Assembly: GCA_021162815.1 (NCBI GenBank)
Contig: JAGGXW010000022.1
Coordinates: 1 to 40,225, forward strand
Direction of reading: 5' to 3'
DNA: 40,225 nucleotides
DNA from: Thermoplasmata archaeon
GTDB lineage: Archaea; Thermoplasmatota; E2; UBA202; JdFR-43
The notes beneath the pieces are model-generated. The model saw nothing but the letters and a program-made list of their open reading frames with translations. It made no database searches and had not been told where the DNA came from. Shown here piece after piece: positions 1-40,225 of this stretch. The position numbers and the translations under genes were made by a program. Every line of letters begins with the position of its first letter. Position 1 is the first letter of the stretch.

Positions 1-42
1 CAAAGGAAAATCTATTTATTTTCCTGAAAAATTTACTATTTG

Positions 43-89
43 CCCTGGGTTGTTTGTCTCTTCACATATCTTGAGACAAACTCCCAAGG
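43..89. other. imperfect inverted repeat (hairpin) downstream of the mat stop, possible terminator or structured 3' end
   Basis: cctgggttgtttgtctc / gagacaaactcccaagg; 9-bp perfect core gtttgtctc/gagacaaac plus partly paired flanks; 12-nt loop; T-rich tract on the + side. Confidence 0.4.
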
Positions 90-139
90 TTTAATTTTTT
101 TCTAAATTTTTACTTTCGGAGATACTGTATTATTTATTA

Positions 140-1306
140 TTAAAACACTGTTATTTTCCCTGACAGTATTTCGTCCTTTATTTTGTCTATTGCTTCCAGT
201 CTCTGTCTCACAATCTCCTCAACGCCTGAGTCAGGAGTTTCTCCTACAACAGATATTCCAACAACGAGAGGATCTTTCACGGGTCTTCCTATCTGCGAGA
301 GCATTTTAACATAAGCCTCCTCAACTCCATCGTATTCCCTCACAATATCCTCTGCAATTCTTGATGCTGTTATGTTGTAAAGCTTTCCCACATGTGTCAC
401 AGGATTCTTGCCTGCTGGGGCTTCCATTGAAACGGGTCTGTTTGGAGTGATTAGTCCATTTAGCCTATTGCCTCTACCAACACTTCCATCATCTCCATTT
501 TCCATTGATAATCCTGTTACTGTGAGATAATAAACTCCTTTCTCATAATCATCGGCGGTATTTATATCAAGTTCAATTTCCCTGCTTGTGAGATTTGCTG
601 CATAATCATTCAGCTCATCCTTTATCTGTTCCTTAACACTCATATAATGGGTTGCATCTGGTATGTATCTATCCACCATTGCCATGGCAACAGTTATTTT
701 TATCTTATCACCTGTTCTGGCACTCATTACTTTTACATCCTCTCCAATCTCAGGGAATTTCTTGAGATTTATATTTATATATCTCTCAAGCTGAAGGGTC
801 AACTTCTCTGTCTCAGAAAGAGGAGCATATCCAGCACCTACAGATGTATCATTTGCTAACTGCCTTCTCGGATCATACACGCTTTTTAAATCCTGGCTTC
901 CTTCCCATATTCTTGATTCAATAACCACATCTGTGTCCGCGTTCAAATTTTTAAAGTGATTCTGAAGATACTCATAAGCTGATCTAACCGCTATCGCCCT
1001 TATTGGCATTCTTTTGTTTCCATAGAGGGCTGTAGCTCTTCCAACCAGCATTATATACGCAGGTTCTATTATCACGCCACCTCCAAACTGCGGCTGGCTC
1101 TGGCCTCCGACAATCTGGCATTCATCGGTGTTGTGATGAAGAATGTATCCAAAATTTTGAAGATATGCCTTTGATAGAGCTCTTGAAACATTTTCTGCAA
1201 GGCCATCTGCTATTGAATCTGGATGGCCTATACCCTTCCTTTCTACAATCTCTACCTTTTGCTTTTCAACAGGCACAGAATTTAAATTCTCGATAGTCAA
1301 TTGCAT
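140..1306 (-). CDS. mat: archaeal-type S-adenosylmethionine synthetase
   Basis: 388-aa ORF; N-terminal [18 protein letters not shown] and [35 protein letters not shown] motifs typical of archaeal MAT. Confidence 0.97.
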
Positions 1307-1346
1307 AGAGTTTGAAATATTAACTTGTACTTATATTTTATCTCTC

Positions 1347-1354
1347 TGTTTAAT
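1347..1354. repeat. left copy of 8-bp target-site duplication (tgtttaat)
   Basis: 7/8 identical to tgtctaat at 2069-2076 directly outside the right inverted repeat. Confidence 0.7.
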
Positions 1355-1395
1355 GGAGACTGCCAAGAATTTGAAAATTTAAAAGATAAGAAATA

Positions 1396-1422
1396 CCCCT
1401 CCTGATTCTGCATCAGGAGGGG
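1396..1422 (+). promoter_or_regulatory. perfect 11-bp hairpin covering the transposase Shine-Dalgarno sequence
   Basis: CCCCTCCTGAT-TCTGC-ATCAGGAGGGG immediately before ATGAAAATG; GGAGG lies in the 3' arm. Confidence 0.7.
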
Positions 1423-1428
1423 ATGAAA

Positions 1429-2060
1429 ATGCTACACCAATTGACAGAATTGGTTAAAAGAAAAAATATTTTTCGCTGGGATAAAAAGAAGATGGAGGTT
1501 AAGCTAATTGCCACCATTCTTTATTATGCAGGAATTTCTTTAAGGAAAACGAGAAATTTCTTAGAGATTTCGAGAAGTTCAGCCATGAAGCTTTAAGACA
1601 ATGGTATCATAAATTTTGCTCAATTATTTACCAATTCCAAAAGATATAGAGGTTGTATAGCAATAGACGAAACAAAGATAAAGATTGGAAATGAATAGTG
1701 GTATGTATGGGCAGCAATAGATATAGAGACATGGGAAATCTTGGGAATAATGGTAACTAAATGGAGACCTTCCATTGATGTGATAAGATTTGTTAATAAA
1801 TTTCTCATCTATTGCGAAATAAACCATTTATTAAAGTAGATAGAGCTCCATGGTATAAGTGGGCATTAAGAAGAATGGGTTTACAATATGAACATGAAAC
1901 ATTTGGTGAGAGAAACGCCATAGAAGGGTGATTCAGTATTCTTAAGGCAGGATTGAAAAGATTCTGGAAACGCTTTCCTTCCAATGCTTCGAAGGAAAGC
2001 GTTGAGAAATGGCTTACTGCATTTGTAACCATTTACAATCTGGAGGTGAGAATTTCTTGA
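1429..2060 (+). pseudogene. IS6-family transposase remnant
   Basis: Frames concatenate to MLHQLTELVKRKNIFRWDKKK...IDETKIKIGNE*WYVWAAIDIETWEILGIMVTKWRPSIDVIRFVNKF...VDRAPWYKWALRRMGLQYEHETFGERNAIEG*FSILKAGLKRFWKRFPSNASKESVEKWLTAFVTIYN, with in-frame stops and frameshifts. Confidence 0.88.
1969..2003 (+). repeat. perfect 12-bp inverted repeat inside the IS
   Basis: AACGCTTTCCTT-(11 nt)-AAGGAAAGCGTT. Confidence 0.75.
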
Positions 2061-2068
2061 TAGTGCCC

Positions 2069-2076
2069 TGTCTAAT
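2069..2076. repeat. right copy of 8-bp target-site duplication (tgtctaat)
   Basis: 7/8 identical to tgtttaat at 1347-1354. Confidence 0.7.
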
Positions 2077-2115
2077 GCTACCTTAAATTTTTATATGTTT
2101 TGCACATTCGAGAAT

Positions 2116-3402
2116 ATGAAATTCTGGGATGAAAAAATAGAAACGATGCCCATTAAGGATTTGAAAGAGCTGCAGCTTAAGAGGCTGAAAAAAGTTGTGA
2201 AGATGGCATATGACAACAATGCCATATACAGGGAGAAATTCAAAAAAGCAGGTATAACGCCAGAGGATATTAAAACCCTGGATGATATGTCCAAAATTCC
2301 GTTTCTCACCAAAGAAGAGCTGAGGAATTACTATCCCTTCGGCTTACTGTGTGTGGAGATGGATGATGTTGTGGAGATACATGCCTCTTCAGGCACAACT
2401 GGTAAGCCTGTAGTTGGGACATATACAAAAAATGATCTTGAAGTATGGGCAGAGGTGATGGCTCGCTCATTATGGGCAAATGGATTGAGAAAGAGCGATA
2501 TAATGCAGAATTCCTATGGTTACGGGCTGTTCACAGGTGCACATGGATTTGAAAAGGGGGCACAGAAGATAGGGGCAACAGTGATTCCAATAAGCAGCGG
2601 AAATACAAAGAGGCAGATAAACATAATGAAGGATTTTGGAAGCACTGCTCTTGCTGCAACACCAAGTTATGCTCTTTACATGGCTGAGGTGGCAAAGGAA
2701 ATGGGCTATGAACCAAAGGAGGATTTCAAACTTCATCTTGGCCTGTTTGGGGCTGAGGCATGGAGTGAAGAGATGAGGAAGAAGATAGAGGATGAATGGG
2801 GAATAGTGGCCCATGAACATTATGGATTGACAGAGATAATAGGGCCAGGGGTTGTTTCAGAATGCGAGGAAAAGCATCTTCACATAAACGCTGACCATTT
2901 CCTCGCAGAGGTCATTGACCCTGCAACAGGAGAGAGGATTGAAGAAGGAGAGGGCGAATTAGTATTCACAACTTTAACAAAGGAGGCATTTCCCGCCATA
3001 AGATTCAGGACAAGGGACATAGCAAGTTATAGCGAGGAGCCATGTGAGTGTGGAAGAACGCTCCCAATCCAGTCAAGAATAAAGGGCAGGAGTGATGACA
3101 TGATGAAGGTTAAGGGAGTGATAGTTTTCCCAAGTCAGATTGAAGAAGCCATAATGCGTGTTGAGGGCGTGAGTGGAAACTATCAGCTTGTCAAAAAGAA
3201 GGTCCATGGAATGCCCACCCTTCATGTGAGAGTGGAGCCGACAGAGGAGAGATACAAAGAGGGATATCTTGATGATTTGGAGGAAAAGATAGAGGAGGAG
3301 ATATACTCCATACTAAACCTTCACATACCTGTGGAAATAGTACCGCCATTCACAATTCCGAGGAGTGAGGGAAAAGCAAAAAGGATTGTAGAAGAAAACT
3401 AA
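2116..3402 (+). CDS. paaK: phenylacetate-CoA ligase family (AMP-forming)
   Basis: HASSGTTGKPVVGTYT AMP-binding motif, YGYGLFTGAHGFEKGAQKIGATVIP, HEHYGLTEIIGPGV; start placed at MKFWDEKIE (track ORF begins at 2095). Confidence 0.9.
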   Translation: MKFWDEKIETMPIKDLKELQLKRLKKVVKMAYDNNAIYREKFKKAGITPEDIKTLDDMSKIPFLTKEELRNYYPFGLLCVEMDDVVEIHASSGTTGKPVVGTYTKNDLEVWAEVMARSLWANGLRKSDIMQNSYGYGLFTGAHGFEKGAQKIGATVIPISSGNTKRQINIMKDFGSTALAATPSYALYMAEVAKEMGYEPKEDFKLHLGLFGAEAWSEEMRKKIEDEWGIVAHEHYGLTEIIGPGVVSECEEKHLHINADHFLAEVIDPATGERIEEGEGELVFTTLTKEAFPAIRFRTRDIASYSEEPCECGRTLPIQSRIKGRSDDMMKVKGVIVFPSQIEEAIMRVEGVSGNYQLVKKKVHGMPTLHVRVEPTEERYKEGYLDDLEEKIEEEIYSILNLHIPVEIVPPFTIPRSEGKAKRIVEEN

Positions 3403-3638
3403 ACTCTGGAGACAATAAAATCTATTCCCTCCTTTGTTATTTTTAGATGCTCTTCATCTCTAAATTCTATATACCCCCTATCAGCCAGATTTTTTATTGC
3501 CTCATTCATCTCCTCATCTTCCATACCAACCTTCATTTTTAAAAGTTCAATTCCAATCCAGGCATCTTTATTATCCACATTATAAACAAGCAGGGTTAAT
3601 AAAATATCCTCCATCTCATGGCTACACATCGGTTTCAA
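3399..3638 (-). CDS. small hypothetical protein, possibly winged-helix-like
   Basis: 79-aa charged ORF convergent with paaK, sharing CTAA at the stops. Confidence 0.6.
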   Translation of the reverse strand: MKPMCSHEMEDILLTLLVYNVDNKDAWIGIELLKMKVGMEDEEMNEAIKNLADRGYIEFRDEEHLKITKEGIDFIVSRV

Positions 3639-3708
3639 ATGTGGATTAATATATAATCATTCCTGTTTAATTCAGGTTTAAATTATATATATGCCATGTA
3701 TTACAATT

Positions 3709-4632
3709 ATGAAATTAGTTGTAGCTCTTGGAGGCAATGCCATCGCAGGAAAGAAGAAGAATGCCGATGTAAAAGAGCAATTCACATTGACGGCAAGAAG
3801 CATGAAAAGCATTGCAGAAATGATAAAAAACGGGGCGGAAATAGTTATAACCCACGGCAATGGACCACAGGTGGGCGCCATTTTATTGCAGCAGAAAATA
3901 GCTAAGGAGATTATTCCTCCAATGCCATTGCATGTATGCGTTGCCCTTACACAGGGACAGATTGGCTATATGATTCAGCAGGCTTTACTGAATGAACTTA
4001 TGGAGAGAGGTATAAAGAAGAGTATTGTTTCCATAATAACTCAGGTTATAGTGGATGAGAATGATGAGGCATTCAAAAATCCCACAAAGCCAATAGGACC
4101 ACTCTACAGCGAGGAAGAGGCAAAGGAAATGATGAAGAGCTACACAATGGGAAAATATGAAAATGGTTATAGAATATTGGTTCCATCTCCTGAGCCAAAG
4201 TCAATTGTTGAAAGCAAAATAATAAGAAAATTGATTGAGAAAGATACAATTGTTATAGCCTCTGGGGGCGGAGGAATACCTGTAGTAAGGAAAGGAAATA
4301 AACTTCATGGCATAGATGCAGTTATTGACAAGGACCTTGCAAGCGAGAAACTGGCAAGCGAGGTAGAAGCAGATATACTGCTTATCATAACGGATGTTGA
4401 CAATGTTTTTATAAACTATGGAAAAGAAAATCAGCAGGCTCTGGAAGACATATCAGTGTATGAGCTTGAGGAATATTACAATGAAGGACAATTTCCTGCT
4501 GGCTCCATGGGTCCAAAAGTGAAGGCAGCAATAAGATTCATAAAAAATGGAGGAAAAAGGGCAATAATAACATCACTGGATAAATCATGGGATGCATTGA
4601 ATGGAAATGCAGGTACACAGATTCATGGTTGA
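3709..4632 (+). CDS. arcC: carbamate kinase
   Basis: KLVVALGGNAI, ITHGNGPQVG, ASGGGGIPVV, GSMGPKVKAAIRF; start placed at MKLVV. Confidence 0.95.
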   Translation: MKLVVALGGNAIAGKKKNADVKEQFTLTARSMKSIAEMIKNGAEIVITHGNGPQVGAILLQQKIAKEIIPPMPLHVCVALTQGQIGYMIQQALLNELMERGIKKSIVSIITQVIVDENDEAFKNPTKPIGPLYSEEEAKEMMKSYTMGKYENGYRILVPSPEPKSIVESKIIRKLIEKDTIVIASGGGGIPVVRKGNKLHGIDAVIDKDLASEKLASEVEADILLIITDVDNVFINYGKENQQALEDISVYELEEYYNEGQFPAGSMGPKVKAAIRFIKNGGKRAIITSLDKSWDALNGNAGTQIHG

Positions 4633-5825
4633 AGGCGATTAAACAATTCATTTATTCCAACATTTTTCTGTTCCCCGCTTTTCATATCCTTTATTATGAC
4701 TTCTCCCCTCTCCCATTCATCAGGAGCTATTATCACAACCTTTGAAATGCCCTTTCTATTGGCATAATCAAGTGATTTCTTGATATTTCTGGCCATCAGA
4801 TCCATTTCCGCCTTAATTCCTTCCTTTCTCAGCATTCTGGCAACCTTTATTGCCTCTCTCGGCATATTCATGTGAGCGATATAAACAATATCATTTTCAT
4901 CTTCAAATGTATATCCCTCCATTTCAAGGGCTAGCAAAGCTCTATCAAAGCCTATGGCAAATCCTGATGTTGGAACATGTCTGCCTCCAAGTATTGTTAT
5001 TAGATTGTATTCTCCTCCACCACATAGCTGCTTCTCTGCCCCTAACTTTGGAGCATCTATCTCAAAAACTGTACCAATATAATAATCCAGCCCTCTTGCA
5101 ATAGAAAGATCAAGGTTGAAGGGAACAGAGAACTCCTCAAGAAATGATAATATCTCCTTCATTCTGTTTGCCTCTTCAAATTCAAGTTCATCAATATTCT
5201 TTGTCTCTATAAATTCCATAAATTTTTCAAATTCCTCCTTTCCAAGTCTTCTTTCTATGCTTTCAAAATCCTTTTTGTCAATGAGTCTCATCATCTCCGC
5301 ATCATTTGCTCCCATGGTAGAAAGAAATCTTCTGAGGATATCAAGGTTACCGACTCTCACCACCACATTCCTAAGTCCTATGGTTTTCAGTATATCATAG
5401 GCCATGGCTATAAGCTCTGCTATCGCCTCGGGTCTGTTTGTTCCTATTAACTCACATCCAAACTGCCAGAATTCTCTGTATCTTCCCTTCTGAGGCCTAT
5501 CATATCTGAAGCAGTTGCCAAAATAATAAAATTTTAATGGTTTTGTCTCCATCTGCAATTTCTCAACATACATTCTGATAACAGGGGCCGTAAGTTCGGG
5601 GCGGAGAGCGATTTTCCTGCCTGATTTATCCTCAAATGCATATATCTCATCCATTATCTGCTCCCCAGATTTTAAAGTGAATAATTCAAGGTTTTCTATT
5701 GTTGGAGTAGAAACCTCCTCATATCCGTATTTCTCAAAAACATTTCTCATAACAGACTCAACCTTTCTCCTTTTTTTCATATCTGATGGGAGAAAATCTC
5801 TCGTGCCTCTCGGTTTACCAATCAT
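4623..5825 (-). CDS. hisS: histidyl-tRNA synthetase
   Basis: RGTRDFLP, LRPELTAPVIRMY, FRYDRPQKGRYREFWQFGCE, ARGLDYYIGTVFE. Confidence 0.97.
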   Translation of the reverse strand: MIGKPRGTRDFLPSDMKKRRKVESVMRNVFEKYGYEEVSTPTIENLELFTLKSGEQIMDEIYAFEDKSGRKIALRPELTAPVIRMYVEKLQMETKPLKFYYFGNCFRYDRPQKGRYREFWQFGCELIGTNRPEAIAELIAMAYDILKTIGLRNVVVRVGNLDILRRFLSTMGANDAEMMRLIDKKDFESIERRLGKEEFEKFMEFIETKNIDELEFEEANRMKEILSFLEEFSVPFNLDLSIARGLDYYIGTVFEIDAPKLGAEKQLCGGGEYNLITILGGRHVPTSGFAIGFDRALLALEMEGYTFEDENDIVYIAHMNMPREAIKVARMLRKEGIKAEMDLMARNIKKSLDYANRKGISKVVIIAPDEWERGEVIIKDMKSGEQKNVGINELFNRLQP

Positions 5826-5854
5826 GAATGAATAATGCGGTTTTTATTTATATT

Positions 5855-6895
5855 TTATTTATTTTTATTTTTCATCATTGCCACAATATCATCTATATCC
5901 ATTCCAGCAAGTTTGCTGAGTTCTTCATGCATTGCTAAAAGTTTTTTCACAGCATTTTCTCCAATTTTTTTACGCCATTTCTCTGCAACTTCATCAACTG
6001 TTCTATAGCCATATGATGTGAGATTGTCCGCATGAGCCACTATCTTTTCCTCTATACTTTTTGGAATGTAATCCTCCCTTGGCAATCCAAGTTTTTCTGC
6101 CTCATCAGCATCTATCCCGGCTCCAACATGATGTTCTATAATATCTATAATTTTTGGGGGGAGAGAATACTTTCTGGCTATTTTTACTCCTTCAACAACA
6201 TGCATTATGCCATGCGTCCTCGATCTTCCAATATCATGGAGCAGGGCGCCTGCCCTCACCGCATCAATATCAACATTGTTTCCATTCTCTCTGATTTTTT
6301 TTGCTATTTCAACTGCAAGTTCAGCCACTTTAATACAGTGATTTATGACAGCCTTGCTGCATCCCTCGACCTCGAGCATTTTTATATAATCATATTCAAT
6401 TTTTTTACCCCTTTCAGATGGAATTATTTTGATAATTCCCCCAAATTCTTTTCTTAGCCATTCTCCCTCATTCAAAAAATGTAGAAAGACTGCAAGAGAT
6501 GCCACCTCCGAATGAGGTTGATTTCCTATGGCAACATTATAATCTGCGATCCTATAAAAGTCTCCAGGAACTTTCTCAGAACCCACAACCACAAGAATTT
6601 TTTCTTCTTTTCTGATATCTTCAATTACTCTGTCGACTGGTATACCATACATTGTTAAATGCACTATCTTTCCATCCCATTCGTTAAAAAATCTCCTCCA
6701 TGGGATTCCTGTTTTAATTGAAAAATCTCCTCCAAATCTATCAACAACCTTGTTTATTCCATCCTCAATTGTCTTGTCCTCCGTATCGATTATTATTCCG
6801 TCTGCACCAAATGCTCTTGCAACAAGAGCAACATGGGTTGTTATCCTTTTATCTCTTGCTATTCTATGCCCGTATCTGTAAACTAAAGTTTCCAT
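5855..6895 (-). CDS. tRNA (cytidine(56)-2'-O)-methyltransferase Trm56 fused to a C-terminal HD domain
   Basis: N-terminal [29 protein letters not shown]...[36 protein letters not shown] (Trm56/SPOUT); C-terminal [15 protein letters not shown]...[25 protein letters not shown]...IIEHHVGAG (HD domain). Confidence 0.9.
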
Positions 6896-7287
6896 CCCTC
6901 TTCTTCCTCCTCATCAGGTATTATGAGAAGGTATGTGCATGCAGCGGCAATGAAGAATGTAACCAGTGGATGAATTGATGAAAGAATGTCATTAATTCCC
7001 TGCATTGATAAAAGAATGAGGATTATTGCAGCCATGCTCAATATACCCGCGAAAAATCCTGACAGGGTTGGAGTTATATTAAATTTGGGCGTAATCATTG
7101 AAAATGCAAGAGCAAGGAAATATATAACCGCAGCTCCAAGCACAGATGTCGCAAGAGAGTAGAAGAACAACATGCCTATTTCCCAGTTCACGTTATATAT
7201 TGTGAAAAACCACAAATAAAAGGCGAGACCCATAAATCCCAGGCCAGATAGAAATGATAACACTCCCTTATGAAGTTTCAGGTTCAT
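6883..7287 (-). CDS. hypothetical membrane protein, about 4 TM
   Basis: Hydrophobic 134-aa ORF; 13-bp overlap with trm56-HD. Confidence 0.7.
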
Positions 7288-7343
7288 GGTTATAAAAGGA
7301 TTTTCCTTAATAAAATTTATTTAATTTTCTATGATTAGGAATC

Positions 7344-8690
7344 ATGAAAAGAATCATCGCTATTATAGTTTTATTCATAATGTTATTTCAATTCAATTTT
7401 GCCACCTCTTCAAGCATGGATAAGCATAATTGCATGAGAGAATGGTGGAATATAGATGCATTTTTTGAGATGGCAGGAAAAAATTACAGTATAACAAGCT
7501 CATTTGAATATGAGATGGAGACACCTGCAGCAAATCTCTTTTTGACCCTTTTTAACCATGATGATGGCTCATATTATGACCTTGGCTCGTATGAAGATAA
7601 CATAGATGTATTAGAGTACGAAAATGGAAAAATAAAATATAAAAATTCATGGCTTGAAGAAAAATATCCCATATATAGGGCATTTTTTGATAGAGATAAT
7701 GTGAAAATATATATTGAGCTTGAGGCGCTATCTCCAGTAAAGAGAGTGGCCGAAGAAATGAGCTCCAGCCTGCCGGTGGGGCTCGGAAGCTATATATACA
7801 CATTTGTGGGAAAGTGCAGAGCAAATGGATGGATTTATATGAACGGCATAAATGAAACTTTTTCAGGAATTGCATACTTTGAGCATGTCTGGGGAAACTG
7901 GAGTTATAACTCTCCAATGCATGTTATAAATGCATCCATAATAAAGGATTACTTTAAGTTATACAGATGGTGGAAAAATGATATGAGATTGAATTTTAAC
8001 CCTCTTCTCATATCAAATGATAATCCATTTGGATATGACTGGAGCTGGAGTTATTTCAATAATGGATGGACAATGTTTTTTGGAAACATACCCTTCTGGA
8101 TAAATAATATCCCAATGGGCATAATATATCTCTATGATGGAAATACATACAGGCTTCTTAAAGTTACAGAGTGCAGATATGTTAATGGAGTTTATATGAA
8201 CGGAGCTTTTTTTGCAAGAGAACTGCATATCAGGGCAGAAGGAGATGGTGTGCTCAATCTCACAATGGAAATGACACAGGATGCTCATGTTTATATGGAT
8301 AAACTGTCATCCCGTTACTGGAGATATCTCACACTTTATGAATGTCCCGGGAACATAGATGGATACTATGAAAAAAATGGAGAAATAATTGAATTAAAGG
8401 GCAGAGGAGAAATAGAGATAGAAAGGCAGAGTAGCCTGTTTGACTATAATCTTATCAACATAACAATGATGGGCAAATATCCACTGGGCGTGCAACTCAT
8501 CATAATTTCATACTTATTTCATTTTAAAGTCGAGGCACAAATTTATCTCATGCCATTAACCTTCAATTTTTCTTTTTCTAAAATAGGAGACAATCAAACT
8601 CAACCCTATGGTTGCAATAACAAGGGCTATGGTCGCTTTCTGGGCCATACCTGTGCTAAAATAAATATAGAAGGTATCAGCAAGAGATAG
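7344..8690 (+). CDS. secreted protein with AttH/CrtC-like (lipocalin-type hydratase-like) features
   Basis: N-terminal signal peptide MKRIIAIIVLFIMLFQFNFA; REWWNIDAFFEM, GIAYFEHVWGNW and YDWSWSYFNNGWTMFFG resemble the motif spacing of the AttH/CrtC family. Confidence 0.5.
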   Translation: MKRIIAIIVLFIMLFQFNFATSSSMDKHNCMREWWNIDAFFEMAGKNYSITSSFEYEMETPAANLFLTLFNHDDGSYYDLGSYEDNIDVLEYENGKIKYKNSWLEEKYPIYRAFFDRDNVKIYIELEALSPVKRVAEEMSSSLPVGLGSYIYTFVGKCRANGWIYMNGINETFSGIAYFEHVWGNWSYNSPMHVINASIIKDYFKLYRWWKNDMRLNFNPLLISNDNPFGYDWSWSYFNNGWTMFFGNIPFWINNIPMGIIYLYDGNTYRLLKVTECRYVNGVYMNGAFFARELHIRAEGDGVLNLTMEMTQDAHVYMDKLSSRYWRYLTLYECPGNIDGYYEKNGEIIELKGRGEIEIERQSSLFDYNLINITMMGKYPLGVQLIIISYLFHFKVEAQIYLMPLTFNFSFSKIGDNQTQPYGCNNKGYGRFLGHTCAKINIEGISKR

Positions 8691-9125
8691 AAGAATGCCA
8701 TACTTAATTGCAGCGCCTGCTATCAAATATGATATCGCTTTTTTATAGCTCCACTTATTAACAGAGATAAAGGCACCACTATATGGAAGAACCGGGATAA
8801 AATTGTTCAGGAATAGTATTTTTTCATTGCTCGAAATAAGAATCTTTGTGTATTTTTTCATTGCGCCGCTTATAAATTCGGGCATACCGGCTTTTCTTAT
8901 GAAAAGATAGAGAAATGTATTGCCGCAAAAGCTTGCTGAAAGAGCAATCAAATATAGCTCAATGCCCCATGATGGTGAAGGATGAGCAAGAAAGAAAATG
9001 AGCAGGAAAAGTTCGGGCAGAACTGGAAATAGCATACTATCAATAAAAAATAGTAGAAACAGAGATATCATCAATCCAATGGTTCCGAAGCTGTGAAGCA
9101 TATCAACTATTTCATTTCCGAACAT
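8556..9125 (-). CDS. DedA/VTT (SNARE-associated-like) membrane protein
   Basis: FIDSMLFPVLPELFLLIFF, FLYLFIRKAG, FLNNFIPVLPYSGAFISV; multi-TM. Confidence 0.7.
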   Translation of the reverse strand: MFGNEIVDMLHSFGTIGLMISLFLLFFIDSMLFPVLPELFLLIFFLAHPSPSWGIELYLIALSASFCGNTFLYLFIRKAGMPEFISGAMKKYTKILISSNEKILFLNNFIPVLPYSGAFISVNKWSYKKAISYLIAGAAIKYGILLSLADTFYIYFSTGMAQKATIALVIATIGLSLIVSYFRKRKIEG

Positions 9126-9168
9126 TTTATCATAATTTATTTATATCATTCCTTCTTTGTTTTCACTA

Positions 9169-10245
9169 ATGAGGATATGCTATATAAATCCATTTTTTTA
9201 TCCTTTCCGGGGGGGCATAGAGAATAGGATCTATCATGTAGCCAAAAAACTGGCTCAAAAACATGATGTTTTTATTCTGACTTCTCTTCTCCCGGGAACT
9301 TCTGAATATGAAGAAATGGATGGAATAAAAATTGTTAGGGTGAAATCCTTCTTTCTTGATATTTACAATCCTCCATTTGTATGGAATGGAGATATTAGAA
9401 AAGAAATAGAAAAAATAAAACCTGATGTAATTGACTTTCATTACAGATGGACACCCAACACAACCATTCAAATAGCAAATTTGAAAAAATATCCAAAAGT
9501 TTTCACATACCATAATGATTTTGGCGAGGGAACGGGAATAATTAAATATTTAAGTTACATAAATGATACAATATTCAATTTATTTCTGAAAAAATTTGAT
9601 AAGATTATATGCATAAGCGAGTATATAAAAAGAAGATTGAAAGAACATGGAATAGAAGAAAATAAGTTGATAACCATATACAATGGAATTGAACAGGACG
9701 ATGTAGGGTATTATGAAAAGGAAAATTACTTCTTATTTGTTGGAAGGCTGGTCAAAACCAAGGGTGTGGACAGACTCATCAGAGCAATGGCAATGGCAAA
9801 TATAGATGCAGAGATTGTAATAGCAGGAAAGGGACCCATGATGGAAAAATGGAAGAGTCTGGCCAAAAAGTACGGTGTTAAGGCAATATTTCCAGGATGG
9901 ATAAGTGAAGAAGAAAAGATAAAACTAATGAAAAAGAGCAGGGCATTTGTTCTGCCATCTGTATATGAATCATTTGGTATTGTACTGCTGGAAGCAATGA
10001 AATATGGCACACCCATTATTGCAATGAATACAGGAGGAATTCCTGAAGTGATCGGTAATGCTGGAATGATTGTAAACAATGAAAAGGAAATGGCAGAGGC
10101 TCTTTCAAAAATATACAATGATGATGATTTAGCAAAAAAACTTGGGGAAAAGGCAATAACGCAAGTTAAAAAATTCAGTTGGGATAAAATAGCAAAGGAA
10201 ACTTTTAATGTATATGAAGAAATAGTGGAAAAAAATGAGGGATGA
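9169..10245 (+). CDS. glycosyltransferase, GT4-like
   Basis: MRICYINPFFYPFRGGIENRIYHVAKKL; LFVGRLVKTKGVDRLIRAM; PSVYESFGIVLLEAMKYGTPIIAMNTGGIPEVIG. Confidence 0.93.
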   Translation: MRICYINPFFYPFRGGIENRIYHVAKKLAQKHDVFILTSLLPGTSEYEEMDGIKIVRVKSFFLDIYNPPFVWNGDIRKEIEKIKPDVIDFHYRWTPNTTIQIANLKKYPKVFTYHNDFGEGTGIIKYLSYINDTIFNLFLKKFDKIICISEYIKRRLKEHGIEENKLITIYNGIEQDDVGYYEKENYFLFVGRLVKTKGVDRLIRAMAMANIDAEIVIAGKGPMMEKWKSLAKKYGVKAIFPGWISEEEKIKLMKKSRAFVLPSVYESFGIVLLEAMKYGTPIIAMNTGGIPEVIGNAGMIVNNEKEMAEALSKIYNDDDLAKKLGEKAITQVKKFSWDKIAKETFNVYEEIVEKNEG

Positions 10246-11371
10246 AACAAAAAAAATACTGATAATTATAGCAATAGCAGTGGCAATAAATGCAGTCGCA
10301 TTTATTGCAGATTTACTTTATTTCAAAAAATTTGTTGGTGTAACTCCATATAAATGCGATTGCCCTATTTTTATTGGAAGAGCAGAAACAATACTTCACA
10401 GAGGAATGCTTTACAGAGATATACCCACATACACCCCTCCCCTGATAAACTACATAATGGCAATTCCCATTGCCATAAATTCATCATGCTATTCTCTGGA
10501 GATTTTTTTCTCCTTCTTCAATGTAATTTCTTCAATTCTTCTTTTCATTTCCTTAAAAAGTTATGGAAAATTAGCTTTTTATTCTGCCATTCTATATTCA
10601 CTTCACCCGCTAACATTCATCTCCTCAATAGGGGTGCAGGATGAACCCATAACTGCATTTTTTATTCTTCTATCTGTATATTTTCTCATGAAGGATAAGA
10701 GGGATGCTGCTGCCATTGTTATTTCCTTAGGCGTATGGATAAAAATATTTCCCGCCCTTATATTTCCTATTCTTCTGATAAGAGATAAAAGCAATAGGGA
10801 AAGAGTAAAGCATGTTGGAATACTGGGAGGAATCTCAGCTGCAATAACATTTCCTTTCTTGATATTGGCAGGAGATGACTTTACAAAATTCCTGACCTTT
10901 TACATATTCGGATATGGAAAGGTGATAGGGATAAGTCCCTGGCACAGCATATATTCAATGTTTAATACCCCATTACTGAGTTATATCAGTCTGATAATCC
11001 TCATCATAGGAATGCTGATTGTATATGCATGGATAAAAAATAAAGAATACACTCCATGGAAGTCTGCCCTTTTAATATTTCTCGTATTTTTTATGTTTTA
11101 TCGAAAAATACATGGAAACTACTTTCTGTATATTTTCATTCTTCTAACCCCGTTTGTGTTCATGGACAAAAAAATAGCCTGGAAATATGGTGCAATAACT
11201 TTTCTTGTGCTTCTATCCCAGTGGACAAGCTTTCAGCACGAATGGAATCTATATGCGTTTTTCCCCCTTTCAATACTCACTGTAGTACTGCTGGCTGCGA
11301 TCTTCATAGACGTTACAAATATTGATTTCACAAAACTTAAAAATAAAAAAACCTATAATGGCAGGGGCTAG
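10235..11371 (+). CDS. polytopic membrane protein, GT87/mannosyltransferase-like
   Basis: Many TM segments, YTPPLINYIMAIP early loop, WIKIFPALIFPILLI; overlaps the upstream GT by 11 bp; stop TAG lies in the tRNA-Val acceptor stem. Confidence 0.65.
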   Translation: MRDETKKILIIIAIAVAINAVAFIADLLYFKKFVGVTPYKCDCPIFIGRAETILHRGMLYRDIPTYTPPLINYIMAIPIAINSSCYSLEIFFSFFNVISSILLFISLKSYGKLAFYSAILYSLHPLTFISSIGVQDEPITAFFILLSVYFLMKDKRDAAAIVISLGVWIKIFPALIFPILLIRDKSNRERVKHVGILGGISAAITFPFLILAGDDFTKFLTFYIFGYGKVIGISPWHSIYSMFNTPLLSYISLIILIIGMLIVYAWIKNKEYTPWKSALLIFLVFFMFYRKIHGNYFLYIFILLTPFVFMDKKIAWKYGAITFLVLLSQWTSFQHEWNLYAFFPLSILTVVLLAAIFIDVTNIDFTKLKNKKTYNGRG

Positions 11372-11437
11372 TGGTCTAGGGGTTATGACGCTGCCCTTAC
11401 GAGGCAGAGGTCGCCGGTTCGAATCCGGCCTAGCCCA
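11365..11437 (+). tRNA. tRNA-Val(TAC)
   Basis: GGGCTAG/CTAGCCC acceptor, CTGCC-CTTACGA-GGCAG anticodon arm, GCCGG-TTCGAAT-CCGGC T arm; CCA not encoded. Confidence 0.96.
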
Positions 11438-11986
11438 TTATTCAACTTCACTCCACATAATGGAGTTAATATATCTGGCTTTTTCGTTGCATTTGTTTGG
11501 CATAATATTGAAATGTGTGTCCATTGAAACAGGTTCCATCTTTCTTACTTTCCATTCATATATTACAAGTTGGACATGATTTCTTTCCCTTCCTCCAACC
11601 CAGAATTTAAACATGAATTTACTCTCCGGCACGAATGTTTTTCCATTCCACTCACTATATCTTGCCTTGATGGCGGCTGCCATCAAAATTGCCTGTTGGT
11701 AACACCAAAGCCTTGCCATACCCTTCTTCTCTATTGCGTCAATTATCTTTCCCAACTTTCTATAAAATAATGCATCGCCTGAATATTTTGCAGATATGGA
11801 AAATTCTTTCGTCCTATAAAAGAAATCCTCATAAGTCTTGCATCTCTCATATAGCTTTATGAGCCTTTCATAATTTCTCTTTAATTCCACATCCTCATTC
11901 GCAAATTTTGCAACATTCCAGATCCCATGAATAAATTTTTCGTGCCATTTCATCATCTTTACATCAGATTCTGACCCTTTCATCAC
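11438..11986 (-). CDS. hypothetical protein
   Basis: 182-aa ORF with good coding character; stop codon abuts the tRNA-Val 3' end. Confidence 0.65.
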   Translation of the reverse strand: MMKGSESDVKMMKWHEKFIHGIWNVAKFANEDVELKRNYERLIKLYERCKTYEDFFYRTKEFSISAKYSGDALFYRKLGKIIDAIEKKGMARLWCYQQAILMAAAIKARYSEWNGKTFVPESKFMFKFWVGGRERNHVQLVIYEWKVRKMEPVSMDTHFNIMPNKCNEKARYINSIMWSEVE

Positions 11987-12033
11987 TCATTCAGCATTAA
12001 TGGATTTGTTCTGCAAATATAATTCTTGTGTTG

Positions 12034-13773
12034 TTATTCATAATAAATTTCATAAAAGTCTCTTATCTCCTCTCTCGAAGGAATATGGCAATTTCTCCAC
12101 ACATTAACAACCTCTTTTATCTCCCTCTCTCTTCTCTGACCTGCAAACAAATCATTCAGATAGCTGGTTCTTTCCTCAATATCCCTTTTTATGAACTTTA
12201 TTATCTTCTCCTCGCTGTAATAATTCAGTAGATTGAATCTCTCTCTGAATCTTTCCATTCCATGTTCTTTCTCCAGTTCTCTCGGATCTGGAATCAAATA
12301 TCCGAATGCCGGGTGCTTTATCCAATTTTTTATCAATCTATTTTCAATAAGATATATAAGTTTCTTTGAATCCCTCACCCTGATTTTCTCCCCATTTCCA
12401 GTTAGATTTCCATCGATATCATGCTCACCAACATATCCTGTATTTGCAACAAAAAACACCAGTTTTCCATCATCACTCAAGCCCAAATCAGAGTAAACTT
12501 TCATCTTTATATATGCCTGCTCCGCCTGCTCCCTTGCCATGAAATCTGTGGCTGCATAAACACGAACCCTCTCTCCCGCCTTTCTTCCTGCAACTGCAGA
12601 TGTTATAACACTCTCACATCCACTATCAAGCGCCACAGCCATTTCTGGGTTTACAATCCTGATTATTGGTTCAAGTATGTCGAATCTCCTGAAACTTAAA
12701 CCCTCTGCCCTCAGATATTTTTCCTTTTTCCTCCAGTCTGGATTTAAATCACTGAACTGAAATATGAATCTGCCATTTGTTGTCTTACTTTCCTCATAAC
12801 TTGTGCACTTTAGTCTTCCTGCCTTTCCATCAGCTTCTGGAACAATGACGCGATAGCCTTTTATTTCCTTATATACATATCTCACATTCTCACAATCAAT
12901 ATTCATGGCAAGAACTATTCTTCCTTCCCTTGATTTCATCAATCCTTCCCATTCAGGGCTTTCTTCTGTAAGTCCTTCTGATTTGGCAAAACTCGCTGCT
13001 TCAAGTCCAATTATCTTAACATCCTTGACCTTTCTATCTTCATACAATGGCATGCCAACGAGAGCATCATCCTGTTCAATATCTCTGCCGACTGTGAGGG
13101 TTGTTTTCCCTGTACCACTCAATCCCTTCAATATTCTATTTCCTGTGCATCCTGCATGATATGATATCATTCCATAATGTTCAGCCCTATTCCATACCAT
13201 GGTCAGATTGGGTTTTTTAAATGCCCCTCCAAAGTAGTCTATACCAAGATTTATTACCCTTCTCACATCATTTTCCATTTCCGTAAAATCAAAAAGGCTG
13301 AGAGGTTCATTTTCATCATAATCCTTCCATATTTCCTTTATCTCCTGAATGTACTCCTCGGGCAATTTCTCAGGGATTATATAATTCCAGCAGGATATTT
13401 TAACATCTTTGCGATAAGGGAACATCATTAATTTCCCCATCCATGACATGTGGGCAGAGTGAGGATTTTCAATGCTTGTTATTATCTCAAGTCCAACTTC
13501 ATAACCATCTTCCCCATGAATTCCATGCTGAACTATCTTATCCATTCTGGATACATACTTTAATACCACCTCATATATGCCTTTACCCATTTCCACATCG
13601 AAATATCTCTGCCCCTTTCCAAGTTTATATTCAGGAGGAACCATATAGAATACTCTGTCAGGTCTTCTTCCCTTCTGAATTGTACCAAATAAATATTGCC
13701 CGTCCTCTGTTATTACATAATACGGCCTAAGAAATTCACGGTAAAAATCATGATCCGGGTCCTTAATTTGCAT
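12034..13773 (-). CDS. divergent phosphoenolpyruvate carboxykinase (ATP)-like protein
   Basis: GLSGTGKTTL P-loop, GIDYFGGAFKKPNLTMVWNRAEHYGMISYHAGCTG, GLEAASFAKSEGLTEESPEW resemble the ATP-PEPCK layout but differ from the canonical kinase-2 motif. Confidence 0.75.
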   Translation of the reverse strand: MQIKDPDHDFYREFLRPYYVITEDGQYLFGTIQKGRRPDRVFYMVPPEYKLGKGQRYFDVEMGKGIYEVVLKYVSRMDKIVQHGIHGEDGYEVGLEIITSIENPHSAHMSWMGKLMMFPYRKDVKISCWNYIIPEKLPEEYIQEIKEIWKDYDENEPLSLFDFTEMENDVRRVINLGIDYFGGAFKKPNLTMVWNRAEHYGMISYHAGCTGNRILKGLSGTGKTTLTVGRDIEQDDALVGMPLYEDRKVKDVKIIGLEAASFAKSEGLTEESPEWEGLMKSREGRIVLAMNIDCENVRYVYKEIKGYRVIVPEADGKAGRLKCTSYEESKTTNGRFIFQFSDLNPDWRKKEKYLRAEGLSFRRFDILEPIIRIVNPEMAVALDSGCESVITSAVAGRKAGERVRVYAATDFMAREQAEQAYIKMKVYSDLGLSDDGKLVFFVANTGYVGEHDIDGNLTGNGEKIRVRDSKKLIYLIENRLIKNWIKHPAFGYLIPDPRELEKEHGMERFRERFNLLNYYSEEKIIKFIKRDIEERTSYLNDLFAGQRREREIKEVVNVWRNCHIPSREEIRDFYEIYYE

Positions 13774-13818
13774 GGGGAATAATAAAAATCAAATATACAT
13801 GACTTTCGATGAATATAA

Positions 13819-13895
<77 letters not shown>

Positions 13896-13917
13896 TAAAC
13901 CTTAATGCAAAAATTTT

Positions 13918-15132
13918 TTAGATATTTTGTGCTTCTGGCGAGATATTTCTTGCTTTGAACAAACTTATTATTCTTACCTCGATCTCTTTGGAAGATGATA
14001 ATCCAGCAATATCGTATGCAGTTATCTTGAGTGTTCTTAAACCAATCTCTCCGCCCCATGTCCATTCATATGGGGGCTGTGTTATATTTGCTCTCTCCTC
14101 CCCATTCACAAATATTTTCATGTTTCCTGTCCCAGAGACATTATCACTTATACTTGCTGAGATTGTTATTCTTCCAATTATGAGTGTTTTCCTCGCTGGA
14201 AGTATATCTCTGCCAAATATGTATACTCTCTTATCCTTAGGAACATTCACGGTAAGCCACGGTGCACTTTTATCTATTTTAACTGTCACATTCTTGATAC
14301 CCTCATTATTTCCTGCATCATCAACACTGTAAAACTCAACAATATGTGTGCCCTCTCCTGATACGACGAATGAATGACTGTATTCACTCCAGTTTCCTTT
14401 ATCCACACGATAATATGTTTTTTCCACACCACTCGTGGGATCACTTGCATTTAATGTTACTGTAACATTGCTCACATACCATCCATTCTTTCCAGCTGTT
14501 CCATTCAATGTAACATTGGTTACAGGTGAAGAGGTATCAACAACTACTGCACATGTATCGGTATCCCACCCTCCAGAATCATCCGTAACATTCAGAGTTA
14601 CTGTATACTCACCATCCGCAGAATAGGTATGTGTAACAACCTCTCCACTGGCTGTCGTACCATCTCCAAAATTCCAGTGCCATGCCGTTATATTTCCATC
14701 AGGATCATAGCTTCCAGAACCATTAAATTCAACTGTCCTTGTATTAACCACTCTATCCTCTCCCGCATCCGCCACAGGGGGTTGATTCGCTATTGTTATG
14801 TTCTTCTGCACCTCATCTGCATACTCTGTTCCCCCAATATTCCATATAACAACAAGTCTTACTGTATATGTACCGGGATGAGCATATTCATGAGATGGGT
14901 TCTTTTCTATTGAACCATATCCGTCTCCAAAATACCATGTTCTGGTTGTTATATTACTCTGATTGGTGGAGTCATCATAAAAATGTACAATATCCTTTGT
15001 GGATGGACTGGATGGAACCCAGTGAAAATCTGCCTGAGGAGTGCCATCGGCGTGTACATTCACGACTCCAAAACCTGTAATAAAACCAACTGCCATAACA
15101 ACAGCGATTATTTTTCTCATCATTTTTACCAC
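13918..15132 (-). CDS. secreted PKD-domain / Ig-like surface protein
   Basis: Signal peptide; two PKD domains (TRTWYFGDGYGSIEKNPSHEYAHPGTYTVRL; AWHWNFGDGTTASGEVVTHTYSADGEYTVTL); OmpL47-like GTHIVEFYSVDDAGNNE; Ig-like C-terminus. Confidence 0.88.
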   Translation of the reverse strand: MVKMMRKIIAVVMAVGFITGFGVVNVHADGTPQADFHWVPSSPSTKDIVHFYDDSTNQSNITTRTWYFGDGYGSIEKNPSHEYAHPGTYTVRLVVIWNIGGTEYADEVQKNITIANQPPVADAGEDRVVNTRTVEFNGSGSYDPDGNITAWHWNFGDGTTASGEVVTHTYSADGEYTVTLNVTDDSGGWDTDTCAVVVDTSSPVTNVTLNGTAGKNGWYVSNVTVTLNASDPTSGVEKTYYRVDKGNWSEYSHSFVVSGEGTHIVEFYSVDDAGNNEGIKNVTVKIDKSAPWLTVNVPKDKRVYIFGRDILPARKTLIIGRITISASISDNVSGTGNMKIFVNGEERANITQPPYEWTWGGEIGLRTLKITAYDIAGLSSSKEIEVRIISLFKARNISPEAQNI

Positions 15133-15197
15133 TTAATAATGTTATATAACAAGAGTTTTTAATAATATCGTTCAATGAAAAGCGCAATAATATTTTA

Positions 15198-15956
15198 TCA
15201 TTTTTCTATTAAACCAATAGCATCATTCATCATCTCTCTCTTCAATACAAGCTTATCTGAAATAAACTTTGTAAATGATACATTATCATAATGCACCTCC
15301 ATTAAAACAAGATTTTCCGGGGGTGCTGCACCAGTTTGCAATTTTATACCATTCAATGCATTTTTTATCTTTTCCATATCTATTTCAACTGCTGCCGCCT
15401 TCAGCATTGCCCATACAATTCTTCTCACCTGCTGCCATAGAAAAGATCTTGCAATAAAATCTATTTTTATGGTATCTCCTTCAATTATATCTATGGCATC
15501 AATTTTTCTTATTGTATATCTGCCATCATTCCTGCAGAATGATGAATAATCATGCTCTCCTTCAAACAATTCTGCAGCTTTCCTCAACATACCAATATCA
15601 ATTCCATCTGTCATTTCTTTTGTCAAGTAATATCTGTATCTCTTCCATGATGCATGCCTGGGATTAAATGAATTTCCAACTTCAGCATATCCGGTAACCC
15701 AGATATTTTCGATTTCATTTATAATTTTGGCCGGATTGGAAGGAGTATTCAATGAAATCACATTTCCGAATGCGCTCACACCTTTGTCCGTTCTGGATGC
15801 ATACTGGAAAGATGCCTCTTTTCTGCCATCAATCAGCTTTGTTTCTTTCAATTTTTTTATAATCTCACCCTCAACAGTCTTTATATCAGGCTGGATTGAA
15901 AATCCATTGAAGTATCTTCCATCATATCCTATCCTTATCGCGTATCTCACAAACAA
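15198..15956 (-). CDS. truA: tRNA pseudouridine synthase A
   Basis: RIGYDGRYFNGFSIQP, QYASRTDKGVSAFGNVISL, NPRHASWKRYRYYL, RSFLWQQVRRIVWAML. Confidence 0.95.
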   Translation of the reverse strand: MFVRYAIRIGYDGRYFNGFSIQPDIKTVEGEIIKKLKETKLIDGRKEASFQYASRTDKGVSAFGNVISLNTPSNPAKIINEIENIWVTGYAEVGNSFNPRHASWKRYRYYLTKEMTDGIDIGMLRKAAELFEGEHDYSSFCRNDGRYTIRKIDAIDIIEGDTIKIDFIARSFLWQQVRRIVWAMLKAAAVEIDMEKIKNALNGIKLQTGAAPPENLVLMEVHYDNVSFTKFISDKLVLKREMMNDAIGLIEK

Positions 15957-15983
15957 TTATCTATATATTGTTTATATACTCTC

Positions 15984-16148
15984 ATGAAAAGAGAGCATAT
16001 CGATATGATTATCTGTCCATACTGCCATGGAGAACTTAAACTTGAAATTAAAAAAGAGGAGGATGGAAATATAATCGAAGGTGTTTTCAAATGCAAAAAT
16101 TGCGGGAAAACTTATGAAATAGAAGATGGAATACCAAAGATGATTTGA
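15984..16148 (+). CDS. Trm112-like small zinc-ribbon protein (54 aa), not in the ORF track
   Basis: MKREHIDMIICPYCHGELKLEIKKEEDGNIIEGVFKCKNCGKTYEIEDGIPKMI: CPYC...CKNC pair and ...YEIEDGIPKMI ending typical of Trm112/UPF0434 proteins. Confidence 0.8.
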   Translation: MKREHIDMIICPYCHGELKLEIKKEEDGNIIEGVFKCKNCGKTYEIEDGIPKMI

Positions 16149-16221
16149 TGGGGCCGCCGAGATTTGAACTCGGGTTACCAGCACCCCAAGCTGGAAGGAT
16201 ACCAAGCTACCCCACGGCCCC
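16149..16221 (-). tRNA. tRNA-Pro(GGG)
   Basis: GGGGCCG/CGGCCCC acceptor; CCAGC-TTGGGGT-GCTGG anticodon arm; CCGAG-TTCAAAT-CTCGG T arm. Confidence 0.96.
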
Positions 16222-16281
16222 TTGAGGAATTAAGGCAATTGACTACAAAAAATTTTTTATTGAATATCCAGCTATAATCAC

Positions 16282-17121
16282 ATGGCAGAGTTTTATGAAC
16301 TTTCTGAATTGAAGGGAGAGGAGCCAAAGATATTTGGAATTCCAACAGGAACAAAACTTGATGAAATGTTTTATACCATTGTGGAGGAAAATGGTAAATT
16401 TGTTAAAAAACCTCTTGGGGGAATACCTCATCTTGCAATATTGAATTTTTCGGGCATACCTGATACAGGAAAAAGTCTGCTTGCAGAGCAATTTGCCTCA
16501 TATCAGGCAGGAAATGGCTATAAAGTGTTATTTGTAACCGTTGAAAATCCTGCAGAATTTCTATATCACTCCATAAAGGAGAAATGCAAAATTCTTGATC
16601 TTGATTTCAATGAAGTGGAAAAAAATATTGTTGTGATTGATGCCTCCGACAATATGGAATTGAGAGAAAATCCAAAAGCATTGATGGATACAATGGCTTA
16701 CGCAATAAAGGAGAAGAAGATAACAAATGTTATAATAGACAGCATCACTGGTTTGTATGAGCATAAGGAGGTTATGGCAAGGCAGATTGTGAGGCAGTTC
16801 TTTAATTTCCTCAAGAAATGGAAGCAGACAGGCATTTTCATTTCTCAAAAACGCTCTGCCCAGTCAAGCGAGACGGCCGAGGCGGCGGGCGGGCTTGCAG
16901 TGGCTCACATTGTGGATGGAACAATTGTGATGGATAAAAAGGTGATTATGAATGCAAGAGAGGCGAGCTTTTATAGAAAGGAAATAGGAGATGTTATAAG
17001 ATTTATAAGGATAGACGGATGCAGAATAAGTGGTCATGATTCAAGAACCTGGGTTTTTGAGATAACTGAATTTGGAACAATAAATATTTTATCCCCCTTG
17101 GAGGATTATATAGGGAGGTGA
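16282..17121 (+). CDS. KaiC-like RecA-superfamily ATPase
   Basis: NFSGIPDTGKSLLAEQFASYQAGNGYKVLFVTVENP Walker A region; NVIIDSITGLYEHKE Walker B; RSAQSSETAEAAGGLAVAHIVDGTIVM. Confidence 0.85.
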   Translation: MAEFYELSELKGEEPKIFGIPTGTKLDEMFYTIVEENGKFVKKPLGGIPHLAILNFSGIPDTGKSLLAEQFASYQAGNGYKVLFVTVENPAEFLYHSIKEKCKILDLDFNEVEKNIVVIDASDNMELRENPKALMDTMAYAIKEKKITNVIIDSITGLYEHKEVMARQIVRQFFNFLKKWKQTGIFISQKRSAQSSETAEAAGGLAVAHIVDGTIVMDKKVIMNAREASFYRKEIGDVIRFIRIDGCRISGHDSRTWVFEITEFGTINILSPLEDYIGR

Positions 17122-17125
17122 AAAT

Positions 17126-17722
17126 ATGGAGATAATCAGAGAGGCAAAAGGAAAGGATATTGACAGCATGGCTGAGAAAGTGTTTATGGAAAGCATAAGG
17201 ATAATAGGAGGATTGAGGAAGCTTATAGAGTACAGAAATTTGACCTGGTTACCATCTCTGGCAGAAGCATCATATGTAATAATTATGAAGAATGAAGCAA
17301 TAAAAACATATAAAGAAATAGCATATGAGCTTGGCATAACTGAACAGACTGCAAAAAATATAGCCACTGCTGATGAGGAGAGGGTTAAAGAATACATAAT
17401 CAACGAAGGAGAGAGACCGGATGAGCATATAGCTGGGGGACTTGCAAAGCTGGCATACAAGAAGATAAAACAGGAAGGAGGATTTGAAGAATCATCATTC
17501 AGCAAAGAGGAAATTGAGGCACTTGGAATTGACTGGGCAGTTCATGTTCTCGCAAGAATAAAGGGAATTGATTTTCCAGCTGATGAGGAAGTATTAAAAA
17601 CCCATCTAGAAGGAATGGAGATAATGGGAAAGAGGATAGAGGATATACTATCAGCCATTGAATATCCTGTTAAAAGCCCTGCAGAACTGCTCCATAAAAT
17701 AAAGGAAAAACTGAATGATTGA
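17126..17722 (+). CDS. near-KaiC probable regulatory protein (HTH-containing)
   Basis: KTYKEIAYELGITEQTAKNI HTH; adjacent to the KaiC-like gene, matching the described near_KaiC family arrangement. Confidence 0.7.
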   Translation: MEIIREAKGKDIDSMAEKVFMESIRIIGGLRKLIEYRNLTWLPSLAEASYVIIMKNEAIKTYKEIAYELGITEQTAKNIATADEERVKEYIINEGERPDEHIAGGLAKLAYKKIKQEGGFEESSFSKEEIEALGIDWAVHVLARIKGIDFPADEEVLKTHLEGMEIMGKRIEDILSAIEYPVKSPAELLHKIKEKLND

Positions 17723-20700
17723 GGTAAAATATACATCACTTTGCCCCATATGCGGAAAGGATTTAACGGCTGAGGAGATTGAAAATGGCAAATGCCATGA
17801 AAAAGAAAAGAATCTCTGCTACTTTGATACAGAGAAAGAAATAAATCAATTCATTGAATTTTTTGAAAGAAAAGTAGGAAAACCGAGGCATCTCCAGAAA
17901 TACTGGGCTAAGAGGGTGCTAAATGGAGAGAGTTTTGCTGCTGTGGCTCCGACGGGCATAGGAAAAAGTACATTTGGTATTGCAATGGCTGCATATCTGG
18001 CAAATTTTAAGGGTTGCAAGAGTTACATCATTTTTCCCACATCCCTCCTAGTTGAACAGGCAGCAGGTATGCTAAAAAAATTTGGCAATGTGAATTATAT
18101 TTACTATCATTCAAAAGTTTCGAAGAGGGAAGAGTTTTTTGAGAAACTGGAAAAAAATGATTATGATATTCTTATCACAACATCACAATTTCTTTCAAGA
18201 AATTTCAGTAGGATAAAGCGGAAATTTGATTTTATTTTCGTAGATGATGTGGACTCCATATTGAAGGCATCAAAAAACATCGACAGAATTCTACATCTCA
18301 TGGGTTTTAAATACCAGAATGGAGAGTGGAAAGGGAAAACAGATTCGGTTCTGATGGTGTCAACAGCTACTGCAAAGAAGGGAAAAAAGGCCAATTTATT
18401 CAGAAAATTGCTTGGATTTGATATAGGTTCCTCCAGATACTCGGTAAGGAATGTCGTTGACATATATGCCAATAAAACAAAAATATCTGAAATAATGGAA
18501 AAAATGGGAGATGGCGGCATAATATACTGCAGAGATGCCGAGGAAGCAGAAAATATTTACGAAGCTTTAAGTAAAAAATACAGGGTTGGTTTAATTCTCT
18601 CCCAAACAAAAAATGATTTTGAAAAATTCAAAAATGGAGAGATATCATATCTCATAGGGACTTCCCACTATTATGGACTTCTGGTGAGAGGAATAGATTT
18701 GCCAGAGAGAATAAAATATGTGATTTTCAATGGTGCTCCTGTATTCAAAATAAAAATAGATTCCATAGATGATGCAACGTCGTCTGCAATAAAAATGATT
18801 GCATCCCTTTTAAGAGATTCCGAGGAGATAAAAAAATTCATACCTCTTTTACCATCCATAGAAAGAAGAAAAGAGTTTAAAGAACTTAAAGAAAGCATAA
18901 AAAAGATTATATCTGTGGATTACAAGGGAAAGGATTTTTTGATAAGGAATAAAACTCTGATTATACCCGATATAAGAACATATCTTCAGGGCTCAGGAAG
19001 AGCATCCCGCCTGCATGCCGGAGGGCTCACCAAAGGCGCCTCCTTTCTGATTGAAAATGATGAGGATGCAGCAAAGGCTTTTATTGAAAGAGCGAGCTAT
19101 TATGATATAGAGTTTAAAGATATGGAGGACATTGATTTTGGAGAATTGAAACGGGAGATTGAGGAGAGTAGAAAAGGTATAGGAAAAGAAGATGTAATAA
19201 AACCTGCTCTTTTTATAGTTGAGAGCCCCACAAAGGCAAAACAGATTGCAAAATTTTTTGGTAAACCCAGTATCATAACTGATGGAAATTGCGTTGCTTA
19301 TGAAGTAGCATCATTCAAAAACACCTTCATAATTACAGCAAGTCTTGGACATATAACGGATTTAATAACAGACAGAGGGTTTCACGGAATAGAGGTTAAT
19401 GAAGATATTATCCCTCTCTACTCCTCAATAAAGAGATGCATGGAGTGTGGAAAACAATTCACCCAGGAGGTAACAAAATGTCCCTACTGTGGAAGCGATA
19501 AAATAAATGATGCAAAGGATAGAGTTAATTTTATGAGAAAAATGGCATACGAAACAGAAAACATAATCATAGGAACTGACCCAGATGCAGAGGGAGAAAA
19601 AATTGCCTGGGATATTGCAAATATGGTGAGGGGTTGCGGAAGAGTAAAAAGAGTGGAATTCCATGAAATAACAATTAATGCAGTAAAAAAAGCTCTGGAG
19701 AGTATGAAAGAAATAGACGAGAATAGGGTCAAAGCTCAGATTGTAAGGAGGATAGAGGACAGATGGATTGGATTTGAATTGAGTCACATATTATGGGATG
19801 CATTCAATGAGAGAAATTTATCGGCAGGAAGGGCTCAAACTCCTGTATTGGGATGGATAATTGAGAGATGGAAGGAGTCTAAAAAGAAAGTTAAAGTCGG
19901 GATAGTAAAAGATCTGGATCTCATTTTACCCGAACCCTATAATGAGACAATGGATGTAGAGATAAAATTAAAGGAAAGGAAAGAGAGAGAAATTACCCCC
20001 CTTCCACCCTACACCACCGAAACCATGCTTAGAGATGCAGACAGAATTTTACATTTGAAACCATCAGAGACAATGAAAATCGCCCAGGAATTATTTGAAA
20101 ATGGATTGATAACATACCACAGAACAGACTCCATACATGTGAGCGAGAATGGCATAAAAGTTGCAAAAGATTATCTCAAAGAGTATTTTTATCCCAGAAA
20201 ATGGAGAGGAAAGGGAGCCCATGAATGCATTCGTCCCACCCGTGCATGGGATGCAGGGCTTGTAAAAAAGCTGGGATATGAGGGAATTATAAACAAGTTG
20301 GATGAAAAGCATCTTCAACTATATGATCTGATATTCCGTCGATTCATGGCCAGTATGATGGCAGATTACACTGCAATGGTGGAGAAATATGAAATCAAAT
20401 ATGGAAAAAATAGAATAGAGGAGGTAAGATATGTATCTGCAGAAGGAAAGTCATATGAAATTTATAGTGCTATAGAGATAAAGCCACCTCTACCAGAGGG
20501 AAAATTTACCTTGAAAGCAATAATAAAGCATATACCAAAAACAAAGCCATTTTCCATTGCAGAACTGATAGAAACAATGAAGAATAAGAAAATAGGAAGG
20601 CCATCCACATATGCTGTGATAATAGATAAATTGTTTACCAGAAATTATATTGTTGATAGGGGAGGAAGAATAATGCCCACCTCAAAGGGGATAAAGGTAT

Positions 20701-20858
20701 TTGAATTTCTTTCAAAAAATTATGGAGAGTTTATATCTGAGAGGAGAACAAAGGAAATGCTGGAGAGAATGGATGCAGTGGAGAACGGAATGGCCGATTA
20801 CAATGAGATTCTGTTATCTCTATATAAAGAAATTAAAGAAATAAAGAAATTGAGCTGA
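17715..20858 (+). CDS. rgy: reverse gyrase
   Basis: N-terminal zinc finger CPICGKD; helicase APTGIGKST and FVDDVDSILKASKN; topoisomerase IA FIVESPTKAKQIAKFFG, internal CMECGKQFTQEVTKCPYCG, active-site region GLITYHRTDSIHVS. Confidence 0.97.
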   Translation: MIEVKYTSLCPICGKDLTAEEIENGKCHEKEKNLCYFDTEKEINQFIEFFERKVGKPRHLQKYWAKRVLNGESFAAVAPTGIGKSTFGIAMAAYLANFKGCKSYIIFPTSLLVEQAAGMLKKFGNVNYIYYHSKVSKREEFFEKLEKNDYDILITTSQFLSRNFSRIKRKFDFIFVDDVDSILKASKNIDRILHLMGFKYQNGEWKGKTDSVLMVSTATAKKGKKANLFRKLLGFDIGSSRYSVRNVVDIYANKTKISEIMEKMGDGGIIYCRDAEEAENIYEALSKKYRVGLILSQTKNDFEKFKNGEISYLIGTSHYYGLLVRGIDLPERIKYVIFNGAPVFKIKIDSIDDATSSAIKMIASLLRDSEEIKKFIPLLPSIERRKEFKELKESIKKIISVDYKGKDFLIRNKTLIIPDIRTYLQGSGRASRLHAGGLTKGASFLIENDEDAAKAFIERASYYDIEFKDMEDIDFGELKREIEESRKGIGKEDVIKPALFIVESPTKAKQIAKFFGKPSIITDGNCVAYEVASFKNTFIITASLGHITDLITDRGFHGIEVNEDIIPLYSSIKRCMECGKQFTQEVTKCPYCGSDKINDAKDRVNFMRKMAYETENIIIGTDPDAEGEKIAWDIANMVRGCGRVKRVEFHEITINAVKKALESMKEIDENRVKAQIVRRIEDRWIGFELSHILWDAFNERNLSAGRAQTPVLGWIIERWKESKKKVKVGIVKDLDLILPEPYNETMDVEIKLKERKEREITPLPPYTTETMLRDADRILHLKPSETMKIAQELFENGLITYHRTDSIHVSENGIKVAKDYLKEYFYPRKWRGKGAHECIRPTRAWDAGLVKKLGYEGIINKLDEKHLQLYDLIFRRFMASMMADYTAMVEKYEIKYGKNRIEEVRYVSAEGKSYEIYSAIEIKPPLPEGKFTLKAIIKHIPKTKPFSIAELIETMKNKKIGRPSTYAVIIDKLFTRNYIVDRGGRIMPTSKGIKVFEFLSKNYGEFISERRTKEMLERMDAVENGMADYNEILLSLYKEIKEIKKLS

Positions 20859-22526
20859 TTACATTTCTTCAAGGGCTTCCATACCAAGTAATGAAAGAAC
20901 ATTCTTCAGCACCTGTTTGGTAGCCATTACAAGCGCAAGTCTTTCTTTTTCCTTATCATCTCCTATCACCTTGCAGTCCCTGTAAAAGATATTGAAATCA
21001 GATGCAACTCTGTAAGCATAATCGGCAATAATTGCAGGATTTCTTGAATTTATACTCCTTGTTATATAATCTGGAAATTTTGCGAGGGTCCTTATCAATT
21101 TAATTTCAGATTGGTGAGTGAAATCGTAATGATTCAGAGGATGAAAATCTGCTTTTCTAAGTATGGATGAACATCTGGCATGAGCATATTGAATAAATGG
21201 GGCTGATTCGCCCTCCATGCTCAATGCATCCTCCCACCTGAAAGTTATGGCTTTATCGGGGTTTACTTTGATTATATTATATCTTATGGCATCAATACCA
21301 ATTTCAGTATATATTTTCTCATTTTCTTCCCTTCCCCTCTTCACAAGTTCCTCTCTTGCTCTTGATATAGCCTCATCTATCAGCTCATCCAGATAAACAA
21401 CTCTCCCTTTCCTCGTTGACATTCTGCCTTCTGGAAGAGAAACAAATGAATAGAATATGACATCAGGTATCTTTTCATTCAGCAATTTCAGAGCAATTCT
21501 CACCTGCTCAGCCTCAAGTTTGTGATCCTCACCAAGGATATTTATCATGATATCTGCTCTATTGCCCTTCCATATATGATATGCTATATCTCTGGCAGCA
21601 TATAATGAAGTGCCATTGCTCCTGGTCAAAAAGAACTTTTTATTTCTTCCATGTATTCCAAATTCTTCCAAATCAAGATAAATTGCTTTTCCCTCCTCTC
21701 CAGCATAAGGAAGAGATGCCAGTTTTTCTATTATTTCATACACACTTCCGTCAAGTACAAATCTTGATTCTTCCACAAATTCATCCATATAAATGTGCAA
21801 TCTGTTCAGGCTTTCCATTATGCCTTCCAGAACAGGTTTATAAATTTTCTTAATTTCCTGAAGTAACTCTCTGTCTCCTTCCTCACATCTCTTTATTATA
21901 TTATTTATCTCCTCTCTTACCCTTTCATCTTTCTCCATAAGTTTTGATGCTTCCTGATAAAACACCACATATCTGTGGTCAGCTTTACTCTCTTCTACCT
22001 CAATATCCAAATTTTTAACCCCCCAGAATAAAGTGGCCACCTGCCGGCCCATATCATCCACATAGTACTGGGTTATTACATCATACCCTCCAAATTTTAG
22101 TATCCTGGCCATGGTATCGCCAATAATTGGATTTCTGGCCCTTCCAACATGCAACGGACCATTTGGATTTGCAGATGTATGCTCCACTATAACCTTCTTA
22201 TTTTTGTCATCGAGTTTTCCATACGAATCTTTAAGGGAGAGGATGAGTTTTATTGTTTCATCTGCCAGCCTATTTTTATCTATGAAAAAGTTTACATATC
22301 CTCTTGTAGCCTCAATCTTTTCAATCCAGCCTCCTGCCTCAAGTTTGCTGGCTACCTCCTCAGCTATTTTATCCGGAGGCATTTTTAAAGTTCTTGATAG
22401 CTGAAAGCATGGAAGAGCAAGGTCTGCAATCTCTTCCTTTGGTTCCTCAATCCTCAGATTGTCATAACCAAGAGAGGAAAGTTTTTTTATCACATCTTCT
22501 CTGAAAGCATCAAACGGATATTTCAT
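20859..22526 (-). CDS. argS: arginyl-tRNA synthetase
   Basis: HTSANPNGPLHVGRARNPIIGDTMARIL, YYVDDMGRQVATLFWG, GRMSTRKGRVVYLDELIDEA. Confidence 0.97.
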   Translation of the reverse strand: MKYPFDAFREDVIKKLSSLGYDNLRIEEPKEEIADLALPCFQLSRTLKMPPDKIAEEVASKLEAGGWIEKIEATRGYVNFFIDKNRLADETIKLILSLKDSYGKLDDKNKKVIVEHTSANPNGPLHVGRARNPIIGDTMARILKFGGYDVITQYYVDDMGRQVATLFWGVKNLDIEVEESKADHRYVVFYQEASKLMEKDERVREEINNIIKRCEEGDRELLQEIKKIYKPVLEGIMESLNRLHIYMDEFVEESRFVLDGSVYEIIEKLASLPYAGEEGKAIYLDLEEFGIHGRNKKFFLTRSNGTSLYAARDIAYHIWKGNRADIMINILGEDHKLEAEQVRIALKLLNEKIPDVIFYSFVSLPEGRMSTRKGRVVYLDELIDEAISRAREELVKRGREENEKIYTEIGIDAIRYNIIKVNPDKAITFRWEDALSMEGESAPFIQYAHARCSSILRKADFHPLNHYDFTHQSEIKLIRTLAKFPDYITRSINSRNPAIIADYAYRVASDFNIFYRDCKVIGDDKEKERLALVMATKQVLKNVLSLLGMEALEEM

Positions 22527-22582
22527 CTAACAAGAAATGATTTATTGCTTATAAATTATTCAGCAAAATAAATCAATATGAT

Positions 22583-23767
22583 ATGCATACATTGTTAATG
22601 GAGAAAAAACTTGATAAAAATATTGTATTACTTGGCCTGATAAGTTTTTTCACAGATATGAGCAGTGAAGCAATAATGCCCATACTCCCATTTTTCATTT
22701 CCCAGCTGGAAGGCGCAAAAATAATAGGAGTTGGTCTTGCTGTAGGACTGATAATGGGAATAGGAGACGCAACCGCAAGTATAACAAATTTCGTATCAGG
22801 TATAGTATCTGATAGAGTTGCAAGAAGAAAGGTATTTATCACGGCAGGTTACACCATATCCGCCTCATCAAAACTTCTTTTCCCATTTTCATCCTCATGG
22901 TGGCACATGCTTATTTTTAGAGGTATCGAAAGAGCTGGAAAGGGTATAAGAAGCGCTCCGAGGGATGCACTTATAGGGGAGATGTATGAAAAACAAAGAG
23001 GGCATGCATTCGGTTTCCATAGAATGATGGATACGGCGGGGGCTGTTACTGGAAGCATAATAGCCTTTATTCTGTTCTGGTATATGAAAATGGAAATAAA
23101 AACCATTCTTTTAATTGCTGCTTTACTTGCATTCTTTGCAATTCCACCAATATTATTCGTAAAGGAAGGAAGAGGAATGAAAAAGGAAAAGAAATTTGTT
23201 ATCAATAGTAAAATGAAGAAATTTGTTATCATAGCCACTCTTTTTTATCTGGGAAACTTCTCTTATGCCTTCCTGCTTCTTAGAACAAAGGATATAATGC
23301 TCTCACATTTTTCAATTCTGGATTCTGTTGCAATAACCTTTCTAATGTATGCTTTTTTCAATATAATATATGCTTCCCTATCCCCATATTTCGGGAAATT
23401 GAGCGATAGAATAGGGAGGAGGAATATAATTGTGTCAGGTTATCTTCTATTTGCAGTAATATGCTCTGGGTTTCTGATAATACCATTTATTTTTGCGGGA
23501 GAAATAATAATTGTCATTCTCCTATTTGCCCTGTATGGAGTAATGTTTTCCATGATTGAGGCAAATCAGAGAGCATACGTAGCAGATATAGGAGGAGGGG
23601 CTGCATCTCAGGGTGTATTCAAAGCATTTACAGGAATGGTGGCAATTCCTTCGGGCATAATAGCAGGAGCCCTATGGGATATTTCTAGCAATTTAACATT
23701 CATATATGGGTTAGCCCTCTCCCTCGTCTCAGCCATACTTCTTTACACATGGATGGAAAAAAATTAA
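22583..23767 (+). CDS. MFS transporter
   Basis: 12-TM pattern; FFTDMSSEAIMPILPFF, GIVSDRVARRKVFITAGY, RGIERAGKGIRSAPRDALIGEMYEKQRGHAFGFHRMMDTAGA; start may be 22598. Confidence 0.9.
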   Translation: MHTLLMEKKLDKNIVLLGLISFFTDMSSEAIMPILPFFISQLEGAKIIGVGLAVGLIMGIGDATASITNFVSGIVSDRVARRKVFITAGYTISASSKLLFPFSSSWWHMLIFRGIERAGKGIRSAPRDALIGEMYEKQRGHAFGFHRMMDTAGAVTGSIIAFILFWYMKMEIKTILLIAALLAFFAIPPILFVKEGRGMKKEKKFVINSKMKKFVIIATLFYLGNFSYAFLLLRTKDIMLSHFSILDSVAITFLMYAFFNIIYASLSPYFGKLSDRIGRRNIIVSGYLLFAVICSGFLIIPFIFAGEIIIVILLFALYGVMFSMIEANQRAYVADIGGGAASQGVFKAFTGMVAIPSGIIAGALWDISSNLTFIYGLALSLVSAILLYTWMEKN

Positions 23768-23791
23768 AAGAGAAAGTCAATTAGGCAATGT

Positions 23792-23862
23792 GGGCGGGTC
23801 ACCTAGAGGCTGGGTGGTGGACTGCAGATCCACATACGCGGGTTCAAATCCCGCCCCGCCCT
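23792..23862 (+). tRNA. tRNA-Cys(GCA)
   Basis: GGGCGGG/CCCGCCC acceptor; GTGGA-CTGCAGA-TCCAC anticodon arm; GCGGG-TTCAAAT-CCCGC T arm; U73. Confidence 0.96.
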
Positions 23863-23878
23863 CTTGAAAAAGATTAAC

Positions 23879-24598
23879 ATGCTTGAAGATGTGGTCAGAA
23901 AGGATTACAGAATATTTGATAAAAACGAGAACATTGGAAATGCTTTGGGTTATTTATACGAAGAGAAGCACTTTCCAATAATAGCAGATAACAAAAAACC
24001 ATGGGGAATTCTTTATGAATCCAAATTTATAAAGAGGAAACCACTCCTCAATGAAAAAATAGAGAATTTTTCCACACCGGTTCCAAAAATAGATGCAACA
24101 TATTCATTTTCAAAAGCAAAAGCCAAAATGAAAGAGAGCAGGAAAACATATGCCATTGTCATGTTTGAAAAGAAATTGATGGGTTACATAAAAGGAATTG
24201 ATGTCTTATACGAAAATAGAATGAAGAAAGCAGGAGATATTGCCAGATATGTCGAGCCCCTCTCTCCAAATGATACAGTTTCAAATGCTCTAAAATACAT
24301 GCAGAAGAATAAAATGGCTTTTATACCAGTGGTTGAGAATGAAAAGTTTATTGGAATACTTCATGTCAGAGATATTATCGGATTGGAAATAACCGGTGAA
24401 AAATATAGGGGATATCACACAGAAAAAATAAATACCATGAAACTTCCCATCTCCGGATTCATGGAAAGAGGAATAAGAACAGTAGGTGTGGAGGATACTG
24501 AAAATATAATAAAAATTGTGGACAAGCAGGGTTTTGCGGTTGTTGTTGAAAAAAATAAATATTATGGAGTTATTGAGCAAATGGAATTGATGGGGTGA
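23879..24598 (+). CDS. CBS-domain protein
   Basis: NDTVSNALKYMQKNKMAFIPVVENEKFIGILHVRDIIG and related repeats; start placed at MLEDVV (track ORF begins with TTG at 23864). Confidence 0.85.
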   Translation: MLEDVVRKDYRIFDKNENIGNALGYLYEEKHFPIIADNKKPWGILYESKFIKRKPLLNEKIENFSTPVPKIDATYSFSKAKAKMKESRKTYAIVMFEKKLMGYIKGIDVLYENRMKKAGDIARYVEPLSPNDTVSNALKYMQKNKMAFIPVVENEKFIGILHVRDIIGLEITGEKYRGYHTEKINTMKLPISGFMERGIRTVGVEDTENIIKIVDKQGFAVVVEKNKYYGVIEQMELMG

Positions 24599-24603
24599 TA
24601 AAC

Positions 24604-25458
24604 ATGTTAATACGGAAAGGAAAGGTGAAGGAAGTACATGACATAGGAGGAGGAAAACTAAAATTTGTATTTACAGATAACATATCCGTATTTGATAAAA
24701 TTATTCCCACCAAGATAGAGAAGAAAGGATGTGTGCTGTGCGGCATCTCTTCATACTGGTTTGAGAAATGTGAAAAGAATGGAATAATGAGTCATTTCAT
24801 AGAGAGAGATGGAAAGAATACAATGGTTGTGAGAAAATTTGATATAGTTGACAGAGGAGAGAGAAACAGGGGCAATTATCTGATTCCTCTGGAAGTTATC
24901 GCAAGGTATTATGTTGCCGGCTCATTTTATGAAAGAAATAAGGATAAATATGAGTATGGGGAAAAACTGGATGAACCTGTGATAGAATTTACAACAAAGT
25001 TTGAAAAATTTGACCGCCTCATAGATGAAAAAGAAGCAATGGAGATTGGAGGAATTAGCAGGGAGGATATCGAAGAAATAAAGGAGATAGTTCTTCGCAT
25101 TGATGAAATGATTGCAAAGAATGTGGAAAAAAATGGTCTCATTCATGTAGATGGAAAAAAGGAGTTTGCATTTGATGATTCACGCAATCTGGTTGTGGTC
25201 GATACATTTGGCACCCCCGATGAGGACAGATTCTGGGATATTAAAAGCTATGAGGAAGGAAAATTCATAGAGCTCAGCAAGGAGTATGTCAGGAAATATT
25301 ATAAGGATACAGGATACTATGAGGAGTTGAAAAAGGCAAGAAATGAAGGAAAAGAAGAACCGGCCATTCCCCCACTACCAGAAAATATCGCCAATGAGAT
25401 ATCAAACCTGTATGTTTCCTTATACGAAAAGCTCACCAACCAGAAATGCGACTGTTAA
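24604..25458 (+). CDS. purC: phosphoribosylaminoimidazole-succinocarboxamide synthase
   Basis: GKVKEVHDIGGGKLKFVFTDNISVFD, PLEVIARYYVAGSFYER, FAFDDSRNLVVVDTFGTPDEDRFW. Confidence 0.94.
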   Translation: MLIRKGKVKEVHDIGGGKLKFVFTDNISVFDKIIPTKIEKKGCVLCGISSYWFEKCEKNGIMSHFIERDGKNTMVVRKFDIVDRGERNRGNYLIPLEVIARYYVAGSFYERNKDKYEYGEKLDEPVIEFTTKFEKFDRLIDEKEAMEIGGISREDIEEIKEIVLRIDEMIAKNVEKNGLIHVDGKKEFAFDDSRNLVVVDTFGTPDEDRFWDIKSYEEGKFIELSKEYVRKYYKDTGYYEELKKARNEGKEEPAIPPLPENIANEISNLYVSLYEKLTNQKCDC

Positions 25459-25766
25459 GAATACATAATATCATCTTTATCGTCTTCTCTGTCCTCATCC
25501 ACATTTCTCTTCTTTTTCTTTATGAGTTTATACTGCCTCTGCCTTCCAACAAATACTATATCAAATCTTATCATTCTCACAAATTTTTTATCTGGTAGGA
25601 TATCAATGTCAACAATTCCCCTCTTCTGTAATTTTATTATCTCCATGGTTACCTTATTCACAGAAACACCCAGTTTTGATGCAATTTCTTTTATGGTAAC
25701 GGGATAATCTTTCTGGACTGTTTTTACTATCCTCTCAGCCATACTTCCTTTTTCAATTTCTATCAT
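25455..25766 (-). CDS. small HTH protein
   Basis: VTIKEIASKLGVSVNKVTMEIIKLQKRGIV HTH; start placed at MIEIEKG to reduce overlap with nob1. Confidence 0.65.
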   Translation of the reverse strand: MIEIEKGSMAERIVKTVQKDYPVTIKEIASKLGVSVNKVTMEIIKLQKRGIVDIDILPDKKFVRMIRFDIVFVGRQRQYKLIKKKKRNVDEDREDDKDDIMYS

Positions 25767-26224
25767 GCCCTCACCCTCTTTAACTTGCCCCCGCACACAG
25801 GGCATTCCTCATAATATGAGCTGAAATATTTCCCACAGCTTCTGCATCTCCATTTCCATTTAATTTCCTCTTCTATTTCCTCCTGCATTACCCCGCGAAA
25901 ATTCAATTTCATTTTCCTCGCCACATTTTGAATTGCATAATCATCCGTTATTATGGTACCACCAGTATGAAGAGCCAAAGCAATAACACCTATATCCACA
26001 TCAGATAATTTTTCATAATCTCCTGTCCTCTTTGCAACCTCTATCACCTTCTCAACACATTCTTCTGGAGGAGAAATCACCTCCATACCAGCCGCCAGCA
26101 TATATTGCAGGCGCCGCCATGAGGCTCCGCCTTCTTTTATTTCTCCAAGTACCCCATCTGTTGTTACAGCATCGTTTCCATGAATCTTGAATGAGAGTAT
26201 GGCCGATGTATCCAGTACAAACAT
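25763..26224 (-). CDS. nob1: PIN-domain plus zinc-ribbon endonuclease Nob1 (archaeal)
   Basis: FVLDTSAILSF PIN start, LSDVDIGVIALALHTGGTIITDDYAIQNVA, C-terminal CRSCGKYFSSYYEECPVCGGKL. Confidence 0.93.
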   Translation of the reverse strand: MFVLDTSAILSFKIHGNDAVTTDGVLGEIKEGGASWRRLQYMLAAGMEVISPPEECVEKVIEVAKRTGDYEKLSDVDIGVIALALHTGGTIITDDYAIQNVARKMKLNFRGVMQEEIEEEIKWKWRCRSCGKYFSSYYEECPVCGGKLKRVRA

Positions 26225-26292
26225 TATATTTTAAACCCTGATGGATTTAATTTTTTTCCTAAAGTATTTTTATTTAAAATTGATTAACCTTG

Positions 26293-26508
26293 ATGAATTA
26301 TCTGCTTATTGCCATGACTGCTCTTGTTGCCTTTACCTGGGGAATGCTGTTCGCTTTCTGGCTAATTTTTGCAAGAACAGCCAGCAGGATAGCAAAATTG
26401 CTTGAAAAAACCACTGGCAAGGAAATAAATATGGAGGAATTTTTTCAGATGATTGAAAACATAATAGATAGAGCCTATGAGGAGATGAAAAGAAATGAGA
26501 ATAGATGA
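26293..26508 (+). CDS. small single-TM protein
   Basis: MNYLLIAMTALVAFTWGMLFAFWLIFA then a charged tail; overlaps the downstream membrane gene. Confidence 0.6.
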   Translation: MNYLLIAMTALVAFTWGMLFAFWLIFARTASRIAKLLEKTTGKEINMEEFFQMIENIIDRAYEEMKRNENR

Positions 26509-27130
26509 ATTCATAAAGGGCTCTATTGAACAGATACGGAGGGTGAGAACAAACCTATCCTACATGTACAAATTTATTGTTTTTGTTACCCCCTTTTTGA
26601 CGGTGGCATATTATTTCTTCCTTATCTATAATATTCTTTCCCCTGAAGAAATAACAAAATATACTGCTCTCACTCTTGCCTATTTTTTTCCTCCCGCAGG
26701 AAAGGAAACCGTCATTCCCCTGATGCTCTCTGATAAACTTGGTCCCCCTATCTCTCCATGGATTGTGGGAAGCACAATAGTAATAATAGACATAATCTCA
26801 TCTGCCATAATAGCATACAACTGGTGGTTTGCAGAATTAATAATAAAACACATCCCTTATCTGGATAGAGGTTATGAGTTTCTCCAGAAAAAAGCGGAAA
26901 GATTCAGAAAGAAGAAATGGTTAACCATAAGCCTCCTTCTTTTCATGATAACTCCGTTTCAGGGAACGGGAGGGATAAGTACAACAATACTATCAAGATT
27001 GCTGGGGTTAAAAGCCAATAAAACCGTGCTTATTGTTGCTCTGGGCTCATCAATAACAACAGGCGTATGGATACTGTGGTGGCTTGGTTTTCTGAACTTC
27101 CTTAAAGGAATATTTTTTATATTGTGGTAA
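26495..27130 (+). CDS. membrane protein of the small multidrug export (Sm_multidrug_ex-like) family
   Basis: FFPPAGKETVIPLMLSDKLGPPISPWIVG and PFQGTGGISTTILSRLLGL. Confidence 0.7.
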   Translation: MRIDEFIKGSIEQIRRVRTNLSYMYKFIVFVTPFLTVAYYFFLIYNILSPEEITKYTALTLAYFFPPAGKETVIPLMLSDKLGPPISPWIVGSTIVIIDIISSAIIAYNWWFAELIIKHIPYLDRGYEFLQKKAERFRKKKWLTISLLLFMITPFQGTGGISTTILSRLLGLKANKTVLIVALGSSITTGVWILWWLGFLNFLKGIFFILW

Positions 27131-27140
27131 CTTTACTCTC

Positions 27141-28079
27141 ATGAAGGTTCTTGTCACAGGAGGAGCAGGTTTTATAGGAAGCAATTTAATTGATGCCCTT
27201 GTTGATGATCACGAGGTTGTATGCATTGATAATTTCTCTTCAGGAAGAAGAGAGTTTATAGAACACAACATAGATAAAATAGAACTCATAGAAGGTGATC
27301 TCCTTAACAGAGATGATATTAAAAAAGCGGTTAAAGATGTTGATATTGTATTTCATCTTGCAGCCAATCCCGATGTCAAACTCGGTGTTTCCAACACAAA
27401 AATTCATTTCGACCAGAACATAGTTGCAACATATAATCTGCTTGAAGAAATGAGGAATGCTGGCGTGGAGAAGATAGTGTTTACCTCATCATCAACAGTG
27501 TATGGAGAGGCTGAAATTATCCCGACTTCAGAGAATTATGGTCCTCTGTTTCCAATATCCATGTATGGCGCATCAAAGCTGGCGGCAGAGGCCATTATCT
27601 CAGCCTACTCCCATGTTTTTGATATGAAAGCAATAATATACAGATTTGCCAATGTGGTTGGACCAAGGTCAACACATGGCGTAATATACGATTTTATACA
27701 TAAACTGATAAAAAATCCCGATAAACTGGAAATTCTTGGAGATGGAAGCCAGAAAAAATCATATCTTTACATAGATGACTGCATAGAAGCAATGATTTTT
27801 GGGTTGAAGGTGAATAAGAGCATAGAGGCATTCAATATAGGCTCAGAAGACTGGATAGATGTTAGAGGGATCGCAGACATTGTATCATCAGTAATGGGAG
27901 TCAAACCAGAATACATCTTTACAGGAGGTATAGATGGAAGAGGATGGAAGGGGGATGTTAAAATAATGCGGCTTTCCATTGAAAAACTCAAAAAAATGGG
28001 ATGGAAACCAAAATACAATAGTAAAGAAGCCGTAGAACTCACTGCCAAATGGATGTATGAGAATATAGATAAGATATAG
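27141..28079 (+). CDS. galE: NAD-dependent epimerase/dehydratase (UDP-glucose 4-epimerase-like)
   Basis: VTGGAGFIGSNLIDAL, SSSTVYGE, MYGASKLAAEA, RFANVVGPRSTHGVIYDF. Confidence 0.93.
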   Translation: MKVLVTGGAGFIGSNLIDALVDDHEVVCIDNFSSGRREFIEHNIDKIELIEGDLLNRDDIKKAVKDVDIVFHLAANPDVKLGVSNTKIHFDQNIVATYNLLEEMRNAGVEKIVFTSSSTVYGEAEIIPTSENYGPLFPISMYGASKLAAEAIISAYSHVFDMKAIIYRFANVVGPRSTHGVIYDFIHKLIKNPDKLEILGDGSQKKSYLYIDDCIEAMIFGLKVNKSIEAFNIGSEDWIDVRGIADIVSSVMGVKPEYIFTGGIDGRGWKGDVKIMRLSIEKLKKMGWKPKYNSKEAVELTAKWMYENIDKI

Positions 28080-28174
28080 GAGCTTTTACCATTGATGTTT
28101 TTCATATTCGAATAATAGAAGTAATGTAAAAATAGAGTAAAGAACCTTTTTATCTAATGACGGTAATAATTTTT

Positions 28175-28525
28175 ATGAATGAAAAAGGAACCAGAGATTG
28201 CCCCTTAAATTTGAGTGATTGGATAAATTTTCTTCAAAATAGACAAATTACTGCCTATTCAATATCAAATATTATTGTTATGCTCTCTATAACAATTTAT
28301 TCAATGTCTTTTTCATTAATTACCTCAAATATTATACCCGAACCAAACTACATTACAATAGGTACGATATTTCTTATGGCGATAATATTAATAAATACAG
28401 TAGTTGGAATAAAAAATGCGTTTAGAAATATCCCTAAAATCAAAAAATTAATTGACGAAATAATTGATGGAAAATTGACGGACCCTAATTTAATTCGAGA
28501 GAAATGGAAAAACATTGAAAAATAA
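28175..28525 (+). CDS. hypothetical 2-TM protein
   Basis: ORF with two hydrophobic segments and charged C-terminus; isolated beside tRNA-Thr; start placed at MNEKGTRDC. Confidence 0.45.
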   Translation: MNEKGTRDCPLNLSDWINFLQNRQITAYSISNIIVMLSITIYSMSFSLITSNIIPEPNYITIGTIFLMAIILINTVVGIKNAFRNIPKIKKLIDEIIDGKLTDPNLIREKWKNIEK

Positions 28526-28711
28526 TTTTTCACATAAGATTATAAAGGATAAACCAACAAATTAGCCTGTAAGTATAATAACATTAACTGCTTGTTTCCT
28601 CTTATTCCTCAATCCTCCGCATTTGTGCTATTGCTTTTGGCTTTGTAATTCCTAAAATTCTGCATTAGTTTATACATAATTCAAAAACGGATTTAAATGT
28701 TAGAGAAATAA

Positions 28712-28785
28712 AGCCGGCGAAGGGATTTGAACCCTTGACCTGCTGATTACAAGTCAGCCGCTCTACCGGGCTAAGCTACGCCGGC
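28712..28785 (-). tRNA. tRNA-Thr(TGT)
   Basis: GCCGGCG/CGCCGGC acceptor; GCTGA-CTTGTAA-TCAGC anticodon arm; AAGGG-TTCAAAT-CCCTT T arm; U73. Confidence 0.96.
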
Positions 28786-28829
28786 TTGATTTGAAATAAT
28801 CTTTTTATTAAAAAGTTTTATGGATGGCC

Positions 28830-30737
28830 CTACAAAGGAGACATTCTGCCAAATACTGCCATGGAGAATATGGTTACAACACCAAAAAGAAACATGGCAA
28901 CCGGCAAAGATTTTCCAAGGGAATAAATAAATTCTATTTTATCATCACCTTCATCAATTCCATTTGCAAATCTTGTCAGGAGAAAAACAAGTTGCATTAT
29001 GTATATTCCCACAACCAGGACAAATTGATTTGCATCAACATTTATTATTGCATATTTACTCAATCCAAAGAGAGATGTGCTTACATGAATGGATGAAAGG
29101 TTCATTTTCTCAATAACATTGATTATCAACTTTGTTATGCCAAGAGTGACTCCCGCAATAAGAGGAGCAAAGACTGTAGCGGTTGTTCTCAATGTTGAGG
29201 TAAGTGTCCCAAGTGAATTTTTTATATTTTTCTCAACATCCTGCAGTTGCTTGAGGTGGTCCGCAATTTTTATTATGGCCACTCCCGCTGCTATATAACT
29301 TCTTTTTATACCTTCTATGAAGAGCCTCATGATGGCTCTTATTCTGTCAGAATAAACATATTTCAAAGAACCAAATTCTTCATCAAATAATGCATCCTTT
29401 GTGCTCATTCTCATGGACGAGAGATTGAATGCTGTGCTTTCAAATACCTCCGCCATTGGGGAGCCTTTCATAACCTTGGATGCATATAGAAATGCATCTT
29501 CTGCAGGTTTTCCTTCCATTATTCTTTTTCCAAGAACATACAGTGAATCACTGAATTCTTTTTCCATGCTCTTTATTTCATCCCTTATCTTCTTATAGGT
29601 AGAGTATGTTTTTAATGAGTAGATTGATACAGCAGCCGACAACCCCCATAGGGGAAACAATGATGAGGGAATAGGACCCGTTTTCATAGATAGAATAAAA
29701 GGGAGAGATATCAATATGCCAATAAACATGGCAAAAATTGCATTTGCCTTTTTGTTTATTTTTTCAATTTCCGGATGAGATGATGGTATGGAGGGAGGAT
29801 TGAATGTGGCAGGTCTTGAGAGCAATATCTTTCTCATATAGAAAAAGAGAGCAATGGGAAGAATTACATCATAAAATAGGAATATCTGGAATATACTAAC
29901 AGCCATGCCAGCCAGACTGGCGGCAGGCGCCATGGCTATTAGAGCAAGGGGTATCATAACGCCGATGGAGTATATTACTATTGTCGGCTCATGAAGCTTG
30001 TTTGCAAACTCCGTCATTAAATATTTTGTTCCATCAAGCACAACATCAAGACTTCTATCAAGTGTGATGTTTCTTCCTTCATTGCTTGCCTCATGAATGG
30101 AACTCCTTATTAAATGAATCGCTCTCTTCAGATAATCGCTCCATTTTCCCCATTCCTCAGCAAAATATGTCATAGCATCATCTATACCCTTATAAATTCT
30201 TATTTCCATATCCCATATGAGTTTTCTCAGATCCCTGGCCAATGAGGTATTAGATTCCCTTGCTGCAAATCTTATGGCATTTTCGAGATTGGGGATAAGT
30301 TTTAGATACATCACTATATAGCTTATTATTTCTGGTATGTCTCCAAGGGAATGTATCTTCATCTGTCTTGCCCTGCTTTTTGGATACTCACTTGTAATAT
30401 GAATAGCCATTACTGGCAATCCCACAGTTATGAATATTAATAGAAGTACTGTGAATATACCCATGTGAAATGGAGAGAATCTATAGAATAAAAATATGAT
30501 AACATCAAGAAGAATAGCTGCAAGAAGAGCAATAACTCCCGCAGCGTATGAAAACAAAATAATTTCATGAGGTTCCACCCTCATCCCTGTAAATTTTATC
30601 GAGTCAATAAACTCATCTGAAACTTTTTTCTTTATCTTTTCCCTGAATTCTTCCGGATTTCCAACAATCCATGAAAAATGTTTTATTGCAAATTTACACC
30701 CTCTCTCAAATATGTCATCCATCGTATCCCTTGGCAT
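28830..30737 (-). CDS. TadC/GspF-like membrane platform protein of archaeal type IV pilus
   Basis: Two GspF-like halves (SLGDIPEIISYIVMYLKLIPNLENAIRFAARE; EFSDSLYVLGKRIMEGKPAEDAFLYASKVMKGSPMAEVF) with TM segments. Confidence 0.88.
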   Translation of the reverse strand: MPRDTMDDIFERGCKFAIKHFSWIVGNPEEFREKIKKKVSDEFIDSIKFTGMRVEPHEIILFSYAAGVIALLAAILLDVIIFLFYRFSPFHMGIFTVLLLIFITVGLPVMAIHITSEYPKSRARQMKIHSLGDIPEIISYIVMYLKLIPNLENAIRFAARESNTSLARDLRKLIWDMEIRIYKGIDDAMTYFAEEWGKWSDYLKRAIHLIRSSIHEASNEGRNITLDRSLDVVLDGTKYLMTEFANKLHEPTIVIYSIGVMIPLALIAMAPAASLAGMAVSIFQIFLFYDVILPIALFFYMRKILLSRPATFNPPSIPSSHPEIEKINKKANAIFAMFIGILISLPFILSMKTGPIPSSLFPLWGLSAAVSIYSLKTYSTYKKIRDEIKSMEKEFSDSLYVLGKRIMEGKPAEDAFLYASKVMKGSPMAEVFESTAFNLSSMRMSTKDALFDEEFGSLKYVYSDRIRAIMRLFIEGIKRSYIAAGVAIIKIADHLKQLQDVEKNIKNSLGTLTSTLRTTATVFAPLIAGVTLGITKLIINVIEKMNLSSIHVSTSLFGLSKYAIINVDANQFVLVVGIYIMQLVFLLTRFANGIDEGDDKIEFIYSLGKSLPVAMFLFGVVTIFSMAVFGRMSPL

Positions 30738-32919
30738 ACTCGCTATACCATTTCATCCATTTTTTCTCAACCTCTTTATAATCCGGCTTGCCATGTTCTT
30801 CCTTACTCTCCTCAATTAAAATCCAGAATGCATTATTTGCATCCCTGATGGCTGGTGCTTCCATAAGCGATGGCTTCCTTTCTCCTTTTTTCACGATTTC
30901 TTCTTTTATCTTTGTTCTTAAAGCAATGTTTTCCAGAGCCTCCTCTATGCTTATTCCCCACTGCATGGCGACCATTTCTATTATTTCAGACTGGCCCATA
31001 TCAAGCAAATCGGTTGCTTTAAGCTCATCATCTTTTGCATCATATCTCATTATATCGGCAAATATTTTATCAGGATCAATTTCTTTGCCCCATCCTCTCT
31101 TAACAATTTCAGATATCTGTATAACTCTTCTCCTCTTTTCAACACCGCCTCCCACCCTTATAGGCGCAGCAACAACGACAATATCTGTTGCCTTAAAAGA
31201 GGTTGGAGGAACCCCAATATCATAAACTATTCTCTCAAAAACATCTCTTGTTGTGGCACCATGTATTGTACCCAACACTATGTTGCCTGCAGCACCAACC
31301 CTCATTGCTTCAAACAGCACCTTTGTTTCCTCTCCTCTCACCTCTCCAAGAATTAGAACAGATTCTCCCAGCCTTAATGCAGTTCTAAGAGCTGTTTCTG
31401 GTTCTATTCCGCTTCCTTCCATGGCTGTTATGGACTGGGTTATTAGAGATTGTATTTTATATCCAAGGAACTGGAGTTCATCCACAGGTATTTCTGGAGT
31501 ATCCTCTATGGTTAAAATTCTGTATCTCTGTGGTATTTCCAGAATTAACGAGGAAAGAAGAGATGACTTTCCTGCTCCTCTGCTTCCTGCAATTAATATT
31601 GTTGCCTGACCATCAATAAGAAAACTTAGCAAGCCAGCTGCAAGAGAGGAAAGCATTCTATTTGAAATAAATTTAGGAAGAGTCCAAGGAGTTATGCTGT
31701 GACGACGTATTGCAAATGCAACTCCTTTGGGAGTGAGTGGAGAAGCAATGGCTGCAATTCTTGCTTTGTAGTCTTCAAGTCCCATATCAAGTATAGGAGA
31801 TGCCTCAGAGAATGGCCTCCCACTTATGCTCCTGAATCGAGAGGAGAGTGTTTCGACATCATTTTCCGAAAAGTAAATATTTGATGTATATTCCTCACCC
31901 TGCCACACTATGTGCACAGGATTACTCTCAACAGGGGCATTGATATAAATATCCTGAATGTTCTTATCCATGAGAAGGTCTTCTAATAAACCAAGCCCTG
32001 CAGTATATTTTGCAAATATATCTGCCAGCATTTGAAGCTGTTCCATATTGAGGTTCATTCCTTTCTCTTCTGCAATCTCCTTAATTTTCTCCCTAGCAAA
32101 TTTCATGAAATATTCTCTTGCAAGTTCTTCCTCCATAAATGATGTATCCTCTGGTCTGTGCCTTGCAAGTTCTTCCTTGACTTCCTGAAGAAGTTCAAGA
32201 TATTTCTTATCCAGATTATATTCCGGAGGAATTATAAAATAAAGTTTTTCAGGTCTGGAGGAAAGAGAGTATAATGAAACTTCTATACTTTTTCCTCTCC
32301 TGTCAATTTCATATTTTTTTATGAAAACAGCATCATCAGGTGGAAACAATTTTATGTAACTGTCGAAAAATATGGGTTTTATGTATGGCTGGATTTTGTG
32401 AATGTAGTAATAATCGCTTTCTTCTTCTCCAATCCACGGGGCTATTCTCAACATTTTTTTCAATTCCTTCAAAAATTCTTTTTTGCATTTGTTGCAATCA
32501 TAATCCTTTTCAAGTATGACGGGCCTGGAATGCCTGTTTTCCATTTCAATTTTTGCTTTAATAACTTTATATGCACTTATTATGTCCTTCTCTGATAAAG
32601 CACTCATATTGGCATACCATTTTATCTCCTCTTCCAGGCACTCCTTGCATTTTTCATTTATTTTGTAATTGAAAGATGCTATCTCTTCCCTGAGAAAAGC
32701 GAGACTCTTTAAAAGATTCAATGCATCCATATCAAAAATTTTTACAAATTCCTTTCCTGCCAAAACAAGTCTATCTATCCTGGCTTTTTCCGATAGTATT
32801 GAAAGGATATTGTTTCTGCAATTTTCATCAAGAAGAGATGAAGAGTACTCACATTTTTTGCAGTTTATGATCAAACTTTTTATTCCTCCCCCTTTTGCAT
32901 ATTCATGAGTACAGCCCAT
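30715..32919 (-). CDS. type II/IV secretion-pilus ATPase (GspE/TadA-like)
   Basis: ILIAGSRGAGKSSLLSSLILEIPQRYRILTIEDTPEIP, LILGEVRGEETKVLFEAMRVGAAGNIVLGTIHGATTRDVFERI; Cys-pair-rich N-terminus. Confidence 0.94.
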   Translation of the reverse strand: MGCTHEYAKGGGIKSLIINCKKCEYSSSLLDENCRNNILSILSEKARIDRLVLAGKEFVKIFDMDALNLLKSLAFLREEIASFNYKINEKCKECLEEEIKWYANMSALSEKDIISAYKVIKAKIEMENRHSRPVILEKDYDCNKCKKEFLKELKKMLRIAPWIGEEESDYYYIHKIQPYIKPIFFDSYIKLFPPDDAVFIKKYEIDRRGKSIEVSLYSLSSRPEKLYFIIPPEYNLDKKYLELLQEVKEELARHRPEDTSFMEEELAREYFMKFAREKIKEIAEEKGMNLNMEQLQMLADIFAKYTAGLGLLEDLLMDKNIQDIYINAPVESNPVHIVWQGEEYTSNIYFSENDVETLSSRFRSISGRPFSEASPILDMGLEDYKARIAAIASPLTPKGVAFAIRRHSITPWTLPKFISNRMLSSLAAGLLSFLIDGQATILIAGSRGAGKSSLLSSLILEIPQRYRILTIEDTPEIPVDELQFLGYKIQSLITQSITAMEGSGIEPETALRTALRLGESVLILGEVRGEETKVLFEAMRVGAAGNIVLGTIHGATTRDVFERIVYDIGVPPTSFKATDIVVVAAPIRVGGGVEKRRRVIQISEIVKRGWGKEIDPDKIFADIMRYDAKDDELKATDLLDMGQSEIIEMVAMQWGISIEEALENIALRTKIKEEIVKKGERKPSLMEAPAIRDANNAFWILIEESKEEHGKPDYKEVEKKWMKWYSEYAKGYDG

Positions 32920-32956
32920 AAATATAAAAGTTAATTAATAAAACGTCTATATATTT
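32918..32956. promoter_or_regulatory. overlapping divergent TATA-like elements between pilus ATPase and HerA-like ATPase
   Basis: aaatataaaag at 32920-32930 (+ strand); aaatatatag at 32947-32956 (minus strand); 41-bp gap between start codons. Confidence 0.5.
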
Positions 32957-32960
32957 TTCT

Positions 32961-34205
32961 ATGGAGGCTGCTGGCTTGACCGCCAAGGTTTATATTTTGG
33001 GAAGGCGTGGTAAAGAAGAAGATGGTTTATTGAATATAGGAAGATACTATGCCTTAGATGCTTCCTTGGGTTCAAATGTTTATGTGGATGCGTTAAAGCC
33101 ACATGTAATACTCATATGCGGAAAAAGAGGATATGGAAAATCATATACACTCGGGGTTTTCATTGAGGAAATTATGAAATTGGATGATAAAATAAGAAAA
33201 AATATTGCAATTATTGTCGTTGATACTCTCGGAATATTCTGGACCCTCTCATTTCCAAATTCAAAGCAAATGAATGAACTCTCAAAATGGGGAATGGAGC
33301 CAGAAGGGTTCAGTATCTCCATTCTCACAAGCAATAAAATGGTGGAAGAATACAACAAAAGAGGAATGAATGCGGGCAAGCTAACCATAAAAACATCTGA
33401 GATTCATCCGCTGGAATGGATGAATCTTTTCGGATTGAGCATGGAATCAGAAACAGGGGCCATAATAACAAGGGCCGTAACAGAAATGGATGGTGATTAT
33501 TCACTTGATGATATAATAGACTCCATAAAAAATGATGACAGGATGGAAGAATATAAAAAGATTGTGGCAGAAAATTTCTTTTTAATGGCCAAGTCATGGA
33601 ATATTTTTGATAAAAAAGGAATGGAGATAAAAGATATAGTTGTTCCAGGGAAGGTAACCATTCTTGATGTAAGTTCATATCCCGAGGAACTAAAATCCCT
33701 GATAGTTGCAATAATAGCAAGGAAGATATTTGAGGAAAGGATAAATGAAAGAAAAAAAGAGGAGGATGCAAAAATGAAGGGGATGAAATATTCCCCATCC
33801 ATTCCAATAACATGGCTTGCCATAGATGAGGCACATATCTTTCTCCCCCATGAGGAAAATATATGCAAGGATGTGCTGATAAAACAATGGATGCGTCAGG
33901 GCCGCCAGCCCGGGGTGGCGCTTATTATGGCTACGCAAAGACCAAGTTCCATTGATGAAGAGGTAATATCTCACAGCGATATCATAATTTCTCACCGCCT
34001 CACTGCCCAGGAAGACATAGATGCATTGAACAGGGTAAGACCAACATACATGCATGGGGAAATGAAAGAGGCAATAAAGAAGGTGGGAAAGGAGAGAGGC
34101 GTTGCTCTTATTGTTGATGACGTGTCTGAGAGCGTTCACATAATAAAAATAAGGCCTCGCATGAGCTGGCATGCAGGTGAGGAGCCATCTGCAAAAAATG
34201 ATTGA
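32961..34205 (+). CDS. HerA-like (DUF87) ATPase
   Basis: ILICGKRGYGKSYTLGVFIEEI Walker A; WLAIDEAHIFLP Walker B; QWMRQGRQPGVALIMATQRPSSIDEEVISHSDIIISHRLTAQEDI. Confidence 0.9.
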   Translation: MEAAGLTAKVYILGRRGKEEDGLLNIGRYYALDASLGSNVYVDALKPHVILICGKRGYGKSYTLGVFIEEIMKLDDKIRKNIAIIVVDTLGIFWTLSFPNSKQMNELSKWGMEPEGFSISILTSNKMVEEYNKRGMNAGKLTIKTSEIHPLEWMNLFGLSMESETGAIITRAVTEMDGDYSLDDIIDSIKNDDRMEEYKKIVAENFFLMAKSWNIFDKKGMEIKDIVVPGKVTILDVSSYPEELKSLIVAIIARKIFEERINERKKEEDAKMKGMKYSPSIPITWLAIDEAHIFLPHEENICKDVLIKQWMRQGRQPGVALIMATQRPSSIDEEVISHSDIIISHRLTAQEDIDALNRVRPTYMHGEMKEAIKKVGKERGVALIVDDVSESVHIIKIRPRMSWHAGEEPSAKND

Positions 34206-34983
34206 ATCGATTTTGATTTTGATTGCCCTGATTGCAGCATGCTATACTGATTTGAAAGAAAAAATCATTCCAAATTATATCACCATTCCGATGATAGTGG
34301 CTGGGGTCATAATTCTCCTCTATAACTTTAACTTTTTTCGTTTAATAATAGTTCTTTTTTCCTCCTCGCTAATAATGGCAATGTGGTATGCAGGGGTGTG
34401 GGGCGGAGGAGATGCTAAGCTTATTATTGGAATAATAACCTTAATGAGCGGTAATCTTTTCTTCATCCCGGCATTTTTCTTTTCAATAGGAATTGTCTCC
34501 ATGGTACATTACCTTATTTTTGGAATGATACATGAAATGAGAAACGGCAATGCCAAAAAATTCATTCTATTTATGTCCTCCATCATAATTTCCACATATC
34601 TTGCATACTTGCTAAGTCATCAATTCATTCCATTTCTCTCCCCCATAATCGCTGCAGCAGTATTTTTCATAATGGGAGACATGCTCTCACAGCACATATC
34701 ATGCACAAGCATGAAAAAAATAGAGGAAATAGAGGAAGGAAGCATGCTGGCGGAGAGGATATGCCTAGAAAGAGGAAATGTCATAATAAAAAAGATAAGC
34801 CCCTCAATATTTGAGAGGTTCAGAGATAATTGCAATTCATTAACAGGATATTTTGCTGATAGAGAGAATATAGAAAAATTCAGAAAATATGTGGATGAGG
34901 TAGAGATATTCATATCATATCCAATGGCTCCACTTATACTCATAGCCTTTATCTTGGCAGCATTCTTCATCAATAATCAATGA
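34198..34983 (+). CDS. prepilin peptidase (A24-like aspartic protease)
   Basis: AACYTDLKEKIIPNYITIPMI and WGGGDAKLIIGIITLM catalytic Asp motifs, multi-TM; starts within the ATGATTGA overlap. Confidence 0.9.
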   Translation: MIESILILIALIAACYTDLKEKIIPNYITIPMIVAGVIILLYNFNFFRLIIVLFSSSLIMAMWYAGVWGGGDAKLIIGIITLMSGNLFFIPAFFFSIGIVSMVHYLIFGMIHEMRNGNAKKFILFMSSIIISTYLAYLLSHQFIPFLSPIIAAAVFFIMGDMLSQHISCTSMKKIEEIEEGSMLAERICLERGNVIIKKISPSIFERFRDNCNSLTGYFADRENIEKFRKYVDEVEIFISYPMAPLILIAFILAAFFINNQ

Positions 34984-35017
34984 TAAAAATAATAAATGAA
35001 TATTCAATATTCACACA

Positions 35018-35443
35018 ATGAAAAGAGATAAGGAAGAAGAGATAAGAATGGGTATTGTAGTATCGGAGTTCAATTACGATATCACAATGAGTATGCTTGA
35101 ACTTGCCAAAGAGCATGCAAGATTTCTGGGAGTAGATGTTGTTAAAGTTGTAAAAGTTCCGGGAGTTTTTGATATTCCATTTGCTCTCAAAAAATTGTTG
35201 CAGGATATTGGGATTGATGTGGCTGTTGTTCTTGGCTCAGTTATTGAGGGGGAAACAGAACATGATGAGGTGATAATGCAACAGGCAACCAGGAAAATAA
35301 TGGACCTTTCTCTGGAATATGAAAAGCCTGTTGGACTCGGAATAACAGGGCATGGAATGAACCGCCTGCAGGCGGAGGAAAGGATAGAGAGAGCCAAGCA
35401 GGCTGTGGAGGCGGCAGTAAAGCTATACAGGGCAAGTCATTAA
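35018..35443 (+). CDS. ribH: 6,7-dimethyl-8-ribityllumazine synthase
   Basis: MGIVVSEFNYDIT, VVKVPGVFDIPFALKKLL, VVLGSVIEGETEHDEVIMQQATRKIMDLSLEYEKPVGLGITG. Confidence 0.93.
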   Translation: MKRDKEEEIRMGIVVSEFNYDITMSMLELAKEHARFLGVDVVKVVKVPGVFDIPFALKKLLQDIGIDVAVVLGSVIEGETEHDEVIMQQATRKIMDLSLEYEKPVGLGITGHGMNRLQAEERIERAKQAVEAAVKLYRASH

Positions 35444-35444
35444 A

Positions 35445-36179
35445 ATGCTTGAAGGAAAGAAGGCCATTATCACAGGGGCATCAAGGGGTATAGGCAGGGC
35501 AATAGCCATCAAATTTGCTGAGAATGGAGCCTTTGTTGGTATAAACTATATTCGGAATAGAGAGAAGGCAGAGGAGGTACTTGAGGAGGTAAGGAAGTAT
35601 GGAGAGGGTATTTTGCTGGAGGGAAACGTTTCAGATTATAATGATGCCAGAAAAATAGTTGAGAAATTCGTTGAAGTGGCAGGAAGAATAGATATTTTAG
35701 TAAACAACGCTGGAATATACGAAAGAAAGAAATTTTATGAGCTTGATGAAAGCTCATGGGATAAGACAATAAAAAACAATCTGAAATCATGCTATATTAT
35801 GAGTAAATTATGTTTAGATTATATGTCAGAGGGAAGTAAAATAATATTTATATCCTCTCAGCTTGCTCTTAAGGGCTCCTCTCATGGAGCCGACTATGCC
35901 GCTTCCAAAGCAGGCATTCTTGGCCTTATGAGGAGTTTAGCCATAGAACTTGCCCCCCTTAAGATAAATGTTAATGCAGTGGCACCAGGCACAATTGATA
36001 CGGATTTAATAGCTTCATATAGCGAGGAAGATAGAAAGAAAAGAGAAAAGGAAATACCTCTCGGGAGGATAGGAAGCCCTGAGGATATAGCAAATGCATG
36101 TCTTTTTCTCGCCAGCAGCATGTCCGATTATGTAACTGGAGAGACGCTAAATGTTAATGGAGGATTGTACATACAATGA
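35445..36179 (+). CDS. SDR-family oxidoreductase (3-oxoacyl-ACP reductase-like)
   Basis: AIITGASRGIGRAIAIKFAE, VNNAGIYE, YAASKAGILGLMRSLAIELAPLKINVNAVAPG. Confidence 0.94.
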   Translation: MLEGKKAIITGASRGIGRAIAIKFAENGAFVGINYIRNREKAEEVLEEVRKYGEGILLEGNVSDYNDARKIVEKFVEVAGRIDILVNNAGIYERKKFYELDESSWDKTIKNNLKSCYIMSKLCLDYMSEGSKIIFISSQLALKGSSHGADYAASKAGILGLMRSLAIELAPLKINVNAVAPGTIDTDLIASYSEEDRKKREKEIPLGRIGSPEDIANACLFLASSMSDYVTGETLNVNGGLYIQ

Positions 36180-36943
36180 TAGATAAACTATCTGGAGCAT
36201 CAGAAATTGAAAAAAGATTTGTTGAAGAATTAATGGAGGGAAAAAGCAAATTATTTGATATTGCATATAAATGGATCTCCTCCTATCCATCAATGGCCCC
36301 CATGTGGAACATATCAAACATTACGTTCATTTACAGGGAAAAGAAGAAAATAGCAGAAAAAATCGATGAATTTCATAAAGAAGGAGAATACATTTTAAAA
36401 GAGGCAATAAAAGTCATTGAGGGAAAGAAAGTCATTACATACAGCAGGAGCTCAAGTGTAATAAGGTTGCTAAAAGAAAAGAAATTTAATGTTATATGTT
36501 CTGAAGGAAGGCCAAATTATGAAGGAAGGAGCATGGCAGCAGAGCTGAATGCGACTCTTGTTATAGATGCAGCCCTCCCATCATTTATACCATCGGCAGA
36601 TTTTGTTATTGTTGGAGCAGATGCGATTGTAAAAAGTGGTTTTGTAAATAAAGTGGGGACAAAAACTCTGGCAGTTATAGCAACGCATTATGACAAGCCA
36701 TTTTATGTTATTGCATCTCCATCAAAAATATTTCCATTTGTGATGCTGAAATATGAAGACAAGAAAGAGATATGGGAATACGACAAAGCTATAAATTTTT
36801 ATTTCGAGCTTATTCCTCATGAATATGTGACCGAATATTTTGTAAGCAAAAATGGAAATTTGAAATATGATGAAAAAATTGCTGGAGAGATATATGAAAT
36901 AAGAGATAGGTTGAAAGAGGATGGCTATAAATTAATGGAATAG
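36176..36943 (+). CDS. eIF2B alpha-like / sugar-phosphate isomerase family protein
   Basis: VITYSRSSSVIRLLKEKKFNVICSEGRPNYEGRSMAAEL, DFVIVGADAIVKSGFVNKVGTKTLAVIATHYDKPFYVIA. Confidence 0.85.
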   Translation: MIDKLSGASEIEKRFVEELMEGKSKLFDIAYKWISSYPSMAPMWNISNITFIYREKKKIAEKIDEFHKEGEYILKEAIKVIEGKKVITYSRSSSVIRLLKEKKFNVICSEGRPNYEGRSMAAELNATLVIDAALPSFIPSADFVIVGADAIVKSGFVNKVGTKTLAVIATHYDKPFYVIASPSKIFPFVMLKYEDKKEIWEYDKAINFYFELIPHEYVTEYFVSKNGNLKYDEKIAGEIYEIRDRLKEDGYKLME

Positions 36944-36952
36944 GTGAGATGA

Positions 36953-38050
36953 ATGAAAATAGCATGGTTCACAGAAACTTGGCTTCCCGTTTATGATGGC
37001 GTTGTCTCTTCTTTACTCACATTCAAAAATGAACTTGAAAGAAGGGGGCATGAAATTTATATCTTCGCACCAGGAGAGGAGAACAGAGATGATAGAAATA
37101 TTTTCTACTACAAAGGATGGAAATATCCTCGCTATCCCGATTACAGAATCATCTCTCCCTCCTCGCTTCTCTCCAAAAGAACCCTCCGCATCATAGATAA
37201 AATATCTCCAGATATAATTCATTCCCACACTCCTGGCATTCTTGGGCTACACGCCCTGCTTGCCGCCAGGCATGCAGGCAAGCCCTTGGTGTTTACATTT
37301 CATACATTTTTGCAGGATTCCACGTATTTCTTTTCTGAGGGAATGAAAGATGCTGTGAGCCAAGCTGTTGACAGATGGTTTTCATGGTATATATCAAAGT
37401 GTGAGTATGTGATTGTACCAAGCAAATATGTTGCTGGCCTTATAAAGCATGAAAATGTAGAAGTGATACCAACTGGAATAGACATTAAAAAGTTCCGTAG
37501 GAAAAAGAAGAAGGGAAAGGAGAAGATGGTCCTGCATGTGGGAAGAGTTGTGAGGGAAAAGAACATAGATGTTATAATAAAAGCCGCTCCTCTCATTCTG
37601 GAAAACCAGAATGCAACGTTTACAATAGTTGGCAAGGGTCCAGCCCTCAATGAGCTCAAAGAAATGGTCTTGGATTATGATTTAAATGAATACTTTAACT
37701 TCACTGGCTTTGTTGATGAAGAAACATTACTGGATTATTATGCATCCGCCGATGTATTTGCCTTTCCCTCCACCTATGAAACACAGGGAATTGTTGCCCT
37801 TGAGGCAATGGCTTCCGGGCTGCCAGTTGTGGGAGCAAATGCAAGGGCCATACCCGAATTTGTTATAGATGGAGTGAATGGCTATTTATTTGAACCTGGC
37901 AATCATGTTGAGATGGCAGAAAAGATTTTAATGGCATTTTCCTCTGACCTTTCAGAAGGTGCAAGGATGATGGCAGAGAGATACAGCATTTCAAAAATGA
38001 CTGATAAATTGCTTGCCTTATACGAGGGTATAAATGATGGCAAAATTTGA
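36953..38050 (+). CDS. glycosyltransferase, GT4-like
   Basis: MKIAWFTETWLPVYDGVVSSLLTFKNELERRGHEIYIFAP; VLHVGRVVREKNIDVIIKA; FPSTYETQGIVALEAMASGLPVVGANARAIPEFV. Confidence 0.94.
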   Translation: MKIAWFTETWLPVYDGVVSSLLTFKNELERRGHEIYIFAPGEENRDDRNIFYYKGWKYPRYPDYRIISPSSLLSKRTLRIIDKISPDIIHSHTPGILGLHALLAARHAGKPLVFTFHTFLQDSTYFFSEGMKDAVSQAVDRWFSWYISKCEYVIVPSKYVAGLIKHENVEVIPTGIDIKKFRRKKKKGKEKMVLHVGRVVREKNIDVIIKAAPLILENQNATFTIVGKGPALNELKEMVLDYDLNEYFNFTGFVDEETLLDYYASADVFAFPSTYETQGIVALEAMASGLPVVGANARAIPEFVIDGVNGYLFEPGNHVEMAEKILMAFSSDLSEGARMMAERYSISKMTDKLLALYEGINDGKI

Positions 38051-38267
38051 AATAAAAATAGATTGCAGAGAAGAAGAAAAAGCGAGAATAATAAATGACT
38101 CGTTGAAGATAGATAATGAGAGCTACATTCAAAGTCATGTGGAGGGAAGATACATAATTGCGAGAGGAGAAAGCAAAGATATGCTATCAATTCTCAATAC
38201 AATAAACGATTTTCTTTCCTGCCTCACTCTTTCAAAAACTCTTGTCAATAGAAGAGATGGCATATAA
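38037..38267 (+). CDS. pcc1: KEOPS complex subunit Pcc1
   Basis: KIDNESYIQSHVEGRYIIARGESKDMLSILNTINDFLSCLTLSKTL; next to serS. Confidence 0.75.
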   Translation: MAKFEIKIDCREEEKARIINDSLKIDNESYIQSHVEGRYIIARGESKDMLSILNTINDFLSCLTLSKTLVNRRDGI

Positions 38268-38294
38268 ATTTAAATGTGAATATGTTTTCATTTC

Positions 38295-39755
38295 ATGAAA
38301 TTTGACCTCACTATCACAATAAAGTTAAGCAGCGATGCCTCTCATCTCAAAGAGGAACTGGACGAATTTATGAAAGATATGGAAATAAATGCAGATGTTG
38401 AATGGAAGATTGAGGATGATAATCTAATCCTCCATATACTCTCCACAGAAAGAAGAAGTCATGAATGGGCTCTCCGTCTCTACAAAAAACTTGCTGCATT
38501 TTTTGGAAAGAGGAAAATAGGATTAAGAGAGATGCATGTTGAAAGATATGAAATAGAGTTTGAACTGGAGAGAGAGGCATTGAAGGAGGTTACAATACCC
38601 TTTGCAGATGTAAAATTTGATGGAAAAACTGCAAGAATGATAATAGTGGATAAGGGAGAGGAGTTCATAAGACAGAACTATGTCGACAGAATGATCAGAA
38701 GAATTAAAGAAAAAGTTGAACAGCAGTATTATGAGGGCAAGAAGGAATACTGGCAGCTTTTATGGAAGAGTGAGGAAAAGCAACCCGTATGGAATAAGGA
38801 CCCATCTGAAGAAATGCAGAAGCGGGGATGGATCGTCCTCCTTGGCAAGGGAAAATGGTTTTACCGCCCGCAGGTAGCTGCCATAATGCGAGCAATGGAA
38901 AGGATAGCTCTGGAGAAGGTTGTTCTTCCTCTGGGATTTAAGGAAGTCATAGAGCCAATGCATGTTTCATTCGATACATGGCTCAGAACAGGACATCTTG
39001 AGGGCATGCCTGGCGAGATTTACTACATATGCGAACCAAAAAGCAGGGATGAAAAGCAGTGGGAGCGTTTCATTGACCTTGTTAAAATAACCAGAGAAGT
39101 GCCGGAGGATGAACTTCTCAAGAATTTAAAGCCTCCAAGGGAAGGGGTTGTATATGCTCAGTGCCCCAACATATATGCCTCAATGAAAGGAAAGACCATA
39201 GCGGATGAAAGCCTTCCTCTTCTCCTTTTTGAGCATTATGTTCCATCCGATAGATACGAATCCGGAGGAAAACATGGCATTGAAAGAGTTGATGAATTTC
39301 ACAGAATAGAGGTTGTTTACATAGGAACAAAAGAGCAACTTCTTGAGTTGAGAGAAAAGCTCATTGAGAGATACAAACATGTGTTCAATTCCATACTTGA
39401 TTTAGAGTGGAGAATGGCGAGAGTGACACCATTTTACATGCAGCAGGCAGGCATGCTTGGAATGGAGGAGAGTGATGCAAAGGGAACAATAGATTTTGAG
39501 GCATGGCTGCCATATAGGGGAGATAGAAGTAAGGAATGGCTTGAATTTCAGAACATTTCAATCGTTGGTGATAAATACACAAAGGCGTTCAACATAAAGG
39601 GACAAAAGGAAGAGCTGTGGAGTGGGTGCTCTGGAATAGGGCTGGAGAGATGGATGGTTTCTTTCTTGGCTCAGAAAGGACTTGATCCTGATGCATGGCC
39701 AGATAGCTTTAAAAAATATCTACCAGAGATACCAGAGGGACCGAAGTTTTTATGA
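38295..39755 (+). CDS. serS: seryl-tRNA synthetase, rare (methanogen-type) form
   Basis: RRSHEWALRLYKKLAAFFG N-domain; AQCPNIYASMKGKTIADESLPLLLFEHYVPSDRYESGGKHGIERVDEFHRIEVVYIGT; LWSGCSGIGLERWMVSFLAQKG; Zn-ligand Cys/Glu/Cys layout. Confidence 0.9.
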   Translation: MKFDLTITIKLSSDASHLKEELDEFMKDMEINADVEWKIEDDNLILHILSTERRSHEWALRLYKKLAAFFGKRKIGLREMHVERYEIEFELEREALKEVTIPFADVKFDGKTARMIIVDKGEEFIRQNYVDRMIRRIKEKVEQQYYEGKKEYWQLLWKSEEKQPVWNKDPSEEMQKRGWIVLLGKGKWFYRPQVAAIMRAMERIALEKVVLPLGFKEVIEPMHVSFDTWLRTGHLEGMPGEIYYICEPKSRDEKQWERFIDLVKITREVPEDELLKNLKPPREGVVYAQCPNIYASMKGKTIADESLPLLLFEHYVPSDRYESGGKHGIERVDEFHRIEVVYIGTKEQLLELREKLIERYKHVFNSILDLEWRMARVTPFYMQQAGMLGMEESDAKGTIDFEAWLPYRGDRSKEWLEFQNISIVGDKYTKAFNIKGQKEELWSGCSGIGLERWMVSFLAQKGLDPDAWPDSFKKYLPEIPEGPKFL

Positions 39756-39812
39756 GATTCGTCAATATTTTTCGCCCTACTGTTTTACCGAACAGGTCTT
39801 ATATTTCGCTCC

Positions 39813-40113
39813 TCAATCACTTTTTATCTTTTCAAGCTCCTTTATCCGCTCTCCGAGGTTTTTTGGCAGCGTTGATAGCTTCCATATCTTTCCTTATTTC
39901 TCCTTCATCAAATGCTATCCCATAAACACCTCTGTTTGCTACGATCATCTCGTGTTTAAGGAAGAATAAGTTAATGGCAGTGATTGGACTTTCTATACCA
40001 TATCTTCTACCAACAACAATCGCACCACCAATTTTATTTCTAAGTTTCCCTCTGATGCACTATGTGCGATTCATAAATGCTTTGGTCTGGGCAGATACTT
40101 TGATGATATGTTA
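39813..40113 (-). pseudogene. NADPH-dependent FMN reductase / iron-sulfur flavoprotein-like remnant
   Basis: Minus-strand frames give TYHQ..VSAQTKAFMNRT*CIRGKLRNKIGGAIVVGRRYGIESPITAINLFFLKHEMIVANRGVYGIAFDEGEIRKDMEAINAAK then, after a frameshift in an A-run, NLGERIKELEKIKSD*. Confidence 0.75.
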
Positions 40114-40225
40114 AAGCCCGCCCCCGCATTATAAAAGGAGGTGGGTAAAAATGTTATATGCAGGATGGATGTGCATAAGAAGTTTTGTCAGGTCATAATA
40201 TGTACAAAAGAAGGAGAAGTTATAA
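40114..40225 (+). mobile_element. left end of an IS110-family element, frameshifted, truncated by the window
   Basis: ATG at 40151 gives MLYAG, then after a 1-nt shift MDVHKKFCQVIICTKEGEVI, the N-terminal signature of IS110-family transposases; preceded by TATA-like attataaaag and GGAGGTG; left boundary approximate. Confidence 0.65.

What the first reader, a model, noticed from the sequence alone, without database searches (positions are those of the whole stretch)
40114..40225. IS110-family element begins at the right edge; possible bridge-RNA system just outside the window
MLYAG|MDVHKKFCQVIICTKEGEVI appears when a 1-nt frameshift at 'gcaggatggatg' is corrected. IS110-family recombinases are guided by an element-encoded bridge RNA (established knowledge). 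Only about 40 nt separate the flavin-reductase remnant from the ATG, which fits the IS1111-like layout with its noncoding RNA region downstream of the gene (inference).
Basis: partly seen in the sequence, partly recalled or inferred. Interest (0 to 1): 0.6.

Follow-up and report, generated by a model that had tools for sequence, protein, structure and literature searches.

The report
Clipped archaeal IS1111-type bridge-RNA insertion sequence
The last ~125 bases of the window are the left end of a multi-copy jumping gene of the IS110/IS1111 family, cut off by the assembly, and its complete sisters in related uncultured Thermoplasmatota archaea carry, just downstream of the transposase gene, an RNA-like region whose two loops match the DNA on either side of each insertion, so it is a new archaeal member of a known RNA-guided system.

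Summary
The window is one whole contig of a Thermoplasmatota MAG. Its last 127 bases recur identically at the end of contig C42, so the contig stops inside a repeat. In an intact FMN-reductase gene of a relative (93% DNA identity) the site is empty; the window copy diverges at TG (40101-40102), so the element starts at about 40103. The window holds ~123 bases of it: one arm of the subterminal repeat, the SD, and the first ~20 codons, with a 1-nt deletion. The body is absent from the bin. Intact relatives give the rest: a 326-aa DEDD transposase (PF01548, PF02371, IS621-like), an 11-bp subterminal inverted repeat, and ~150 nt of noncoding DNA downstream, with two guide-like loops. Across six guide types, the guides fit their own insertion flanks better than any of 720 reassignments; two nearly identical copies in one genome carry different guides, matching different targets. 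Guide order is the IS1111 one. Many copies sit in the terminal repeats of a MITE family related to an IS5-like transposon. RNA production, guiding and transposition are inferred, not measured. New member of a known kind; interest modest.

The parts
39859..40100 (-). 3' part of an NADPH-dependent FMN reductase gene (C-terminal half, one in-frame TAG), interrupted by the element; the left target half lies at its right edge (GCAGATACT-T)
   Evidence: 93% DNA identity to an intact gene in G011:C19; the intact protein matches PF03358, E=8.1e-24; translation
40101..40102 (+). inferred core dinucleotide TG shared by target and element ends
   Evidence: empty site ...GATACATTG|TTGAAATAAAC versus occupied ...GATACTTTG|ATGATATG; TG at both junctions of sister copies
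40103..40225 (+). left end of an IS110/IS1111-family element, truncated by the contig end
   Evidence: 127-mer 40099-40225 repeated at the end of C42; homologous to intact copies in G011
40112..40122 (+). left arm TAAAGCCCGCC of the subterminal inverted repeat; the right arm GGCGGGCTTTA is seen only in relatives
   Evidence: sequence
40137..40143 (+). Shine-Dalgarno-like GGAGGTG before the usual start codon ATG at 40152
   Evidence: sequence; conserved in copies
40152..40225 (+). start of the transposase gene; MLYAG in the frame of ATG 40152, MDVHKKFCQVIICTKEGEVI in another frame from ATG 40166, after a 1-nt deletion relative to kin

Best explanation
The window ends inside a copy of an IS1111-type element of the IS110 family. 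The element encodes a DEDD/serine recombinase and, downstream of it, a bridge RNA (seekRNA) with two internal loops. In the target loop the 5' strand (RTG) pairs with the top strand right of the core and the 3' strand (LTG) with the bottom strand left of the core; the donor loop carries sequences matching the element's own two ends. Insertion joins target and circularised element at a shared core (TG here, AG in cousins). The window copy went into an FMN-reductase gene at GATAC(A/T)TTG|TTGAAATAAAC. Many sisters went into the terminal inverted repeats (GGGTYTG|TCGAAAA) of MITEs related to a co-resident IS5-like transposon. SHOWN by sequence: family, layout, guide/target agreement, empty site. 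INFERRED: transcription of the RNA, circular intermediate, strand exchange, and that the window copy carries such a region.
For: Window's 127-mer shared with C42, contig = window. Intact copy L033: PF01548 E=1.9e-25, PF02371 E=1.8e-26, NF033542 'IS110 family RNA-guided transposase' E=1.2e-75, IS621 and ISCro4 structures E about 1e-18; D7, E52, D90, D93 and S249 align with the catalytic residues of IS621 (the identity of the IS621 residues is from memory). Two G011 copies define ends, 11-bp subterminal repeat and ~150-nt 3' noncoding region. L033: loops CTTTTTCGA and GGGTTTG against flanks GGGTTTG|...|TGTCGAATAA; L032 in the same genome: TTTTGTGCC and TGCTTTG against flanks TGCTTTG|...|TGTAGCACAA. 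Six guide types: left matches 33.5/48, right 48.3/60; the cognate pairing is the best of all 720 permutations for right and for total (p=0.0014), p=0.004 for left. Inner hairpin of the target loop keeps pairing through two-sided changes at 2 of 4 pairs, covariation score reached by 1 of 500 shuffles. Core TG/AG agrees between right element end, target and donor-loop guide in types A-C, F versus D, E. Empty site. Guide order top-strand complement first, as reported for IS1111 (PMC11187229).
Against: The window copy's own right end and RNA region are not in the bin. No RNA-seq or biochemistry. The guide register was fixed by conserved RNA marks, but after I had seen the flanks; six types are few. 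Type C has a poor left match (2 of 8; L040 is an internally deleted copy). The RNA fold is only moderately better than shuffles for some members (z -3.2, -1.2, -1.2, -7.1), and no Rfam family matches. The G000 copies carry a 1-nt deletion that shifts MLYAG out of frame.
Confidence: 0.9

Rival explanations
1. The G000 copies are dead or non-autonomous: the 1-nt deletion destroys the transposase start and the elements are relics or move only in trans.
For: Deletion in both G000 contig ends, absent from most (~26 of 30) copies. G010 holds many internally deleted copies that still have both ends, so movement in trans is plausible in the family.
Against: MDVHKK has its own in-frame ATG (40166) and an upstream in-frame GTG (40141); loss of five residues might be tolerated. 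The rest of the gene is unseen. Two identical 127-base ends suggest recent spread.
Confidence: 0.45
2. Target choice is made by protein-DNA contacts and the loop/flank agreement is coincidence or an old footprint of the flanks.
For: No RNA evidence exists for these archaea; six guide types only.
Against: Cognate pairing is best of 720; L033 and L032 share 92% DNA but differ in loops exactly as their flanks differ; RNA guidance is experimentally established for the family (PMC11208160, PMC11187229).
Confidence: 0.04
3. The IS110-like start is an assembly chimera or contamination at the contig end.
For: The body of the element is missing from the bin and the contig stops there.
Against: The same 127-mer ends a second contig; 95% identical ends sit at many contig ends of a same-genus MAG; the left flank is continuous with a gene that is intact and uninterrupted in a relative.
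Confidence: 0.03

Closest known systems
IS1111-group elements with seekRNA (ISEc11, ISKpn4, ISPa11, ISPst6; Siddiquee et al. 2024, PMC11187229)
   Same: DEDD transposase; subterminal inverted repeats of about 11 bp; long noncoding region downstream of tnp; top-strand complement 5' of bottom-strand complement; natural reprogramming of guides
   Different: Archaeal hosts; terminal extensions here look longer (about 9 and 6 nt outside the repeat, core not counted) than the 7 and 3 bp quoted for IS1111; RNA not observed
IS621 bridge RNA (IS110 group; Durrant et al. 2024, PMC11208160)
   Same: Recombinase homology over nearly the full length (E=1.3e-18), catalytic residues aligned; two-loop RNA logic with target and donor guides and shared core dinucleotide
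   Different: RNA region downstream, not upstream; short left end; long subterminal repeat; guide order reversed; core TG or AG instead of CT
IS4321/IS5075 (IS1111 family members that target Tn21 terminal inverted repeats; Partridge and Hall 2003, cited in PMC11208160)
   Same: An IS1111-type element that inserts in the terminal inverted repeat of another transposon
   Different: The target here is the repeat of archaeal MITEs and an IS5-like transposon; sequences were not compared

Membership tests
[quoted passage not shown]
   Intact relative L033. For the window's 28-residue fragment no family reached the threshold (too short), but it matches L033 residues 4-25
IS110 family | Catalytic D-E-D-D and serine | tested here: met
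   L033 D7, E52, D90, D93, S249 aligned with IS621; only the first D is within the window
IS1111 group | Subterminal inverted repeats of 7-17 bp | tested here: met
   TAAAGCCCGCC / GGCGGGCTTTA in G011 and G010 copies; left arm in the window at 40112-40122
IS1111 group | Long noncoding region downstream of tnp, short left end | tested here: met
   About 50 nt left, about 150 nt before the right repeat, in relatives; the window shows only the short left end
IS1111 group | Top-strand complement precedes bottom-strand complement in the RNA | tested here: met
   Types A, B, D, E, F, on the strand of the transposase gene; order rule from PMC11187229
Bridge RNA / seekRNA system | Guides match cognate target flanks | tested here: met
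   Best of 720 permutations, six types; one type poor on the left
Bridge RNA / seekRNA system | An RNA is made and bound by the transposase and is needed for movement | not testable with these tools
   No expression or biochemical data
Bridge RNA / seekRNA system | The window copy's own RNA region | not testable with these tools
   Right end not found in the G000 bin

The most novel reading that the evidence does not exclude
In this archaeal lineage an RNA-guided IS1111-type element has guides trained on the terminal inverted repeats of a co-resident IS5-like transposon and its MITEs, so that one mobile element uses an RNA to live in another, while near-identical copies in the same genome are re-aimed at other sites.
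Probability: 0.6. Interest if true: 0.42.

Novelty: new member of a known kind. Interest (0 to 1): 0.32.

Why it matters
It extends bridge-RNA/seekRNA recombinases with explicit guide, target and empty-site evidence to uncultured Thermoplasmatota, where I found no earlier description in the papers searched. Three guide types in near-identical elements within one archaeal genus, plus AG-core cousins, are a natural experiment on how guides are re-aimed, and archaeal versions could be of use as recombinases (inference).

Tried and rejected
Searching the own genome with PF01548 found nothing, because the body of the element is not in the bin. Rfam gave no match. Right-end patterns at 1-2 mismatches found none in G000. 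PF03358 against the own genome found nothing because the remnant is short, and 75 residues of the remnant alone gave no Pfam, NCBIfam or PDB match; it was identified through the intact relative. I first read the G010 copies that match only the first ~80 bases as a MITE family; they are internally deleted copies with several different deletions. I first took the shared right flank of many copies as part of the element; it is the target, the terminal repeat of a MITE with 9-bp duplications. No structure prediction was run, since sequence similarity already settled the family.

Full report
WHAT THE WINDOW HOLDS. The window is the whole of contig C20 of a 1.21-Mb MAG in 78 contigs. Named near relatives in the same family are Candidatus Thermoplasmatota and Thermoplasmata MAGs. 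The last 127 bases, 40099-40225, are identical to the reverse complement of bases 1-127 of contig C42, whose other flank is different DNA. That is the usual trace of an assembler with k about 127 stopping where a multi-copy element begins (inference). The 127 bases match elements in eight further genomes of the family, many again at contig ends.

BOUNDARY. A 93%-identical, uninterrupted copy of the left flank was found in G011 contig 19, as an intact FMN-reductase gene (PF03358 E=8.1e-24). Empty: GCAGATACATTG|TTGAAATAAAC. Occupied (window): GCAGATACTTTG|ATGATATGTTAAAGCCC. The element therefore starts after the TG at 40101-40102. The 127-mer begins two bases before that TG because the C42 copy has GGGTTTG at the same place. 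The gene runs on the minus strand, so its N-terminal half would lie beyond the element.

FRAMESHIFT. Most other copies (about 26 of 30 seen) read GCAGGTATGGAT; both G000 contigs and one G010 copy lack the T. In this genome MDVHKK can start only at ATG 40166 or an in-frame GTG at 40141, both poorly placed for the GGAGGTG at 40137-40143. Whether this copy makes transposase is open.

INTACT RELATIVES. In G011, L033 and L032 are 92% identical over about 1.2 kb and end together. L033 has an open frame of 326 aa; L032 is frameshifted. The protein matches PF01548 and PF02371, NF033542, and the IS621 and ISCro4 structures at E about 1e-18, with D7, E52, D90, D93 and S249 on the catalytic positions (which IS621 residues are catalytic is from memory). 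The left end is about 50 nt, the subterminal inverted repeat is TAAAGCCCGCC/GGCGGGCTTTA, and about 150 nt of noncoding DNA follow the stop codon.

GUIDES. The noncoding region folds into a hairpin with a large internal loop closed by an inner hairpin, then a second such structure. In L033 the 5' strand of the first loop, CTTTTTCGA, is the complement of the right flank TCGAAWAAA, and the 3' strand, GGGTTTG, equals the left flank. L032 has TTTTGTGCC and TGCTTTG, and flanks TAGCACAA and TGCTTTG. Cousins at about 50% protein identity behave alike: type D (HyVt-387) TTTTAG / AAAATTTTCT with flanks TTTTAG / AGAAAATT; type F TAATCTG / GATAGATACA with flanks TAATCTG / TGTATCTG. With a register fixed by conserved marks, six guide types were tested against all flanks: the cognate assignment is the best of 720 permutations for the right side and the sum (p=0.0014), and p=0.004 for the left. 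I had seen the flanks before fixing the register, so this is strong but not blind. Type C matches on the right only. A further copy, L213, has type-A guides and right flank TGTTGAAAAAATGA, one change from the type-A target over the first eight bases after the core. The second loop carries ATAGGTG (types A-C, F) or ATAGGAG (D, E), equal to the right end of the element including the core, which switches between TG and AG together with the target. The inner hairpin of the target loop is kept through two-sided changes in two of four pairs.

WHAT IS TARGETED. Seven or so G010/G011 copies lie in GGGTYTG|TCGAAAA, the terminal repeat of ~110-bp MITEs with 9-bp duplications (ATTTTAATC, ATAAATTCC, GAAATAAAT). 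In L047 the MITE plus its inserted element is flanked by the MITE's duplication GAAGCTTTT. In G000 the same terminal sequence occurs as the end of a repeated transposon (12 places); its kin in G007 encodes a DDE transposase nearest to the IS5 family but below the curated cut-off. The C42 copy of the window's element has the left flank GGGTTTG, the tip of that repeat. The window copy sits in a different site (TACTTTG|TTGAAATAA), which fits the type-A guides only partly (4 of 7 left, 6 of 9 right); its own guides are unknown.

COMPARISON WITH THE KNOWN. The layout, subterminal repeats, and guide order are those described for IS1111 by Siddiquee et al. 2024 (PMC11187229); the two-loop logic and shared core are those of Durrant et al. 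2024 (PMC11208160). Natural re-aiming is reported by Siddiquee et al., and IS1111-type elements that target terminal repeats of other transposons are known (IS4321/IS5075, reference). Nothing seen here departs from that scheme. The finding is a correct recognition of an ordinary, though well-supported, new archaeal member.

Noticed in passing
L040-L050, L067 (G010): G010 carries about 15 internally deleted copies of the element, several sharing the same deletion just after the first ~80 bases yet keeping both ends, as if moved in trans.
   Followed up: partly
L130-L152 (G010): A family of ~110-bp MITEs (GGGTCTGTCGAAAATTAAATGAA...TTCAACAAACCC) with 9-bp target duplications, at least 14 copies; the preferred landing site of the IS1111-type element.
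   Followed up: partly
G000 contigs C5, C8, C10, C13, C14, C23, C28, C35, C62, C76: A second multi-copy transposon with end GGGTTTGTCGAAAAAATGATGAA; kin in G007 encodes a divergent IS5-like DDE transposase (L233:1559-2554).
   Followed up: partly
window 38295-39755: Seryl-tRNA synthetase of the rare methanogen type (NF002120 E=9.1e-141, TIGR00415 E=1e-73), but below both curated cut-offs, so divergent.
   Followed up: no
L113 (Ca. Nitrosotalea sp., 4001-4990): A 36%-identical relative of the transposase in a Nitrosotalea MAG; its flanks and noncoding region were not examined.
   Followed up: no
window 39835-40059, minus strand: The interrupted FMN-reductase remnant also has an in-frame TAG where the intact relative has TGG (W), so it has been decaying since or before the insertion.
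   Followed up: yes
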